From Kribbella qitaiheensis (lineage in GTDB: Bacteria; Actinomycetota; Actinomycetes; Propionibacteriales; Kribbellaceae), in NCBI RefSeq assembly GCF_014217565.1, contig NZ_CP043661.1, forward strand, positions 3,658,001 to 3,722,000: DNA of 64,000 nt, given 5' to 3'. Shown here in pieces: positions 1 through 64,000 of this stretch. Made by a program: the position numbers and the translations under genes. The notes below the pieces were generated by a model, which saw only the letters and a list, made by a program, of their open reading frames with translations, did no database searches and was not told the origin of the DNA. Position 1 is the stretch's first letter, and each line of letters begins with the position of its first letter.

Positions 1-1
1 C

Positions 2-130
2 GCCATCGTCGCCGGCCTCAGCTGGATCCTCTGCGTCTCGGCCCAGCTGATCGCCGACCACCCCCACCCCAGCACCCCCACCGACGAGTCCCTCCAGACC
101 GCGATCAGCCGCCTCCGCCACACCCGCTGA
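2..130 (+). CDS. C-terminal end of an unidentified protein (partial)
   Basis: An open frame enters from the left edge and stops with TGA at 128-130, giving about 42 residues. It begins with a hydrophobic, helix-like stretch (AIVAGLSWILCVSAQLI) and ends in a polar tail rich in Pro, Thr and Arg. It is convergent with clpC. The fragment is too short to name. It could be the end of a membrane protein or of a regulator with a helical C-terminus. Confidence 0.45.
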   Translation, partial: AIVAGLSWILCVSAQLIADHPHPSTPTDESLQTAISRLRHTR

Positions 131-254
131 CCCGCCCCGGCCGGCTCGGGACCGAGGCCGACCGAGCGGCGAGCCCACCGCGCACCTGCTCACCCGCCCC
201 GGCCCGCTCGCGACCCGAGGCCGACCTGAGCGGCGAGCCCAACGCGCACCTGCT
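130..254. repeat. two-copy tandem repeat, 62-63 bp unit
   Basis: Two adjacent imperfect copies (130-191 and 192-254) share ACCCGCCCCGG, GAGGCCGACC, GAGCGGCGAGCCCA and GCGCACCTGCT. The first copy starts at the stop codon of the partial gene. The region is noncoding and lies between two convergent genes. Confidence 0.75.
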
Positions 255-286
255 GACAGCGAGCCCGGCGTGCTTTGGACAGCGAA

Positions 287-318
287 GAGCCCCGCGGACC
301 CTGGGGTCCGCGGGGCTC
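287..318 (-). terminator. terminator hairpin of clpC
   Basis: Perfect 14-bp inverted repeat (287-300 and 305-318) with a CTGG loop, 23 bases beyond the clpC stop codon. There is no clear U tract, as is common in high-GC actinobacteria. Confidence 0.75.
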
Positions 319-340
319 CTGGCTGACCAATTCGTCGCTG

Positions 341-2882
<2,542 letters not shown>

Positions 2883-2968
2883 CGCCAAAGCGCTCCTTGC
2901 CTCAGAGGAGTCGGACGTGCCGTGTGTCCAACCCCCGTACATGCATGCTAGTCCCCGGCAACGACAGG

Positions 2969-2983
2969 CTCGCTCTCAGCGAA
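2969..2983 (-). promoter_or_regulatory. ClgR-type operator, box 1, upstream of clpC
   Basis: Read on the minus strand the core is CGCTGAGAGCG flanked by TT and AG. It fits the CGC-N5-GCG pattern (CGCYNANRGCG) that I recall for ClgR, the actinobacterial activator of clp genes. It lies about 90 bases before the clpC start. Assignment is by pattern only. Confidence 0.5.
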
Positions 2984-3070
2984 CACGCCACCACCTCCGG
3001 TACGGCCTGGAGTGGGGATCACAAGGGAACAACCTCCCAGGTCACCCTGGTGTTCCCGACGCGCCCGGTG

Positions 3071-3085
3071 TTCGCCACCAGCGAA
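3071..3085 (-). promoter_or_regulatory. ClgR-type operator, box 2, upstream of clpC
   Basis: A TTCGC-N5-GCGAA dyad with core CGCTGGTGGCG on the minus strand, one mismatch from the ClgR pattern. It lies about 100 bases further upstream than box 1. Two spaced boxes before clpC support ClgR control of protein quality control. Confidence 0.45.
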
Positions 3086-3170
3086 TTCCGCACTTTGTTG
3101 CCCGATCAGGCACTGATCGTGAGAACTCGCTCACCCAGGTGTCCACAGTGTGAAACGGCCGGAATGCGGA

Positions 3171-3202
3171 CGGTCCCGGTGCCAACCGTGGCACCGGGAC
3201 CG
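3171..3202 (-). terminator. terminator hairpin of lsr2
   Basis: Perfect 14-bp inverted repeat (3171-3184 and 3189-3202) with a four-base loop, 15 bases after the lsr2 stop. Confidence 0.8.
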
Positions 3203-3216
3203 GTAGTCCGCAGGAA

Positions 3217-3546
3217 TTACTTGGCGTCGTTGTACGCCGCGCGTACTTCGGCCGAGATCCGGCCGCGCTCGCTCACCTCGTAGCCATTGTCCTTGGCCCA
3301 CGCGCGGATATCCGCGGAGTCGGTCGCGGACCGGCCCCGTCCGCGCGCGCGGCCTGCGCTGCCCCGGCGGCCGGCGACCCGGCGACCGGCGCCGACGTAT
3401 CCGGCGAGGGCGTCGCGCAACTTGGCGGCGTTCTTCTTGGAGAGATCGATCTCGTACGTCGAACCGTCCAGACCAAAAGTCACGGTCTCGTCGGCCTTAC
3501 CACCGTCGAGGTCATCCTCGAGAACTACCTGAACCCTTTGCGCCAT
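3217..3546 (-). CDS. lsr2: Lsr2 nucleoid-associated protein
   Basis: Small DNA-bridging protein that silences AT-rich, often horizontally acquired DNA; the actinobacterial counterpart of H-NS. It has 109 residues, as usual. The N-terminal dimerisation part (about 1-51) begins MAQRVQVVLEDDLDGG. A basic linker (55-72) leads to the C-terminal DNA-binding domain with IRAWAKDNGYEV and the RGR minor-groove hook at 94-96. It sits between clpC and lysS exactly as in Mycobacterium and Streptomyces. Start ATG at 3546, with AAGGA a few bases upstream. Confidence 0.97.
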   Translation of the reverse strand: MAQRVQVVLEDDLDGGKADETVTFGLDGSTYEIDLSKKNAAKLRDALAGYVGAGRRVAGRRGSAGRARGRGRSATDSADIRAWAKDNGYEVSERGRISAEVRAAYNDAK

Positions 3547-3819
3547 CGCTGACAGTCCTTTCCGCGCCCGTCAACGGGCACAATCCCCCTGCCGATTTAC
3601 TTGCAACCTGATTTGTACCGCACAAACCGGTTCCGTGTCATTCAACAGGCGGAATGCGAGCTAAAGATGTGACTAAACCCTCCAAACGATCGACGCCGCC
3701 CTCGATCGTGACGATGGGTATTCATGTCACTCCGCGTACAGACCGCAGAACAAATCGGACCCGGGAATGGATATGACCGATGGTTGTGCTATGCAACGGC
3801 TCCCGGATCCGATTCCGGC

Positions 3820-5340
3820 CTACTCCGGACGAAGCAGCGGGAACAGAATCGTCTCCCGGATACCGGCACCGGTGAACAACATCACCAGCCGGTCCAGGCC
3901 CATCCCCAGCCCACCCGCCGGCGGCATTCCGAACTCCATCGCGCGGAGGAAATCCTCGTCCAGTTCCATCGCCTCGGGATCGCCGGCAGCGGCCAGCAAC
4001 GACTGTGCTACCAGGCGTTCACGCTGGATGACCGGATCGTTCAGCTCCGAGTAGGCGACCCCTAGCTCGACCCCGTTGATGATCAGGTCCCATGCCTCGA
4101 CCAGGCCCGGAATTTCGCGGTGCTGCTTCGACAACGGCCGCACCGACTCCGGATAGTCACGCACATAGGTGGGCTGGATCAAGGTGTGCTCGACCAGCTT
4201 CTCGTAGATCTCCAGTGCGATCTCACCCGCATTCCAGCCCGGCTGTAGCTCGACGTCGTGCTGCTCGGCCAACTTCGTCAAGGTCGCCGCGTCGGTGCTC
4301 GCGTCGACACCCTCGCCGACCGCTTCGGAGACCAGCTCGAAAAGTGTTGCGTGCCGCCATGGCTGGTCCAGATCGACGGTCGAACCGTCGCGCGCAGTAA
4401 CCACTGTCCGGCCGACCGCACGGGCCGCGTTCCGGATCAGTTCCTGGATCAGTTCGGCCATCGAGTTGTAATCGCCATACGCCTGATAGGCCTCGATCAT
4501 CGAGAATTCCGCGGCATGGGTAGAGTCCAGGCCCTCGTTGCGGAAGGTCCGGCCGATCTCGTAGACCCGGTCGACGCCGCCGATCATCGCGCGCTTGAGG
4601 TCCAGCTCCAGCGCGATCCGCAGCAGCATGTCCTGGTCGAAGGCATTCAGATGGGTCCGGAACGGCTTTGCCGCGGCACCGCCGTTGGTCAACTGCAAGA
4701 CCGGCGTCTCCACCTCGATGAAGCCCTGGGCGTCGAAGGTCGACCGCAGCGACTTCAGCACCGCCGCCTTGGTCCGGACCATGTCGCGGGCCTCCGGGCG
4801 GACGATCAGGTCGACGTAGCGCAGCCGGACCCGGGACTCCTCGCTCAGCGGGGTGTGCTCGTTCGGCAGCGGCCGGAGCGTCTTGGCCGCCATCTGCCAG
4901 CCCGTGGCCTGCACCGACAGTTCGCCACGGCGGCTCGTGATGACCTCGCCCTGGACCGCCAGCAGGTCGCCGATGTCCACCAGCGCCTTGAACCGGGCCA
5001 GCTCCTCCTCGCCGAGATCCGCCAGCGACAGCATCACCTGCAGCTCGGTCCCGTCACCCTCCCGGAGCCGGACGAAGCAGAGCTTGCCGGTGTTGCGCAG
5101 GAAGATCACCCGGCCGACGACGGCCACCTGCTCGCCGGTCCGGGTATCGGCCGCCAGCTCCTGGGCGTCGTACCGATCCCGGAGCTCCTTCAGCAGGTGC
5201 GTCCGCTCGACCGCGATCGGATAGGGCTGCACCCCCTCGGCCAGCAGCCGGTCACGCTTCTCCAGGCGCACCCGCATCTGCTCGGGCAGGTCGTCCTGCC
5301 CACTGTCGGGGGTTGCCGGGGTCTCGCGTGCATCAGTCAT
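3820..5340 (-). CDS. lysS: lysyl-tRNA synthetase, class II
   Basis: Charges tRNA-Lys with lysine in the cytoplasm. The chosen ATG at 5340 (MTDARETPATPDSG) gives 506 residues; a TTG two codons upstream is possible. An N-terminal OB-fold anticodon-binding domain (about 60-170, GRVIFLRNTGKLCFVRL) is followed by the class II core. Motif 2 is YEIGRTFRNEG and motif 3 is GLGMGLDRLVMLFTG near the C-terminus. The GGAAAKPFRTH segment is typical of bacterial LysRS. It lies in the conserved clpC-lsr2-lysS order. The MFS gene upstream ends 9 bases before this start, so the two may be co-transcribed. Confidence 0.97.
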   Translation of the reverse strand: MTDARETPATPDSGQDDLPEQMRVRLEKRDRLLAEGVQPYPIAVERTHLLKELRDRYDAQELAADTRTGEQVAVVGRVIFLRNTGKLCFVRLREGDGTELQVMLSLADLGEEELARFKALVDIGDLLAVQGEVITSRRGELSVQATGWQMAAKTLRPLPNEHTPLSEESRVRLRYVDLIVRPEARDMVRTKAAVLKSLRSTFDAQGFIEVETPVLQLTNGGAAAKPFRTHLNAFDQDMLLRIALELDLKRAMIGGVDRVYEIGRTFRNEGLDSTHAAEFSMIEAYQAYGDYNSMAELIQELIRNAARAVGRTVVTARDGSTVDLDQPWRHATLFELVSEAVGEGVDASTDAATLTKLAEQHDVELQPGWNAGEIALEIYEKLVEHTLIQPTYVRDYPESVRPLSKQHREIPGLVEAWDLIINGVELGVAYSELNDPVIQRERLVAQSLLAAAGDPEAMELDEDFLRAMEFGMPPAGGLGMGLDRLVMLFTGAGIRETILFPLLRPE

Positions 5341-5349
5341 GCCCAAAGG

Positions 5350-6573
5350 CTAGTGACTGAGCACCCCCTCGGCCGAATCCTTTGTCCACAGCCTGCTCCG
5401 CAGCACCAGTACGCCGGCGACCAGCGCGGCGAGGACGCCCAGCACTCCGGCCGTGATGAAGGTCGGGCGAATTCCCAGCAAAACTCCCGCCACACCACCG
5501 AGCGGGAGGGCCATCAGGCTGCAGGCGCGAACCGTTCCACCGAGAGCGGCGATGACCCGTCCGCGCAGGTGTTCAGCGGTCCTGGTCACCATCAAAGTAC
5601 TGACGGCGGCGTTGAGCATGCCGCTGGCCCAGCCGATGGCTACCGACCCGATCGCCAGCATCACCACATTCGTGGCCAGCCCCAGCAGGACGCACGATGC
5701 CCCGATGCCCGCGATCCCGGCCGGCACGGCCCGTGATCGGCCGAGATCGGCCTTCAGCCGGCCGGTGATCCAGGCACCACCGATCGCGCCCGCGCCCGTC
5801 GCGGCCCCGAGGGCGCCGTACCCGATCGCCCCGATCCCGACCTCGTCGCGGATCAGGTAGATCTCCACCACGTTCACGCCCTCGCCGACCAGGACGAACA
5901 CCCACAGCGACGGCACCAGGATTCGGAGCAGCCTGTCCTCGAAGATGCAGCGCAGTCCGATCATCAGATCGCCTCGTTCCCGAACGGCCCCCACCTCGGG
6001 CCGCCGCCGGGTCCGGACAAGCCGGGCGATCACCGCCAGTCCGACGAACGTCGACGCGTCCACCAGTAGAGCCCCGCCGTACCCGGACAGACCCACCAGC
6101 AGGCCGCCGGCCGCGGACCCGGCCAGAGTGGCCACCCCGATCAGAGCCTGGCTGGTCCCGGTAGTGCGACCGACCAGCTCCTCGCCGACCACCCGCGGGA
6201 TCAGCGCACCCCAGGCCGGACCGGCAACGGCCTGCCCGAGTTGCAGTACGCAGACGAGCGCCAGCGTCGCGACCAGGCCGCTACTGAAGGCCAGGCCCAC
6301 TCCCGTGACCGCTTGCAGCAGCGATGCCCACACGAGCACCTTGCGCGAGTCGTGACCGTCCACGATCCGGCCCGCGAACGGGATCATCACCACCGTCGGC
6401 AGCGCGAACGCCATCAGCAGCGCGGCGACCGCGCCCGGTCTCCCGCTGTCGTGGACCCGCAGCATCAGCGCCACCAGCGCGATCGAGTCGCCGGCGTACG
6501 AGACCGCACGGGCGGGCAGGACGAGGCGGATGTCGCGGAAAGACCAGATCGAAGTCTGAAGTGGTTGCTTCAC
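5350..6573 (-). CDS. major facilitator superfamily transporter
   Basis: Membrane carrier of about 407 residues with roughly 12 hydrophobic segments in two halves split by a basic loop (LVRTRRRPEVGAVRERGD, about 187-204). The N-terminal FRDIRLVLPARAVSYAGDS and the loop GRIVDGHDSRKVL resemble the drug-efflux/enterobactin-exporter-like MFS group. Start GTG at 6573 lies inside a palindrome shared with the divergent ArsR-type regulator, which suggests that this regulator represses it. The substrate is unknown. Its stop is 9 bases before lysS. Confidence 0.85.
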   Translation of the reverse strand: MKQPLQTSIWSFRDIRLVLPARAVSYAGDSIALVALMLRVHDSGRPGAVAALLMAFALPTVVMIPFAGRIVDGHDSRKVLVWASLLQAVTGVGLAFSSGLVATLALVCVLQLGQAVAGPAWGALIPRVVGEELVGRTTGTSQALIGVATLAGSAAGGLLVGLSGYGGALLVDASTFVGLAVIARLVRTRRRPEVGAVRERGDLMIGLRCIFEDRLLRILVPSLWVFVLVGEGVNVVEIYLIRDEVGIGAIGYGALGAATGAGAIGGAWITGRLKADLGRSRAVPAGIAGIGASCVLLGLATNVVMLAIGSVAIGWASGMLNAAVSTLMVTRTAEHLRGRVIAALGGTVRACSLMALPLGGVAGVLLGIRPTFITAGVLGVLAALVAGVLVLRSRLWTKDSAEGVLSH

Positions 6574-6583
6574 AGTTGTGAAG
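6568..6583. promoter_or_regulatory. ArsR-type operator between divergent MFS and regulator genes
   Basis: Palindrome CTTCAC-AGTT-GTGAAG, with further TGAAG/CTTCA half-sites on both sides (about 6555-6595). It covers the GTG start of the MFS gene and lies upstream of the regulator. ArsR-family proteins commonly bind such short dyads in their own promoter. Confidence 0.6.
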
Positions 6584-6631
6584 TTAATGCTTCAGATTCC
6601 GCGATGTCAAGAGACCGGCTACGCTGTCGCC

Positions 6632-7216
6632 GTGGTCCCGAAGAACAAGCGCACAGTGAAGAAGCGCGTGGTGCTGACCGATCCGCGGGCGATCCGCGCC
6701 CTGGCGCACCCGGCCAGGCAGCGGATCATCGACGAGCTCTACAGCGGCAAGGTGCTGACCGCGACCGAGTGCGCGGAGCTGGCCGGGCTGACCCCGTCGG
6801 CGACCAGCTACCACCTCAGGGCGCTGTCACGCTGGGGCATCATCGAGCGCGCGGACACCTCCGCCGACGGCCGCGAACGTCCGTGGCGGGCACCGGCCCA
6901 GAGCCTGGTGATCTCGTCGCAGTCCACCGGCGCCGGCCGGCTGGCCAGTACGGCGATGATGCGGGCGAACGTCAACCGCGTGGTGGACCAGTTCGAGGAG
7001 ATGTCCGACGACGACCCCTGGGACGACCTGAGCCTCCTGTCCCGGACCCGCCTGTGGCTCACGAAGACCGAGGCGGAGGAGCTCGGCAGGGAGCTCACCG
7101 GGCTGATCGACCGCTACCGCCGGGCCCGCACGGCGACGAGCCACCCCGCCGATACACGCCAGGTGGCCACTCTGCTGGCCGTAGTGCCACTAGGAAAGCC
7201 CTCCGCGGAGAGCTGA
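6632..7216 (+). CDS. ArsR-family winged-helix transcriptional regulator
   Basis: DNA-binding repressor. The start is taken as GTG at 6632 (VPKNKRTVKKRVVLTDPRAI), giving 194 residues; a GTG at 6578 is in frame but falls inside the palindromic operator. The HTH_20-type domain (about 15-90) shows ALAHPARQRIIDEL, CAELAGLTPSATSYHLRAL as recognition helix and WGIIERAD as the wing. The C-terminal part (about 110-165) is acidic and helical and may sense a ligand. It is divergent from the MFS transporter, probably its target. Confidence 0.88.
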   Translation: MVPKNKRTVKKRVVLTDPRAIRALAHPARQRIIDELYSGKVLTATECAELAGLTPSATSYHLRALSRWGIIERADTSADGRERPWRAPAQSLVISSQSTGAGRLASTAMMRANVNRVVDQFEEMSDDDPWDDLSLLSRTRLWLTKTEAEELGRELTGLIDRYRRARTATSHPADTRQVATLLAVVPLGKPSAES

Positions 7217-7308
7217 CCCACGGGTACGACGTACTGAACTGTTAGGGACACATCGCGTGGGCGGGAGTACCTTCGAAGTACGAGGTATTCCGCCGTGCAG
7301 GTGATCGC

Positions 7309-7755
7309 ATGCAGTCCTGGGTTTTGTGGTTGACCATTGCCGCCGTGCTTGGCATCGCCGAGCTGATGACGGCCACGCTTGACCTGCTGCTGCTCGCTGT
7401 CGCCGCGCTTGCGGCTGCCGGGGCGGGTGCGATCGGGCTGGGGACGGGCCTGCAACTACTGACGTTCGGCGTCGCGGCCGGCGCGATGATCACCCTGGTA
7501 CGGCCGGTCGCACGCCGCCATCTCAACTCGCATCCCCAGCTGCGCACCGGCGTCGCGGCCCTGATCGGCCGGGAGGCCGTAGTACTGAGTGTTGTCGGCC
7601 GGGAGCCCGGACGGGTCCGGATCGGTGGCGAGGAGTGGAGTGCGCGTTCGTACGATCCTGACCTGCTGATTCCGGCCGGGACCACTGTCGACGTCTTCGC
7701 AATCGAGGGCGCGACCGCCCTCGTCCATCCCCGGGAGGATCCATGGCCGAACTGA
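7309..7755 (+). CDS. NfeD-like membrane protein
   Basis: Short NfeD family member, 148 residues, usually a partner of SPFH/stomatin proteins in membrane microdomains. Two or three hydrophobic segments (about 5-60) are followed by a C-terminal OB-fold (about 80-140) with LIGREAVVLS and GRVRIGGEEWSARS, the typical NfeD signature. The next gene (SPFH) starts inside its last codons, with a 13-base overlap, so the pair is translationally coupled. It has the short form without the ClpP-like protease domain. Confidence 0.9.
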   Translation: MQSWVLWLTIAAVLGIAELMTATLDLLLLAVAALAAAGAGAIGLGTGLQLLTFGVAAGAMITLVRPVARRHLNSHPQLRTGVAALIGREAVVLSVVGREPGRVRIGGEEWSARSYDPDLLIPAGTTVDVFAIEGATALVHPREDPWPN

Positions 7756-8597
7756 TCGTCGGGCTGGTCGTCGCCCTGCTGGCCGTCGTGCTCGTACTGC
7801 GAACGGTCCGGATCGTGCCGCAGGCCAGAGCCAGCAATGTGGAACGGCTCGGCCGGTACCTGCGGACCCTCGAGCCGGGTCTGAACATCGTGATCCCGTT
7901 CATCGACCGGCCCCGGGCGCTGATCGACCTGCGCGAGCAGGTGGTCTCGTTCGAGCCGCGCTCGGTGATCACCGAGGACAACCTGGTGGTCGACATCGAC
8001 ACGGTGCTGTATTTCCAGGTCACCGATCCACGCGCCGCGGCGTACGAGATCTTCAACTACATCCAGGCGATCGAGCAGCTGACCGTGACCACGCTGCGAA
8101 ACGTGATCGGCAGCATGGACCTGGAGAGGACACTGACTTCGCGGGAGCACATCAACTCGCAACTGCGCGGCGTCCTGGACGAGGCGTCCGGCAAGTGGGG
8201 CATCCGGGTCAACCGGGTCGAGCTGAAGGCGATCGACCCGCCGCCGTCGATCAAGGAGTCGATGGAGAAGCAGATGCGCGCGAACCGGGAGAAGCGGGCC
8301 GTGATCCTCACCGCCGAGGGCCAGCGGCAGGCCCGGATCCTGACCGCGGAGGGTGACCGGCAGGCCGCGATCCTGCGCGCGGAAGGGCAGGCGCAAGCGA
8401 TCGACACCGTGTTCCAGGCGATCCACCGCAACGATCCGGACCCGAAACTGCTGGCCTACCAGTACCTGCAGATGCTGCCCGAGCTCGCGAAGGGCCCCGG
8501 CAACACCTTCTGGGTGATCCCGTCCGAGGTCACGGCCGCACTACAGAACGTGACGAAGGCGTTCAACGGGACGAACCCTGAAATCCCCCGGGATTAA
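7743..8597 (+). CDS. SPFH/stomatin-like (band 7) membrane protein
   Basis: 284-residue membrane scaffold protein. One N-terminal transmembrane helix (about 3-22) precedes the band 7 domain (about 25-190) with LGRYLRTLEPGLNIVIPFID, VITEDNLVVDIDTVLYFQV and RVELKAIDPPPSIKESME. The C-terminal coiled coil holds repeated AEG(Q/D)RQA units (about 200-225). It forms an operon with NfeD, the standard partner, and may support membrane organisation or proteolysis. Confidence 0.93.
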   Translation: MAELIVGLVVALLAVVLVLRTVRIVPQARASNVERLGRYLRTLEPGLNIVIPFIDRPRALIDLREQVVSFEPRSVITEDNLVVDIDTVLYFQVTDPRAAAYEIFNYIQAIEQLTVTTLRNVIGSMDLERTLTSREHINSQLRGVLDEASGKWGIRVNRVELKAIDPPPSIKESMEKQMRANREKRAVILTAEGQRQARILTAEGDRQAAILRAEGQAQAIDTVFQAIHRNDPDPKLLAYQYLQMLPELAKGPGNTFWVIPSEVTAALQNVTKAFNGTNPEIPRD

Positions 8598-8643
8598 CGG
8601 AGTTGTGAAGTAACTGGTTGCCTTCGGGTGCCAGGATGGAGGC

Positions 8644-9360
8644 ATGGGGGCAACTATGCACGCGCTGGCCATCGCGATCCCGACCGGTGGGATCGCGATC
8701 GTGGCGTATCTGGTGGTCGGGCTGGTCATCGGCGTCGAGAGCATGGGGGTGCCGCTGCCGGGCGAGACCACACTGGTCGCCGCGGCGCTGCTGGCTTCGC
8801 AGGGTGACCTGAACATCTACTTCGTGATCGGCGCGGCCGCGACCGGGGCGATCATCGGCGACTCGATCGGCTACTTCATCGGGCGCAGGGCCGGCCGGAG
8901 CCTGTTCGAGCGGCTCGGCCGCCGGTTCCACCACTTCTCCGAGGCCCGGATCGTGAAGGCGGAGAAGTACTTCCACAAGTACGGCGTCTGGACGGTGTTC
9001 TTCGGCCGGTTCGTGGCGCTGCTGCGGATCTTCGCGGGCCCGATGGCCGGCATGCTCCGGATGCCGTACCCGCGCTTCCTCGCGGCCAACGCGGCCGGCG
9101 GCATCGCCTGGTCGACCACGATCGGCGTGGTGGCGTACAAGGTCGGCGACAACGCGGACAAGATCTTCGGCGAGGTGTCGGTCTGGGCGCTGGTCGCGAT
9201 CGGCGTCGTCGCCGTCGGGGCGTACGCCGTCTACAAGATTCGCCGGCGCCGCGCGAACGCAGTACAGGATGGGACTCCGAGCGGTCCGATGCTCGCCGAG
9301 GCGTTGCCTGTCGCGGTACAGCTCACCCCGGAGGACGCGGAGACCTCAGCGGACGCGTAG
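8644..9360 (+). CDS. DedA/SNARE-associated family membrane protein
   Basis: Integral membrane protein of the DedA superfamily, members of which act in lipid flipping and membrane homeostasis. ATG at 8644 gives 238 residues; ATG at 8656 is also possible. Family signatures are visible: ESMGVPLPGETTL (about 34-46), GDSIGYFIGRRAG (78-90), FFGRFVALLRIFAGPMAGM and FLAANAAGGIAWS. A basic segment KIRRRRAN precedes an acidic soluble tail. The tail end overlaps the convergent lipoprotein gene by 15 bases. Confidence 0.92.
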   Translation: MGATMHALAIAIPTGGIAIVAYLVVGLVIGVESMGVPLPGETTLVAAALLASQGDLNIYFVIGAAATGAIIGDSIGYFIGRRAGRSLFERLGRRFHHFSEARIVKAEKYFHKYGVWTVFFGRFVALLRIFAGPMAGMLRMPYPRFLAANAAGGIAWSTTIGVVAYKVGDNADKIFGEVSVWALVAIGVVAVGAYAVYKIRRRRANAVQDGTPSGPMLAEALPVAVQLTPEDAETSADA

Positions 9361-10629
9361 CACCATGCTCGCCGTGGCCGTGCCGTAGACCGAGGTGCCT
9401 TGGTACTGCGTGCCGGGGACCAGGAACCGGTAGGCGAAGGTGCCTGGACGGACAGCCTTGAAGGCAATGCTCGCCCGGCCGTTCCTGATCGGGGCCTCCT
9501 TGATGCTCGCCCAGGCCTTGCCGTTCCAGAACTGGAAGATGGCCGCCTGATTCATGGCCGGCCGGACCCCCAGTGTCGCCGTGACCACGTCGTTGCGGTT
9601 GTGGACGTTGCCGCCGGCGTACCCGGCGCTGGCGATCTGGATCCGGCTGCGGCTCAGCGACGCCTTGCTGCTGGACGGCGTCGTCAGGGCCCCGACCCGG
9701 CTGGTGAGCGGGACGTAGGCGCGGTAGTTCCGCGTCCCGGCGGCGATCACCCGGATCTCGAAATAGCCGCCGAGCTGGGTCGTACTGCGGCCGACCTGGA
9801 CCCACGGGCCGCCTGCCTTGCTCTGGGCCAGCAATACCACCGGCAGCCCGGCAGACGACGTTTGTTGCACTGCGCAACGACTCTCGGCGCAGCTGATCTG
9901 CTGCTGGACCGTCCGGCCGCGGATCGGCATCTGGCTGCCGAACGTCCACAGCGTCGGTACCCCGGTCGAGGTCGAACTCGTCCGCCCGGCGATCTCGGCA
10001 CCGGTCAGTGAGGTCCACTCGTTCGTCGCCCGGAGCTGGAAGTAGTACGGCGGCCGGAGGTTCTTGACCACCTGCCGGGTCGTGGTCGTGCCCGGGCCGA
10101 CGACGCGGAACGGTTGCCCGGCGCTGCCGACGATCGGGACGTAGAGCTGACTGTCGTGCGGCACGTCGAGCGGATCGCCCGGGGAGAAGTCCTGCTCCGG
10201 CGGTGGCACCTTCCAGCTCACCACCACGTCCTTGCCGGTGGGGGTCGCGATCGCGTCCGACGGCCGTAGCGGACCGTCCGTGTCGAACATCGGCGACAGC
10301 GCCGCCTTGCTGCTCACGCCGCCGATCGACGTACCGATCTCGACCGCGATCTTGTAGTTCCCGTCCGGCGGGAAGGCCGAGGCCGGGATCGCCCAGGTGT
10401 TCGGCTCGGTCGCGGGCAGGTACTTCACGTACGACGGGCTGGTGCTCACCACGCCCTGGATGGTGATCCGGTTCGGGGCGTCGGAGTCCTTCCAGCTGAC
10501 CTGGACCGCCGTCCGGGTCTTGTCCGACCAGCCGATCGTCACTCCGGTCGGAACCGGGTCGGACGAGCAGGCGGTCAGCAGGGACGCGCCGAGCAGCGCG
10601 GTGAACGCAACGGCGAACACCTTGCGCAT
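9346..10629 (-). CDS. putative lipoprotein, paralogue 1 of a secreted beta-sandwich family
   Basis: Exported protein of about 427 residues with a lipoprotein signal (LLGASLLTACSS; Cys about residue 21). No named domain recognised. It starts with a fibronectin-like segment (VPTGVTIGWSD, VQVSWKDSDAPNRITI), carries an SPGDPLDVP loop in the middle and ends with an FWNGKAWASIKEAPIRNGRAS segment. The same order of landmarks (VSW ... PN+I ... PGDPLD ... WNGK.W...Q/K...NG) recurs in the two secreted proteins at 11173-13716, so the three are paralogues. This one alone is lipid-anchored. The ATG at 10629 is preferred over the adjacent GTG. Confidence 0.7.
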   Translation of the reverse strand: MRKVFAVAFTALLGASLLTACSSDPVPTGVTIGWSDKTRTAVQVSWKDSDAPNRITIQGVVSTSPSYVKYLPATEPNTWAIPASAFPPDGNYKIAVEIGTSIGGVSSKAALSPMFDTDGPLRPSDAIATPTGKDVVVSWKVPPPEQDFSPGDPLDVPHDSQLYVPIVGSAGQPFRVVGPGTTTTRQVVKNLRPPYYFQLRATNEWTSLTGAEIAGRTSSTSTGVPTLWTFGSQMPIRGRTVQQQISCAESRCAVQQTSSAGLPVVLLAQSKAGGPWVQVGRSTTQLGGYFEIRVIAAGTRNYRAYVPLTSRVGALTTPSSSKASLSRSRIQIASAGYAGGNVHNRNDVVTATLGVRPAMNQAAIFQFWNGKAWASIKEAPIRNGRASIAFKAVRPGTFAYRFLVPGTQYQGTSVYGTATASMVLRVR

Positions 10630-10712
10630 CACGTCTCACCCACCCCTCATAGCCGGACCGCGTAGACCATACATAGTCCGGACAAGCCGTTGACTACCAG
10701 TAGGGTCGAATC

Positions 10713-11114
10713 GTGATACTCGGGCCGGAAGCTTGCCGCGAACACCTGGTCGCCGCGGACCGCGCTTTCCTCGCCACCACCGGCGAGGATCTGCACCCGC
10801 ACATCGTCCCGATCACCTTCGTCCTGACCGGCGACCAGCTCGTCTTCGCCGTCGACCAGAAGCCGAAGACCACTCGCTCGCTGCGGCGGCTGGCCAATCT
10901 GGGCTGGAATCCGCAGGCCGCCGTCCTCTGCGACCGGTACGACGCCGACTGGACCCAGCTCTGGTGGGTCCGAGCCGACGGCCACGCCACCGTCAGCTCT
11001 GACGGCCCTTTGACCGCCCTGGCCGCCAAGTACCCGCAGTACGCCGTAACTCCCCCAGCCGGCCCCTTCGTCACCATCACCATCGACAACTGGACCGGCT
11101 GGTCGTACAGCTAG
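10713..11114 (+). CDS. PPOX-class, F420-dependent oxidoreductase-like protein (TIGR03668 type)
   Basis: Small split-barrel flavin/F420-binding protein of 133 residues. It shows EHLVAADRAFLATTGED, then HIVPITFVLTGDQLVFAVD and the basic loop QKPKTTRSLRRLANL, which in this family contacts the cofactor phosphate. WTQLWWVRADGHATV forms the late barrel strands. Start GTG at 10713. F420 use is an inference from family resemblance, consistent with fbiC in the same window. It splits the three paralogous secreted genes and is convergent with the second. Confidence 0.82.
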   Translation: MILGPEACREHLVAADRAFLATTGEDLHPHIVPITFVLTGDQLVFAVDQKPKTTRSLRRLANLGWNPQAAVLCDRYDADWTQLWWVRADGHATVSSDGPLTALAAKYPQYAVTPPAGPFVTITIDNWTGWSYS

Positions 11115-11172
11115 GGAAGAACCTCAACACGAGCTGTACCCCGCTGCAGGCGCGGTGTCAGTGGTGAGATCC

Positions 11173-12423
11173 CTAGGGCTGGACGGTGATGACGAAGTTC
11201 GGGCTGTATGCGGCAGCGACGAGGTTGCCGCCGTACAGGTGGTTGGGGACGTAGTACCGGTAGGTGGTGCTGCCCAGACTTGCCCTGCTGATGGCGTTCC
11301 GGCCCCAGCCGTTGCGAAGGTTGACGTTCTGCACGAACACCCAGACCTTGCCGTTCCAGCGCTGCATGGCTGCCGCGCCTTCGATCGCGGGGCTCACGTA
11401 GACGTACATCTGTGGTGCTTCCCCGTAGTAGCGGTGGACCGTCCGGGAACCGTCAGTGGTGACCTTCTGCTGAACCGTGGTGGTCACGGCAGCGCTGTAT
11501 CCGCCGTACCAGGCCGTCAAGCCGTCACTGCGGTTACCGATCGCCACCCGGTACTGACGGGTTCCCTGGCTCGGGATGGCGAATCGGTACTTGCTGCCGC
11601 TGAAGTCGCTGCCGGCAACGGCGTACCACGCGCTGGTCGCCGAGTTCCGTGCCTGCAAGGTGACCCTCGCCGTCGACGGCCCCGCGTAGGTACCGCTGAC
11701 AACGGTGCTGGTGCCTGCGACCACCCAGCTCGGGACCGAGGCTGTGAAGGCTGTCGTCCGCGCGTGGCCCCGGGCACTGTCCACTCCGCGCGCCCACTCG
11801 TTCTCGGACCAGACGTAGAAGTCGTACGGCGGTTTGGGGCCCGCGAAGAACACCGTCGTCTCGGTAGTCGGCTTGCCGATCAGGACCGGAGCAGCGGAGC
11901 CGATCTGGTACGTCGGGTTGAAGGTCACCGGGTCAGCGCGGTCCAGCGGGTCACCAGGGTTCGGGTCCTGGTAGTTCCAGCCGTACCACCTGGCAGTCAA
12001 GGTGTTCGTTCCCGCCGGCCACATGTCCTCGAACAGCGGCTGCGCGGGGTAATGGATGTCGAAGGCCGCCGACACCGCGACCGGGCTCGTCTCGCCGGCC
12101 TCGGTCCCGGCGGCGACGCCGATCTCGAGAACGTCCTTGACTGTCGAGCCCTGTCGCACGGCGGACTTCGGTACGTCGAACGCGTTCGCGCCGTCGGCCG
12201 TTACGTGCCAGCCGGCCCGCTCGGTCGTCTCCCCCACCTTGCGTACGACGATCCGGTTCGGCTGGGGCGCGTCCTCGCTCCACGTCACGTGGATGAACTG
12301 GAAGGTGTCGTCCTTCCAAGAGACCTTCACGTCGGTGGGCGCCGAATCGGCGGCTGTCGCCGTGGGAGCGGTCAGGCCGACGGTGAGCAAGGCGAGAGTC
12401 AGTACTGCGGCGGCGTGCTTCAC
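11173..12423 (-). CDS. secreted protein, paralogue 2 of the beta-sandwich family
   Basis: About 416 residues. The GTG at 12423 is chosen because AAGGAA lies five bases upstream and it yields a clean Sec signal (VKHAAAVLTLALLTVGL ... TATAADSA). The mature part begins with a fibronectin-like unit (VKVSWKDDTFQFIHVTWSED, PNRIVVRKVG), has NPGDPLDRADPV in the middle and WNGKVWVFVQNVNLRNGWGR near the end, closing with AAAYSPNFVITVQP. Its last third closely resembles that of the upstream neighbour (12445-13716), which stops 21 bases before this start. The two look like a tandem duplication in one operon. Function unknown; no catalytic motif seen. Confidence 0.75.
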   Translation of the reverse strand: MKHAAAVLTLALLTVGLTAPTATAADSAPTDVKVSWKDDTFQFIHVTWSEDAPQPNRIVVRKVGETTERAGWHVTADGANAFDVPKSAVRQGSTVKDVLEIGVAAGTEAGETSPVAVSAAFDIHYPAQPLFEDMWPAGTNTLTARWYGWNYQDPNPGDPLDRADPVTFNPTYQIGSAAPVLIGKPTTETTVFFAGPKPPYDFYVWSENEWARGVDSARGHARTTAFTASVPSWVVAGTSTVVSGTYAGPSTARVTLQARNSATSAWYAVAGSDFSGSKYRFAIPSQGTRQYRVAIGNRSDGLTAWYGGYSAAVTTTVQQKVTTDGSRTVHRYYGEAPQMYVYVSPAIEGAAAMQRWNGKVWVFVQNVNLRNGWGRNAISRASLGSTTYRYYVPNHLYGGNLVAAAYSPNFVITVQP

Positions 12424-12444
12424 GAGATTCCTTGCGCTCGGCAA

Positions 12445-13716
12445 CTAGCGGATGACGGAGAGGACGAAGTTCGGGCTGTAGGCGGCGGCGACCAGCATGC
12501 CGTCCTTAATGACGTTGGGCGAGTAGATCCGGTACGTCGAACTGCCGACGGCCTTGCCCGTGACCTTCGCCCAGCCGACATTGTCCTTCAGCGCGATGTT
12601 CTGCACGAACACCCACGTCTTCCCGTTCCACCGCTGCAACGCCACCAGCCCGGTCGGCAGGAACACGTTCAACTGCACATGCACGTTGGACGTCTGCCCC
12701 ACCTTGATCGTCGGCGTCGTGAACACCCCGTAAACCCGCTGAAACGCCACGGTCTTCATCGGCGCGGAATACCCGCCGTAGAACATCGACCAATCGCCCC
12801 GGTCGGCCCCGCTTCGCGTGAACGAGTTGGCCATCGCGATGCGGTACTCCCGCGTCATGGCCAGAAAGCTGAACGAGAACGAACCGTCCTCGTACGACCC
12901 CACGTCATAGGTCACGACGTACCACGGGGAGGTTGGCGAGTTCCGTGCCTGCAGCACGACCCGCTGTTGCTGTCCGATCAGCTTTCCGTGGCTGCCGGTG
13001 ATCTTCATCTCGGAGCCGTACTGCCACCGGGCCGGTGTCGTGGCTGTCAGCCTGGCGTGGTCGACGACCACGTCGTCCCCCGAAGCCACCGGAGCCCATC
13101 GGCTGCTGGTCTCGACATTGAAGGTGTAGTTGGGCGCAGGATGGCTGATGGAGAACTCGGTCTCCGTACCAGCCGGGCCGAGTGAGAACCGCTGCCGGTC
13201 GGCCGAGCGATACACCGGCTCATACTTCACCTGGTCATCCCCGTCCAGCGGATCCCCGGGGGTACTGTCCGGACCGGCCGTCGAGTGCGCCTTGACCGTG
13301 ATGCCGGTCGCCGTCGGAGTGACCGCGTCGACCGTGGTGTCCGGCACGTAACCGTCGAACACCGCCGACCTACCCTCGGGACTCGTGACGGTGGTAACCG
13401 TTCCGGCCACCACCACGATCTGTAGATGAGCTCTGTTCCACAGATCGAGGGTGCCCACGGTCACTGTGTTCGGCCTGTCCGCGGCCGGGTAGAAGACCTC
13501 GCGGTCAGCGGACGCGTCGAGGTCGCGAACGACGACCTTGTTGGGCCGCGCCTCCGCCTCGTCCCAGGTCACCCGAATCGTGTGCGCGAAATGGGTGTCC
13601 CAGCTGACCTGCACATTCGTCGGCGCCGGGTCGGGGAGGTCGGCCGCGAAAGCTCCGGTTGGGAGCATGGATGTCAGCACGGTGGCGGTGACGGCGAGGG
13701 CGGGCCATTTCTTCAT
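12445..13716 (-). CDS. secreted protein, paralogue 3 of the beta-sandwich family
   Basis: 423 residues with a Sec signal peptide (MKKWPALAVTATVLTSML, cleavage probably after AFA). It shares the landmarks of its two neighbours: VQVSWDTHFAHTIRVTWDE with PNKVVV, TPGDPLDGDDQVKYEP, VVLQARNSPTSPWYVV, and WNGKTWVFVQNIALKDN followed by AAAYSPNFVLSVIR. The repeated ARNS..S.WY and NGKTWVFVQN units look like Ig-like/bacterial adhesion beta strands, so a surface or matrix role is possible but unproven. First gene of the pair with 11173-12423. Confidence 0.75.
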   Translation of the reverse strand: MKKWPALAVTATVLTSMLPTGAFAADLPDPAPTNVQVSWDTHFAHTIRVTWDEAEARPNKVVVRDLDASADREVFYPAADRPNTVTVGTLDLWNRAHLQIVVVAGTVTTVTSPEGRSAVFDGYVPDTTVDAVTPTATGITVKAHSTAGPDSTPGDPLDGDDQVKYEPVYRSADRQRFSLGPAGTETEFSISHPAPNYTFNVETSSRWAPVASGDDVVVDHARLTATTPARWQYGSEMKITGSHGKLIGQQQRVVLQARNSPTSPWYVVTYDVGSYEDGSFSFSFLAMTREYRIAMANSFTRSGADRGDWSMFYGGYSAPMKTVAFQRVYGVFTTPTIKVGQTSNVHVQLNVFLPTGLVALQRWNGKTWVFVQNIALKDNVGWAKVTGKAVGSSTYRIYSPNVIKDGMLVAAAYSPNFVLSVIR

Positions 13717-13963
13717 CAGGGCGGTGTCTTTCGGCAGAGGGCGATCAGTGTGTGGCGGTGGGTGCGGCCAGTCCTGCGGCCAGGAGGGCAGCGGGCAGGG
13801 CGGCGGCGATGACTTTCAAAGGAGTCCCCAGGGCTATTGCCGGCCTGTGTTCCCCCACTGGCCTCGGCTTGGGCATTCTGCAGCATGGTCGGTGCTCCCG
13901 ACAACTAAGTTGCAGGTTGTTGCAGCCGGGTTTCGGCTCTACCTTGAGTCGAGGGGGTATCTC

Positions 13964-14518
13964 ATGACATTCATCAGCACACCCGCGGCCGACGACTTCC
14001 TGGAAGCGAACCGGGCAGCGGCAGGGTACGTCCCCAATTTCGTCCATACCTTCGCGGCGCGGCCCGCGGTGTTCGAGGCGTGGAAGCAGCTCAACGGGGC
14101 AATCAAGGCGTCGATGGACCTGCGCCGGTACGAGCTCGCGACCCTGGCGGCCGCGACCGCGCTGAAGTCCAGCTACTGCAGCCTCGCCCACGGCCAGGTG
14201 CTGGCCGAGAAGTTCTTCACCGCCGAGGAGGTCGCGACCTTGACCACCAGCCCACCCGCAGATCCCGTCGACCGCGCGATCATGGCCTTCGCCCGCAAAG
14301 TGGCACTCAGCGCGGACCGGATCACCCAGTCCGACGTCGACGACCTCCGAGCCCTCGGCCTCTCCGATGAGGACGTTATGGACGTATCCCTCGCAGCCGC
14401 CGCCCGCTGCTTCTTCTCCAAAACCTTGGACGCCACCGGCACCAGCCCCGACCGCGAATACCACGACCTCCTCCCACCCGACTTGGTCAGCGCTCTGACC
14501 GTCGGCCGGCAGATCTGA
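13964..14518 (+). CDS. carboxymuconolactone decarboxylase/AhpD-like protein with an altered CxxC
   Basis: 184-residue helical protein of the peroxidase-related CMD family. ATG at 13964 has a strong GAGGGGG Shine-Dalgarno site. MDLRRYELATLAAATALKSSYCSLAHGQVL carries the active-site region: Cys72 and His76 are present, but the first Cys of the usual CxxC is Ser69. A thiol relay of the AhpD type would therefore be incomplete, so it may not be a peroxidase. It ends two bases before the convergent stop of the multicopper oxidase. Confidence 0.85.
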   Translation: MTFISTPAADDFLEANRAAAGYVPNFVHTFAARPAVFEAWKQLNGAIKASMDLRRYELATLAAATALKSSYCSLAHGQVLAEKFFTAEEVATLTTSPPADPVDRAIMAFARKVALSADRITQSDVDDLRALGLSDEDVMDVSLAAAARCFFSKTLDATGTSPDREYHDLLPPDLVSALTVGRQI

Positions 14519-14519
14519 G

Positions 14520-16007
14520 CTATTCCGGCTTGTTCTTGGCCGAGCCGTCGATTCGGTAGGGGGTTGTGACGCCCTCGTACATCAGGTGGGTCACCAAGCC
14601 CTGGGCCGCGTGGGGGAGGTTGTGGCAGTGGTCCATCCAGATGCCTGGATTGTCGGCCAGGAAGGCGATTTCGTAGGTCTCGCCGTCTTCGACGTTGAGA
14701 GAGTCGACTCGCCAGGGGCTGCCGGTGGCGGCTGTGCCGTTGCGGCTCAGGACGTAGATGTGGTGGCCGTGCAGGTGCATGGGGTGGACCTGGCCGCTGG
14801 TGTTCCTCACGGTCATCCGGACCACGTCTCCCTGCGCGACCATGAACATCGGTACGTCGGGGTACTGGTGGCCGTTGATCGTCCACCACAGCCCCGGTTT
14901 GCCGTTGAAGAGGCCGATCCGACGCCCGATCTTGTACTCGAAACGCCGATCCGCCTGCGAAGGATCGAACCCGAGCGGCGCCGGCTTTCCGTACGACAGC
15001 AGGTCCACCCGAGCTCGCGGTTCGGTCCCTGTCGGTGCGGCGCCTCCGTGCGGTCCCACGACCAAGGTGGTCGGTCCGCCGCCGAGGCCGACGCGTACCG
15101 CAGTACCGTCCGCCGGCACGGTCACCTGCAGATCAACACGTCCACCGGCCGTCACCAGCACCGACTTCCCCGAGACCTGCGGCGGCTGGTTCACCTCGGT
15201 CCCGTCCACCGCGACCACCTTGTACGGCGCGCCGTCGACCCAGGACGCCATCGGGCCGTTATCGGTGTTGATCAACCGCACCCGTACTACGGATCCAGGT
15301 GGAACGTCCGTACGACGTTCGCCGTACCCGCCATTGACTGTCCGGATCTTGTTGTACGTGTGCACTGCCGCGATCACGTCCTCGCCTGGCAGAGTCTTCT
15401 TCGGTGTCACCACCAGCGGACCGAACAGACCGTCCTTCACCTGCTCGTGCGACTGCTGGTGCGAGTGATACCAATACGTCCCGGCATCCCGTACGACGAA
15501 TCGGTACACGAAGGTCTTCCCAGCCATCACCGCGTCCTGGGTGACCCCCGCGACCCCGTCCTCGGCGGCCGGTACGTCGACTCCGTGCCAATGCAGCGTC
15601 ATCCCGTCGGAGACCGACTCGTTGACCAGCGTCACCTCGACCAGATCGCCTTGCATGGCACGGATCTCGGGCCCGGGCGAGACATGATTGAGCGTGTAGC
15701 CCTGCACGGATCCCCGCCCGGCGACCTCGAAGCGTTCCTTGCGCGCGACCAGCCGGACCATCAAGTCCGGCCGCCGATCGGCGGCCACGGTCAAGGTGCT
15801 GAGGTCGCGTTCGTGTCCCGCGTGCTCCGCAGCCATCCGCGGCCCGCCACCGTAGTCGGCGTACCCCATCGCCATCGGCGAAAGGTTGCCAGGCACCAGG
15901 CTGCGTTGCCAGAAGAACACAAGGGGAGCCAGCACGACCACCGTTGCGGCGATCGCGACCAGCTTGCGCCTCTGCACTAAGCGACGCCGTCCACTACGGC
16001 GTGACAC
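14520..16007 (-). CDS. three-domain multicopper oxidase
   Basis: Copper enzyme of 495 residues that oxidises a substrate while reducing O2 to water. The GTG start at 16007 lies within the end of the upstream gene. An N-terminal membrane anchor or signal (about 15-33) follows a twin-basic stretch. All copper ligand motifs are present: HWHG (139-142), HSHQ (181-184), HPMHLHGHH near 415 and HCHNLPHAAQGL near 460, which includes the T1 Cys. The last motif has a Leu/Val-type axial position, as in high-potential laccases. A His/Met-rich patch (MAMGYADYGGGPRMAAEHAGHE) follows the anchor and may bind copper. Co-transcribed with the small membrane protein upstream. Confidence 0.92.
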   Translation of the reverse strand: MSRRSGRRRLVQRRKLVAIAATVVVLAPLVFFWQRSLVPGNLSPMAMGYADYGGGPRMAAEHAGHERDLSTLTVAADRRPDLMVRLVARKERFEVAGRGSVQGYTLNHVSPGPEIRAMQGDLVEVTLVNESVSDGMTLHWHGVDVPAAEDGVAGVTQDAVMAGKTFVYRFVVRDAGTYWYHSHQQSHEQVKDGLFGPLVVTPKKTLPGEDVIAAVHTYNKIRTVNGGYGERRTDVPPGSVVRVRLINTDNGPMASWVDGAPYKVVAVDGTEVNQPPQVSGKSVLVTAGGRVDLQVTVPADGTAVRVGLGGGPTTLVVGPHGGAAPTGTEPRARVDLLSYGKPAPLGFDPSQADRRFEYKIGRRIGLFNGKPGLWWTINGHQYPDVPMFMVAQGDVVRMTVRNTSGQVHPMHLHGHHIYVLSRNGTAATGSPWRVDSLNVEDGETYEIAFLADNPGIWMDHCHNLPHAAQGLVTHLMYEGVTTPYRIDGSAKNKPE

Positions 16008-16434
16008 CGACCGAAGTAGTTGCCTCAGGCGCCTTCATCTGCGCGGCCGCCCGCCGGCCCGCGATCGCCGCCACTCCGAGCAGCGCGAACGCGTTCAGCC
16101 CGTGCAGCGCACCGACCGCCGGCACCCCGAAGGACACGAACGCCAGCGTGATCTGCAGCACCACCAGTCCGACCACGATCGCCGCCCACTTCACGCCGCC
16201 GGCGACGTGCGCGAAGAACGAGACGATCAGCAACAGCAGCGCCAGGATCGGGATCACCATCATGCCGAACTGCCCATGCAGGGTGTGCCCGATGTTGCCG
16301 TCGTAGTTCTTGTCGATGACGAGGCCGTCGTCCATGTCCTTGATCGCGGTGAACCAGGCGAGCGCGATGAACATCGCCTGCAGCACCACCCCGGCCGCGA
16401 TCAACATGGCCAGCACCCGATACGTCGCTTTCAT
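15994..16434 (-). CDS. four-helix membrane protein, DUF6220-like
   Basis: 146 residues with four hydrophobic segments and several His in or near membranes (GHTLHGQFGMMVIP, FFAHVAGG, GALHGLNAF). ATG at 16434 (MKATYRVLAML) has a GGGGGAGG ribosome site. The layout recalls small cytochrome b561/DUF6220-like proteins, so haem or copper binding is possible, but I cannot confirm it. It overlaps the multicopper oxidase start by 14 bases, which suggests a functional pair, for example delivery of electrons or copper. Confidence 0.7.
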   Translation of the reverse strand: MKATYRVLAMLIAAGVVLQAMFIALAWFTAIKDMDDGLVIDKNYDGNIGHTLHGQFGMMVIPILALLLLIVSFFAHVAGGVKWAAIVVGLVVLQITLAFVSFGVPAVGALHGLNAFALLGVAAIAGRRAAAQMKAPEATTSVGVTP

Positions 16435-16594
16435 GATCCTCCCCCGGACCCGCGCGACCCGCCCCCTTGCGACCACGCCCCAGGCCGTGGCCCCGAACCT
16501 GTCGGCCCAGGGATCGCTCACCTCATCGTGACGCCACCGCACCTCACATACAAGACGCATCCCCGCAGCCGGAACCTCACGCAAAGTAAGCGAA

Positions 16595-17354
16595 TCAGTT
16601 GTTGCGAGCGTGCGCGTGGTGCAGACCGAGGAGAGGCAGGTACGGCTCGTGGTGGGTGATGGTCTGCGACTCGGGGACGATCAGGGCCGCGAGGGCTCCG
16701 GTCGCCACGACGGTCGCGGCCGAAAGCCCCTGCGCGGCGAGGATCCGGGTCACCAGGCCGTCGACCAGGGAGGCGAAGCCGAAGATGGCGCCCGACTGGA
16801 GGGCTTCGACGGTGTTCTTGGCGACCACCGAGCGGGGGCCGGATCAGTTCGACCCGGCGAAGCTGAGCGGCCACCGCGCCCAGAGCGTCGACCGAAGTTT
16901 CGATGCCCGGGGCAATCGCGCCACCGATGAAGGCCCCGGCCTCGTTGACCACATCCACCGTCGTCGCAGTACCGAAGTCCACGATCACACACGGAGCGCC
17001 GTACAGGTGGACCGCTGCCAAGGCGTTGGCGATCCGGTCCGTGCCGACCTCGCGGGGGTTGTCGACGAGGACGGGCAGCCCGGTCTTCACACCGGGCTCG
17101 ACGACCACACTCGGGACTTTGGGGTAGTACCGCGCGACCAGGTCGCGCAGTTCGTGTAGGACACTCGGGACCGCCGAGCAGACGGCGACGCCGGAGACCG
17201 GCGACTCGCCTGCCAGCAGGCCGTCGAGGAGTACTGCCCATTCGTCCGCCGTACGGCGTGGGTCGGTCCCGACCCACCAGTGGCGCCTGACCGTTCCTTC
17301 GAAGATCAAGCCCACCAGGGTCCGGGTGTTCTCCACCGCGACGGCGAGCAGCAT
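16595..17354 (-). CDS. coaX: type III pantothenate kinase (apparent frameshift; altered first motif)
   Basis: Phosphorylates pantothenate, the first step to coenzyme A. Restored length is about 252 residues, as usual. The second ATP/pantothenate motif GTDRIANALAA and the third, DFGTATTVDVV, are intact, and KNTVEALQSGAIFGF follows. Frame shifts at a run of five G (16834-16838, plus strand) between VELIRP and RSVVAKNTVE, with one extra base. The first motif, normally D(V/I)GNT, reads AVENT (residues 6-10), so the conserved Asp is Ala. Activity may be reduced or another kinase may serve. Start ATG overlaps the nadC stop (TGATG). Confidence 0.88.
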
Positions 17355-18208
17355 CAGGGTTCCTGCAGGTCCATCGCGATGTCGAGAACCGGCGCAGAGT
17401 GGGTGAGCGCTCCGACCGCGAGGTAGTTCACGCCCGTCTCGGCGACCTCGCGAGCAGCGCCCAGCGTCAACCCACCCGACGCTTCCAGCCGGGCACGCCC
17501 GTCGATCTTCTCCACCGCTTCCCGCAACAACGGCACGGCCATGTTGTCGAGCAGGATCAGCTCCGCGCCGGCCTCGACCGCGATCAGCGCGTCCTCGACC
17601 GTGTCGACCTCGACCTCGATCGCGATCTCCGGATAGGCCTTGCGGACCAGGCGGAACGCCTCCGCGACGCCACCCGCGGCGATCACGTGGTTGTCCTTGA
17701 TCAGCGCCGCGTCGGACAACGCCATCCGGTGGTTCTTACCACCACCACAACGGACGGCGTACTTCTCCAGGCTGCGCAGCAACGGCATCGTCTTGCGGGT
17801 GTCGCGGATGACCGCACCGGTGCCGTCGACCGCGTCGACCCACCGGCGGGTGAGCGTCGCGACGCCGGACAGGTGGCAGAGCAGGTTGAGCGTCGTCCGC
17901 TCGGCCGTGAGCAGTTGCCGGGTCTTCCCGCGCACCGTCATCAGGATGTCGCCGGCCTTGACCGCGGCCCCGTCCACGACGGAGTGCTCGATCTCCACCT
18001 CTTCCTTGCCCGCGACCAGCCGGACCACCAGTTCGGCGACCTCCAGGCCGGCCACGACACCGTCGTCTCGGGCGACGAACTCCGCCACCGAGATCTGGTC
18101 AGCCTCGACGGTCGCCGTGGTGGTGACGTCGACACCCCCGGCCAGGTCCTCCTCGATGGTGGCCCGGACGAGGTCCTCGACCCATTGCCTGTCGAGCGTG
18201 TCATCCAT
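17354..18208 (-). CDS. nadC: nicotinate-nucleotide pyrophosphorylase (quinolinate phosphoribosyltransferase)
   Basis: Converts quinolinate and PRPP to nicotinate mononucleotide in NAD synthesis. 284 residues, normal. Family motifs: TERTTLNLLCHLSGVAT (substrate and PRPP region), DTRKTMPLLRSLEKYAVRCGGG, NHRMALSDAALIKDNH and the C-terminal EASGGLTLGAAREVAETGV. nadB lies immediately upstream (4-base gap) and coaX overlaps its stop. nadA is not seen in the window. Confidence 0.97.
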   Translation of the reverse strand: MDDTLDRQWVEDLVRATIEEDLAGGVDVTTTATVEADQISVAEFVARDDGVVAGLEVAELVVRLVAGKEEVEIEHSVVDGAAVKAGDILMTVRGKTRQLLTAERTTLNLLCHLSGVATLTRRWVDAVDGTGAVIRDTRKTMPLLRSLEKYAVRCGGGKNHRMALSDAALIKDNHVIAAGGVAEAFRLVRKAYPEIAIEVEVDTVEDALIAVEAGAELILLDNMAVPLLREAVEKIDGRARLEASGGLTLGAAREVAETGVNYLAVGALTHSAPVLDIAMDLQEP

Positions 18209-18212
18209 ACCG

Positions 18213-19874
18213 CTACTTCCCCTCCGGTGATTCCTTCAGTGCCACGAAAGCCGTGACGGGCCTACTCGAGTCGCCCTCAGCGGCCAGTGTGAGGTCCAGA
18301 TTGCCCGACCAGTTCTCGTCGTCGCGATCCGGGTGGTCCTCACGCCAGTGTGAGCCGCGGCTCTCCTCCCTCGTGGTGGCAGCGGCGATCAGCGCGGAGG
18401 CGACCGTGAGCAGGTTCGTCGCCTCCCAGCCCGGCGTCCCCGGCTCGCCTGCGGGCTGCTCGATCAGCTTGGCCAGGGTGGCACCGGCCTCCGCCAGACC
18501 ACTCGCACTCCGGATCACCCCGGCGCCGACCGTCATCACCCGCTGCATCTCCGGTACTACGTCCGCGTCGACCAGGCCCGGCACCCGAGCGTCGACAGCC
18601 GGTTCGCGGAACTCGGGCAGCTTCGCGGCCAGCGAATTCGTGATCCGCTTGGCGAAGACCAGGCCCTCCAGCAGCGAGTTCGAAGCGAGCCGGTTCGCAC
18701 CATGGACGCCGGTACAGGCGACCTCGCCGCAGGCGTACAACCCGGGCACGGAAGTCTGACCTTGCAGGTCGGTCCAAACCCCACCGGACGAATAGTGGCA
18801 AGCGGGCGCGACCGGGATCAGTTCGCGGACGGGGTCGATACCGTGCGACCGGCAGGACGCCAGGATCGTCGGGAACCGGACCCGCCACTTCTCATCACCG
18901 AAATGCCGGGCATCGAGGAACACATGATCTTTGCCCGAGGCAAGCATCTGGCGCATGATCGCCTTCGCCACAATGTCGCGCGGCGCCAGGTCCGCAAGCT
19001 CGTGCCGGCCCTGCATGAAACGGTTGCCCTGGTCATCGACCAGGAACCCGCCCTCGCCACGCACCGCCTCAGACACCAACGGCTGTTGGCCTTTCGCGCT
19101 CTTACCCAGCCAGAGCACGGTCGGATGGAACTGCACGAACTCCAGGTCGCGTACCTTCGCCCCGGCCCGCAACGCCAGCGCCATCCCGTCACCGGTGGAG
19201 ACACTCGGGTTCGTGGTCGCGGCGTACAGCTGACCGAGCCCACCCGAAGCCAGGATGACCGCGCGGCTGCGGATCGCGCCGACGCCGTCCAGTTGGCCCT
19301 CGCCCATCACGTGCACGGTGACGCCCGCGATCGCGCCGTCCTCGGCCGTCAACAGGTCGAGCACCAGGGCATGCTCCATCAACCGGATGTCGGGTGCCCG
19401 CTTCACCGCGGCCACCAAAGCCCGCTCGATCTCCGCTCCGGTCGCGTCGCCACCGGCATGCGCGATCCGGTTGCGGTGATGGCCGCCCTCCCGGGTCAGC
19501 GACAGGCCCCCGTCAGCAGCGGTGTCGAACCGCGCACCAAGCTCGATCAGATCCCGTACGGCGTCAGGCCCTTCGGTGACCAGGGCCCGTACCGCGACCG
19601 GATCGCTCAGCCCGGCCCCGGCCACCAGGGTGTCCTGCAGGTGGTCCTCAGGCGAATCACCAGGGTCGAGCGCGGCCGCGATCCCACCTTGCGCCCACTG
19701 CGTCGACCCCGAGGCGACAACGTCCTTCGTCACCACCAGCACCGTGCCGAGTTCGCGAGCCTTGAGCGCAGCCGTCAGTCCCGCGATCCCCGAACCGATC
19801 ACCACCACGTCGACGGTGTCGGTCCAACCTGGTTCGGGCGCAGCCAGCCGTTGCGGCACAGCAGGAGCAGTCAT
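18213..19874 (-). CDS. nadB: L-aspartate oxidase
   Basis: FAD enzyme that turns L-aspartate into iminoaspartate, the first step of NAD synthesis. 553 residues. The N-terminal dinucleotide fold VVVIGSGIAGLTAALKA (about 24-40) is followed by SGSTQWAQGGIAAAL. The family signatures HRNRIAHAGGDATGAEI and ACGEVACTGVHGANRLASNSLLEGLVF are intact, with the catalytic Arg/His region near HYSSGGVW. A C-terminal helical domain completes it. Operon: panC, nadB, nadC, coaX on the minus strand, with a 22-base gap from panC. Confidence 0.97.
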   Translation of the reverse strand: MTAPAVPQRLAAPEPGWTDTVDVVVIGSGIAGLTAALKARELGTVLVVTKDVVASGSTQWAQGGIAAALDPGDSPEDHLQDTLVAGAGLSDPVAVRALVTEGPDAVRDLIELGARFDTAADGGLSLTREGGHHRNRIAHAGGDATGAEIERALVAAVKRAPDIRLMEHALVLDLLTAEDGAIAGVTVHVMGEGQLDGVGAIRSRAVILASGGLGQLYAATTNPSVSTGDGMALALRAGAKVRDLEFVQFHPTVLWLGKSAKGQQPLVSEAVRGEGGFLVDDQGNRFMQGRHELADLAPRDIVAKAIMRQMLASGKDHVFLDARHFGDEKWRVRFPTILASCRSHGIDPVRELIPVAPACHYSSGGVWTDLQGQTSVPGLYACGEVACTGVHGANRLASNSLLEGLVFAKRITNSLAAKLPEFREPAVDARVPGLVDADVVPEMQRVMTVGAGVIRSASGLAEAGATLAKLIEQPAGEPGTPGWEATNLLTVASALIAAATTREESRGSHWREDHPDRDDENWSGNLDLTLAAEGDSSRPVTAFVALKESPEGK

Positions 19875-19896
19875 TCAGCGACCGTATCAAGCAGTT

Positions 19897-20724
19897 TCAC
19901 CGGAGCGTGATGGAAATGTTGTCAATGAGACGGGTGGCGCCGACCCGGGCGGCGATCAGCATCCGGGCCTCGCCTGGACCGATCACCGGGCCGAGATCCG
20001 GTGCTCGCAGGGCGAGATAGTCGATCTGCACGGACGGGACCGCCTCGAGCTCGGCGTGGGCGGCTGACATCACCGCGTCAGGGCCGTTCATCCCCGCCTT
20101 CGCGCCCGCGGTCAGTGCCCGATGGAGCACCAGCGCCTCGTCACGCTCGGTCTCTGTGAGGTAGCGATTCCGTGAGGACATCGCGAGGCCGTCGGGTTCG
20201 CGCACGGTCTGCACCGGGACGATGTCGACGTCCATGTCCAGGTCGCACACCATCTCCCGGATCAGCGTCAGTTGCTGATAGTCCTTCTCACCGAACAGCG
20301 CCAGGTCCGGCCCGGTCAGGTGCAGCATCTTCGACACCACGGTCAGTACGCCGGCGAAGTGGCCGGGGCGGACCGTCCCCTCCAACTCGTCGGCCAGCGG
20401 CCCGGGATGCACCGTGATCGACGGCTCGTTCGGGTAAAGCTCGTCACGGGACGGGTTGAAGACCAGGTCGACGCCCTCGTTCTTGGCGATCGCCAGATCG
20501 CTGGCCAGCGTCCGCGGGTACCGGTCGAAGTCCTCGGTCGGCCCGAACTGCAAGGGGTTCACGAAGATCGTCAGGACCACGCTGCCATCCGGCCCGACCC
20601 GTTCCCGGGCCTCGGCGAGCAACGCGGCATGCCCTTCGTGCAGGGCACCCATCGTCATCACCACCGCCCGCGGCCGGATCGCCGCGGCCGCCCGCAACTC
20701 CGCCTTCGTCTGGGTGAGTCTCAT
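19897..20724 (-). CDS. panC: pantothenate synthetase (pantoate-beta-alanine ligase)
   Basis: Joins pantoate and beta-alanine with ATP to give pantothenate. 275 residues. Motifs: [11 protein letters not shown] (HxGH nucleotide motif), [41 protein letters not shown] and the KMSKS-like [11 protein letters not shown] overlaps the upstream DUF2520 stop (ATGA). panD does not follow as it does in Mycobacterium. Confidence 0.97.
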
Positions 20725-21558
20725 CGCGGTGCCTCCCCTGTCCGATCCCGCTCCAGCACCTCACCGAACCTGGCCGCCGTCTCCCGATCCAGCCGGCCGT
20801 CGCCTGCCGCCAACTCCACCGTCGCCCGCGCCAGTTCGGCGTACGTGCTCGCCGGGCGACCTCGCAGTACGGCCAGATGTGCCTGCACGGTGTCGACATC
20901 GCCCCGCAGGATCGGCCCGGTGAGCGCATCATGACCGGACCGCAGCGTGTTGTCGAGAGTTGCGGTCAGCAGTGGCCGAAGTGTGGCCGAAGGGTCCGCG
21001 ATCCCGGCGGCACGCAGTACGTCGACAGCTTGGCTGACCAGCGTGACCAGGTGGTTCGCGCCGTGCACGAGACCCGCATGGTAGAGCGCGCGCCGCTCCT
21101 CGGCGATCCACTGCACCTCGGCGCCGAGGTCCTTCACCAGCCGCTCGACCAGCGCCCGATCCGGTGCGGTCGCGGTGAACACGACGCCGGCCAGACTCGC
21201 GGGAGCGTCGGTGAAGGTCATCGGGGGGTGCAACGCGACCGGGGTCGCGGCGATCCCCCGCAGTACGGCGATGCCGTGGGCGCCGGACAGATGCACGGCG
21301 TACTGGTCCTCGGTGAAGGGCAGACTGCCGGCGACCTCAGCGATCGCGTCGTCCGGTACGGCGAGGATCACCACGTCGGCGCGGCCGACCACCTCGGCGG
21401 GCTCGACGACCGGGACGTCCGGAAGAAGCCGCGCGGCGCGTTCCCGTGACGCGCGCGAGCGGGCGCTGACGCCGGTGACGGGATATCCGGCGGACACCAA
21501 GGCTGCTCCCAAGGCGCCACCGGCCCGGGCCGGAGCCGATGATGCCGATGCGTTCCAT
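20721..21558 (-). CDS. Rossmann-like and DUF2520 domain protein (apparent frameshift)
   Basis: Putative NAD(P)-dependent oxidoreductase of about 278 residues, orthologous in position to Mycobacterium Rv3603c. ATG at 21558 ([10 protein letters not shown]) is chosen for an AAAGGTGG site. The N-terminal Rossmann fold ([27 protein letters not shown]) is followed by the DUF2520 helical domain ([15 protein letters not shown]). The frame changes inside the glycine motif at GGG 21527-21529; removing one base restores GSGRAGGALG. Conserved next to panC, it is a candidate ketopantoate reductase-like step, but this is inference. Confidence 0.85.
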
Positions 21559-21682
21559 GTCCACCTTTACGTTCCAGTCCCTGCTCGGGTACCAGACGAT
21601 TCGTGCGGTCTGCACCACCCTAAGGCCCGGCCACGGTCGCGGGTACTACGTGGTTCGTCACAACTGGTGGGAGCATGAGGGC

Positions 21683-22270
21683 GTGAGCGAACGAAACCCC
21701 TGGGCCGCGCGGACCGGATTGACGGCGATCCTGATCGCGGTCCCGGAACTCGCGGAATTCACGGATCGCTGGCGGTCCGTATCGTACTCCTCGGCCCGGC
21801 CGACGATGGCGCTGAGCGAGCTGATCCCGCCCCATGTCACCGTGCTGGTGCCGTGGCTGGCGGAACCCATGCCCGACAAGGTCCGGCGGCTGGAGGAGGC
21901 ACTGGCCGCGGTCCAGCCGTTCGACCTCAGCTTCCCCACTGCCGGTCAGTTCCCGAACGGTACGACCTGGCTGCGGCCCGAGCCGTTCGACCAGGTCAGC
22001 GAGCTGATCAGGATCGTTCTCGACACCTTCCCCGAATGCCCGCCGTACGGCGGTGAGCATCCCGATCCGCACCCGCATCTGACCATCTCGTCGTCCGGGC
22101 AGGGCGGCTCGGAGGGCGGCGCGCGGGTGCTGGCCGAAGCCGAGGCCGCGCTGGCCGCCGAGGAGGTGCCGACCATTCGCCTCGACGACCTGACCATCTG
22201 GCGCGAGGGCGACGACGGCATCTGGCAGCTCACCGGCTCGGTCCCGCTCGGCGGCATCGGGCTCGAATGA
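21683..22270 (+). CDS. 2H phosphoesterase/2'-5' RNA ligase-like protein
   Basis: 195 residues from GTG at 21683 (SERNPWAARTGLTAILIAVPEL). Two HxT motifs mark the 2H superfamily: PPHVTVLVPW (about 58-67) and PHPHLTISSS (about 131-140). Such proteins hydrolyse or form cyclic phosphodiester bonds in RNA or nucleotides; the substrate here is unknown. The next gene (MidA-like methyltransferase) starts inside its stop (ATGA), so they are co-translated. Confidence 0.82.
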   Translation: MSERNPWAARTGLTAILIAVPELAEFTDRWRSVSYSSARPTMALSELIPPHVTVLVPWLAEPMPDKVRRLEEALAAVQPFDLSFPTAGQFPNGTTWLRPEPFDQVSELIRIVLDTFPECPPYGGEHPDPHPHLTISSSGQGGSEGGARVLAEAEAALAAEEVPTIRLDDLTIWREGDDGIWQLTGSVPLGGIGLE

Positions 22271-23157
22271 CCTTTCGGCAAGCCTGGGAGGCCGCGCTCT
22301 ACGGCCCCGACGGCTTCTACCGGCGCGAACGGCCGGCCCAGCACTTCCGTACTTCGGTGCACGCCTCGGCCTTGTTCGGCCAGGCGCTGGCCGGGTTGGC
22401 CCGAGCTGTCGGGGCCACTCGGGTCGTCGACATCGGTGCCGGCTCGGGCGAACTCGGCAAGGTCCTGCGCTCCGAGGGTCTCGACGTGCTCGAGGTGGAA
22501 CTCGACGACGACCTGCCAGCTCGGTTGACCGGTCTGGTGGTCGCGAACGAGTGGCTCGACAACCTCCCCTGCGAGCTGGCCGAGCTGGACGACGAGGGCA
22601 CGCCGCGCTATCTGCTGGCCGACCTGAGCCTCGGCGAGGTTGTCGAGGGCAACGATTTGGGCTGGCTCTCGGCTTGGTGGCCGCTGCGCGAGCCGGGCGA
22701 TCGGGCCGAGATCGGTCTGGCCCGCGATCTCGCTTGGGCCGAGGTGGTCCGCCGCCTGGATGGCGGTGTCGCGCTCGCGATCGACTACGGGCACCTGCGA
22801 ACCGGGCGCCCGCCGTACGGGACTCTGACCGGTTTCCGCAATGGGCGCGAGTGCGAGCCTGTCCTGGACGGCAGCTGCGACATCACTGCCCACGTCGCAC
22901 TGGATTCGCTGGCGGCAGCAGTGCCCGGCGGCACCGTCGTCATGCAGCGCGAGGCGCTACTGGCCTTGGGCGTCACAGCCACTCGCCCGGACCACGAGCT
23001 GTCCCGGACGGACCCCCTGCGCTACCTGACCGAGCTGTCGTCAGCAGGCGAGGCGGCAGAGCTACTGGATCCCTCCGGACTCGGCGGGTTCGGCTGGGTG
23101 TGGACCGGCACCGGGGACTCCGTCGTACGGCGTGCTTCGCGGGCCCTGTCGGCCTGA
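22267..23157 (+). CDS. MidA/NDUFAF7-type SAM-dependent methyltransferase (PF02636)
   Basis: 296-residue methyltransferase. Features of the MidA/NDUFAF7 family in order: YGPDGFYRRERPAQHFRTS with SALFGQALAG (family N-terminal motif), SAM motif VVDIGAGSGELGKVL, ANEWLDNLPCE (the HEFFDALP equivalent), GGVALAIDYGHLRTGRP and DITAHVALDSLA. In mitochondria NDUFAF7 dimethylates an arginine of NDUFS2, the NuoD homologue. Here an orphan nuoD lies about 2 kb away, so it is the obvious candidate substrate. The 3' end overlaps the convergent PH-domain gene by 136 bases. Coupled to the 2H gene upstream. Confidence 0.88.
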   Translation: MTFRQAWEAALYGPDGFYRRERPAQHFRTSVHASALFGQALAGLARAVGATRVVDIGAGSGELGKVLRSEGLDVLEVELDDDLPARLTGLVVANEWLDNLPCELAELDDEGTPRYLLADLSLGEVVEGNDLGWLSAWWPLREPGDRAEIGLARDLAWAEVVRRLDGGVALAIDYGHLRTGRPPYGTLTGFRNGRECEPVLDGSCDITAHVALDSLAAAVPGGTVVMQREALLALGVTATRPDHELSRTDPLRYLTELSSAGEAAELLDPSGLGGFGWVWTGTGDSVVRRASRALSA

Positions 23158-24446
23158 CCCTCTACTAGCTGCGCAGCCTCGGCCAGGTCGCGGTGGAGGG
23201 CTACTGCGTCAGTGGGGCCCTGCGGGGTGTCCACGTGGACGTTGGCGAGGCCCAGGCGCCGCTGGATGGGTCCCTGCTGCAGACGGACCGACTGCGTTTT
23301 GTGGTGCAGCACGATCGACGTACGGCGGCTCACCCAGCCACGCGTAGTCACCATCACCTGGCCGTCGACGCCGTACGTGAGGTAGCGCCAACCGATCGGG
23401 CGCAGCCACTTGGCGCGCTCAGGTGCTCGATGCATCCGGATCGCGGCCAGGTCAGTGCCCGGCAGCACCCTCGCCAGCACGGCAGCGACCTCATTGCGCT
23501 CACCGACCGGCAGTAGCTGAGCGCCTTCGTGCTCGTCCTCGCCGTCGGACTTGGAGCCCGCCACACCGGCGATGTCCAGGTCCACCCGCGACCACCCGAT
23601 CAGCCGCCAGATCAGCGGCTCGGTGATCAGCAGGCCCTGCACGCGCCCTGGCGGGACCGTCTGCCGCTGTACGTCGAACAGACCGCGCTTGGTCCGCAGG
23701 CCGTCCTGCGTCTCAGACAAGGTGAAGCCGTGGTTGCCGACGACCTGCTTCCAGATCGGCTGCACGACACCGAGCAGCAGCGGCAGACCGGCGAACAACC
23801 CGACGTGGAACTCGAACACCATGGTCGTCACGATCAGCCAGATCAGTGCGGCCGCACTGGCGAGCACTGTCGACGACAGCAGCGTCGCGCCGAGCAAACG
23901 CCCGGTCGGAACCACCAGCAGCGGCGGCGCCTCCACCTCGTGGGCAAGCTGCTCGTGCTCGACTGCTTGTTCGCCCTTCGCCCGGAGCAGCAGCGTGCCA
24001 CGGAGCTTGGAGGCCTCGGCCTCGGTGAAGTAGCTCAGCTTGCCGTCGCTCTTGCCGCCACCGGCCACGTCCATCCGCAACTCGGCCATCCCGAACAGCC
24101 TGGCCACGAACGGCTGCGCCACATCGATCGTCTGGATCCGGTCGAACCGGATGATCCTGGTCCGCCGGAACAGGAAGCCGCTGTCGACCCGGATCGCGTC
24201 GCCGGTCAGCTGCCACTTGGTGAACCACCACGACAACGCGCCGAGCAGGATGCCGCCGATCAGTACGGCCAGCAGACCCAACCCGGCGATCTTCAGGTTG
24301 CTGCGCAGGCTCTCGTTGTTCGCCATCGCGACCGCCGCGACGACGAAGTACCCCCAGCCCTTCACGAACGGGGTCAGCGGGTGCAGCCGGTCGCCCGTCT
24401 TCTCGATCACGGCCACGGTCTGCGGCGGCGCGGTCGGCTCGGTCAC
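23022..24446 (-). CDS. membrane protein with bacterial PH domains (YdbT-like, bPH2)
   Basis: About 474 residues. Two pairs of hydrophobic segments (about 45-75 and 175-230) separate bPH2 (DUF304) domains: WQLTGDAIRVDSGFLFRRTRIIRFDRIQTID, GFTLSETQDGLRTKRGLFDVQRQTVPPGRVQ and a third near QVMVTTRGWVSRRTSIVLHHKTQSV. The C-terminal tail is Pro/Ser-rich and reads through into the MidA gene on the other strand. GTG at 24446 overlaps the stop of its partner (GTGA). Members are often paired as YdbS/YdbT; their role is not known. Confidence 0.85.
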   Translation of the reverse strand: MTEPTAPPQTVAVIEKTGDRLHPLTPFVKGWGYFVVAAVAMANNESLRSNLKIAGLGLLAVLIGGILLGALSWWFTKWQLTGDAIRVDSGFLFRRTRIIRFDRIQTIDVAQPFVARLFGMAELRMDVAGGGKSDGKLSYFTEAEASKLRGTLLLRAKGEQAVEHEQLAHEVEAPPLLVVPTGRLLGATLLSSTVLASAAALIWLIVTTMVFEFHVGLFAGLPLLLGVVQPIWKQVVGNHGFTLSETQDGLRTKRGLFDVQRQTVPPGRVQGLLITEPLIWRLIGWSRVDLDIAGVAGSKSDGEDEHEGAQLLPVGERNEVAAVLARVLPGTDLAAIRMHRAPERAKWLRPIGWRYLTYGVDGQVMVTTRGWVSRRTSIVLHHKTQSVRLQQGPIQRRLGLANVHVDTPQGPTDAVALHRDLAEAAQLVEGQADRAREARRTTESPVPVHTQPNPPSPEGSSSSAASPADDSSVR

Positions 24447-24931
24447 AGGCCCCACGCCTGCGCCTGACCGAGCGCGGACAGCCGGTCCCGGAGCCTCGCG
24501 GCCTCATCGGGATGCAGCCCCGGGATCTTCGCGTCCGTCGCCGGCGTCGCGGTGTGCAACTCCACCGTGGCCATCCCGTATGCGCGCTCCAGCGGACCCG
24601 CCGCGACGTCGACGAACTGCATCCGCCCGTACGGCACCACCACCAGCTCGCGGAACATCACCCCGTGGCTGACCAGCAACTCGTCCTCGCGCTCGGCGTA
24701 CTTCCAGGAGCGCTGGTTGCGGCCGATCAGGATCCACGCCCAGACGTACCCGAGCGCCGCGACGACGACCGCCAGTACGCCGTACGTCCAGCCGATCGTC
24801 AGCCCGAGGATCACCAGCGCGGCGGTCGCGAGCAGGCCCAGGGCGATGCCGGCGTTGAGTCGGCGGAGCTTCGCGAGGTTCGGTGAGACCGGCGTCCAGC
24901 TGACATCGGAAGGTGCGAAGAGGTCGTTCAC
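24443..24931 (-). CDS. membrane protein with one bacterial PH domain (YdbS-like)
   Basis: 162 residues from GTG at 24931. Two adjacent transmembrane helices (about 28-72) are followed by one bPH2 domain: RSWKYAEREDELLVSHGVMF, VVPYGRMQFVDVAAGPLERAYGMATVELHTA. First gene of a two-gene operon with the YdbT-like protein. It is divergent from nuoD, and a 116-base fold-back lies between them. Confidence 0.88.
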   Translation of the reverse strand: MNDLFAPSDVSWTPVSPNLAKLRRLNAGIALGLLATAALVILGLTIGWTYGVLAVVVAALGYVWAWILIGRNQRSWKYAEREDELLVSHGVMFRELVVVPYGRMQFVDVAAGPLERAYGMATVELHTATPATDAKIPGLHPDEAARLRDRLSALGQAQAWGL

Positions 24932-24950
24932 AAGGCAAGCCTGTCACGAC

Positions 24951-25066
24951 AGTGGGCCGTGAGCGACGTAGCTTGAACGATGTCGGTGGTCAGGTGCGTG
25001 CATCGGGGCGTTTGAGATGCGTGCCTGGGCGCCGACATCGTCAAGCTACGTCGCTCACGGCACACT
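24951..25066. repeat. 116-base fold-back (long inverted repeat) between PH operon and nuoD
   Basis: Outer arms 24951-24986 and 25032-25066 pair over about 35 bp with one mismatch and one bulged base. Inside, CAGGTGCGTGCATC and GATGCGTGCCTG can pair with G-U wobbles around a short loop. The right arm ends just before AAGGG and the nuoD ATG. Could be a large operator, an RNA leader structure or a remnant of a small mobile element. Confidence 0.8.
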
Positions 25067-25073
25067 AAGGGTC

Positions 25074-26280
25074 ATGAGCGTGGAACGAGTGGTGGGTATC
25101 GGCGCGGGCGCAGCCGGGTTGGACCCGGTCTACGAGCGGGGCGGCACCGGCACCGCGTCGGAGCTGCCGACCACCGACATGGTGCTCAACATCGGGCCGC
25201 AGCACCCCGCCACCCACGGCGTACTCCGGCTGCGGCTGACCCTCGACGGTGAGCGGATCCTGCACTGCGAGCCGATCGTCGGCTACATGCACCGCGGCGC
25301 CGAGAAGCTCTTCGAGGTCCGCGACTACCGGCAGATCCTCGTGCTGGCGAACCGGCACGACTGGCTGTCCGCGTTCTCCAACGAGCTCGGTGTCGTGCTC
25401 GCGGTCGAACGGATGATGGGTCTCGAGGTGCCGGTCCGAGCCGTCTGGCTGCGTACGCTGCTGGCCGAGTTGAACCGGATCCTGAACCACCTGATGTTCC
25501 TCGGCTCCTACCCGCTGGAGCTCGGCGCGATCACGCCGGTCTTCTACGCCTTCCGCGAGCGGGAGACGATCCAGGCGGTGATGGAGGAGCTGTCCGGCGG
25601 GCGGATGCACTACATGTTCAACCGGGTCGGCGGTCTGAAGGAGGACATCCCGCTCGGCTGGCTCCAGCGCGCCGGGGCCGCGTCGGCCGCAGTACGGCGT
25701 CGTCTTCCCGACATCGAGAACCTGATCCTCGGCAACGAGATCTTCCGCGCCCGGACCGTCGGCGTCGGTCGGCTCTCGCCCGAACTGATCGCGGCGTACG
25801 GCGTCTCGGGCCCGATCGCCCGAGCGTCCGGGGTCGACGCGGATCTGCGCCGCGACGAGCCGTACCTGGCGTACGAGGAGCTCGCCCAGGACGGCGTACT
25901 CCGGGTGGTGACCCGCACCGAAGGCGATTGCTACGCCCGCTTCTCGCTCCTCCTCGACCAGGTGAAGGTCTCCCTCGACCTGGTCGATGCGTGCCTGGAC
26001 CGCCTGCTGGCGATGCCGGGCCGGCCCGGTCAGCACCCGCCTCCCCAAGATCCTCAAGGTCCCCGAAGGCCAGACCTACTGCTGGACCGAGAACCCCCTG
26101 GGCATCAACGGCTACTACCTCGTCTCCCGAGGCGACAAAACCCCCTGGCGCCTCAAACTCCGCTCCGCCAGCTTCAACAACATCTCGGTCCTCCCCGAAA
26201 TGCTCCCCAACACCATCGTCGCCGACATGATCGCCATCCTCGGCAGCATGTTCTTCGTAGTAGGCGACATCGACAAGTAG
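25074..26280 (+). CDS. nuoD: orphan NADH-quinone oxidoreductase subunit D (NuoD2-like; apparent frameshift)
   Basis: 49-kDa subunit homologue of complex I, about 401 residues when the frame is restored. ATG at 25074 follows AAGGG. Signatures: [33 protein letters not shown] (HRG arginine = residue 74), [35 protein letters not shown] and, after the shift, [19 protein letters not shown]. The frame changes near GGG 26028-26030, where one base too many separates [11 protein letters not shown] and [12 protein letters not shown]. No other nuo genes are present, as for the second nuoD of Streptomyces. Its role outside a full complex is unknown; the nearby MidA-type methyltransferase is suggestive. 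Confidence 0.87.
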
Positions 26281-26298
26281 CCGCTCACCCGCCTTGAG

Positions 26299-26336
26299 TG
26301 GAAACAAACTTGCACCTGGCGATTGAAAGTTTCCAG
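26299..26336 (+). repeat. 38-bp element, left copy, flanking DUF559 gene
   Basis: Starts TGGAAACAAA and TTGCA and ends AAAGTTTCCAG; its ends form a TGGAAAC/GTTTCCA dyad. A second copy of the same length lies in opposite orientation at 27370-27407, directly after the stop of the intervening gene. Confidence 0.75.
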
Positions 26337-26406
26337 CTAGCGGGCTCGGAACGGTTGTCCACAGGGCTGCCTGCAGAGCCGGCCAATTTCGCTCATCCTT
26401 GGGTGG

Positions 26407-27369
26407 ATGGACTGGTGGTGGCGTCGGCAACTCGACAGCATGGGCCTCGACGCGCTGATCGATGCACAGCACCGAATCGTCTCGCGGGTTCAGCTCTTGG
26501 CTGCCCGGCGTACTGAGAGCGAGATCCGGCGCCGACTTCGACGCAGGACCTGGCAGACCGTACATCCCGGCGTCTACGCCACGCACACCGGACCAATCGG
26601 GTACGAGGAGCACCTGCTGGCCGGCCTCCTGTACGCCGGCCCGGAGGCAGCCTGGAGCCACTACACAGCAGCCGAGCAACTCGGTCTGATCAAACCTGAC
26701 AGCGACCGACCGGTCCACCTGACGATCCCGGTCCACCGTCGGGTTCGAAGGCGGCCGAATCTCAAGATCCACCGGGTCGAGCGGTGGAGCGACCGGCTCG
26801 CAGCGGCGATCCCGCCCCGAAGCGCGCCGGCTCACGCAGTCCTGGAGGCGGCCGGCCTGACCGGCACGCTCGACGACGCGGCGGCGGTCGTCGCCGAGGC
26901 CTGCCAAAGTGGCCGGGTCGATCCGGCCGAAATCCTCCGGACCCTCGGCGACCACCGCAGGCACAAGCATGGCCGCCAACTCAGGGCGATCCTGGCGGAC
27001 GTGGCTGCCGGCTCACACTCGCTGCTCGAGTTGCGATACCTACGCGACGTCGAACGAGCGCACCGACTTCCGACGGGGATCCGCCAGCGGCAGGTGGCTG
27101 ATGAGTTCACCGATGTCGCCTACTCGGGCTTCGGGCTGGTCGTCGAACTCGACGGACGGTTCCATCTCTCACCGAACCGACGATGGAAGGATCTCGATCG
27201 CGACAACCGCGCCACCCTGCGAGCGGAATCGACGCTGCGCTACGGCTGGCTCGACATAACTACCCGGCCGTGCGAGGCCGCAGTACAGGTCCTGCAGGTA
27301 CTACGCCGCAAGGCGCCCGACCTCACCGCGAACGTCTGCGGGCCAGGTTGCCCGCTACCGGCCAACTGA
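26407..27369 (+). CDS. AbiEi-like/DUF559 putative endonuclease
   Basis: 320 residues. The N-terminal half resembles the AbiEi_4-type winged-helix antitoxin domain (GLDALIDAQHRIVSRVQLLAARRTESEI, then RRTWQTVHPGVYATHTGP, about 13-65). The C-terminal half resembles DUF559/Vsr-fold nucleases: SLLELRYLRDVERAH with Glu208, VVELDGRFH with Glu247 and Asp249, and KDLDRDNRATLRAE. Start ATG at 26407 with GGGTGG upstream; ATG at 26440 is an alternative. It is inserted in an otherwise conserved block between nuoD and the fol genes and bracketed by inverted 38-bp elements, suggesting acquisition. DNA cleavage is unproven. Confidence 0.75.
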   Translation: MDWWWRRQLDSMGLDALIDAQHRIVSRVQLLAARRTESEIRRRLRRRTWQTVHPGVYATHTGPIGYEEHLLAGLLYAGPEAAWSHYTAAEQLGLIKPDSDRPVHLTIPVHRRVRRRPNLKIHRVERWSDRLAAAIPPRSAPAHAVLEAAGLTGTLDDAAAVVAEACQSGRVDPAEILRTLGDHRRHKHGRQLRAILADVAAGSHSLLELRYLRDVERAHRLPTGIRQRQVADEFTDVAYSGFGLVVELDGRFHLSPNRRWKDLDRDNRATLRAESTLRYGWLDITTRPCEAAVQVLQVLRRKAPDLTANVCGPGCPLPAN

Positions 27370-27407
27370 CTGGAAACTTTTTATGCGTATTTGCAACTTT
27401 GTTTCCA
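27370..27407 (-). repeat. 38-bp element, right copy, inverted
   Basis: Reverse-complement copy of 26299-26336. The first ten bases, TTGCA at the same offset and the last eight bases are identical, with a diverged centre. It begins at the base after the DUF559 stop codon and can form a hairpin, so it could also act as a terminator or operator. Confidence 0.75.
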
Positions 27408-27429
27408 GCCAACGACCGAGCGGCCGGCG

Positions 27430-27870
27430 TCAGGAGGCGGCTAGGCCTCGGAGTCTTAGGTCTACGACTGTGGGGGCGTCGGCGTGGGAGTGTTTGTCGC
27501 CGGCGGCTACGACGGTGGCTACCTCTTCGTCGATCTTGTCGAGGCGTTGGTCGATGCGGTCGAGGCGGCGTTGCATCAGGTCGACGAACTCGGCGTTCTC
27601 CACGACGCGGGCGTTGGTGATGCGGGAGTACTCCTGGGCCACCTGGGCGCGGTCGTCGCTGTGGGCCATGCGTTCGACCAGGAGCTGGTGGCGGATCAGG
27701 ACCGAGACGCCGATGGCGACCAGGACGGCGCCGACCGCGGCTGCTCGCAGGATCCATTCGTTCTGCGAGAACAGAGCGATCGCGACGCTCACGCAGATGA
27801 CCACCAACAGAGCGTTGGCGACTGTGAGAACGGTGGTCCTGGTTCGACGGCGGCTACCCCTTGACCCCAT
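27430..27870 (-). CDS. DUF6779-like membrane protein with C-terminal coiled coil
   Basis: 146 residues. Basic N-terminus, two transmembrane helices (about 14-33 and 40-60), then a soluble helical tail with a heptad-like coiled coil (LMQRRLDRIDQRLDKIDEEVATV, about 98-120). Corresponds in position to Rv3604c between folK-DUF3180 and DUF2520 in Mycobacterium. Function unknown. It follows DUF3180 by 11 bases in the folate operon. Confidence 0.8.
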   Translation of the reverse strand: MGSRGSRRRTRTTVLTVANALLVVICVSVAIALFSQNEWILRAAAVGAVLVAIGVSVLIRHQLLVERMAHSDDRAQVAQEYSRITNARVVENAEFVDLMQRRLDRIDQRLDKIDEEVATVVAAGDKHSHADAPTVVDLRLRGLAAS

Positions 27871-27881
27871 GGACCGACATG

Positions 27882-28403
27882 TTAGGGGGTGTCTTCGGGG
27901 TCATCGGGAATCCGACACGCCCGTTCGAGCAGCAATCCCGCCGTGACGACCAGGACCGAGATCACTGCCGCGATACCGGCTGTGATCACCCGGGTCCGTG
28001 GACCCGACGAACTCACCGCATCCAGGAAGGACAATGCGAACCCTGCGTACACGCCGGTACACAACGCACCGACGAAAGCGCTGGCTTTCCCTATCAGCAG
28101 AAGGAAAACGGCCCGCGACGGCTCGACCCGTTCGTGCCGGACCTGGATCCGCTGATGAGTGTTGCGGGCGGCAACGAAAAGTAACGACGCCAGGAACGTC
28201 CAGGCCACCAGGGTGAGCCAGGACACAGTCGGTACGACGCCGCCGCGCGACTCGATCGCCTTCACCAGGGTGACCCCGATCGCCGCCCCGAGGACGGCGA
28301 TCGCGATCAGCAGCCGGCGAGACGTCGGCCGGACCGAACCCTCCGGCGGCGGCTCGTTGCCGGTACCGGGTGGTCGATCCGGACCGGGCCCGCCAGACAC
28401 CAC
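27882..28403 (-). CDS. DUF3180 membrane protein
   Basis: About 173 residues with four transmembrane helices after a Pro/Gly-rich N-terminus (SGGPGPDRPPGTGNEPPPEG). Segments: LLIAIAVLGAAIGVTLV, VSWLTLVAWTFLASLLFVA, AVFLLLIGKASAFVGALC and a final helix before LLERACRIPDD. GTG at 28403 overlaps the folK stop (TAGTG); a second GTG follows at 28400. Positional counterpart of Rv3605c, always next to folK in this group. Function unknown. Confidence 0.85.
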   Translation of the reverse strand: MVSGGPGPDRPPGTGNEPPPEGSVRPTSRRLLIAIAVLGAAIGVTLVKAIESRGGVVPTVSWLTLVAWTFLASLLFVAARNTHQRIQVRHERVEPSRAVFLLLIGKASAFVGALCTGVYAGFALSFLDAVSSSGPRTRVITAGIAAVISVLVVTAGLLLERACRIPDDPEDTP

Positions 28404-28969
28404 TACTGGAGCTCGATGGTGAGGTCGTCGAGGCGCTTGACGCCGTCCGTCCCCACCTTGGCGAGCAGTTCGGCCACCGGGCCAACCCCGGGCAGGACCG
28501 CGTCGGACTCGATGTCCAGCCACGGTGCCAGCACGAACGCGCGCTCGTGCGCCCGCGGGTGCGGCACCGTCAGCTCTTCGGTCTCGATCTCCTTCTTGCC
28601 GTAGGTGATCAGGTCCACGTCCAGGGTCCGCGGCGCGCCCTTCACACTGCGCTCCCGGCCGAACGCCTGCTCGACGGCATGCGCGCGGTCCAGCAGCGTC
28701 TCGACGGCCAGCGTTGTGTCGGCGAGCAGCACGATGTTCAGGTACGGCCCGGACTCGTCCGGGCCGCCGATCGGCTCCGTCTCGTAGACCGGCGAGACGT
28801 CGACGACCACGACGTCCGGGGTGTCCCGGAGCGCGTCGACGGCGCCCTGCAGGTTCGCCTCACGGTCGCCGAGGTTGCTGCCGAGCGACAGGATCACCTG
28901 GCGGATCGGCTTCAGGCCACCGCTGAGGGTGTCCGCGTCGATGACGTACGGACTAGGGGTCTCAGTCAC
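28403..28969 (-). CDS. folK: 6-hydroxymethyl-7,8-dihydropterin pyrophosphokinase
   Basis: Transfers pyrophosphate from ATP to hydroxymethyl-dihydropterin in folate synthesis. 188 residues from GTG at 28969, which overlaps the folB stop (GTGA). Motifs: LSLGSNLGDREANL, SPVYETEPIG, RSVKGAPRTLDVDLITYG (two metal-binding Asp) and VPHPRAHERAFVLAPW. The short N-terminal extension before QVILSLGSN is unremarkable. Confidence 0.97.
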   Translation of the reverse strand: MTETPSPYVIDADTLSGGLKPIRQVILSLGSNLGDREANLQGAVDALRDTPDVVVVDVSPVYETEPIGGPDESGPYLNIVLLADTTLAVETLLDRAHAVEQAFGRERSVKGAPRTLDVDLITYGKKEIETEELTVPHPRAHERAFVLAPWLDIESDAVLPGVGPVAELLAKVGTDGVKRLDDLTIELQ

Positions 28970-29355
28970 GAGGATTCTCCGGCTCTGCGCTGCACGGTCA
29001 GGACAACGTCGTCGAACGGCACCTTGATCGGCGCCGAGGGTTTGTGGATGGTCACCGCGGCTGCTGTCACCCGCTTGTCGGCGAGGCACAGATCCGCGAT
29101 CCGTTGGGCCAGTGTCTCAATCAGGTCGACGGGGTCGGTCTCGATGGCGGCGTGCACCTTCTCGGCGACGACTCCGTAGTTGACCGTGTCGGCCAGGTCG
29201 TCCGACGCCGCCGCGGGCCGGGTGTCCAGCTCGAGCCGGACGTCGACGACGAACTCCTGCCCGTCGGCCCGTTCGTGGTCGAACACGCCGTGCCGGCCGA
29301 AGCCACGGATGCCGCGGATCTCGATCACGTCAGGAGGCAGCTCGGGACCGCTCAT
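28966..29355 (-). CDS. folB: dihydroneopterin aldolase
   Basis: Splits dihydroneopterin into hydroxymethyl-dihydropterin and glycolaldehyde. 129 residues from ATG at 29355 (MSGPELPPDVIEIRG). Motifs: IRGFGRHGVFDHER (substrate-binding Glu/His region), TVNYGVVAEKVHAAIE and the C-terminal KPSAPIKVPFDDV. Overlaps both neighbours by four bases. Confidence 0.96.
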   Translation of the reverse strand: MSGPELPPDVIEIRGIRGFGRHGVFDHERADGQEFVVDVRLELDTRPAAASDDLADTVNYGVVAEKVHAAIETDPVDLIETLAQRIADLCLADKRVTAAAVTIHKPSAPIKVPFDDVVLTVQRRAGESS

Positions 29356-29816
29356 TCCGCCTCCTCCAGTGGACCCCCAGACGACAGTACCGGGGACGCG
29401 TGGTGGATCCACAACCGCCAGCCGGAAGAAGTTCTCCGGAAGACGTTCGTGGCCAGCGCCTTTCCCCCCGCGAAACCCTCCTCCGGCGCACCTTCACCGG
29501 ACGAGAGGACATTTTCCGTACACGTGACGTAGGCCACGTCTTCATCGACTCTTACCTGTACGTCGGTGAGGAAGAACTGGATGTACGGCGTGTTGGCGAA
29601 GATCATCGCCCATGCCCGCATCATCTCGCTATAGCCGTAGATCGCCGCGTTGCCCGGATGGATGCAGACCGGATCCGGCTCCGGCAGCCAGACCGCCGCC
29701 ATCAGATCCAGGTCGCCCGCCTCGAAGGCGTTGTAGAACGCGGTGTTGGCGTTCATCACCACGGTCTCCGCGGTGACACCGCGCCCACGACCGGCCGGCT
29801 TCTGCTCTTCCGTCAT
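29352..29816 (-). CDS. NTF2-like/SnoaL-type protein in the folate operon
   Basis: 154 residues from ATG at 29816 (MTEEQKPAG). Cone-shaped NTF2-like fold suggested by NANTAFYNAFEAGDLDLMAAVWLPE, CIHPG with a following segment, IQFFLTDVQVRVDEDVAYVTCTEN and the terminal WRLWIHHASPV. Family members bind small ligands or catalyse isomerisation. Fused tightly between folP and folB by ATGA overlaps on both sides, so a role linked to pterins or to operon regulation is plausible but unknown. Confidence 0.82.
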   Translation of the reverse strand: MTEEQKPAGRGRGVTAETVVMNANTAFYNAFEAGDLDLMAAVWLPEPDPVCIHPGNAAIYGYSEMMRAWAMIFANTPYIQFFLTDVQVRVDEDVAYVTCTENVLSSGEGAPEEGFAGGKALATNVFRRTSSGWRLWIHHASPVLSSGGPLEEAE

Positions 29817-30682
29817 ACCCCTCCCCACCTGCGGGCCACCCGGACCGCATCCGCACTCGGCGCCACCGCGTGCGCCCTGACACACCAGGCGCCCGCCACT
29901 GCGGCGAGAGTGGAGACAGCCGCACTGGCGTCGTCTCGCCGTACGGCCGGTCTCGGCTCGCCGGTCTCCTCGTCGGCGAGCAGCCTACCGAGGAACGCCT
30001 TGCGGGACGCACCGATCAGCAACGGCAGGCCCAGTACGCCGAATTCCCGCAGCCGGCGCAGCACCTCCCAGTTGTGGTCCGCGTTCTTCGCAAAACCCAG
30101 CCCCGGGTCCAGCGCCACCCGGCCGAGGTCGACCCCGGCCGCGCGGATCGCTTCTACCCGCTCCGCGAGCTCGGCAATCACCTCGGCCACCACGTCGTCG
30201 TACTCGGCGCGGTTCTGCATGTCGACCGAGTGCCCGCGCCAGTGCATACACACGTACGGCGTACCGCGCTGCGCCACCAGCCCGAGCATCTCGGCATCGG
30301 CCTGGCCACCGGAGACGTCGTTCACCATCACGGCGCCCGCGTCGAGCGCGAGGGCAGCCACATCGGCGCGCATCGTGTCGATCGAGATCAGCGCGCCTTC
30401 GGCCGCCAGTGTCTCGATCACCGGCAGCACCCGGCGGATCTCCTCGGCGGGGGCGGGACGAACCGCGCCCGGCCGGGTGGACTCACCGCCGACGTCGAGC
30501 AGATCGGCGCCTTCGGCGAGCAACTCCCGGCCGTGCTTGATCGCGGCGGCCGGTTCGAACCACTCGCCGCCGTCGGAGAACGAGTCGGGGGTCACGTTGA
30601 CGACACCCATCACCAGACAGCGGTCAGGCGTGGGCAGTCCTTCGACATGGCCCGAGAAATGACTCGGTGGGGCAGTTCGCAC
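29813..30682 (-). CDS. folP: dihydropteroate synthase
   Basis: Condenses hydroxymethyl-dihydropterin pyrophosphate with p-aminobenzoate; the sulfonamide target. 289 residues from GTG at 30682 (RTAPPSHFSGHVEG); a GTG at 30718 is also in frame. TIM-barrel motifs in order: MGVVNVTPDSFSDGG, DVGGESTRPGA, SIDTMRADVA, NDVSGG, LDPGLGFAKN and LIGASRKAFLGRLL. ATGA overlap with the NTF2-like gene. Confidence 0.97.
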   Translation of the reverse strand: MRTAPPSHFSGHVEGLPTPDRCLVMGVVNVTPDSFSDGGEWFEPAAAIKHGRELLAEGADLLDVGGESTRPGAVRPAPAEEIRRVLPVIETLAAEGALISIDTMRADVAALALDAGAVMVNDVSGGQADAEMLGLVAQRGTPYVCMHWRGHSVDMQNRAEYDDVVAEVIAELAERVEAIRAAGVDLGRVALDPGLGFAKNADHNWEVLRRLREFGVLGLPLLIGASRKAFLGRLLADEETGEPRPAVRRDDASAAVSTLAAVAGAWCVRAHAVAPSADAVRVARRWGGV

Positions 30683-30719
30683 CCGACCACCGTAGTGGCC
30701 ACGTCCGGACTGCCCCACC
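30666..30719. other. inverted repeat at the folP start/downstream of the S1 protease
   Basis: Arms GGTGGGGCAGT (30666-30676) and its complement (30709-30719), 11 bp perfect, with a 32-base loop. Reads as the terminator of the upstream protease gene or as a structure covering the folP start. Confidence 0.45.
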
Positions 30720-30763
30720 TAGGTACCAGGCCCCCATCAACTCCCGGCTCCCGCCGCGGGTCG

Positions 30764-31943
30764 CTAACCCAGTACCAATGAGGCGCCGCTAGCGGACAGC
30801 GCCTCACCGATCGGTTGGCTGTACGACTCGTTCTGCTGACCGTATTTCGCCAGGCACTGGCCGCTGACCAGAGCGGCACCGCTGGTGATTCCCTGCGCGT
30901 AGTCGCCGGACATGTTGGCACCACCGGAATCGCCGGCCTCGACGCAGGCGGTGTGCTGGAACAGGCCCCTGACAACCCTGTTGTTCCCGTAGTTCACGGT
31001 GACGTTCCGGGCCACGATCCGGCCGCAGGTCCACTTGGTGCTCTTGCCGGACTTGCAGACGGCCGAGCCGACGGTCGGGCTCGCAGTACCCCGTACTACG
31101 ACGTCTTCGCTGCCCCAGCGCTCGACCCGGCCCTGCTGCTCCCAGCCGTCGATCACGCTGACCGTGCCGAAGTCGTTGCCCGGGAAACTCGAGGTCATGG
31201 TGTCGCCGAGGATGTAGCCGTTGCGCGACCAGGACGGCTTACCGCTGGTGCAGTGCCCCGCGGTGAGGAAGATGTGCTGGCCCTTCTCGGTGGTGGCATT
31301 GAAGCCCAGCGAGCAGGTGTAACCGGTGTTCTTGTCCACCTGGAGGCCGCCCAGGAGCCCGAACTCGCCCTCGGCGAGGGTCACCTTGCCCTGGGACCGC
31401 CGGACGGTCACCATGGCGCCGTTCTGCTCGGCCGCGCGCAGGAACCGCTTGGTGATCAGGTCACGGGCTCCGGAGGGCACCGTGACGACGACCGTCCCGG
31501 TGAGCGGGTCGACGTACCAGGACCTGACCTGACCGGCGCTTGAGCCGGTTGCCAGGTGGTCCAGCTCGCCCTGCACCGAGAACAGCTGACTGGCGGTGTA
31601 GCGGACCAGTTTGGGGATCGCGCCGGCCCGCGCGAACCGCGGCGGCGGTCGCCTGGTCGGAGACCGCGACGACAAGGTCACCGGAGGCGTCGAAGTAGCT
31701 GCCGACCGCCCGTGACCCGAACTTGTTCTCCAGATCAGTCGCCTGAACCAGTTGCTGGTCCCTGACGAGCTCTTGATTCGGCACCGGCAACTTGACGTCT
31801 TGTGTTGAATTCTTTCCCCGCCCCGCCGCCCCGGTCTGAGCGGTCCGGGGATCCGCTTGCGCGCCGTTCGCCGCGATCAAACCGGCCGCCGTGAGAACCA
31901 CGATCCCGGTGAGTGCGGCGCCGACCCGAAAACGCCCTGACAT
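30764..31943 (-). CDS. secreted chymotrypsin-like serine protease with prodomain (apparent frameshift)
   Basis: About 392 residues when restored. Signal peptide MSGRFRVGAALTGIVVLTAAG, then an alpha-lytic-protease-like pro-region and an S1 catalytic domain: FLTAGHCTSGKP (catalytic His), DFGTVSVIDGW (Asp region) and CVEAGDSGGANM (Ser in GDSGG). Paired Cys fit the streptogrisin type. Frame shifts at CCC 31627-31629 in the pro-region; dropping one base joins DQATAAAVRA and AGAIPKLVRYT. Probably an extracellular degradative enzyme; it is an insertion between folE and folP relative to Mycobacterium. Confidence 0.88.
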
Positions 31944-32052
31944 ACATCCTCCTCACGCCGGCGCCCCGCACCCGAGTCACAGCGCCACTACGGACCGTAG
32001 GCGTTCGGACACGGATTGTCTATGGGCAACAGCTCTGAATGTTCAACGAGGA

Positions 32053-32068
32053 GGCCCGGCCCCGGGCT
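32053..32068 (-). terminator. possible terminator of folE
   Basis: GC-only palindrome (GCCCGGCCCCGGGC core) 14 bases beyond the folE stop. Short loop, so only moderately convincing. Confidence 0.4.
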
Positions 32069-32081
32069 ACGGCCGACCTGC

Positions 32082-32654
32082 TCAGCCGACGATCAGACTC
32101 ATCGCCTCGGCCCGCGTGACCGGGTCGCGGAGCTGGCCGCGAACGGCCGAGGTGATCGTCTTCGCGCCGGCCTTGCGGACGCCGCGCATCGTCATACAGA
32201 GGTGTTCGCACTCGATCACCACGATCACCCCGCGCGGCTTCAGCAACTCCAGCAGGGACTCCGCGACCTGGGTGGTCAGCCGTTCCTGGACCTGCGGGCG
32301 TTTCGCGTAGACGTCGACAAGCCGGGCCAGCTTGGACAGGCCGGTGATCCGCCCGTCCAGGCCCGGGATGTAGCCGACGTGGGCCACCCCGGTGAAGGGC
32401 ACCAGATGATGTTCACAGATCGACCAGACCTCGATGTCCTTGACCAGGATCAGCTCGTCGTGGCCGAGGTCGAAGGTGGTGGTCAGGACGTCCTCGGCCC
32501 GCTGGCCCAGACCGGCCGCGATCTCGGCGTACGAGCGGGCCACCCGGGCCGGGGTCTCGCGCAGCCCCTCGCGGTCGGGATCCTCACCGATCGCGATCAG
32601 CAATTCGCGGACGGCCCGTTCGGCCCGGGCATGGTCGAATTCCGGCGCGGTCAC
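32082..32654 (-). CDS. folE: GTP cyclohydrolase I
   Basis: First enzyme of folate/tetrahydropterin synthesis: GTP to dihydroneopterin triphosphate. 190 residues from GTG at 32654. Zinc site and active site: [13 protein letters not shown] (Cys and His), [12 protein letters not shown] (second Cys). [14 protein letters not shown] is the family N-terminal signature. Lies just downstream of ftsH, as in Mycobacterium and Streptomyces, but a terminator separates them. Confidence 0.97.
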
Positions 32655-32669
32655 CCGATCAACATAAGC

Positions 32670-32704
32670 GATGGCCCGGAATCCGCCAGGGATCCCGGGC
32701 CATC
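32670..32704 (-). terminator. terminator of ftsH
   Basis: 15-bp stem with one wobble (32670-32684 and 32690-32704), five-base loop, 35 bases after the ftsH stop, followed on the minus strand by a T-containing stretch. Confidence 0.8.
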
Positions 32705-32738
32705 ATCAAGTCACTCGCCCTGCCTCAGGCGACCGGTG

Positions 32739-34776
32739 TCACTCGGCCGGAGGGGTGGGCCCGCCGCCGTAGTTCGGACCGTGCGCGGCCTCATCCGGAC
32801 CGATCGATCCACCAGGGATCACGTCCTGCAGCGAACCGTTCTGCTCACCACGCGACGGCAGTGGCATCACCGGCGGCTGCTCGGACGGCACCCGGGTCGA
32901 CGATCCGGTCCAGGGCCGGCCGGATCTCACGCTTCTGGATCGGCTTGAACACCCGGGCGATCTCCGCCTTGTCGAGCGTCTCCTTTTCCAGCAGCTCCTC
33001 GACCAGGGCATCGAGCACAGCGCGGTTCTCGACGAGGATGTCGAAGGCCTCCTGGTGCGCGTTCAGGATCAGCTTGCCGACCTCTTCGTCGACCGCCGCG
33101 GCGATCTCCTCGGAGTAGTTGCGCTGGCTGCCCAGGTCGCGGCCGAGGAACGGCTCACCGGTGTCCTGGCCGTACTGGATCGCGCCGAGCCGCTCGGTCA
33201 TGCCGTACTGCGTGACCATCGCCCGGGCGAGCGCGGTCGCCTTCTCGATGTCGTTGCTCGCGCCCGTGGTCGGGTCGTGGAACACCATCTCCTCGGCGGC
33301 GCGGCCACCGAGCATGTAGGCGAGCTTGTCGAGCATCTCGGACCGGGTGGTCGAGTACTTGTCCTCGTCCGGCAGCACCATCGTGTAACCGAGGGCGCGG
33401 CCACGCGGCAGGATCGTCACCTTGTGCACAGGGTCGGAGTGCGGCAGCGACGCGGCCACCAGAGCGTGCCCGCCCTCGTGGTACGCCGTCAGCACCTTCT
33501 CCTTGTCCGACATCAGCCTGGTCCGGCGTTGCGGTCCGGCGATGACGCGGTCGATCGCCTCGTCCAGCGCGTTCTTGTCGATCTGCTGGCGGTTCAGCCG
33601 GGCCGTGAGCAACGCAGCCTCGTTCAGGACGTTGGCCAGGTCCGCACCGGTGAAGCCCGGCGTACGACGGGCCACCGCGCGCAGGTCGGCGTCGTCCGAC
33701 ATCGGCTTACCGCGCGAGTGCACCTTCAGGATCTGCTCGCGACCCGGCAGGTCCGGGGCGTCGACGGCGATCTGGCGATCGAAACGGCCCGGGCGCAGCA
33801 GCGCCGGGTCGAGCACGTCCGGCCGGTTGGTCGCCGCGATCAGGATCACGCCGCCGCGGACGTCGAAGCCGTCCATCTCGACCAGCAACTGGTTCAGCGT
33901 CTGCTCGCGCTCGTCGTGGCCACCACCCATGCCCGCGCCACGGTGCCGGCCGACGGCGTCGATCTCGTCGATGAAGACGATCGCCGGCGCGTTGGTCTTG
34001 GCGGTCTCGAACAGGTCGCGGACCCGGGAGGCACCGACACCGACGAACATCTCGACGAAGTCCGAACCCGAGATCGAGTAGAACGGCACACCCGCCTCAC
34101 CGGCGACGGCCCGGGCGAGCAGCGTCTTACCGGTACCGGGCTGGCCATAGAGCAGGACACCCTTGGGGATCTTGGCGCCGACGGCCTGGAACTTCCCCGG
34201 TTCCTGCAGGAACTCCTTGATCTCGCCGAGTTCCTCGATCGCCTCGTCACACCCGGCCACATCCGCGAAGGTCGTCTTAGGGGTGTCCTTGGTGATCAGT
34301 TTGGCCTTCGACTTGGCGAAGCTCATCACCCGCGAGCCGCCGCCCTGCATCGAGTTCATCAAGAAGATGAAGACGACGGCGATCAGCAGGAACGGGATCA
34401 GCGTCGAGAACACCTGGCCGATGAAGCTCGGCTTCGGGTTCTCCACGTCGTACTTGTCGATCTTGTTGTTCTGGAACAGGTTCTGCAGGTCGCTGCCCAG
34501 GGTGGTGGCCTGACCGTCGACCCAGTGCGCCCGCACCTTGGTGCCGTCGGTCTTCTCGATCCGGATCTCCTGATCGGGATCGATCAGCGTCGCCGACTTG
34601 ATCGACTTCTCGCCGGCCGGGGCGTCCGTGGCCTGCTTGATCAGCTGCACCACCTGGCCGGTGGGTTCGGTCTTGTACCCGGTCGAGCCGGTCAGGAGCT
34701 GCCCGATCACCAGCACGCCCAAGAAGGCGACGACGATCCAGAACAGGGGTCCGCGGAAGATGCGCTTGACGTCCAT
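32739..34776 (-). CDS. ftsH: FtsH membrane AAA+ zinc metalloprotease (apparent frameshift near C-terminus)
   Basis: Membrane-anchored quality-control protease, about 678 residues when restored. Two transmembrane helices (about 10-30 and 120-140) flank an extracytoplasmic domain. AAA domain: [12 protein letters not shown] (Walker A), [13 protein letters not shown] (Walker B), [20 protein letters not shown] (SRH). Zinc site HEGGHALVA with the downstream acidic ligand region. The frame shifts at GGG 32913-32915: the normal [21 protein letters not shown] tail continues in another frame to the stop at 32739. Without correction the protein would end about 30 residues earlier with a false tail. Confidence 0.96.
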
Positions 34777-34920
34777 GATCAGGGCAGGTGCCCCGTCCCT
34801 CCTAGCTCAGCAGGCCCGGGAAAACGGGCTTGTGACGGTAATACCAGTCCAAGTGTCTCGTGTCGGGCAAGCGTGCCCACCACGAGGGTCACCCAACGAC
34901 GGTACGACCCTGTCTACAGG

Positions 34921-35212
34921 CTGTCACCAACTCCCGCCCCCAGCTTTGACTGAGGGAAGAAATGCGAGGTGAGGCAATGGCGCTGTCACCAACTCCCGCC
35001 CCCAGCCTTGGGCTGGGGGAAGAAATGCGAGGCGAGGCAATGGCGCTGTCACCAACTCCCGCCCCCAGCCTTGGGCTGGGGGAACAAATGCGAGGCGAGG
35101 CAATGGCGCTGTCACCAACTCCCGCCCCCAGCCTTGGGCTGGGGGAACAAATGCGAGGCGAGGGCGCTGTCACCAACTCCTGCTCCTGGGGGTGGGGAGA
35201 AGAAGTGGGGGT
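34921..35212. repeat. tandem array of about five 58-63 bp hairpin units between hpt and ftsH
   Basis: Units start at 34921, 34983, 35046, 35109 and 35167 with CTGTCACCAACTCC. Units 2-4 each carry a perfect 9-bp hairpin CCCCCAGCC-TTG-GGCTGGGGG; the first and last units are degenerate. It fills the 3' end of hpt and the upstream region of ftsH. Unit length is 63, so short open frames run through it, but these look accidental. No spacers of differing sequence, so not CRISPR. Confidence 0.9.
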
Positions 35213-35764
35213 TCAGGAGTAGACGTGTGGGGCGAGGGTGGCAACGCAGCGCAGGTTGCGGTACTTCTCCGCGTAGTCCAGGCCGTAGCCGACCACGAAC
35301 TCGTCCGGCAACTCGAGGCCGACGTACTTCACCGGCACCGACATCTTCGCGGCGTCCGGCTTGCGGAACGCCGTACAGATCTCCAGCGAGGCGGGCTTGC
35401 GGGACTGCAGGTTGCTGACCAGCCAGGTCAGCGTCAGGCCGGTGTCGATGATGTCCTCGACGATCAGCACGTGCCGGTTGGTGATGTCGGTGTCCAGGTC
35501 CTTCTGGATCCGGACCACCCCGGAAGACTTCGTTCCGGAGCCGTAAGAGGAGATCGCCATCCAGTCCATCTCCACGTGCCGGCTGAACGAGCGGGCCAGA
35601 TCGGCCATCACCATCACCGCGCCGCGCAGGACGCCGATGATCAGCAGGTCCTTGCCCTCGTAGTCCTGCTCGATCCGGGCGGCCAGTTCCTTCAGCTTCG
35701 CCTGGATCTGCTCCTCGGTGAAATGAATCTGGGCCAGGTCTTTCTCGATGTCCGCCGCATCCAC
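35213..35764 (-). CDS. hpt: hypoxanthine-guanine phosphoribosyltransferase
   Basis: Purine salvage enzyme, 183 residues from GTG at 35764. PRPP-binding motif VLIVEDIIDTGLTLTWL, the flexible loop SSYGSGTKSSG and the base-binding DEFVVGYGLDYAEKYRNL near the C-terminus. Only four bases separate it from tilS, as in the widespread tilS-hpt-ftsH order. Tandem hairpin repeats start right after its stop. Confidence 0.97.
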   Translation of the reverse strand: MDAADIEKDLAQIHFTEEQIQAKLKELAARIEQDYEGKDLLIIGVLRGAVMVMADLARSFSRHVEMDWMAISSYGSGTKSSGVVRIQKDLDTDITNRHVLIVEDIIDTGLTLTWLVSNLQSRKPASLEICTAFRKPDAAKMSVPVKYVGLELPDEFVVGYGLDYAEKYRNLRCVATLAPHVYS

Positions 35765-35768
35765 GCGA

Positions 35769-36794
35769 TCAGGGTGTCACACCAGGCGCCAAGACGATGA
35801 ACCCGGCCCGCCGGACCGCCCGGACCCCTTGCGGCAGGTCGATCCAGCGTTGTCCGCGCCAGTCGGTGACCAGCGCGTCGACGGCCGCGATGTGGCCCGC
35901 GGTGAGGTCGTTGGCCCGGCAACCAGCTTCCAGCGCCGCCTGCCGGAGCGCCCTGGTCCGGATCGCTGCCGGCTCCCCCTCGAGGAGTCCGACATCACAC
36001 AACACTTCGCCGTCAGTACGCCGTACTGCGGTCTCGGCGAGGTCAGCCGCGAGTGCGTCCAGGGCGTCCGCATCGGCCCGCAGCAACCCCGCAGTACGGG
36101 CCAGTGCCTCGATCACACCCGGCCCTAGCGACTCCTCGAGCACAGGGAGCACCTCGTGCCGCACTCGCACTCTCTTGTACTTCGGGTCGTCGTTGTGCGG
36201 GTCGTGCCACGCTTGGAGCCCTGATGCCAGGCAAGCAGCCGTAGTGGTCGCCCGGGACAGTTCCAGGAAGGGTCTGCGCAGGATCCCGACCACGGGCGCC
36301 ATCCCCGCCAGCGAGCGGGCCCCGGATCCCCGGGCGAGGCCGAGCAGGACAGTCTCTGCCTGGTCGTTGCGAGTATGCGCGAGCAGTACGACGTCGGCGC
36401 CGACCTCATTGGCTACGTCGCGTAGCGCGTCGTATCGCGCGGTCCTGGCGGCACCCTCAGGCCCACCCTCGTCGCCGACCTCTACAGCGCGAACGTGCAC
36501 GGGTTCGAGCCCTAAAGACCTGCACTGCTCGGCCGCGGTCGCTGCCACGTCGCCGGACTTGGCCTGGAGTCCGTGGTCCACGATGACCGCGCCTGCTCGC
36601 AGTCCGAGCTTCGGCGCCTCGAAGGCGGTCGCTGCCGCGAGTGCGAGCGAGTCGGCGCCACCAGAGCAGGCCACCAGCACTGTGGTCGCCTGCGGCAGCC
36701 CCGCCAGCGCAGTACGGACAGCCTCCCGGACCCGGGCGACGGATGGGTGCAGCTTGCCCCGGTACTCAGCCGTGGAGTCTGCTGACCCAGGCAT
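35769..36794 (-). CDS. tilS: tRNA(Ile)-lysidine synthase
   Basis: Modifies C34 of tRNA-Ile(CAU) to lysidine with ATP. 341 residues from ATG at 36794 ([13 protein letters not shown]), overlapping the upstream gene by 29 bases. PP-loop [15 protein letters not shown] (about 38-52), the family [19 protein letters not shown] segment and [13 protein letters not shown] are visible. A short C-terminal domain, as in actinobacteria. Confidence 0.95.
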
Positions 36795-37860
36795 CCGGGT
36801 TGGCGATCTCGTTCTTGGTCGGCAGCGTGTTCGGCCCGGTCCAGACGCGGTTGAAGCCCTCCATGCCGACCTGCTCGACCACCCGGCGTACGAAGGCGGC
36901 ACCGTCCTGGTACTGCCGCATCTTGGCATCCAGGCCGAGCAGCCGCTTCAGCAACTGGTCCACCGGGTTGCCGCCCGACCGGCGGGAGGTGAACTTGGAC
37001 CGGATGGTGTCGACGGTCGGGATCACCGACGGCCCGACGCCGTCCATCACGAAGTCGGCGTGGCCTTCCAGCAGCGACATGACCGCGGTCAGGCGGTCCA
37101 GCACGGCCCGCTGCTCCGGCGACTGCATCAGGTCGACCAGGCTCAGCTCGGCCTCGCCCTTCACCGAGCGGCCGAGCCGCTGCACGGCTTCCCGGAACAT
37201 CGCCGCGTACGCCGAAGCGTCCAACTCGGCCTGGTCGAGGAAGAGCGCGATCTCGGAGCGCAGGTGATCCCGGAGCCACGGCACGGCGGTGAACTGCACC
37301 CGGTGGGTCTCCTCGTGCAGGCACACCCAGAGCCGGAAGTCCCGCGGTACTACGCCGAGCTCGGACTCCACATGCATCACGTTCGGCGCGACCAGCAGCA
37401 GCCGGCCTGTCAGGTGCGGTCGGGAGGGATCCGGTTCGGACGGGTAGAAGGGGTCGAACTGGCCGAGCACGCGAGAGGACAGGAACGCCAGCAGCGCGCC
37501 TGCCTCGATCGCGGTCACCCGGGGACCTACAGCTGACGACAGACCACCAGTGCGCTCCTGCTTCTCGCGCAGCTTGTCGGCGAGCGGTCGCAGTACGGTC
37601 TTGAAGCCGTCGGCGTTGGCCTGCACCCAGCCGTACCGATCGACGATCACCACGGGCGCTGTGGCCGAGGTGGCCTGCAGCCCGGTGAAGTCCCGCACAT
37701 GCTGCTCGGAGTCCACGGCGAACTGCCGCAGCTCGGCCACCACCTGATCCGCCTCAGCCCGGCTGACCGCCGGACCGGGCCGGAGCAGCTTTCGGGCGAC
37801 CCCGGTCGCCAACTGCCAGTCGACCATGTCAGCCGAGGTATCGCCTTCCGCCGTACTCAT
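36766..37860 (-). CDS. zinc-dependent metalloprotease-like protein, DUF2342 family
   Basis: 364 residues. HEETHRVQF (HExxH, about 190-198) and a distal [13 protein letters not shown] give a gluzincin-like site. The N-terminal [17 protein letters not shown] and [13 protein letters not shown] segments are typical of DUF2342, sometimes named an F420-biosynthesis-associated protein, without a proven role. Conserved position between dacB and tilS in actinobacteria. Its 3' end overlaps the tilS start. Confidence 0.88.
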
Positions 37861-37971
37861 GTTTCGACCCTAGTGGCAGGTTCCAACATGCGCCTGCCGA
37901 GAGCGGCAAGCTTGTCCGTCTCGGAACGCTGTCAGTTCGGTTTCAGCCCGCTTGGTCGCAGCCGCTTGGCT

Positions 37972-39336
37972 TCAGCCCGCGCAGCCGCAGCTGGCAAGGA
38001 TGGCCGTGATGCGGTCGAGTGCGGCGCGGGCAGCCAGCGCCTTGTCGGGCGGTGCGCTGTCGGTGGCGACCGCGAAGACCAGGATGGTCCCGGTGCGATC
38101 CCGGGCCAGCCCGGCCAGCGAGTGCACTCCGGTGAGCGTCCCTGTCTTCGCCCGCACGATTCCGGTCCCCGGCTCCGAGCCTGGACCAGCGAACCTGTCT
38201 TCGAGGCTGCCGGTGAAACCTGCGATCGGCAGCCCGCTCAGCAGATGGCGTAGCTCGGGCTTGGTCACCGCGACCCGTACTGCGCCCGCCAGCGCCTCCA
38301 GCGGCACCTGGTTCGCGCGCGACAGCCCACTGCCGTCGTAGATCTGCGCCTTGGTCACGTCGATGCCGAGCTTGGCCAGCGTCGCCCGCAGGCCCTTCAC
38401 ACCGCCCGTGTACGAACCACCGTTGTCGGTTGCGATGCCTACCTGCCGCAGCAGCACCTCGGCGCCGTCGTTGTCGCTGTGCAGGTTGATGTACTCGACG
38501 ATGTCGCCGAGCGAAGCCGACCGGACCTGCGCCAGCCCGTCAGCGGTCGCCGGTGCATCCACCGGCTTGAAGCTGCCCGTCACCTTGATCCCGGCAGTCC
38601 GCAGCAACCCCGCGAATGCTGTGGCGGCCGCTAGTGCCGGCGAGGGAGCCCGCTTCGCCATCCCGGGCGACACGCGCCCCTCGTTGACCCACAGTGCCGA
38701 CGTACGGGCCGCGATCCCTTCGGTGACGTAGTTCGGCTCCCACTTGGCGTTCGCGGCCGGCCCGGTGAACAGGTTGGCGTCGTACCCGAGTGTCACGCTG
38801 GCAACACCCTGCGACCGCAGCGACTGCGCGGTACTGGTTGCCAGCTCCTGCAGCGTGGCGCGCGCCGGGAACTCCGTGGTCGGTCGTAGGGCCAGCAGCG
38901 GATCGCCGCCGCCGACCAGGATCACCGAGCCCCGTGACGGGCTGACTGTTTCCGTGGTGAACCAGTGGTCCGCCCCGATCGTGGCCAGCGCAGAGATGGT
39001 GGTCAGCAGCTTCATCGTGGATGCGGGCACGAACGGCTTGGCCGTACCGATCGACGCGAGTGCCTTGCCGCGCGAGGCGTCGTACACGTACACGCCGTGA
39101 TGCTTACCGAGCGACGAATCGGCCATTACGGCCGCCAGGGCCTTCTGTACTCCGGTGGAGGTGGGTGCGACGCCCTCTGTCTTCGCCGGTGGCAGCACCA
39201 ATGGGGCGGGCGTAGTACCGGTTCCGCTCTGCGACCGACCGGGCACAGCCTGCGCTCCTGCCGCTCCGACGAGCGCGGTCGGCAGTGTCAGCATCACGGC
39301 AAGCGTGACGAAGACCGCACGGGGAGGACGGGCCAC
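37972..39336 (-). CDS. dacB: D-alanyl-D-alanine carboxypeptidase/endopeptidase (PBP4, peptidase S13)
   Basis: Periplasmic penicillin-binding protein that trims peptidoglycan. 454 residues from GTG at 39336 with a signal peptide (about 1-30). Active-site motifs: STMK (SxxK, in [14 protein letters not shown]), SDN in [12 protein letters not shown] and KTG in [11 protein letters not shown]. The insert domain between motifs 1 and 2 is typical of class C/PBP4. Divergent from ppa. Confidence 0.94.
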
Positions 39337-39386
39337 CGGGCTGCTCCTGTCATTTGGTCGGTCCGAACCGTGACAGTATCTGCCGT

Positions 39387-39875
39387 ATGGAGTTCGACGT
39401 CTTCATCGAGATCCCCAAGGGCACCCGCAACAAGTACGAGCTGGACCACAAGACGAACCGGCTACGGCTTGACCGCACCTTGTTCACGGCTACTCAGTAC
39501 CCGTCCGACTACGGGTTCATCGAGGAGACCCTGGGCCAGGACGGCGACCCGCTGGACGCGCTCGTCCTGCTGAGCGAGCCGACCTTCCCCGGCTGCCTGA
39601 TCAAGGCCCGGGCGATCGGCATGTTCCGGATGACCGACGAGAAGGGCCCGGACGACAAGGTCCTCTGTGTCCCCGCCGGTGACCCGCGCCAGGAGCACCT
39701 GCGCGACATCCACCACGTGCCGGAGTTCGACCGGCTCGAGATCCAGCACTTCTTCGAGGTCTACAAGGACCTGGAGCCGGGCAAGTCGGTCGAAGGCGCC
39801 TCCTGGGTCGGCCGCGCCGACGCCGAGGCCGAGGTCCGCGCCTCCTTCGAACGCCTGAAGACCGAAGGCCACTAG
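39387..39875 (+). CDS. ppa: inorganic pyrophosphatase
   Basis: Hydrolyses pyrophosphate in the cytoplasm and drives biosynthesis. 162 residues from ATG at 39387 ([18 protein letters not shown]). Signature [10 protein letters not shown] with metal-binding Asp, preceded by [21 protein letters not shown] lies about ten bases upstream, so the transcript may be nearly leaderless. Conserved neighbour of dacB. Confidence 0.97.
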
Positions 39876-39935
39876 CCGGTACGACGGAGGACCCGCATCG
39901 CCTGTGGTCACGAAGTGCTGATCGCGCGGGTTCAG

Positions 39936-40670
39936 CTAGGCCGTCAGGTCGGCGAAGACCACGAGGTTGGCCTCGTACTTTCCGGAGACGTAGTCGAGTC
40001 CGCCGCAGGTGATCAGTCGCAGGCCCGCGTGGTCGAGATCGCCGTACACCGCTGCGCTCGGGAAGGTGGACTTGGGATACTGCTTGACCCTTACCACCTG
40101 GAACACCGCCGCCGAGTGGTTCTGCCGGGTAACCGTGATCTTGTCCCCCGGCTGAAGGCCACCGAGCCGGGCGAAGACGCCCGCGCGGCCGGACCAGCGG
40201 ACATGCCCGGCGATGACGGCCGGGCCTTTCTCCCCCGGCGTCGGCCCGCCGGTGAACCAGCCGGCCGGGAAGCCGTTCGGCGGCACCTGTAGACCACCGT
40301 TGGATTTCAGGCCGAGGCGGATGAGGGCCGAGTCCACCCCGATCGCGGGGATGACAACCCGCACTGGGGTGGACTTCCGCATCGGCGCCGGCCTACTACG
40401 CCCCTGGCCGGGGCGTAGTGGCAAAGACAGTTCGGCGGAAGGCTTCGAGCGGAGTGCTGGGGTGGGTGTGCGTTCAGTTGTTGTGGTCGCCGGTCTGCTG
40501 ACGAGGGCGGTCGGCGTGGGCGTGATGATGGTGGTGGGCGCAGCGATCCCGCTCGGTACGTGGTCAACCGACATCGGGGCTGCGTGAGTCGGCCCCGTGC
40601 CCGACTCACTGCTACAACCTGCCGCGCCGAGAGCCGCCAATACGAGCACGACCGCTGCGCCGGTCCTCAT
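39936..40670 (-). CDS. class F-like sortase
   Basis: Transpeptidase-like membrane protein, 244 residues from ATG at 40670, which overlaps the upstream gene stop (ATGA). The N-terminal hydrophobic segment ends GAAGCSS and resembles a lipobox. A Pro/Thr-rich linker (about 45-105) leads to the sortase barrel: VVIPAIGVDSALIRLGL, AGHVRWSGRAGVFARL (catalytic His) and LRLITCGGLDY (catalytic Cys), closing with KYEANLVVFADL. No clear Arg is seen at the usual third position after the Cys, where Lys appears. The DUF3494 gene directly upstream is the natural substrate candidate. Confidence 0.85.
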   Translation of the reverse strand: MRTGAAVVLVLAALGAAGCSSESGTGPTHAAPMSVDHVPSGIAAPTTIITPTPTALVSRPATTTTERTPTPALRSKPSAELSLPLRPGQGRSRPAPMRKSTPVRVVIPAIGVDSALIRLGLKSNGGLQVPPNGFPAGWFTGGPTPGEKGPAVIAGHVRWSGRAGVFARLGGLQPGDKITVTRQNHSAAVFQVVRVKQYPKSTFPSAAVYGDLDHAGLRLITCGGLDYVSGKYEANLVVFADLTA

Positions 40671-41797
40671 GACGCGGCCGGCGTCGTCCAGCCGAACCAT
40701 GGGACGACCGGAGGCTCGACCAGCCAGACCGACCAGCCGGACCCATCACCTGTACCGACGGGACCTTGTGGTGTCTTGGTGACCTGCGGAGGCGTGGGCG
40801 AGGTCGTAGGTCGTGATGTCGGCGGGCTCGTTGGCGGCGACGTCGGCGGTGAGGTCGGCGGGCTCGTCGGAGGAGTGGTCGGCGGCGACGTCGGCGGGCT
40901 CGTTGGCGGAGTGGTCGGCGGCGACGTCGGCGGGCTCGTCGGAGGAGTGGTCGGAGGCGACGTCGGCGGGGACGTCGGCGGGCTCGTCGGCGGGCTCGTC
41001 GGAGGTGACGTCGGCGGCGACGTCGGAGGTGACGTCGGCGGGCTCGTTGGCGGAGTGGGGCGGCAGCGGGGTCTGGTGATCGTGTTCGTGTCCAGGGTGA
41101 CGGCGCCGTTGCGGGCCAGCATCCGGCCGATCGACGTGGCTCCGGTCTGCATGGTGATGGAGGTCAACGCCAGGATGGTGCCGCGGAAGCTGGTCGCGGT
41201 GCCGATTGTCGCGGAGCTGCCGATCTGCCAGAACACGTTGCAGGACCGGGCTCCGTTGGTCAGCAGGACGCGGCTGCTGGAGGCCGTGGTGAGCGTGGAA
41301 CCCGCCTGGAAGACGAAGACCGCGCCCGCGTCGCCTTCGGCATCCAGGGTGAGTGTGCCGGTCAGCCCGATCGAGGTGGCGGAGTTGTAGACGCCTTGGG
41401 TCAGGGTCTTGCCACCCAGGTCGTCCGTGATCGGTGCGGGCGGCGACTCTCCCGCGGCGACGTTGTACGCCGTGACCAGGTCGTCTTTCGCCCCTTGGGT
41501 GACGCTGTCGCCGGCGTGGTTCGTGCCGGTGATCGTCATCGTCCCGGTACCGCTGATCGCCGGATTGGGAAAGCTGCCGATGTCGCCGTTCAGCGTGGTC
41601 GGCCCGGTGTTGGTGATCCCCGCCCCTGCGAGGACCACGAAGCTCCCGGCGGTACCCAACGGCACCACCACGGCGGCCGCCTGAGCGTCCCTTCCGGTGG
41701 CCAGCAATCCACCCCCGGAGACTGCGACCGCTGCCGCGACCGCCAGCACGCTCAGTCGCCATCGGCCTCGGGCCGGCCCGTACCTGGAGAATTTCAT
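40667..41797 (-). CDS. DUF3494 ice-binding-like surface protein with PTS-rich repeat stalk
   Basis: 376 residues. Signal peptide (about 15-42), then a beta-solenoid DUF3494 domain (about 43-245): PLGTAGSFVVLAGAGITNTG, GDIGSFPNP, GGKTLTQGVYNSATSIGLTGTLTLD, VFWQIGSSATIGTATSFRGTILA and GRMLARNGAVTLDTNTI. Domains of this type bind ice or act as adhesins. A stalk of about 19 PPT(S/T) units follows. The end has no LPXTG, membrane helix or basic tail; instead TKTPQGPVGTGDGS precedes a Trp/Pro-rich tail. Overlaps the sortase gene, so they are translated together. Confidence 0.87.
   Translation of the reverse strand: MKFSRYGPARGRWRLSVLAVAAAVAVSGGGLLATGRDAQAAAVVVPLGTAGSFVVLAGAGITNTGPTTLNGDIGSFPNPAISGTGTMTITGTNHAGDSVTQGAKDDLVTAYNVAAGESPPAPITDDLGGKTLTQGVYNSATSIGLTGTLTLDAEGDAGAVFVFQAGSTLTTASSSRVLLTNGARSCNVFWQIGSSATIGTATSFRGTILALTSITMQTGATSIGRMLARNGAVTLDTNTITRPRCRPTPPTSPPTSPPTSPPTSPPTSPPTSPPTSPPTSPPTTPPTSPPTSPPTTPPTSPPTSPPTTPPTSPPTSPPTSPPTSPPTSRPTTSPTPPQVTKTPQGPVGTGDGSGWSVWLVEPPVVPWFGWTTPAAS
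40800..41055 (-). repeat. 12-bp coding repeats for PPT(S/T) stalk
   Basis: About twenty 12-base units (GACGTCGGCGGC, CTCGTCGGCGGG and variants) encode the PPTS/PPTT stalk of the DUF3494 protein. Such arrays change length easily by slippage, always in frame. Confidence 0.85.
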
Positions 41798-42063
41798 GAT
41801 CGATTCCTCAAATCCGTCGATGAGTCACCTGATCCAGCAGCCGGCGCAGCGAGTTGCTGCCGGCAGTTTCGCGGAGGAGGGCCCGTTGCTACACGGACGA
41901 CATCCCGGCGGCCAGGCAAGGGCCGGCAACAGGACATCGGGAGACCGCCATCGGCAGGAACCCCCACTCCTGCCGCGAGTTGATGACGCGTTCGCACCCC
42001 GTTCGACCGGCGGCAGTCCAGCGAGGCTGTGATACGCCGATCACAATTTGTTACTGAAACTTG

Positions 42064-42092
42064 ACGTTAGGTCACCGAATCCGGCCTGTCAA
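42064..42092 (-). promoter_or_regulatory. sigma-70-like promoter of the DUF3494 gene
   Basis: Minus strand TTGACA, 17 bases, TAACGT. The -35 is a perfect consensus hexamer, rare in this GC-rich sequence. It would start a transcript with a leader of about 260 bases. Confidence 0.6.
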
Positions 42093-42126
42093 TGCCCTGA
42101 TGGATGTACTGGGCAACCAGTCGAAG

Positions 42127-42145
42127 TAGTTGCTATGTTCAACTA
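42127..42145 (+). promoter_or_regulatory. dyad upstream of the LysR gene
   Basis: TAGTTG-N7-CAACTA, with TATGTT in the loop possibly serving as a -10. It lies about 95 bases before the LysR start. Possible operator; the cognate regulator is not known. Confidence 0.4.
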
Positions 42146-42238
42146 GCACCCCGAGCCCCGGGCAGGACAGCCGGACCACCCGAACCCTCCTCACACCCAC
42201 CGGGCAGCGCCTAGGACGTGAAGGCTTGACCACCTAGC

Positions 42239-43141
42239 ATGGCCGGTGTGGAGCTTCGGCAGATGCGGTACTACGTAGCCGTCGCCGAGGAACTCCATTT
42301 CGGGCGGGCGGCGACGCGGCTGCACATTTCCACCCCGACTCTCAGCCAGCAGATCAAGCAGGTCGAGCGCGAGATCGGCACCCCGCTGCTGATCAGACAC
42401 AGTCGCGGGGTCGAGATCACCGCAGCGGGTGAGGTGTTCCTCGACCACGCCACCAAGACGATCGCCGCGGCGGAGCTCGCGCTCACCGAGACCCGCCGGG
42501 CGGCTGGACTCGACGAGCCAGAACTCCGCCTCGGACTTCTGAACGGAGTCCCGGGATCGTTGCCCAAAGCCCTCGAAAGCCTCGCATCAGAACGGTTTCC
42601 GGGATGCAAAGTCACCCCGATCGCCGGCACCACCACCGAGCAGCTGCGCCGGCTGAGCACCGGCGACGTCGACCTCGCACTGATCAGAATTCCCGTAACC
42701 TTGCCCCCGGCAACCGATTCGGCGAAGCTCGCGGAAGAGGAGCTCGGCGTGTTACTGACGGCAACCCACCCACTGGCCGACAGCACCGAGATCACCCTCG
42801 ACCAACTCCGCGACCACGAGCTGATCTGGATCCAGCGTGAAGCCGCACCCGAGTTCTACGACGACGCCATCGAGCGCTTAGGCGGACCAGGACTGCGGAT
42901 CAGCTCGACCGCAATGAGCCACTCCCAGCTCCGATCCGCGTTGCTCGTCCGCCCCGACGCGATCACCCTCGGATCCCGCCGCGCCGCGGACAGCGAGATC
43001 GTCTGGCGACCGATCCAAGGCCACCCTCTGATCGCCACCTACACAGCGATCTGGCGCACCGACAGCCGAAACCCGGTACTGCGGGCAATGACCGTTAGCC
43101 CCGGCCTCACGACCATGAGAAAACACGTCGTGGATCTCTGA
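42239..43141 (+). CDS. LysR-family transcriptional regulator
   Basis: 300 residues from ATG at 42239; GTG at 42248 is in frame and equally possible. N-terminal winged HTH (about 4-62): LRQMRYYVAVAEELHFGRAATRLHISTPTLSQQIKQVE, the canonical LysR pattern. C-terminal periplasmic-binding-like effector domain (about 93-290). An SDR gene follows 25 bases downstream on the same strand and is probably co-expressed. Confidence 0.92.
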   Translation: MAGVELRQMRYYVAVAEELHFGRAATRLHISTPTLSQQIKQVEREIGTPLLIRHSRGVEITAAGEVFLDHATKTIAAAELALTETRRAAGLDEPELRLGLLNGVPGSLPKALESLASERFPGCKVTPIAGTTTEQLRRLSTGDVDLALIRIPVTLPPATDSAKLAEEELGVLLTATHPLADSTEITLDQLRDHELIWIQREAAPEFYDDAIERLGGPGLRISSTAMSHSQLRSALLVRPDAITLGSRRAADSEIVWRPIQGHPLIATYTAIWRTDSRNPVLRAMTVSPGLTTMRKHVVDL

Positions 43142-43166
43142 CCCCGCCGCTGGTTGGCTCGGAACC

Positions 43167-43871
43167 ATGAAAACAGAACGCGTCGTCATCATCGGCGGCA
43201 GCTCCGGCATGGGCCTGGCACTGGCCACCGAACTAGTTGCGCAGGGCACTGAAGTCACCATCGCCGGCCGCTCAAAAGATCGACTCGAAGCCGTAGAACT
43301 CGAAGTACGGAAGGTCGTCACCGACATCGGTGACGAGCAGGACGTCGAACGTCTCTTCAAGACCACCGGCGAGATCGACCACATCGTGACGACCGCCGCC
43401 GATATCTCCGGCGCCTACCAGCCGATCAGGGAGTACGACGTCGCTGCCGCGCGGTCGTCGATCGAGTCCAAGCTGATCGGTCCGCTGCTACTCGCCAAGC
43501 ACGGCGCACCGATGCTCGCGCAGGGCGGCTCCATCGTGTTCACATCCGGCATCGCGGCGTACCGGCCCGGGCCGCGCGGCTCGATGGTTGCCGCTCTCAA
43601 CGGGGCGCTCGGCTCGATGGCCGCGGCGCTCGCGGTCGAGCTGGCCCCGATCCGGGTCAACGCCGTGTCGCCCGGCTGGGTCGACACTCCTATCTGGCAG
43701 GGCGTCGCCGGCGACGCCAAGGACCAGACCCTGGCCGCGATGGCCGATCGCCTGCCGGTGGGGCGGATCGGGCGGACCAAGGACATCGCCGATGCGATCA
43801 TCGCCCTGCTGCGCAATGGATTCATCACTGGCACCGTTCTGCACGCCGACGGCGGACACCGGCTCGTCTAG
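43167..43871 (+). CDS. SDR-family protein lacking the catalytic YxxxK
   Basis: 234 residues. NAD(P)-binding GGSSGMGLALA (about 10-20) and AGRS suggest NADP. The Ser of the triad region is in VFTSGIAAYRP, but the segment where YxxxK normally lies reads MVAALNGALGS, so both Tyr and Lys are missing. RVNAVSPGWVDTP and ITGTVLHADGGHRLV are normal. It may be a non-catalytic or unusual member. Follows the LysR gene. Confidence 0.85.
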   Translation: MKTERVVIIGGSSGMGLALATELVAQGTEVTIAGRSKDRLEAVELEVRKVVTDIGDEQDVERLFKTTGEIDHIVTTAADISGAYQPIREYDVAAARSSIESKLIGPLLLAKHGAPMLAQGGSIVFTSGIAAYRPGPRGSMVAALNGALGSMAAALAVELAPIRVNAVSPGWVDTPIWQGVAGDAKDQTLAAMADRLPVGRIGRTKDIADAIIALLRNGFITGTVLHADGGHRLV

Positions 43872-43936
43872 TCATGGTCAGGACAGTCAACGCCTGAGGA
43901 GATCGGCCTGGGACTCACGCAAGTAGGCCAGGCCGA

Positions 43937-45371
43937 TCAGGGACGACCGAAGAAGTCGGGAGTCTCCCAGTAGTAGACGTTCTCGAGCTTGACCGGCTTG
44001 CCGGTCCGCGGTGCGTGCACCATCCGGCCACCGCCGAGGTACATCGCGACATGGAAGATCGTGCCCGGGTCGTTGTGGTCCTCGGCCCAGAAGATCAGGT
44101 CGCCGGGCCGGAGCTCGTCCGCGGAGATGTGCTTGACCTGCTCGTACTGCGCGACGCTGTAGTGCGGCAGCTGAACGCCGGCCTTCTTCCAGGCGCCCAT
44201 CGTCAGACCCGAGCAGTCCCACGAGCTCGGACCGGTCGCGCCCCATACGTAGGGGTCGCCGAGCTGGGACAGCGCGAACGCGATCGCCGCCGCGGCACCC
44301 CGCCGCGTCGAGCTGCCACCGCCGCCGTTGCCGTCGCCACCACGGTCGGGCTTGTGCCGCGGCTTGTCCTTCTTGTGCGGCTTGTCCTTCTTGTGCGTCT
44401 TGCCCTTCTCCCGCGCCTTCTCCTCGGCCTTCTCCCGCGCCTTCTCCTCGGCCTTCTCCCGCGCCTTCTCCTCGGCCGCTTCCCGGGCCCGCTCGACCGC
44501 CTCCCGGGCAGCGATCCGCTTGCGCAGCTCCTCGGCCTTCTTGGCCGCCAGCGCGGCGGCCCGCTGCCGGGCCAGCTCCTCCAGCCCGCGCTGCCGCTGG
44601 TCAGCCACCTGGTACGACGTGTTGCGCAGCGTCGCCAGCTGGCTGATCTGGGTCTTGCGCTCAGCGCCGATTGCGGCGACGGCGGCAGCCTGGTTGGCTT
44701 CGGCAGCCTCTGCTTCAGCCTTCGCCTTGGCGGCCCGCGTCGGTCGCGGCCTTCACCTTGGTGACCGCCTGGTCCGCCTGCAGCTTGAACGCGTTGGTGA
44801 CCACCTGGGTCGCGGTGAAGCGAAGGAAGGAGCCCTGCATGGCCGTGGAGATCGAGTGCGCCGCACCGGCCGAGTCGAGCAACTGCTGCGGACCGTCGGC
44901 CGTGAAAAGCGGGCCGAGCTTCGCTATGTCGCCACCACCTTGGTACAACGCGGCCGCATACCGGCCGATCTGCTGGCGCTGGACTGCGAGCGTCTGCTCC
45001 GCCTTCGCCGCCCGTGCGGCAGCCGCGGCTGCGTCGGTCTTTGCCTGCTGCAACCGGTACATGGCGCCGTTGTAGTTCTCGTCGGCCTTGCCGGAGGCGA
45101 TGCCGAGCCGCTCGAGCCGATCGTTGGCGGCGGCAAGCTGCTGCTCGATGGCGGCGACCTGGGCGGCCTTGGCGGCGGCGGCCTTCTTGGCCGCGTCGAC
45201 CGTCGACTGGGAAGGAATCACCGGCGGCTTGGGATCAGCCTGCGCCGGAACCGAACTCAGGGCCATCGTGGCTGCCAGCGAGACCGCGAGCACCCCGGAC
45301 AGCAGAACTCTGCCGGTCTTCAGTGTGCTCGAGCCCCGACCACCAGACTCAACCCCCGTTGGAGTCCGCAT
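43937..45371 (-). CDS. secreted NlpC/P60 peptidoglycan endopeptidase with coiled coil (apparent frameshift)
   Basis: About 477 residues when restored; ATG at 45371 (MRTPTGVESGGRG). Signal peptide (GRVLLSGVLAVSLAATMALSS), a long coiled-coil region (about 55-330) including three EKAREKAE repeats and a Lys/His-rich linker, then NlpC/P60 (about 365-477): YVWGATGPSSWDCSG with the catalytic Cys, and FHVAMYLGGGRMVHAPR with His. This is the RipA/CwlO-like design for daughter-cell separation. Frame shifts at CCC 44734-44736; removing one base joins KVKAATDA and AKAKAEAEA. It has its own promoter and palindrome upstream. Confidence 0.9.
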
Positions 45372-45424
45372 CGGGTACTTCCTTCCGCCGGTCACGATCC
45401 CCTTCCCCGGGGTTCGTGAACATT

Positions 45425-45440
45425 TGGTCCTTCTGGACCA
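45425..45440 (-). other. leader hairpin of the NlpC/P60 gene
   Basis: TGGTCC-N4-GGACCA perfect 6-bp hairpin in the approximately 115-base leader, next to a second dyad (GTTCACGA...TCGTGAC) enclosing CCCC...GGGG at about 45390-45422. The ydaO riboswitch signature was not found. Confidence 0.5.
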
Positions 45441-45496
45441 CATACGTGACACTAGTTGCCTGCAGCCCCATTGGGAACACCTTTCACACCAATAAC

Positions 45497-45525
45497 TTTA
45501 TTTCACCTGCGTGTCGGCTTGACAA
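45497..45525 (-). promoter_or_regulatory. promoter of the NlpC/P60 gene
   Basis: Minus strand TTGTCA, 17-base spacer, AATAAA, in a locally AT-rich stretch. Places the transcript start near 45490. Confidence 0.55.
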
Positions 45526-45527
45526 AC

Positions 45528-45539
45528 TACAAGCTTGTA
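45528..45539. promoter_or_regulatory. palindrome upstream of the NlpC/P60 -35 region
   Basis: Perfect 12-base palindrome TACAAGCTTGTA three bases upstream of TTGTCA; a typical place for an activator or repressor dimer. Confidence 0.45.
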
Positions 45540-45599
45540 ATTCACGCGTCCCGGCGCAGCGCCCGATTTTCCGGGCCCCCGGCAACCACCCGGAACAGC

Positions 45600-45636
45600 A
45601 GCGGCGCCACCCCGGCCGTAGCCAGGTGGCGCCGCT
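45600..45636 (-). terminator. terminator of the EEP nuclease gene
   Basis: Perfect 12-bp stem AGCGGCGCCACC/GGTGGCGCCGCT with a 13-base loop, 28 bases after the stop of the gene at 45665-46480. Confidence 0.75.
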
Positions 45637-45664
45637 CGAACGCGCAGGTCAGCTCGCTGAGATG

Positions 45665-46480
45665 TCAGCGACCGAACGTGTAGCTCGCGGTGACCGGGAG
45701 ATGGTCCGAGGCGAGGGTGACGGGGACCTCGGCCGAGCCGGGGCGCAGGTCCGGCGTGTGCAGGAGGAAGTCGATCCGGGCGGTCGGGTTGTCGGACTCG
45801 ATGGTGTAACCGGGGCCTACACCGACCTCGGCCCAGGTGTCGCGCCAGACGGCGGTCAGCGTCTTGATCTCCGGCGCCTCCGGCTTGGCGTTGAGATCAC
45901 CGACCAGAATCGTCGGCTGCCGGGATCCGGCCAGCAGTTCCACCACCTTGTGAGCCTGCTCCAGCCGCTCGGCGTTGTTGTTCGAGGTCAGGTGGGTGTT
46001 CGCGAACCGCAGGTTCTGCCCGCGCACCTTGATGGTGGCGACGGCCAGGCCGCGCTGCTCCCCTTTCGGGTAGAGCGGCAGCAGAGTGTTGGTGAAGTTC
46101 TTGATCGGGTACTTCGACAGCATCGCCGTACCGTACTGACGGCGCGGTTCGCCCGGATTGACGGGCGGCAGATCGAGGTTCGCGGCGTACGCGAAGTGCA
46201 TCTTCAGCCGCTGGGCCAGCCAGGCAGCCTGGTCGACCCAGTTGCTGCGCTCGCTCCAGTGCTTGTCGACCTCCTGCAGCCCGATCACGTCAGCGCCGGA
46301 CTGCTGGATCACCTGAGCGATCCGCTCGAGGTCGAGGACGCCGTCGATGCCGGCGCCGTGGTGGATGTTGTAGGTCAGCACCTGCAACTGGCGAGCAGGC
46401 TTATGAGTAGGGGCGGCCGACGCCACTGCCGGGGTCAGCAGGAACAGACAGGTAAGGGCGACCATGAATCGTTTCCGCAT
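45665..46480 (-). CDS. secreted endonuclease/exonuclease/phosphatase-family protein
   Basis: 271 residues from ATG at 46480 with a signal peptide (MRKRFMVALTCLFLLTPAVASA). EEP fold motifs in order: LTYNIHHGAGIDG, IGLQEVDKHW (metal Glu), YGTAMLSKYPI, FANTHLTSNNN, ILVGDLNAKPEAPE (GDxN), and RIDFLLHTP with TLASDHLPV (final SDH). The substrate could be nucleic acid, sphingomyelin or an inositol phosphate; the sequence does not decide. Confidence 0.9.
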   Translation of the reverse strand: MRKRFMVALTCLFLLTPAVASAAPTHKPARQLQVLTYNIHHGAGIDGVLDLERIAQVIQQSGADVIGLQEVDKHWSERSNWVDQAAWLAQRLKMHFAYAANLDLPPVNPGEPRRQYGTAMLSKYPIKNFTNTLLPLYPKGEQRGLAVATIKVRGQNLRFANTHLTSNNNAERLEQAHKVVELLAGSRQPTILVGDLNAKPEAPEIKTLTAVWRDTWAEVGVGPGYTIESDNPTARIDFLLHTPDLRPGSAEVPVTLASDHLPVTASYTFGR

Positions 46481-46542
46481 GCCCTCATCCTGTCCGCATC
46501 CCGGCGACACCCGCACGACGTACGGGTGTCGCCGGCACGAAC

Positions 46543-47637
46543 TCAGTGCTTGCGGACCAGCTTTCCGACCGCGCCGTTCGCACCCGACGCCCAGCAGCCG
46601 GCGTGGAAGCCGTGGCCGGCGCACTCGACGCTGTCGAAGCTGCCGTCGTAGAACTGCGTCCAGCTCCGGCCACCGTCCAGGCTGAAGTCACTACCCGACG
46701 GCCCGACCGCGACCACGGTTGCCGGCGACCACGGCACGAAGGCCGAGCCGCTGCGGTACCCCTTGGGCGCCTTGTCGGCCGCGACCAGCTTCCAGCTGCG
46801 ACCGCCGTCGTACGTGACCGAGGCTGCGTTCACCGCCTCGGTCGGCTTCAGGAAGTCACCGCCGACCGCGACCCCGAAGAGCGGCCCGCGGAAGGCAAGG
46901 CTGAAGATGCCGGCCGCCGCACCACTGGCCATCGGCGAATCGGTCGCCTTCCAGTGCAGCCCGCCGTCGTCCGTGCGGAACACCCGCGGCCGGTCACCGC
47001 CGCCGGTCGCGAACCACGCGGTCCGTCCCGGCCCGGAGACCAGGCAGGTCCCGCTGGCCGCGAACGCGAATTCACCCGGCAGCGCTGCCGGCATCCCGGC
47101 GTTCGGCAGCACCGTCCACGACTCGCCGCCGTTCGAGCTCGACGCGATCCGGAACTTGCCGTCGACCGGGTCGCTCAGCGCGAGCCCGTGCGACCCACTG
47201 AAGTCGAGGCAGTCGTAGAACGCCGTCGCATCGGTGTTGCGGAACGTCTCGGTCCAGGTCTTGCCGCCGTTCGCGGTCCGGTATATCCGCGAGTCCTCGC
47301 CGTTGCCGATCGTCATCGCGACCGCCTGCTCGGAGCCGAAGGCCTCGATGTCGCGGAACTGCAGCGCCTCGGCTCCGGCCGGGCTGACGTTCTTCCACTT
47401 CTTCCCGCCGTCGGTGGTCCGCAGCACCTGACCGGCCGACCCCGCGATCCACGCGACGTCCGCGCTCACCGCAGCGAGCCCGCGGAACTGCGACGCGCTC
47501 CCCGGCGGCGTCAGCTCCCACTCGTACGACGGCCCGTGCCGCCCGCCGCTCGACGTACCGACAGCCTGAGCAGGCACCATCTGGGACACCGCCAACAGGA
47601 TTCCCGCCGCCAGGGCGGCCGAGCGCAGGGTTCTCAT
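46543..47637 (-). CDS. secreted BNR-repeat/Ycf48-like beta-propeller protein
   Basis: 364 residues from ATG at 47637 (MRTLRSAALAAGILL) with a signal peptide. Several Asp-box/BNR repeats: RTTDGGKKWKNVSP, RTANGGKTWTETF, SSSNGGESWTVLP, RTDDGGLHWKAT, TYDGGRSWKLV and SLDGGRSWTQFY, about 50 residues apart, consistent with a six- or seven-bladed propeller. Could be a sialidase-like or an Ycf48-type assembly/binding protein; no catalytic residues are evident. Confidence 0.85.
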   Translation of the reverse strand: MRTLRSAALAAGILLAVSQMVPAQAVGTSSGGRHGPSYEWELTPPGSASQFRGLAAVSADVAWIAGSAGQVLRTTDGGKKWKNVSPAGAEALQFRDIEAFGSEQAVAMTIGNGEDSRIYRTANGGKTWTETFRNTDATAFYDCLDFSGSHGLALSDPVDGKFRIASSSNGGESWTVLPNAGMPAALPGEFAFAASGTCLVSGPGRTAWFATGGGDRPRVFRTDDGGLHWKATDSPMASGAAAGIFSLAFRGPLFGVAVGGDFLKPTEAVNAASVTYDGGRSWKLVAADKAPKGYRSGSAFVPWSPATVVAVGPSGSDFSLDGGRSWTQFYDGSFDSVECAGHGFHAGCWASGANGAVGKLVRKH

Positions 47638-47693
47638 GCCCGGCAAACTAACCCAGGACCCCGACATCCGATAGGCAACCCAACCAACAACTA

Positions 47694-47733
47694 CAGCCGG
47701 TGAACCCGAGGTCACCCACGGGCCCACCGGCTG
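47694..47733 (-). terminator. terminator of the ThuA-RICIN gene
   Basis: Stem CAGCCGGTG/CACCGGCTG, 9 bp perfect, starting 9 bases after the stop codon. Confidence 0.65.
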
Positions 47734-47741
47734 CTGGAAGG

Positions 47742-48760
47742 TCAGGCTGCGGTGAGGCGGAACGACTGGGCGGTGCTGCCGTTGCAGGTCAGCTGGACCA
47801 GTTGGGTGGAGTCGGCCGTGGAAGCGCCCGGTACTGCGAGGCACTTGTTGTTGAGGCGGCTGGTGAAGTGGAAGTAGCCGCTGCCCTCCGAGACTGCCTG
47901 CCACTGCTGGTTGGTGCCGTTGCTGTAGGTCCACAGCTGCAAGCCGGCATTGTCGGCCGAGGACACCCCGGTCACGTCGACCACCTTGGTGGCGTCGTTG
48001 CGGTTGTTGATCCGGACGAACCCGTCGGAGGTCGGCTGGAACTGGTACTGCTGCGCCTGCGATGAGTTGCAGGCGTATTGCTGAATGACAGTGCCGTTCG
48101 CGACACCGGCAGACCGGGCATCGACGCACTTGTTGTTGGCCTTGTTCGCCACCGAGTACCACGCGGTCGGCGACGGCTGGTCGACTGGCGGCACCGTCGT
48201 ACCGCCACCGCCGAGCCACTTCAGCGCGTCCATCATGAACTGGTTCTGCGCCGGGCTGTCGAAGGTCGACGAGAGCCGGGTGTTCGTCTGGTAGTTCATC
48301 GCGTTGTGGCCGAAATTGGCGTAGATCATCTTGTAGTTCTTGTTGGCCCAGATGATCGGGTAGTAGCCGGAGTACCAGGTCTGGGCCGGGTCGGTGCCGA
48401 CCGGGAAACTGGACGGGTCGATCGAGGCCAGGATCTGGATGTTCGGGTTGGTACGCAGGTCGTTCTGCCAGCTGTACCACTCACTCACCGACGAGCGGAA
48501 CGTGGCAGGCGTGTTGACCAGTGAGGGGTGCGAGCGGTTCTCCGCCTTCAGGAGGCGACCAGCCCGTCCCAGTCCGGCAACCGGGGATTCTGGTACGCCG
48601 GTACGCCGCCGCTCGCCTGCGCGGCAGAACCGCCGGCCGGGAGCACCGGCGACGCGGGGGCGAGTGAGGGAACCGCCAGCACCATCGCACCGGCCGGCAG
48701 ACCGATCAGGGCAGGCAGAACTTTCCGAGCGGCCCTTGGGCGGATCCCCTCAGTAACCAA
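47742..48760 (-). pseudogene. truncated and frame-disrupted ThuA-like/RICIN-type lectin protein
   Basis: The downstream part (47742-about 48530) encodes the C-terminal half of a ThuA-like domain (HPSLVNTPATFRSSVSEWYS, ILASIDPSSFPVG, MIYANFGHNAMNY) and a RICIN beta-trefoil (about 140 residues, with QQYQF, QQWQA and QSFRL repeat ends). The upstream part (48548-48760) has another frame: a TTG-started signal peptide ending near SAAQA, then VPAYQNPRLP, which resembles the start of GH3 glycosidases, and a stop. The N-terminal half of ThuA is missing. Probably a deletion that fused two secreted glycoside-active genes. The break lacks the GGGCCG context of the other frameshifts. Confidence 0.65.
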
Positions 48761-48847
48761 GTCATTACGCGGAGAAATTTCAGGTCTTAAATTAACCTAC
48801 GGACTAACCGGCGCAAAGACTTCGGCAAGCCTTTTCCGAAAGGTCTC

Positions 48848-49708
48848 TCACTTTTCCGTGCTGAGCAGCCGCTGACTCCCGATGACCGACAGCAGTTCGA
48901 GCCGCTCGGCGCTCACGCTGCCCGGCCTGGCGGTGAAAACCAGTAGTGTCTGCTGCTGCTCCAAGTCATCCAGCAGCTGGCAGTGCAGCTCCAGCTCGCC
49001 GACGCCCAGGTGGCGGAACCGCTTGGCTTCCAGGTGCCGGATCCCTACCTCGTGCACGCCCCAGAGCCGACGGAACTCCTCGCTACCGTCCAGCAGCGCT
49101 CGCAAGATGCTGCCCGCTCGTGACTTGTCCCCGTCGGTGGCGTAGACGGATCGCAGCCCCGAGACCAGGACCCGGCTGTGGTTGGCGCGCACCTCGTCAT
49201 CGGCGTACAGGTCCCGTTCGCCTTCGCGCAGGAACCAGCGGTGGATGGCGCTCCGTTCGAGCCCTTCGAAGTTCGTCAGCTCGCCCTCGAAGGCGATGTC
49301 CATCGGCGTCTGCAGCAAGGTCTCGCCGAGCCGGTTCAGCACCTGGGCGGGGGTGTCGACCAGGCGGTCGATGATCCGTAGCAGGCCGGGATTCACGTGG
49401 TCGCCGCCGGCCGATCGCGGCGGAACGCCATGCCCTGCCAGGACATAGAGATGATCCCGCTCAGCCAGCGTCAGCCGCAGAGCGCGGGCGATGGCCGCGA
49501 GCATCTCCATCGACGGTTGCGGCCCACGACCGCCCTCGAGTCGGCTGTAGTAGTCGGTCGACATCACCGCGAGCGAGGCGACCTCCTCGCGGCGCAGGCC
49601 CGGAGTACGGCGCCGGCGGCCGCGTGGCAGGCCGATGTCCTCAGGCTGCAGAGCCTCCCGCCGTTTGCGCAGGAAGTCGGACAGTTCCAGGTACTCCATA
49701 CCGTCCAT
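48848..49708 (-). CDS. XRE-family regulator with MmyB-like ligand-binding domain
   Basis: 286 residues from ATG at 49708; ATG at 49699 (MEYLELSDFLRKRRE) is the more usual family start. HTH (about 8-75): LRREEVASLAVMSTDYYSRLEGGRGPQPS. The C-terminal MmyB-like PAS fold (about 105-280) includes RWFLREGERDLYADDE and LHCQLLDDLEQQQTLLVFTA. The group commonly controls an adjacent SDR gene; here a divergent SDR lies across a perfect palindrome. Confidence 0.92.
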   Translation of the reverse strand: MDGMEYLELSDFLRKRREALQPEDIGLPRGRRRRTPGLRREEVASLAVMSTDYYSRLEGGRGPQPSMEMLAAIARALRLTLAERDHLYVLAGHGVPPRSAGGDHVNPGLLRIIDRLVDTPAQVLNRLGETLLQTPMDIAFEGELTNFEGLERSAIHRWFLREGERDLYADDEVRANHSRVLVSGLRSVYATDGDKSRAGSILRALLDGSEEFRRLWGVHEVGIRHLEAKRFRHLGVGELELHCQLLDDLEQQQTLLVFTARPGSVSAERLELLSVIGSQRLLSTEK

Positions 49709-49729
49709 TGTTCAGCAGCGGCGGACGTT

Positions 49730-49754
49730 AGCCACTGCTCGTCGAGCAGTGGCT
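49730..49754. promoter_or_regulatory. palindromic operator between XRE regulator and SDR genes
   Basis: AGCCACTGCTCG-T-CGAGCAGTGGCT: perfect 12-bp arms around one base in the 91-base divergent region. Probable binding site of the XRE regulator. Confidence 0.75.
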
Positions 49755-49799
49755 GAACCGAGCCTGGTTGCGCGGTCCGATCCGCCCGACTGTGGAGAC

Positions 49800-50543
49800 A
49801 TGAAAACGACAGGCAACACGATCTTCCTGGCCGGCGGCACCTCCGGACTCGGCCTCGGGCTGGCACTGCGGTTCCGCGACCTCGGCAACAAGGTGATCAT
49901 CAGCGGCCGGCGCAAGGAACTGCTGGACCGGCTGGCCGCCGAGCACCCAGGACTGGAGACGATCGCACTCGACGTCGCCGACCCGGACTCGATCACCGAC
50001 ACCGTCGAACAAGTCATCGCGGCCCACCCCGACGTCAACGTGGTGATCACGATGGCCGGCATCATGCTGCCGGAGAATCTGCTCGACGCGGGGCACCTGA
50101 GCGTCACCGAATCGACCGTGACCACGAACCTGCTCGGCACGATCCGGGTGATCAGCGCCTTCCTGCCCCACCTGGTGGCTCAGCAGGACGCGGCCATCCT
50201 CACCGTCTCGTCCGGCCTGGCCTTTGTGCCACTGGCGATCACACCGACGTACAACGCGACCAAGGCCGCCATCCACAGCTACACGCAGAGCCTGCGGCTG
50301 CAACTCGCGGACACGTCGATCCAGGTGATCGAGCTGATCCCGCCGGCCGTCCAGACCGCACTGATGGGCCAGGAGAACAGCGAGCACGCGCTGCCGCTCG
50401 AGGTCTACCTGACCGACACGATGGAGATCCTGCAGACCCGGCCAGACGTCGCCGAGGTCGTCATCGAGCGCGTCGAGTTCCTCCGCAACGCGGAGCCTGA
50501 GGGCCGCTACGACCAAACCGTCGCGGCCCTCAACTCACACTGA
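49800..50543 (+). CDS. SDR-family oxidoreductase (DltE-like)
   Basis: 247 residues from ATG at 49800 (MKTTGNTIFLAGGTSGLG). Cofactor motif GGTSGLGLGLA with ISGRR, Ser in LTVSSGLAFVP, catalytic YNATK, and LIPPAVQTALMG. All classical SDR residues are present. Short-chain dehydrogenases of this clade are typical targets of MmyB-type XRE regulators. Substrate unknown. Confidence 0.92.
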   Translation: MKTTGNTIFLAGGTSGLGLGLALRFRDLGNKVIISGRRKELLDRLAAEHPGLETIALDVADPDSITDTVEQVIAAHPDVNVVITMAGIMLPENLLDAGHLSVTESTVTTNLLGTIRVISAFLPHLVAQQDAAILTVSSGLAFVPLAITPTYNATKAAIHSYTQSLRLQLADTSIQVIELIPPAVQTALMGQENSEHALPLEVYLTDTMEILQTRPDVAEVVIERVEFLRNAEPEGRYDQTVAALNSH

Positions 50544-50575
50544 CAACGCCCGCCGGCGCCACGCAGTACCAGGAA

Positions 50576-50875
50576 TCAGTCGGCGAGCGCCTGCTCGATG
50601 CGCTCGACCTTGGCGGCGAGCTGGCCGGTGAAGCCGGGGCGGATGTCCGCCTTCAGCACCAGGCCGACGCGGGGCGAGACCGCGGTGACCGCTTCCACGG
50701 CCTGTTTCACCACCGCCATCACCTCGTCCCACTCTCCCTCGATGTTGGTGAACATCGCGTTGGTCTCGTTCGGCAGGCCGGAGGCGCGGACGACGCGGAC
50801 CGCCTCGGCGACCGCCTCGCTCACGCCACCGGTCTCGTCCCCGGCAGCCGGGCTGATACTGAAGGCAACGATCAT
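50576..50875 (-). CDS. thiamine-binding/MTH1187-family protein
   Basis: 99 residues, ferredoxin-like fold typical of MTH1187/YqgV: IVAFSISPAAGDETGGVSEAV, ETNAMFTNIEGEWDEVM and VLKADIRPGFTGQLAAKVERIE. Homologues bind thiamine or related ligands as tetramers; the role is uncertain. Convergent with the SDR gene. Confidence 0.85.
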   Translation of the reverse strand: MIVAFSISPAAGDETGGVSEAVAEAVRVVRASGLPNETNAMFTNIEGEWDEVMAVVKQAVEAVTAVSPRVGLVLKADIRPGFTGQLAAKVERIEQALAD

Positions 50876-51045
50876 TCGTCCAGCATCTCAGCTGCCTCGT
50901 TGGCCCGGCGCTCGGCACCGGAGGTCGTCAGCAGCGGCTTCTCCTTGATGCACCGACATCATGAACAGATCCGCGGTCGCCGCGCCCGCAAAGGACGGCA
51001 AGGTCTTCTGCTCGACCCTGACCCCCGACCGCCGCTCGATGTGGT

Positions 51046-51179
51046 TGTGCACCGGCTGAGCATTCCTCCCCCGGAAAACACTCACCGGACGCACAAGGCG
51101 GTCAGCAGACCTTGCCGTTCCGCGCCTTTGTGCACGGCCTGAGCATGCGATCGGCCCAGAACACTCAGCCGATGCACAA
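51046..51179. repeat. pair of related 51-base fold-back units
   Basis: Units at 51046-51096 and 51129-51179 are the same length. They share TGTGCAC, CTGAGCAT, AACACTCA and GCACAA at identical offsets, while the centre differs. In each the two ends are complementary (TGTGC...GCACA), with small bulges. The spacing is 83 bases. Confidence 0.7.
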
Positions 51180-51262
51180 AGACATCCGTACCGCGGGTAA
51201 CCGGGGCGGGGTTTCCAGGCGCGGCCTAGGTGATCCGGTTCACGGTAAAGGCCTCTAGGGAA

Positions 51263-51279
51263 ACATAGCTTTCCTATGT
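51263..51279 (+). promoter_or_regulatory. MarR-type operator
   Basis: ACATAG-N5-CTATGT dyad immediately before the MarR gene start. Probably the autoregulatory site of the MarR-MFS operon. Confidence 0.65.
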
Positions 51280-51280
51280 A

Positions 51281-51739
51281 ATGTGGTTCTCCGTGATCGC
51301 TACTGACCTTTCGAAGCTTGGTGTTGATGTGGTGGTGGCCGCGGCGCGGCTGACGCGGCTGGCGAGCCGGGATGTGAGTTCGCTGCCGCATGCCGCGATG
51401 CGGCTGATGGGGCGGCTCGACGAGCTCGGGCCGACCCGGATCAGCGACCTGGCCAAGGCCGACCGTTGCTCCCAGCCGACCATGTCCAACCTGGTTCAGC
51501 GTCAGGAGGAGAACGGCTGGGTCCGGCGCGAACCCGACCCGGCCGACTCCCGCGCCAGTCTGATCAGCCTCACCGACGCGGGCCGGTCCGAGCTGGACCA
51601 GGCCCGGTACGAAGCCGGCGCGGCCATCGCCGCCCGGATGAGCCGGCTCGCGCCGTCCGACCTCGCCACCCTGCAGGCCGCGGTCACCGTCATGCATTCC
51701 ATCCTCACCCTCGATCCGATGGAGGACACGCCCCGGTGA
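51281..51739 (+). CDS. MarR-family transcriptional regulator
   Basis: 152 residues from ATG at 51281; GTG at 51293 is also possible and would leave room for the operator. Winged HTH: LGPTRISDLAKADRCSQPTMSNLVQRQEE as the HTH and VRREPDPADSRASLISLTDAG as the wing with the conserved DxRxxxxxLT pattern. The stop overlaps the GTG of an MFS exporter (GTGA), the standard MarR-efflux arrangement. Confidence 0.93.
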   Translation: MWFSVIATDLSKLGVDVVVAAARLTRLASRDVSSLPHAAMRLMGRLDELGPTRISDLAKADRCSQPTMSNLVQRQEENGWVRREPDPADSRASLISLTDAGRSELDQARYEAGAAIAARMSRLAPSDLATLQAAVTVMHSILTLDPMEDTPR

Positions 51740-52956
51740 GTAGCAGCAACAGTTCCTTTCTGAAGCAACCCAAGTCGGTCTGGGCCGTCGCGTTCGCCTG
51801 TGTGGTCGCGTTCATGGGCATCGGCCTGGTCGACCCGATCCTCAAACCGATCGCGGAGCAGTTGCACGCGAGCCCGTCCCAGGTGTCGCTGCTGTTCACC
51901 AGCTACATGGCCGTCATCGGCGTCGCGATGCTGATCACCGGCGCGGTCTCGAGCCGGATCGGCGCGAAGCGCACGCTACTGATCGGCCTGGCCATCATCG
52001 TCGTGTTCAGCGCCTTGGCCGGTCTGTCCAACTCGATCGGCATGATCGTCGCCTTCCGGGCCGGCTGGGGCCTGGGCAACGCGCTCTTCATCGCGACCGC
52101 GTTGGCGACCATCGTCAACTCCGCCAGCGGATCCGTCGCGCAGGCGATCATCCTGTACGAAGCGGCGCTCGGCGTCGGCATCGCGGCCGGCCCGCTGGTC
52201 GGCGGTGAACTCGGCACGATCTCGTGGCGTGGACCGTTCTTCGGCGTCGCCGTGCTGATGACGATCGCACTCGCCGCGACCGCCTTCCTGCTGCCCGCAT
52301 CGCCGCCGGCCCCTCGCCGTACGTCGATCATCGAGCCGTTGAAGGCATTGCGGCACCGGTCGCTGGCGACTGTCGCGGTCACCGCACTGCTGTACAACTT
52401 CGGCTTCTTCACACTGCTCGCGTTCACCCCGTTCCCGCTGGAGATGTCCGCCCGGCAGATCGGCCTGATCTTCTTCGGCTGGGGTATCGGCCTCGCGCTC
52501 ACTTCGGTCTTCGCGGCTCCCCGGCTGCAGCGCCGGTTCGGCACGATCCCCGTAGTACTGACTTCGCTCGTGCTGTTCGGTGCCGACCTGGCCGTGATGG
52601 GCGTCTATGCGCACCACCGTCCGGTCCTCGCCGTCGGCGTGATCGTGGCCGGCCTGTTCCTCGGCGTGAACAACACCCTGATCACCGAGGCCGTGATGGC
52701 GGCAGCCCCGGTCGAGCGCGGTACCGCCTCCGCGGCGTACAGCTTCGTCCGCTTCTCCGGCGGCGCGGTTGCTCCGTGGCTGGCCGGCAAGCTCGGCGAA
52801 GAGGTCAACATCCAGCTCCCCTTCTACGTCGGCGCCTTCGCCGTACTGCTCGCGGTCGGTGTGCTCGCCTCCGGCTGGAAGCCGCTGTCCCACCTCCGTA
52901 CTCCGACCGCCCACTCCGAGGCCGAAGCCGAGGCACTCACCAGCGCCGACGCCTGA
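51736..52956 (+). CDS. MFS drug-efflux transporter
   Basis: 406 residues, 12 predicted membrane segments. FMGIGLVDPILKPIAEQLHASPSQVSLLFTSYMAVIG is the typical start of the DHA1 12-TM drug exporter group, followed by GAVSSRIGAKRTLLIGL (motif A) and LYEAALGVGIAAGPLVGGELG (motif C of antiporters). Start GTG at 51736 overlaps the MarR stop, so efflux is probably induced by the compound MarR senses. Confidence 0.92.
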   Translation: MSSSNSSFLKQPKSVWAVAFACVVAFMGIGLVDPILKPIAEQLHASPSQVSLLFTSYMAVIGVAMLITGAVSSRIGAKRTLLIGLAIIVVFSALAGLSNSIGMIVAFRAGWGLGNALFIATALATIVNSASGSVAQAIILYEAALGVGIAAGPLVGGELGTISWRGPFFGVAVLMTIALAATAFLLPASPPAPRRTSIIEPLKALRHRSLATVAVTALLYNFGFFTLLAFTPFPLEMSARQIGLIFFGWGIGLALTSVFAAPRLQRRFGTIPVVLTSLVLFGADLAVMGVYAHHRPVLAVGVIVAGLFLGVNNTLITEAVMAAAPVERGTASAAYSFVRFSGGAVAPWLAGKLGEEVNIQLPFYVGAFAVLLAVGVLASGWKPLSHLRTPTAHSEAEAEALTSADA

Positions 52957-52982
52957 CCGGCACCCGCCCGCATCCTCTCCCT

Positions 52983-53108
52983 GATCCGGGGTTGTGTCCC
53001 GACCGACAGGCAATAGACCCGGAATCACCCCGCGCATCGTCCGGCTGAGCGTGCCGCCCGTACGCTCGGCCGACTATTACCTGTCGGTCGGGACGCGACC
53101 CCCGGATC
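52983..53108. repeat. 126-base fold-back between MFS and TetR genes
   Basis: Arms 52983-53016 and 53074-53108 pair over about 34 bp with a few changes, several of which keep G-U pairing. The 57-base loop holds an inner dyad (GCTGAGCGT/ACGCTCGGC). The organisation resembles the fold-back before nuoD although the sequence differs. It may terminate the MFS operon or regulate the tetR gene. Confidence 0.8.
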
Positions 53109-53126
53109 GGAAGGCCTCTCTCATCA

Positions 53127-53146
53127 ACCATACCAAACAGTATGGT
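53127..53146 (+). promoter_or_regulatory. TetR-type operator
   Basis: ACCATAC-N6-GTATGGT perfect 7-bp dyad, 12 bases before the TetR start. Probable autoregulatory site. Confidence 0.7.
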
Positions 53147-53158
53147 ATGTTCTGTGGC

Positions 53159-53716
53159 ATGGCGACGAGAGCGGACTGGCTCGATACGGGTCTTCGACTG
53201 CTGGCCGAGGAGGGGGCGCCGGCCGTCACGATCGATCGGCTGACGGCCGGTCTCGGTCTCAGCAAAGGCTCGTACTACCACCATTTCCAGGGCGTCGGCG
53301 GCTTCCGGACCGCTCTGCTCGAGCACTTCGAGACGCTGTTCACCACCCGCTTGATCGACACGGTGGAAGAGAAGCCGGACACGACCGCCGAGGTGAAGCT
53401 GGTCCAGCTGATGGAACTCGTCCTGGCCGGCCCCGAAGACGCCAAGCTGGAGATCGCCGTCCGGGCCTGGGCGTTGCAGGACGGCGAGGCGCGGCAGGCG
53501 CAGGAGCGCGTGGACCGCGCGCGTACGCAGTACCTGCAGAGGCTTTGCCATGGTCTGGAAAGCAGCCTGATCGACCCGGACCGGCTGGCGGAGTTGCTTT
53601 ATCTGATTCTGATCGGCGCCGAGCAGGTGCTGCCGCCCGTTCCGTCGGAACGGCTGCGCGGCCTGTACGCCGACACTTTGCGACTGGCCACCGGCAGGTC
53701 GCTGCTCCAGCCCTGA
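53159..53716 (+). CDS. TetR-family transcriptional regulator
   Basis: 185 residues from ATG at 53159. HTH (about 5-50): WLDTGLRLLAEEGAPAVTIDRLTAGLGLSKGSYYHHF. The C-terminal ligand domain is helical. A DUF2867 gene follows after nine bases with an AGGAGG site and is probably in the same operon. Confidence 0.93.
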   Translation: MATRADWLDTGLRLLAEEGAPAVTIDRLTAGLGLSKGSYYHHFQGVGGFRTALLEHFETLFTTRLIDTVEEKPDTTAEVKLVQLMELVLAGPEDAKLEIAVRAWALQDGEARQAQERVDRARTQYLQRLCHGLESSLIDPDRLAELLYLILIGAEQVLPPVPSERLRGLYADTLRLATGRSLLQP

Positions 53717-53725
53717 GGAGGCACC

Positions 53726-54226
53726 ATGGCCGTTCGTACCGATCTGCCCGAGTTGACGGATCTCCTTCCCACCGCCGATGTCGTCGACGTGAAAACCGCG
53801 ACCGGCACCGTCACCCTGCGCGAGTTCATCGCCGGTTCGCTCGGCTCGTCGCCGATCTGGATCAAGGCGCTGTTCGCGGTCCGCATCGTCGTCGCCAAGG
53901 CGCTGCGACTGGACACCGCCTGGGTGCCGCCGCAGCCCCGACTGCGACCCGAAACCGTCAGCTTCACACCAGGCGATCCGGCGGCGTTCTTCGAGGTCGT
54001 CCGCGGCGAGGAGGACCACTACCTCCTGCTCAAGGTCACCGACAACCACCTGATCGGCTACCTCGCCTACATCACCGACGACGCCTCCCCCGACCGCAAT
54101 TTCAAGGTCGTCACCCTGGTCCACTACCTACGCCCGGTCGGCCGCTTCTACTACACCGCAATCAGCCCGTTCCACCACCTGGTCATCCACAACATGATCC
54201 GCTCAGGCCTACGCGCTAACCGCTGA
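53726..54226 (+). CDS. DUF2867-family protein
   Basis: 166 residues, strong AGGAGG site before ATG at 53726. DUF2867 pattern: DLPELTDLLPTADVVDVKTATG, PIWIKALFAVRIVVAKAL, FEVVRGEEDHYLLLKVTDNHL and VTLVHYLRPVGRFYYTAISPFHHLVI. No catalytic motif known. Probably controlled by the TetR protein upstream; convergent with the next gene. Confidence 0.85.
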   Translation: MAVRTDLPELTDLLPTADVVDVKTATGTVTLREFIAGSLGSSPIWIKALFAVRIVVAKALRLDTAWVPPQPRLRPETVSFTPGDPAAFFEVVRGEEDHYLLLKVTDNHLIGYLAYITDDASPDRNFKVVTLVHYLRPVGRFYYTAISPFHHLVIHNMIRSGLRANR

Positions 54227-54235
54227 ACGTCCGCG

Positions 54236-54799
54236 CTACCGCAGTACGGCAAGGAGGGCGTGGAAGTCGGCTCGGTCGAAGTCGCGCGCGCCGATCAACG
54301 CCTGGAGGAGGATGCCGTCGAGGGCGGCGACGAGCAGGCTGGCCTTGTGCGGATCGCTGGTGAAGCTCCGTGCGATGTCCGTCAGCGGCCCGAGCCAAGC
54401 GGCCGCCGCCTCTCGTAGCGCGGGTCGACGGGCGGCCAGGAGATAAAGCTCGTACTCCGCGAGCGTGCGTCCCCGCCGATAGACCAGGCAGTGCTCGATC
54501 AGCCGGGCCAGCTCATCGGCCGGCCGGGCGCCGAGCTCATTGACCCGCTCCTGCAACTCGGCGGCAAGATCCTCGGCGGCCCATGTCAGCGCCGCCACCA
54601 GCAGGTCGTCGAGGCTCGCGAAGTGGTACGTCGTGGACGCCAGCGACACTCCGGCCTCGGCCGCGACCGCCCGGTGGCTGACCCCCGCGACGCCGTCGCG
54701 CTCCACCACGGCAAGGGTCGCGATCAGCAGCTCGGTCCGCCTGGCCTGACCGCGGACCCGGCGGCCGTCGACTCGCCTGGCAACGCCCCTGACCTGCAC
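54236..54799 (-). CDS. TetR-family transcriptional regulator (BetI-like HTH)
   Basis: 187 residues from GTG at 54799 ([17 protein letters not shown]); the basic N-terminus is followed by [44 protein letters not shown]. The C-terminal domain is Leu/Ala-rich and helical. Divergent from fbiC with an ATCAG-N10-CTGAT dyad between them, so it could regulate F420 synthesis as well as itself. Confidence 0.92.
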
Positions 54800-54811
54800 G
54801 AACGCCAAACT

Positions 54812-54831
54812 ATCAGGACAGACGTACTGAT
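54812..54831. promoter_or_regulatory. dyad between tetR and fbiC
   Basis: ATCAG-N10-CTGAT in an AT-richer 89-base divergent region, 12 bases upstream of the tetR GTG. Candidate TetR operator. Confidence 0.5.
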
Positions 54832-54888
54832 TGTTTTTCGCCTCCCAAATCGGCGGAATGCGCCGAAACGCGACATAGGCTCGTCGCC

Positions 54889-57486
54889 GTGACCGATCAC
54901 GACTCCTCCCCTGAGACCGGCCAGCTCCACACCATCTCGAGTCCTCCCCCCAGGCCCGCAACCCCCGCACCGACCAGTACCGCGATGCGCCGCGCGCTGA
55001 AGCGGGCCGACGACGGGAAGATGCTGGACCCGGCCGAGGTCGAAGTACTGCTGGCCGCTTCCGGCGACGCACTGACCGCCCTGATGGCGACGGCCGCCCG
55101 GGTCCGGGACCAAGGTCTCGCCGATGCCGGACGCACCGGGATCGTGACGTACTCCAAGAAGGTGTTCATCCCGCTGACCCGGCTCTGCCGCGACCGGTGT
55201 CACTACTGCACGTTCGCGACCACCCCCGGCCGCGTGCACGCACCGTTCATGAGCCCGGACGAGGTGCTGGAGATCGCCCGGCAAGGCGCCGCGCTCGGTT
55301 GCAAGGAAGCGCTGTTCACGCTCGGCGACGCGCCTGAGGACCGCTGGGACGCGGCGAAAACGTGGCTCGAGGAAGCGGGCTACGACAGCACGCTGGACTA
55401 CGTGCGGGCGATGGCGATCCGGGTGCTGGAAGAGACCGGGCTGCTGCCGCACCTCAACCCGGGCGTGATGTCGTGGCAGGACCTGCAGCGGCTGAAGCCG
55501 GTCGCGCCGAGCATGGGCATGATGCTGGAGACCACCTCGCGCCGGCTGTTCGAGGAGAAGGGCCAGCCGCACTTCGGCTCGCCCGACAAGGACCCGGCGA
55601 TCCGGCTGCGGGTGCTGGAGGACGCGGGCCGCTCGAACGTCCCGTTCACCTCCGGGCTGCTGATCGGCATCGGCGAGACCCTCGAGGAACGGGCCGACTC
55701 GGTCTTCGCGCTGCGCAAGATCGCCCGCCAGTACGGCGGGATCCAGGAGGTCATCATCCAGGGGTTCCGGGTGAAGCCGGACACGGCTATGCGCAACGAC
55801 GCGGACATCCCGCTGGACGAGTGGCTGGCCGCGATCGCCGTCACCAGGATCGTGCTCGGACCGCGGATGCGCGTCCAGGCCCCGCCGAACCTGGTCGACC
55901 TGGCCGAGTGCAAGCTGCTGCTCGATGCCGGCGTCGACGACTTCGGTGGCGTCTCGCCGCTGACCCCGGACCACGTGAACCCCGAGCGTCCCTGGCCGCA
56001 GCTCGACGACCTGACCAAGGTGACGGCGGCAGCCGGATTCACCTTGCGGGAAAGGCTCACCGCGCACCCGGAGTACCTGCGTGAGCCCTGGCTGGACCCG
56101 CGGCTGATCTCGCACGTCGAGGCGTTGGTCGACCCCGAGACCGGGTTGGCGAACGAGGACGCGTACCCGAAGGGCCTGCCGTGGCAGGAGCCCGACGGCG
56201 GCTGGGACAGCGTTGGGCGGACCGACCTGCACACCGCGATCGACACCGAAGGACGTCGTACGGAGACGCGGTCAGACTTCGACGCGGCGTACGGAGACTG
56301 GGACGTACTGCGTGAGGACGTCGCCGCTCGCCGCGCCGGGGAAGTCAGCCCGGAGCGCATCGACGCCGATGTGAAGGCCGCACTCGCCGCCGCCGAAGAC
56401 AACCCGGCCGGACTGTCCGACGCGCAGGCACTGACGTTGATGACCGTCACCGGTCCGGCGCTCGACGAGCTCGCCCGTATCGCCGACGACCTGCGCAAAG
56501 AGGTCGTCGGCGACGAGGTGACGTATGTGGTCAACCGGAACATCAACTTCACCAACGTCTGCTACACCGGCTGCCGGTTCTGCGCGTTCGCCCAGCGGCG
56601 CACCGACGCGGACGCCTACTCGCTGTCGATGGACGAGGTCGCCCAGCGCGCCGAAGAGGCGTGGGTGATCGGCGCGACCGAGGTCTGCATGCAGGGCGGC
56701 ATCCACCCGGACCTGCCCGGTACGGCGTACGCGGATCTCGTCCGGGCGATCAAGGAACGCGTGCCGCAGATGCACGTCCACGCGTACTCGCCGATGGAGA
56801 TCGTGAACGGGTCGGTCCGGACCGGACTGTCGATCGAGGAGTTCCTGATCTCGGTCAAGGAGGCCGGGCTGGACAGCATCCCCGGTACCGCGGCCGAGAT
56901 CCTCGACGACGACGTGCGCTGGATCCTGACCAAGGGAAAGTTGCCGACGGCAAGCTGGATCGAGGTCATCTCGACCGCGCACAAGGTGGGACTGCCTTCC
57001 AGTTCGACGATGATGTACGGCCACGTGGACTCACCGCACCACTGGGTCCAGCACCTGCGCACCATCGCCGCGGTGCAGGACCAGACCGGCGGGTTCACCG
57101 AGTTCGTGCTGCTGCCGTTCATCCACACCAACTCGCCGATCTACCTGGCCGGCGTGGCCCGCCCGGGCCCGACGTACGACGAGAACCGCGCGGTGCACGC
57201 GATGTCGCGGATCATGCTGCACGGCCGGATCGACAACATCCAGTGCTCCTGGGTCAAGCTCGGCACCGACGGCTGCGTCGCCGTCCTCAACGGCGGCGTC
57301 AACGACATCGGCGGCACCCTGATGGAGGAAACCATCAGCCGGATGGCCGGCTCCAAACACGGCTCCCGCAAGTCGATCGAAGAACTCACCGCGATGGCCA
57401 CCGCCGCCAACCGCCCCGCCCGCCAGCGCACGACGACGTACGGCGAAGTCCCCGCCCGCCCGCTGGGCGAGCTCGAGCTGGCCTGA
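54889..57486 (+). CDS. fbiC: FO synthase, fused CofG/CofH (F420 biosynthesis)
   Basis: Makes the deazaflavin FO from tyrosine and a ribityl-pyrimidine with two radical SAM reactions. 865 residues, the normal fused actinobacterial form, GTG start at 54889. The CofG half has the cluster motif at Cys100, Cys104 and Cys107 ([12 protein letters not shown]). The CofH half has Cys558, Cys562 and Cys565 ([12 protein letters not shown]). The [12 protein letters not shown] and HAYSPMEI segments are typical of CofH. A stable hairpin follows the stop. Confidence 0.97.
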
Positions 57487-57492
57487 CCCGCA

Positions 57493-57543
57493 ACACCCGG
57501 CACGGCCAACCAGGCAAGAAGAAACGCCGGCCGTGTCGGGTGT
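57493..57543 (+). terminator. terminator of fbiC
   Basis: 15-bp stem with one wobble (57493-57507 and 57529-57543), 21-base loop, 7 bases after the fbiC stop. Confidence 0.75.
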
Positions 57544-57682
57544 CGGTCACCACCTCACTGGCGACCGGCACCCCGGCGACACGGCCGGCGTCTTGCTTTG
57601 CCCCGAGAGGGCGTTCGGCCCCGAAGGAGGGAGGTACCGCCGTCTCATTCCGCAACCGGCAGGGGAGGTACAGTCCGGTTCC

Positions 57683-57775
57683 GGACGGGAGAGCCGCGAA
57701 ACTTCCTAGAGCCTGTTGCCAGCGACCCGTCCGCCGCCGACAACTGAACGTTGTCACGCGGCGCCGGAGCGCCGC
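57683..57775. other. cluster of three hairpins
   Basis: GGACGGG/CCCGTCC (57683-57689, 57726-57732; 36-base loop), GACAAC-TGAAC-GTTGTC (57739-57755) and GCGGCGC-CGGA-GCGCCGC (57758-57775). The last could terminate the minus-strand gene ending at 57885. A small structured RNA is possible; no known family was recognised. Confidence 0.5.
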
Positions 57776-57853
57776 CACGAGCGGGATCAAACATTTGCAT
57801 TGATCTTGACTAAGACCACGCTTCGTAAACAGCTGCTCACTAATCGTAGAGAA

Positions 57854-57868
57854 GTTGCCTGCCGCAAC
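57854..57868. repeat. 15-base palindromic motif, copy 1
   Basis: GTTGC-CTGCC-GCAAC, preceded by A. The identical 15-mer occurs at 63620-63634; both are intergenic. Fits a TTGC-N5-GCAA operator style. Confidence 0.45.
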
Positions 57869-57884
57869 AACTATCAGGGTGATC

Positions 57885-58502
57885 TCAGTACGGGTAGGTG
57901 TCGTCCCGGCGGGTGGGATCAAGGTCCCACAGCGAGAACTCCACGACCTTGTGGGACTCCTCGCCACCGGCCGGGCTGAGGCCGAGGCCGTCGTAGTCCT
58001 TGGAGCCGATGCCGTCCAGGTAGCCGAGCAGCTCGAAGGCCGACCGGGCGTCCTCGATGTCGTCGATGACGTCGTCGTTCTGGGCCTCGTCGGCGCGGCT
58101 GCGGACGTAGGCGATGAACGCCTCCGGATCCGTCACCACGAAGTCGTAGCGGGCCTGGTAGCTCAGCCGGATCCCGTTCTCGGGGACCAGCGGCTCGTCC
58201 AGGTCGTCCAGCGCGGCGCCCTCTACCATCTCCCGGTAGTCGGCCGGATCGTCGAAGTCGTCCGGGCCGAGCGGCAGGTCGTCCAGCTCGTCGGGATCGT
58301 AGGAGTCGATGCCGAGGAAGATGTCACCCCAGCCGCGCTCATGGACGGCGTCGGCGAGCACGCGGGCCTGGACCCGGACGTTCTCGATCGCTGTGGTGGC
58401 CCGTAGGTCATGCAGGTCCAGCGCGTCGGCTTGTTCCAGCAACACCCTCGCCAGGTCGCGGGCGGCCTCGGCAGCCGACGCGGGCTCAATCGGCTCACTC
58501 AT
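57885..58502 (-). CDS. acidic protein of unknown function
   Basis: 205 residues from ATG at 58502 (MSEPIEPASAAEAARDL); I do not recognise the family. Strongly acidic with many Asp in the middle (DSYDPDELDDLPLGPDDFDDP), helical at the N-terminus and with a WDLDPTRRDDTYPY end. No signal peptide or membrane helix. Overlaps the acyl-CoA oxidase stop by 8 bases, so it is translated with that enzyme and may be an accessory or control protein. High confidence as a gene, none for function. Confidence 0.8.
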   Translation of the reverse strand: MSEPIEPASAAEAARDLARVLLEQADALDLHDLRATTAIENVRVQARVLADAVHERGWGDIFLGIDSYDPDELDDLPLGPDDFDDPADYREMVEGAALDDLDEPLVPENGIRLSYQARYDFVVTDPEAFIAYVRSRADEAQNDDVIDDIEDARSAFELLGYLDGIGSKDYDGLGLSPAGGEESHKVVEFSLWDLDPTRRDDTYPY

Positions 58503-60432
58503 GCTGTGACGGTACAACCATCGGCACGTCGACCGCCGCGCCCGGTACGCCGAACGCGTCCACCAGGTCGTCCGCGTGCGGCCTGACCTGGGCGCAGAGC
58601 CCGTTCACCAGGGCCGTGACCGCCTTCGATCGCGGCCCCGACAACCGGCCGTGTTCGATGTACCAGGCGCGCTCCGCCTCGATCGTCGCCAGCGCGTGCA
58701 AGTCGTACAACTCCTTCAGCCGCTCCCGCGTCTCCCCCTCCGGAGCACCCTGTACGCCGGCCAGGAACGCCTCCAGTACGACGCGGTCCACGTGCGCCCG
58801 GCCGGCCGCGATCACGTGGTCCTGGCACCGGTTGAACACCTCGAACGGCTCGATCCCGGCGTCGATCCCCGCCTTCAGCCGACGGGCCACCCCGGCGAGC
58901 ATGTGCTCCTCGCGGAACCGCACCATGCCGCAGTGGTACGCGTCGTCGCGGAGGCCCGCGTCGGGGTCGGCAGCGTCGTTCCGGTTCGGCACTACGTCAC
59001 GTAGCCGCTCGACGAGAGTCCGCAGCGCTGTCTTCTCCACCGCGATCTCGACCGCCTGGGCCGCGATGAACCGGGCCGTACCGAGCGGGTCGAGCTTGCC
59101 GAACGACTCCCGGTAGCCGGTCAGTAGTCCCTTGGCGACCAGTTGCAGCAGGACGGTGTTGTCACCCTCGAAGGTGGTGAAGACGTCCGTATCGGCCTTC
59201 AGACCGGCCAGCCGGTTCTCCGCGAGATAGCCGGCCCCGCCACAGGCCTCCCTGCACATCTGGATCGCCTCCGTCGCGTGCCAGGTGCCGAGTGCCTTCG
59301 TTCCGGCCGCCTGGGCCTCGAGGGCGCGGCGGTCGTGCTCGTCGTCCTCGGTTCGGCCCTCACTGTCGAACAGCCGGACGAACTCAGCGACCAGCTCGGC
59401 CTGGGCGAAGTGCAGCGCATAGGTGCGGGCGAGCAACGGCAGCAGCCGACGCTGGTGCATCCGGTAGTCCAGGAGCAGCGCCTCCTCCGCACTGCCGGGC
59501 GCGCCGAACTGGCGCCGCCTCCCGGCGTACCGGATGGCGATCGTGAGAGCCACCTTGCTCGCGTTGATCGCGGCACCGCCGACCGAGACGCGCCCCTGGA
59601 CGAGGGTGCCGAGCATGGTGAAGAAGCGGCGGTCCGGGTTCTCGATCTCGCTGGTGTAGGTGCCGTCGGCATCCACCTGCGCATACCGGTCGAGCAACGC
59701 CGTCCGGGGAACGCGGACCTGATCGAAGACGATCCGGCCGTTGTCGACGCCGTTCAGGCCGAGCTTGGGTCCGCAGTCGGTGAGCGTCACGCCGGGCAGC
59801 GGATCGCCGTCCTCCGAGCGGATCGGGACCATCAGGCAGTGCACGCCGTGAGTCTCGCCGCCGACCAAGAGCTGAGCGAAGACGGCGGCCATCCGGCCGT
59901 GCCGGGCGGCGTTGCCGATGTAGTCCTTGCGCGCTGCCGCGTCCGGGGTGTGGATGACGAATTCCTGCGTCGAGGGGTCGTACGTCGCGGTGGTGCCGAG
60001 CGCCTGGACGTTCGAGCCGTGCCCGGTCTCCGTCATCGCGAAGCAGCCGAGCAGCCGGCCGTTGATCGCGTCGGCCAGATACTGCTCGTGGTGCCGGGTC
60101 GTGCCCAGTTGCAGGATGGCGCCGGCGAACAGGCCGAACTGCACCCCCGCCTTCACCATCAGCGAGAGGTCGCCGAAGGCCAGCGTCTCGAACCCGGCGA
60201 TGAACCCGCCGAGGTCACCCTGCCCGCCGTACTCCTTCGGGAACCCGCGGCCGGGATGCCCGTCCGCGGTGATCTGCTGCAGCATCGCGAGCACCTGGTC
60301 GCGGTACTCGTCGCGGGGCAGTCGCAGCCCCGCGTCCAGCAGACCGGCGTGCTCGGCCAGCCCGTCCCGGACGACATCGCGGGCAGCTTTGTGCGGCCCG
60401 TCCAGATAATCCCGCAGCCCCGTCGCGCTCAT
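58495..60432 (-). CDS. acyl-CoA oxidase/dehydrogenase (ACOX type)
   Basis: FAD enzyme for the first step of beta-oxidation, 645 residues, matching the long peroxisomal-type oxidase. FAD/substrate segments: GCFAMTETGHGSNVQALGTTATYD, KDYIGNAARHG and MLGTLVQGRVSVGGAAINAS. Catalytic Glu in TTFEGDNTVLLQLVAKGLL; YLAENRLAGLKADTDVF precedes it. The helical C-terminal oxidase domain (about 460-640) is complete. Divergent from the molybdenum-related regulator. Confidence 0.93.
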   Translation of the reverse strand: MSATGLRDYLDGPHKAARDVVRDGLAEHAGLLDAGLRLPRDEYRDQVLAMLQQITADGHPGRGFPKEYGGQGDLGGFIAGFETLAFGDLSLMVKAGVQFGLFAGAILQLGTTRHHEQYLADAINGRLLGCFAMTETGHGSNVQALGTTATYDPSTQEFVIHTPDAAARKDYIGNAARHGRMAAVFAQLLVGGETHGVHCLMVPIRSEDGDPLPGVTLTDCGPKLGLNGVDNGRIVFDQVRVPRTALLDRYAQVDADGTYTSEIENPDRRFFTMLGTLVQGRVSVGGAAINASKVALTIAIRYAGRRRQFGAPGSAEEALLLDYRMHQRRLLPLLARTYALHFAQAELVAEFVRLFDSEGRTEDDEHDRRALEAQAAGTKALGTWHATEAIQMCREACGGAGYLAENRLAGLKADTDVFTTFEGDNTVLLQLVAKGLLTGYRESFGKLDPLGTARFIAAQAVEIAVEKTALRTLVERLRDVVPNRNDAADPDAGLRDDAYHCGMVRFREEHMLAGVARRLKAGIDAGIEPFEVFNRCQDHVIAAGRAHVDRVVLEAFLAGVQGAPEGETRERLKELYDLHALATIEAERAWYIEHGRLSGPRSKAVTALVNGLCAQVRPHADDLVDAFGVPGAAVDVPMVVPSQHE

Positions 60433-60549
60433 GGTCCAAACCTATGCCGCCGGGATGCACGCTCAAGAACCGTGGGCGGGGTGTCGTGAGCGACTGGTAA
60501 GCGAAAAGTGGCATACGAGATCCTCATCTGCGGCGATAAGATGCTGTCT

Positions 60550-60945
60550 GTGCCGAATTTGCGGATCAGTGAGGCGGCCGCGTTGCTCGGAGTCAGCGAT
60601 GACACCGTGCGGCGCTGGGTCGAGCAGGACCGGTTGCCATCTGTGCAGGACGGCGGCCGGATGGCTGTCGACGGCCGGGAACTCGCGGCCTTCGCCCAGC
60701 AACTGGCCGAGACGCCCGAGCCGGGCGCCACGACGGCTGCCTCGGCCCGGAACCGGATGCGAGGCATCGTCACGCGGGTCGTCAAGGACGGCGTGATGGC
60801 TCAGGTCGAACTGCAGGCCGGACCGTTCCGGGTCGTCTCGCTGATGAGCCGGGAGGCCGCCGACGAACTCAACCTGGAGCCAGGCGTGATCGCAGTCGCG
60901 TCCATCAAGTCCACTCACGTAGTAGTCGAGATCCCGGAGGCCTGA
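60550..60945 (+). CDS. molybdenum-related HTH/TOBE regulator of the mod operon
   Basis: 131 residues from GTG at 60550 (PNLRISEAAALLGVS); ATG at 60541 is possible. A MerR/excisionase-like HTH (about 2-50, DDTVRRWVEQDRLP) is followed by a Mop/TOBE domain (about 70-131, RNRMRGIVTRVVKDGVMAQVELQAG) that binds molybdate. GATAAGAT a few bases upstream could be the -10 of a leaderless transcript. Its TGA overlaps the modA ATG, so it is the first gene of the molybdate operon. Confidence 0.9.
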   Translation: MPNLRISEAAALLGVSDDTVRRWVEQDRLPSVQDGGRMAVDGRELAAFAQQLAETPEPGATTAASARNRMRGIVTRVVKDGVMAQVELQAGPFRVVSLMSREAADELNLEPGVIAVASIKSTHVVVEIPEA

Positions 60946-61736
60946 TGTTCCGCCGTACCGTAGCCGTGGCACTTACCGCGGTCGCCGCTTTTTCACTCGC
61001 GGCCTGTGGCAGCGAGGACACCCCGGCCGCCGGCCCGTCGTCGAGCTCGTCCTCGTCGTCCACCCCGGCACTGTCCGGCACGATCAACGTCTTCGCGGCC
61101 GCGTCGCTCACCGGCACCTTCACCCAGCTCGGCAAGGACTTCGAGGCCGCCCACCCGGGCGTCAAGGTGGTCTTCAACTTCGCCGGTAGCTCGGCCCTCG
61201 CGCAGCAGATCAACCAGGGTGCGCCGGCCGATGTGTTCGCCTCGGCCGCGCCGAAGAACCTGGACCAGGTGACCGACAAGGGCACCGCGACCACGTTCGT
61301 GAAGAACAAGCTGGAGATCGCCGTCCCGAAGGGCAACCCGGGCAAGATCACCGGGCTGAAGGACTTCGCCGACAAGGACAAGAAGATCGCCATCTGCGCC
61401 GTCCAGGTGCCGTGTGGCGCGGCGGCCAAGAAGGTCTTCGACGCCACCAAGATCGTCGCCCAGCCGGACAGCCTGGAGCAGGACGTGAAGGCCGCGCTGA
61501 CCAAGGTGCGCCTCGGTGAGGTCGATGCCGCACTGGTCTACAAGACCGACGTACTGGCAGCCAAGGACAAGGTCGAGGGGATCGAGTTCCCGGAGGCCGA
61601 CAAGGCGGTCAACGACTACCCGATCGCGACGCTGACCAAGGCGAAGAACCCTGACGGCGCGAAGGCGTTCGTCGATTACGTGCTGTCCGCCCAGGGCAAG
61701 ACCGTGCTCACCGAAGCCGGCTTCGACGCCCCGTGA
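60945..61736 (+). CDS. modA: molybdate ABC transporter substrate-binding lipoprotein
   Basis: 263 residues. Lipobox FSLAACGSE (Cys about 23), Ser-rich linker, then the ModA fold: INVFAAASLTGTFTQLGKDFEAAHPG, VVFNFAGSSALAQQINQGAPADVFASA and LTKVRLGEVDAALVYKTDV, with the Ser/Ser oxyanion site. Overlaps the regulator stop and the modB start (GTGA). Confidence 0.96.
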   Translation: MFRRTVAVALTAVAAFSLAACGSEDTPAAGPSSSSSSSSTPALSGTINVFAAASLTGTFTQLGKDFEAAHPGVKVVFNFAGSSALAQQINQGAPADVFASAAPKNLDQVTDKGTATTFVKNKLEIAVPKGNPGKITGLKDFADKDKKIAICAVQVPCGAAAKKVFDATKIVAQPDSLEQDVKAALTKVRLGEVDAALVYKTDVLAAKDKVEGIEFPEADKAVNDYPIATLTKAKNPDGAKAFVDYVLSAQGKTVLTEAGFDAP

Positions 61737-62542
61737 GTAGCCGCGGGCGCAGGAGGATCGGTGGGCGACTGCCCCTGATCCTTCTGCTGCCTGCGCTCCT
61801 CGGCCTGGCCTTCCTGCTCGTCCCGCTGATCGGCCTGCTCGCCCAAGCGCCTTGGTCGACACTGCCGTCACGCTTGTTCAGTGCAGACGTCGGGCAGGCC
61901 CTCAAGCTCTCTCTGCTCTGTGCAAGCGCCGCCACCCTGCTCTGTCTCTTCCTAGGCGTCCCACTGGCGTGGCTGCTTGCCCGTGCTGAGCTACCGGGCC
62001 GCGGTCTCATCCGCGCCCTGGTGACTGTCCCGCTGGTCCTCCCGCCCGTAGTAGGTGGTGTCGCGCTGCTCCTGGTGCTCGGTAGGCGCGGGCTGGTCGG
62101 GGAGCACCTCGACCTCTGGTTCGGCTTCTCGCTGCCATTCACCACAGCCGGGGTGATCGTCGCGGAGGCGTTCGTGGCGATGCCGTTCCTGGTGATCTCG
62201 GTGGAAGGCGCCCTGCGCGCGGCAGACCCGCGGTACGAAGAAGCAGCCGCCACTCTCGGCGCAGGCCGCTGGCTGACTTTCCGGCGGGTCACCCTGCCGT
62301 CGATCGCGCCCGGCATCGTGGCGGGCGCTGTGCTGTGCTGGGCCCGCGCCCTCGGCGAGTTCGGCGCCACAATCACCTTCGCCGGGAACCTTCCCGGCCG
62401 TACTACGACGATGCCGCTGGCTGTCTATCTCGCACTGGAGACCGACCCCGACGTCGCCGTAGTACTGAGCGTCGTCCTGCTCGCAGTCTCGGTCGTGGTT
62501 CTCGCCTGCCTACGGGAACGCTGGATCAGTGGTCTGCGATGA
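61733..62542 (+). CDS. modB: molybdate ABC transporter permease
   Basis: 269 residues, GTG at 61733. Six membrane segments; permease EAA loop: YEEAAATLGAGRWLTFRRVTLPSIAPGIVAG. ALGEFGATITFAGNLPGRTTTMPLAVYLALE is the ModB signature. Overlaps modC (ATGA). Confidence 0.96.
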   Translation: MSSRGRRRIGGRLPLILLLPALLGLAFLLVPLIGLLAQAPWSTLPSRLFSADVGQALKLSLLCASAATLLCLFLGVPLAWLLARAELPGRGLIRALVTVPLVLPPVVGGVALLLVLGRRGLVGEHLDLWFGFSLPFTTAGVIVAEAFVAMPFLVISVEGALRAADPRYEEAAATLGAGRWLTFRRVTLPSIAPGIVAGAVLCWARALGEFGATITFAGNLPGRTTTMPLAVYLALETDPDVAVVLSVVLLAVSVVVLACLRERWISGLR

Positions 62543-63600
62543 CCCTGTACGCCGAACTCCGAGTCACCCGAGCCGCCTTCCAGCTGGACCTGGACCTCAC
62601 CGTCGAGCCAGGCGAGGTGGTCGCCCTGCTCGGCCCCAACGGCGCGGGCAAGACCACCGCCCTGCGCGCTATCGCCGGGCTGCTGCCAGTCACCGGGGGG
62701 CGGATCCGTCTCGGCGACGAGGTCTGGGACGAGCCGCCACGGGTGTTCCGCTCCGCCGACCGGCGCCCGATCGGCGTGGTGTTCCAGGACTACCTACTGT
62801 TCAACCACCTCACCGCACTCGAGAACGTCGCCTTCGGACTGCGCGCCCGCGGCGTGGACAAGCGAATCGCCCGCGCCGAGGCAGCCCGCTGGCTCGAGCT
62901 GGTCGGACTCGGCGACCACCTGAAGAGCCGCCCGCGCTCGCTCTCCGGCGGTCAGGCCCAGCGAGTAGCCCTGGTCCGCGCACTGGCCACCTCACCCGAG
63001 CTTCTGCTCCTCGACGAGCCCCTGGCCGCTCTGGACGCCAGTACGACGCTGCACGTGCGCGCCGAACTGGGCGAGCACCTTCGGAGGTACGAAGGCCGCA
63101 CTCTCCTGGTCACGCATGACCCGCTGGACGCGATGGTCCTGGCCGACCGTCTCGTCATCGTCGAGCACGGCCGGATCGTCCAGGAAGGCGCTCCGACCGA
63201 GATCGCTCGCCGCCCGAGGACGGAGTACGTCGCCCAGCTCGTCGGCCTCAACCTCTACCGCGGCACCGCCGACGGCACCACCGTCGCCCTGACCGGCGGC
63301 GGCTCCCTGACGATCGCCGCACCGACGTCCGGCAACGTCCACGTGGCGTTCCCGCCATCCGCAGTCAGCCTGTACGCCGAGCAGCCGGCCGGCAGCCCAC
63401 GCAACACCTGGCCCGCGGTGGTCGCGGGACTCGAACAGCACGCCCACACCGTCCGCGTCCGCCTCGACGCCTCCCCCAGCGGCCCACCCACGCTCCTCGC
63501 CGACATCACCCCCGCCGCCGTCGCCGAGCTCCGGCTCACCCCCGGCCAGCACCTGCACGCCACCCTCAAGGCCACCGAGATCCAGACCTATCCCAGCTGA
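62539..63600 (+). CDS. modC: molybdate ABC transporter ATP-binding protein
   Basis: 353 residues from ATG at 62539. Walker A GPNGAGKTTALR (about 34-45), Q-loop GVVFQDYLLFNH, signature LSGGQAQRVALVRALA, Walker B LLLLDEPLAALD and the switch His in LLVTHDPLDAM. The C-terminal Mop/TOBE domain (about 290-350, ADITPAAVAELRLTPG) is typical of ModC. Last gene of the operon regulator-modA-modB-modC. Confidence 0.96.
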   Translation: MTLYAELRVTRAAFQLDLDLTVEPGEVVALLGPNGAGKTTALRAIAGLLPVTGGRIRLGDEVWDEPPRVFRSADRRPIGVVFQDYLLFNHLTALENVAFGLRARGVDKRIARAEAARWLELVGLGDHLKSRPRSLSGGQAQRVALVRALATSPELLLLDEPLAALDASTTLHVRAELGEHLRRYEGRTLLVTHDPLDAMVLADRLVIVEHGRIVQEGAPTEIARRPRTEYVAQLVGLNLYRGTADGTTVALTGGGSLTIAAPTSGNVHVAFPPSAVSLYAEQPAGSPRNTWPAVVAGLEQHAHTVRVRLDASPSGPPTLLADITPAAVAELRLTPGQHLHATLKATEIQTYPS

Positions 63601-63619
63601 CCGGTCCGACTCACAGACA

Positions 63620-63634
63620 GTTGCCTGCCGCAAC
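63620..63634. repeat. 15-base palindromic motif, copy 2
   Basis: Same GTTGC-CTGCC-GCAAC as at 57854-57868, here in the 90-base gap between modC and the catalase-like gene, where it could be an operator. Confidence 0.45.
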
Positions 63635-63690
63635 GAAGGATTGAGCGGATACTGAGCACGACCGCTGGACCCGGGCGTTGGGAGATGGTT

Positions 63691-64000
63691 GTGGCTGAGC
63701 CGAGTACCGAGTGGCGTGAAGTGATCGCCGCGGACGAGCAGGAGCGGCACGAGCGGCAGGCCGCGGAGTTCGCCGCGATGCAGGAGCGGAAGTCCGCGAA
63801 GTACGGGACCGGGCGGGCGCTGCACCGCAAGCAGGTCGCCGCGCTCCGGGCGACCCTGGACGTGCCGGCCGACCTCCCGGAGTACGCCCGGCAGGGGCTC
63901 TTCAAGATCCCCGATCGGCACGACGCGTGGATCCGGCTGTCGAACGGCGGCTTCAACCGGGCGGCCGACGGCGTGCCCGACATCCGCGGCTTCTCCATCA
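63691..64000 (+). CDS. catalase-like haem protein, N-terminal part (runs off the window)
   Basis: About 103 residues are visible. GTG at 63691 is favoured because GGGAG lies six bases upstream; ATG at 63685 is in frame. A charged N-terminal helix (EVIAADEQERHERQAAEF) precedes RKQVAALRATLDVP and IRLSNGGFNRAADGVPDIRGFSI, the substrate-channel motif of catalase-related proteins. The catalytic His is not evident in the visible part. The protein continues beyond the right edge. Confidence 0.7.
   Translation, partial: MAEPSTEWREVIAADEQERHERQAAEFAAMQERKSAKYGTGRALHRKQVAALRATLDVPADLPEYARQGLFKIPDRHDAWIRLSNGGFNRAADGVPDIRGFSI

Follow-up and report, generated by a model that had tools for sequence, protein, structure and literature searches.

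A MidA-type methyltransferase gene beside a displaced nuoD2 points to arginine methylation in a second complex I of Actinomycetes

The midA–nuoD2 locus of Kribbella qitaiheensis

The window analysed here, a stretch of 64,000 nucleotides from Kribbella qitaiheensis (contig NZ_CP043661.1, positions 3,658,001 to 3,722,000), carries a methyltransferase gene and a nuoD gene on the same strand, separated by two membrane protein genes on the opposite strand. Its features, in window coordinates and with the evidence for each in brackets, are as follows.

21539–22270, plus strand: 2H phosphoesterase gene, its 3′ end overlapping the midA start; context only (profile match)
22267–23157, plus strand: midA, encoding a MidA/NDUFAF7-type SAM methyltransferase (PF02636) of 296 aa, a putative NuoD2 arginine methyltransferase (PF02636, conserved positions, solved-chain matches)
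23022–24455, minus strand: bPH_2 membrane protein gene, convergent with midA; context only (profile match, loci comparison)
24443–24931, minus strand: second bPH_2 gene, divergent from nuoD2; context only (profile match, loci comparison)
25074–26280, plus strand: nuoD2, for the probable D subunit of a second complex I, displaced from the other genes of its set (profiles, relatives' frames, tree)
25293–25295, plus strand: Arg74 codon within an HRGxE motif, predicted methylation site (sequence; HRG in all 80 named orthologues)
25362–25364, plus strand: Trp97 codon, where canonical NuoD has its quinone-binding Tyr (sequence; aligned to solved chains with Tyr)

The original prediction had placed a methyltransferase at 22267–23157, and the gene there is indeed uninterrupted, its product matching PF02636 with 57.8 bits (cut-off 23.3) over profile positions 91–237 of 249 only. 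A profile of 18 MidA orthologues matched solved COG1565/DUF185 and NDUFAF7 chains (4f3n, 1.7e-21; 1zkd, 6.5e-13; and 5ztz, the NDUFAF7 homologue among them, 6.4e-5). Aligning these orthologues revealed D55, G59, G61, E95, L97, D98 and P101 to be invariant, positions that we take to represent SAM motif I and the NE-x-LD-xx-P motif. As a side observation, PF02636 can overlook a MidA, as it did in one genome (G211). The two-gene PH-domain set and the 2H phosphoesterase, likewise predicted between and around the pair, were found as listed, the bPH_2 genes running from 24931 to 23022. As parts of a common system they were rejected: they are missing from many loci with the MidA–NuoD2 pair, and among the 80 named loci the phosphoesterase accompanies the pair only in Kribbella (8 of 9).

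The nuoD2 product scored 162.9 bits (N-terminal part) and 77.3 bits (C-terminal part) against PF00346 (cut-off 24), and 308.9 plus 71.3 bits in two frames against TIGR01962 (cut-off 459.35), the gene being split and of a short type. A frame change, overlooked in the first reading, falls between about 26012 and 26053, where the open frame 25017–26297 is left and the C-terminal part continues in frame 25987–26280. Given the Met at 25074 as start, the HRG motif at Arg74 is intact, as had been claimed. The frame is unbroken in all 80 named relatives fetched, and a change found in none of them might mark the nuoD2 of this strain as a pseudogene, with the pair decaying there. We consider this unlikely, since the part past the break shares 94% identity with its counterpart in the nearest Kribbella, and similar frame changes occur in an ftsH-like gene and in the canonical nuoM of the same assembly, which together suggest sequencing errors. 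The frame change is probably an assembly error.

A second complex I gene set and its linkage to MidA

The original prediction described an orphan nuoD with no other nuo genes, possibly a stand-alone module separate from full complex I. Locally, the description is accurate; genome-wide it is not, as the same genome encodes, besides a canonical nuo operon that includes a NuoD, a second set, nuo2 (nuoB2, C2, H2, I2, J2, K2, L2, M2 and N2), about 240–255 kb from nuoD2. No nuoD, nuoE or nuoF was found in this nuo2 set, and A2 was not found either. Among 11 other genomes of the class (Actinomycetes), fetched because of their second NuoH and thus chosen rather than randomly drawn, none had D, E or F in the nuo2 set; B2, C2, H2, J2, K2, L2 and a further two genes of antiporter type were present in all 11, A2 in 10, and I2 in each of the five sets checked for it. 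Since NuoH2, NuoB2 and NuoC2 are encoded without a nuoD, a truly stand-alone NuoD can be rejected for this genome. Judged by these gene sets, the nuoD of the window is probably the missing D subunit of nuo2, a putative complex I of the 11-subunit type without the NADH module. One further genome (G211) carried MidA, NuoD2 and a nuo2 set from A2 to N2, with no canonical NuoD or NuoH found.

Streptomyces has previously been described to carry a second complex I gene set that is contiguous except for nuoD2 (PMC3765725, PMC8388888) and, according to PMC3765725, lacks the N-module genes. The available portions of these accounts mention neither MidA, the Trp, the NuoB/NuoD residue switch nor an operon ending in midA, and the words 'methyltransferase' and 'MidA' were not found in PMC3765725. 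Enzymes of the 11-subunit complex I-like type, e.g., from Desulfitobacterium, comprise A, B, C, D and H–N without E, F and G (PMC11238625), a composition that nuo2 appears to resemble. Unlike in the Desulfitobacterium type, the D of nuo2 is displaced together with a methyltransferase, and bears Trp at the quinone Tyr, and nuo2 usually occurs beside a 14-subunit enzyme.

Across 394 genomes of the class, 127 encoded both MidA and NuoD2, two NuoD2 only, three MidA only and 262 neither, the last being counted at a NuoD E-value of 1e-70 with a looser re-search in 24 genomes. Fourteen diverged NuoD2 sequences were added from the looser search, nine verified by residues and the others by their position beside MidA. 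MidA lay within 10 kb of NuoD2 in 75 of the 80 named loci (56 on the same strand, 19 convergent), the remaining five being some 5 kb or less away from the end of a contig. The anticipated co-occurrence of PF02636 genes with this nuoD therefore largely held. Orientation and spacing vary among class loci while the linkage persists, and in families f2, f7 and f66 certain genera lack both genes while others have them. Outside the class, nuoD2 sits between nuoC2 and nuoH2 of an A2–N2 operon, with MidA 0–6.4 kb downstream of nuoN2, in 12 of 16 loci picked for having MidA and NuoD on one contig. Given this arrangement, midA and nuoD2 probably left the nuo2 operon together.

Residue pattern of NuoD2 and NuoB2

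The Tyr involved in quinone binding has been described as strictly conserved (PMC8119997). At its position, all 80 named NuoD2 orthologues found by similarity have Trp, while the quinone-binding His of the first beta loop is kept in all 80. On account of this replacement, we class the NuoD of the window as NuoD2 rather than as a canonical, quinone-reducing NuoD. Trp at the quinone Tyr appears to extend throughout the NuoD2 clade, a large one, and we regard it as a new feature. In a tree from a quick method without bootstrap, in which several long branches were flagged, Trp-type NuoD rows occupied one side of a branch.

Among the aligned rows, classified by alignment with 'Trp-type' defined by the Trp itself, Arg occupied the target position in all 126 Trp-type NuoD rows (HRA in eight and HRS in four instead of HRG), and all 44 HTG rows were Tyr-type. 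The partner position in NuoB mirrored this distribution, with Arg in 20 of 20 NuoB1 and Thr in 31 of 31 NuoB2 sequences. Canonical NuoD thus combines Thr with an Arg in NuoB1, and NuoD2 combines Arg with a Thr in NuoB2; the canonical NuoD of the window's genome has Thr at the Arg74-equivalent position. An Arg/Thr switch between NuoB and NuoD has been described before (PMC8042128). With Thr at the target position, canonical NuoD is an unlikely substrate of MidA in the class. The switch indirectly supports a pairing of NuoD2 with the nuo2 subunits.

Putative methylation of NuoD2 and a possible reduced Q-module

Human NDUFAF7 acts on the NuoD homologue NDUFS2 at Arg85 (PMC3829151). The corresponding Arg occurs in symmetrically dimethylated form in P. 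denitrificans and unmodified in E. coli (PMC3750175). As in this system (PMC3829151, PMC3750175), the locus combines a PF02636 enzyme with a 49-kDa subunit that has the HRGxE arginine; unlike there, two NuoD paralogues exist, of which only the one linked to the enzyme gene has the arginine, and methylation is putative. A search for published methylation of any actinobacterial NuoD returned none. We consider it probable that the window gene is nuoD2 of a second complex I and that the neighbouring MidA dimethylates its Arg74. Gene sets, linkage, residue pattern and phylogeny form the basis in sequence from which we infer methylation, its timing and joint assembly. MidA would most likely modify Arg74 before or during assembly with NuoB2, and the methylated residue would then lie in the second shell of Fe–S cluster N2, as the homologous residue does in mitochondrial NDUFS2. 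For the canonical complex I in that cell, MidA would not be needed for this, since NuoB1 supplies the arginine and NuoD1 has threonine. A cell with two NuoD paralogues, only one of which bears the MidA target arginine, would therefore allow a clean test of methylation in assembly and in N2 tuning.

Two other readings bear on the role of MidA and on the partners of NuoD2. The adjacency of midA and nuoD2 might be inherited synteny and nothing else, MidA acting on another protein or on nucleic acid. The three class genomes with MidA and without NuoD2 fit this, as do 26 of the 126 Trp-type NuoD rows for which no MidA was found in the genome (24 by PF02636 search; G371 and G421 by protein query), and the location of the two genes on different contigs in 15 of the 48 genomes outside the class that have both, including all eight of family f11; a Wolbachia MidA has moreover been reported, as preliminary by its authors, to methylate DNA (PMC12455994). 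MidA was also not found for 10 of 11 other Arg-bearing, Tyr-type NuoD rows. The HRA and HRS variants, the unmodified Arg of E. coli and the broken frame of nuoD2 in the window count against the methylation reading as well. We nevertheless regard mere synteny as very improbable: the linkage within the class outlasts changes of orientation and spacing, the genes are jointly missing from some genera of three families, 12 loci outside the class have MidA downstream of the nuo2 operon, and the known human substrate is a NuoD homologue (PMC3829151).

NuoD2 could, as another reading, act alone or replace NuoD1 in canonical complex I, with MidA modifying it for that purpose. A search of the 67 NuoD2-positive class genomes found no full second NuoH in 28, in which MidA and NuoD2 persist, and the NuoD2 rows examined from such genomes retain Arg and Trp. 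The remaining evidence makes this improbable, as all 39 genomes with a second NuoH have a strongly conserved NuoD2, all 25 genomes with a less conserved NuoD2 lack a second NuoH, the Arg/Thr switch fits NuoD2 with NuoB2 and not with NuoB1, and 7 of the 28 genomes keep NuoB2 and NuoC2.

We thus retain methylation of NuoD2 for a second complex I as the preferred reading. The seven class genomes with B2–C2–D2 and MidA, six of which also have I2, and in which no second NuoH was found, are likewise a new observation. Among the matches listed (down to about 1e-49), none was a NuoL2 in the reduced lineages. A reduced module seems to exist in other lineages, as B2–C2–D2–I2 and not as D alone. Tentatively, the second complex I may have shrunk in some class lineages to a Q-module of NuoB2–C2–D2–I2 plus MidA, so that mainly Q-module genes seem to remain; the Trp-bearing module could plug into the canonical membrane arm or be a soluble Fe–S oxidoreductase. 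If true, this would amount to a complex I with an exchangeable, methylation-dependent Q-module. The Fe–S cysteine motifs inspected in this module were intact.

The window locus and the second complex I

The original prediction of a NuoD with an intact HRG motif (Arg74) close to a MidA-type (PF02636, NDUFAF7-type) methyltransferase was confirmed for both genes, the latter scoring 57.8 bits against a PF02636 cut-off of 23.3 with its Pfam alignment confined to profile positions 91-237.

22267-23157, + strand: MidA
23022-24931: bPH_2 pair
25074-26280: nuoD2, with the HRG motif

A profile built from 18 MidA orthologues matched the solved COG1565/DUF185 proteins 4f3n and 1zkd as well as the NDUFAF7 homologue 5ztz. 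Far from the window, the same genome has one more PF02636 match (G000:C1:33498-33965), but at 24.1 bits it barely exceeds the cut-off. MidA is reportedly of proteobacterial origin, to go by the title of a 2018 paper. The genome is a single contig of 8.16 Mb, of which the window covers 3658001-3722000; the closest named relatives at the nuoD2/MidA locus, in the NuoD tree too, are Kribbella. Besides Kribbella and Actinomadura, most loci of Streptomyces and a few other loci have the bPH_2 pair next to nuoD2; among the 80 named relatives of the locus, it was not found at Streptosporangium-type loci.

Overlooked in the earlier reading was a frame shift in nuoD2 between about 26012 and 26053. The frame runs uninterrupted to a common stop in all 80 named relatives. 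Elsewhere in this assembly (window positions 16838, 31631 and 32915, and L278:1248-2742), there are unpaired one-base differences from three Kribbella relatives, and the canonical nuoM and an ftsH-like gene are each split over two frames with both sides matching well. These observations suggest indel errors in the assembly, so that the nuoD2 break is likelier an assembly error than the mark of a dead gene.

The absence of other nuo genes holds at the locus but not genome-wide, as the genome encodes a canonical nuo operon, which includes a separate NuoD, plus a second complex I gene set, nuo2. Nor was the notion of a stand-alone NuoD borne out for this genome: nuo2 includes NuoB2, C2 and H2 and lacks a NuoD. 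A NuoH search revealed a second, shorter NuoH at genome position 3442236, adjoined by NuoB2 and NuoC2 and, farther along, followed by NuoI2, J2, K2, L2, M2 and N2 (L327); no NuoD was found beside it, nor NuoA2 in the searched stretches. The set is interrupted twice: a toxin-antitoxin-like pair and one NmrA-like gene separate nuoC2 from nuoH2 (L290:9212-13537), and ABC-transporter-like genes stand between nuoH2 and nuoI2 (L327).

In 11 further genomes of the class (Actinomycetes), picked for having a second NuoH, the nuo2 region invariably contained B2, C2, H2, J2, K2 and L2, together with two further genes of antiporter type, with A2 in ten and I2 in all five sets checked. Of D, E and F, the subunits queried besides these, none had a match in any of the 11. 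Given nuo2 sets devoid of nuoD in these genomes and in that of the window, the window gene is best read as the D subunit of nuo2. One genome (G211) yielded NuoD2, MidA and A2-N2 of nuo2; canonical NuoD and canonical NuoH were not found there. Displaced nuoD2 genes in Streptomyces are already described in passages of PMC3765725 and PMC8388888; among the open-licence papers searched, none was found that connects MidA with nuoD2 or describes the Trp at the quinone-Tyr position (see below).

Co-occurrence and linkage of MidA with NuoD2

Across 394 class genomes, 127 contained both genes, two NuoD2 alone (G371, G421), three MidA alone (G344, G394, G511) and 262, part of which were re-searched for diverged NuoD2, neither. 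The MidA count rests on an E-value of 1e-10 or better (130 of 139 matches, nine between 1e-4 and 1e-3 being left out), the NuoD2 count on 116 matches at 1e-70 or better (one, in G477, canonical), to which 14 diverged NuoD2 located next to MidA were added. Three families (f2, f7, f66) have both genes in some genera and neither in others. The MidA-only genomes (L339-L341) all belong to genus g184, and their MidA-like gene, without a NuoD2 match, may be a remnant or may act on another substrate.

MidA lies within 10 kb of nuoD2 in 75 of the 80 named loci, in one case as a partial gene at the edge of a contig; at the remaining five, the contig breaks off within about 5 kb. The two genes are about 0 to 7.4 kb apart, with 56 pairs on the same strand and 19 convergent. 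The expected co-occurrence and synteny largely held within the class (127 with both against two and three with one). Among 48 outside genomes with a PF02636 match and a listed NuoD2, the genes shared a contig in 33 (0.8 to 26 kb apart) and fell on different contigs in 15, including all eight of family f11; linkage there is therefore common, not general. Twelve of 16 outside-class loci fetched by choice contained an operon with all ten nuo2 genes queried (A2, B2, C2, D2, H2, J2, K2, L2, M2 and N2), in which nuoD2 stands between nuoC2 and nuoH2 and nuoN2 is followed downstream by MidA at a distance of 0 to 6.4 kb; in the twelfth, L303, MidA was placed from the PF02636 search. The simplest history would be that nuoA2-N2 and midA formed one ancestral cluster, and that midA and nuoD2 departed from it together in the class. 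In two outside-class loci of family f17 (L299 and L300, from G033 and G007), nuoD2 and MidA likewise have no nuo2 operon around them over 16-18 kb, and HRA replaces HRG.

Residue signatures and putative arginine methylation

The residue comparison covered 181 NuoD rows, each genome contributing one row per motif. Trp occupied the quinone-Tyr position in 126 (Trp-type, defined by this residue itself), all with Arg at the HRG position (114 HRG, 8 HRA, 4 HRS); the 55 Tyr rows split into 44 HTG and 11 with Arg. In the 80 named loci, chosen by similarity and not by residue, HRG and Trp were invariant and the QHPxTHG loop kept its His. In a tree of 110 rows (quick method, no bootstrap, several long end branches), one branch (SH-aLRT 99) set the Trp-type apart from the other rows, and another (100) did so for class NuoD2.

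According to passages of PMC8042128, this arginine is part of an inter-subunit switch: in Thermus thermophilus NuoD carries Thr and an Arg of NuoB takes up the same space, and Yarrowia has the reverse. The NuoB partner position held Arg in 20/20 canonical NuoB1 (one further fragment did not cover it) and Thr in 31/31 NuoB2. The same switch separates the canonical set from nuo2, and NuoD2 is, by these residues, the predicted match of NuoB2.

Human NDUFAF7 dimethylates the homologous arginine, as assembly requires (passages of PMC3829151); the modification is present in Paracoccus denitrificans and absent in Escherichia coli, where the arginine itself is kept (passages of PMC3750175). By homology, MidA would dimethylate Arg74 of NuoD2, which could thereby join NuoB2 and hold cluster N2, and the cell's canonical complex I, with Thr at the target, should need no MidA. 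The quinone Tyr, which binds the quinone head group, is termed strictly conserved in a passage of PMC8119997; with Trp in its place, NuoD2 may have a different mode of quinone binding or a different acceptor. A passage of PMC11238625 describes the electron donor of 11-subunit enzymes in general, the type to which nuo2 would belong, as unresolved.

MidA was not found in the genomes of 26 Trp-type rows (21 HRG, 4 HRA, 1 HRS), 24 searched by PF02636 and two by protein query. Some of these may be false negatives, since the PF02636 search also failed to detect the MidA of G211. Thirteen of these rows were included in the tree, where a branch (94) set them apart, as would be expected from a single MidA loss with Arg retained. 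Among the 11 Arg-bearing rows of the Tyr-type, MidA was also not found for ten. With such MidA-less Arg rows and the three MidA-only class genomes counting against it, methylation of the NuoD2 arginine by MidA should be regarded as putative and homology-based.

Lineages with a possibly reduced nuo2 set

A NuoH search of 67 NuoD2-positive class genomes returned a second NuoH in 39 (E 1e-97 to 1e-105) and none in 28. All 39 had NuoD2 at E 1e-140 or better; in 25 of the 28, NuoD2 was less conserved (E above 1e-127, or only found in a looser search), the other three being G308, G390 and G055 (a fragment match). Seven of the 28 (G307, G320, G330, G347, G512, G308, G390) possessed NuoB2, in each case with NuoC2 adjoining, and no NuoL2-like match besides canonical NuoL was among the matches listed for them. 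The boldest lead is that these seven genomes may encode a Q-module and the methyltransferase that goes with it, for which no separate membrane arm was found. NuoI2 was present in six of them, the seventh stretch stopping at a contig end, and the cysteine motifs of NuoB2 and NuoI2 were intact where read.
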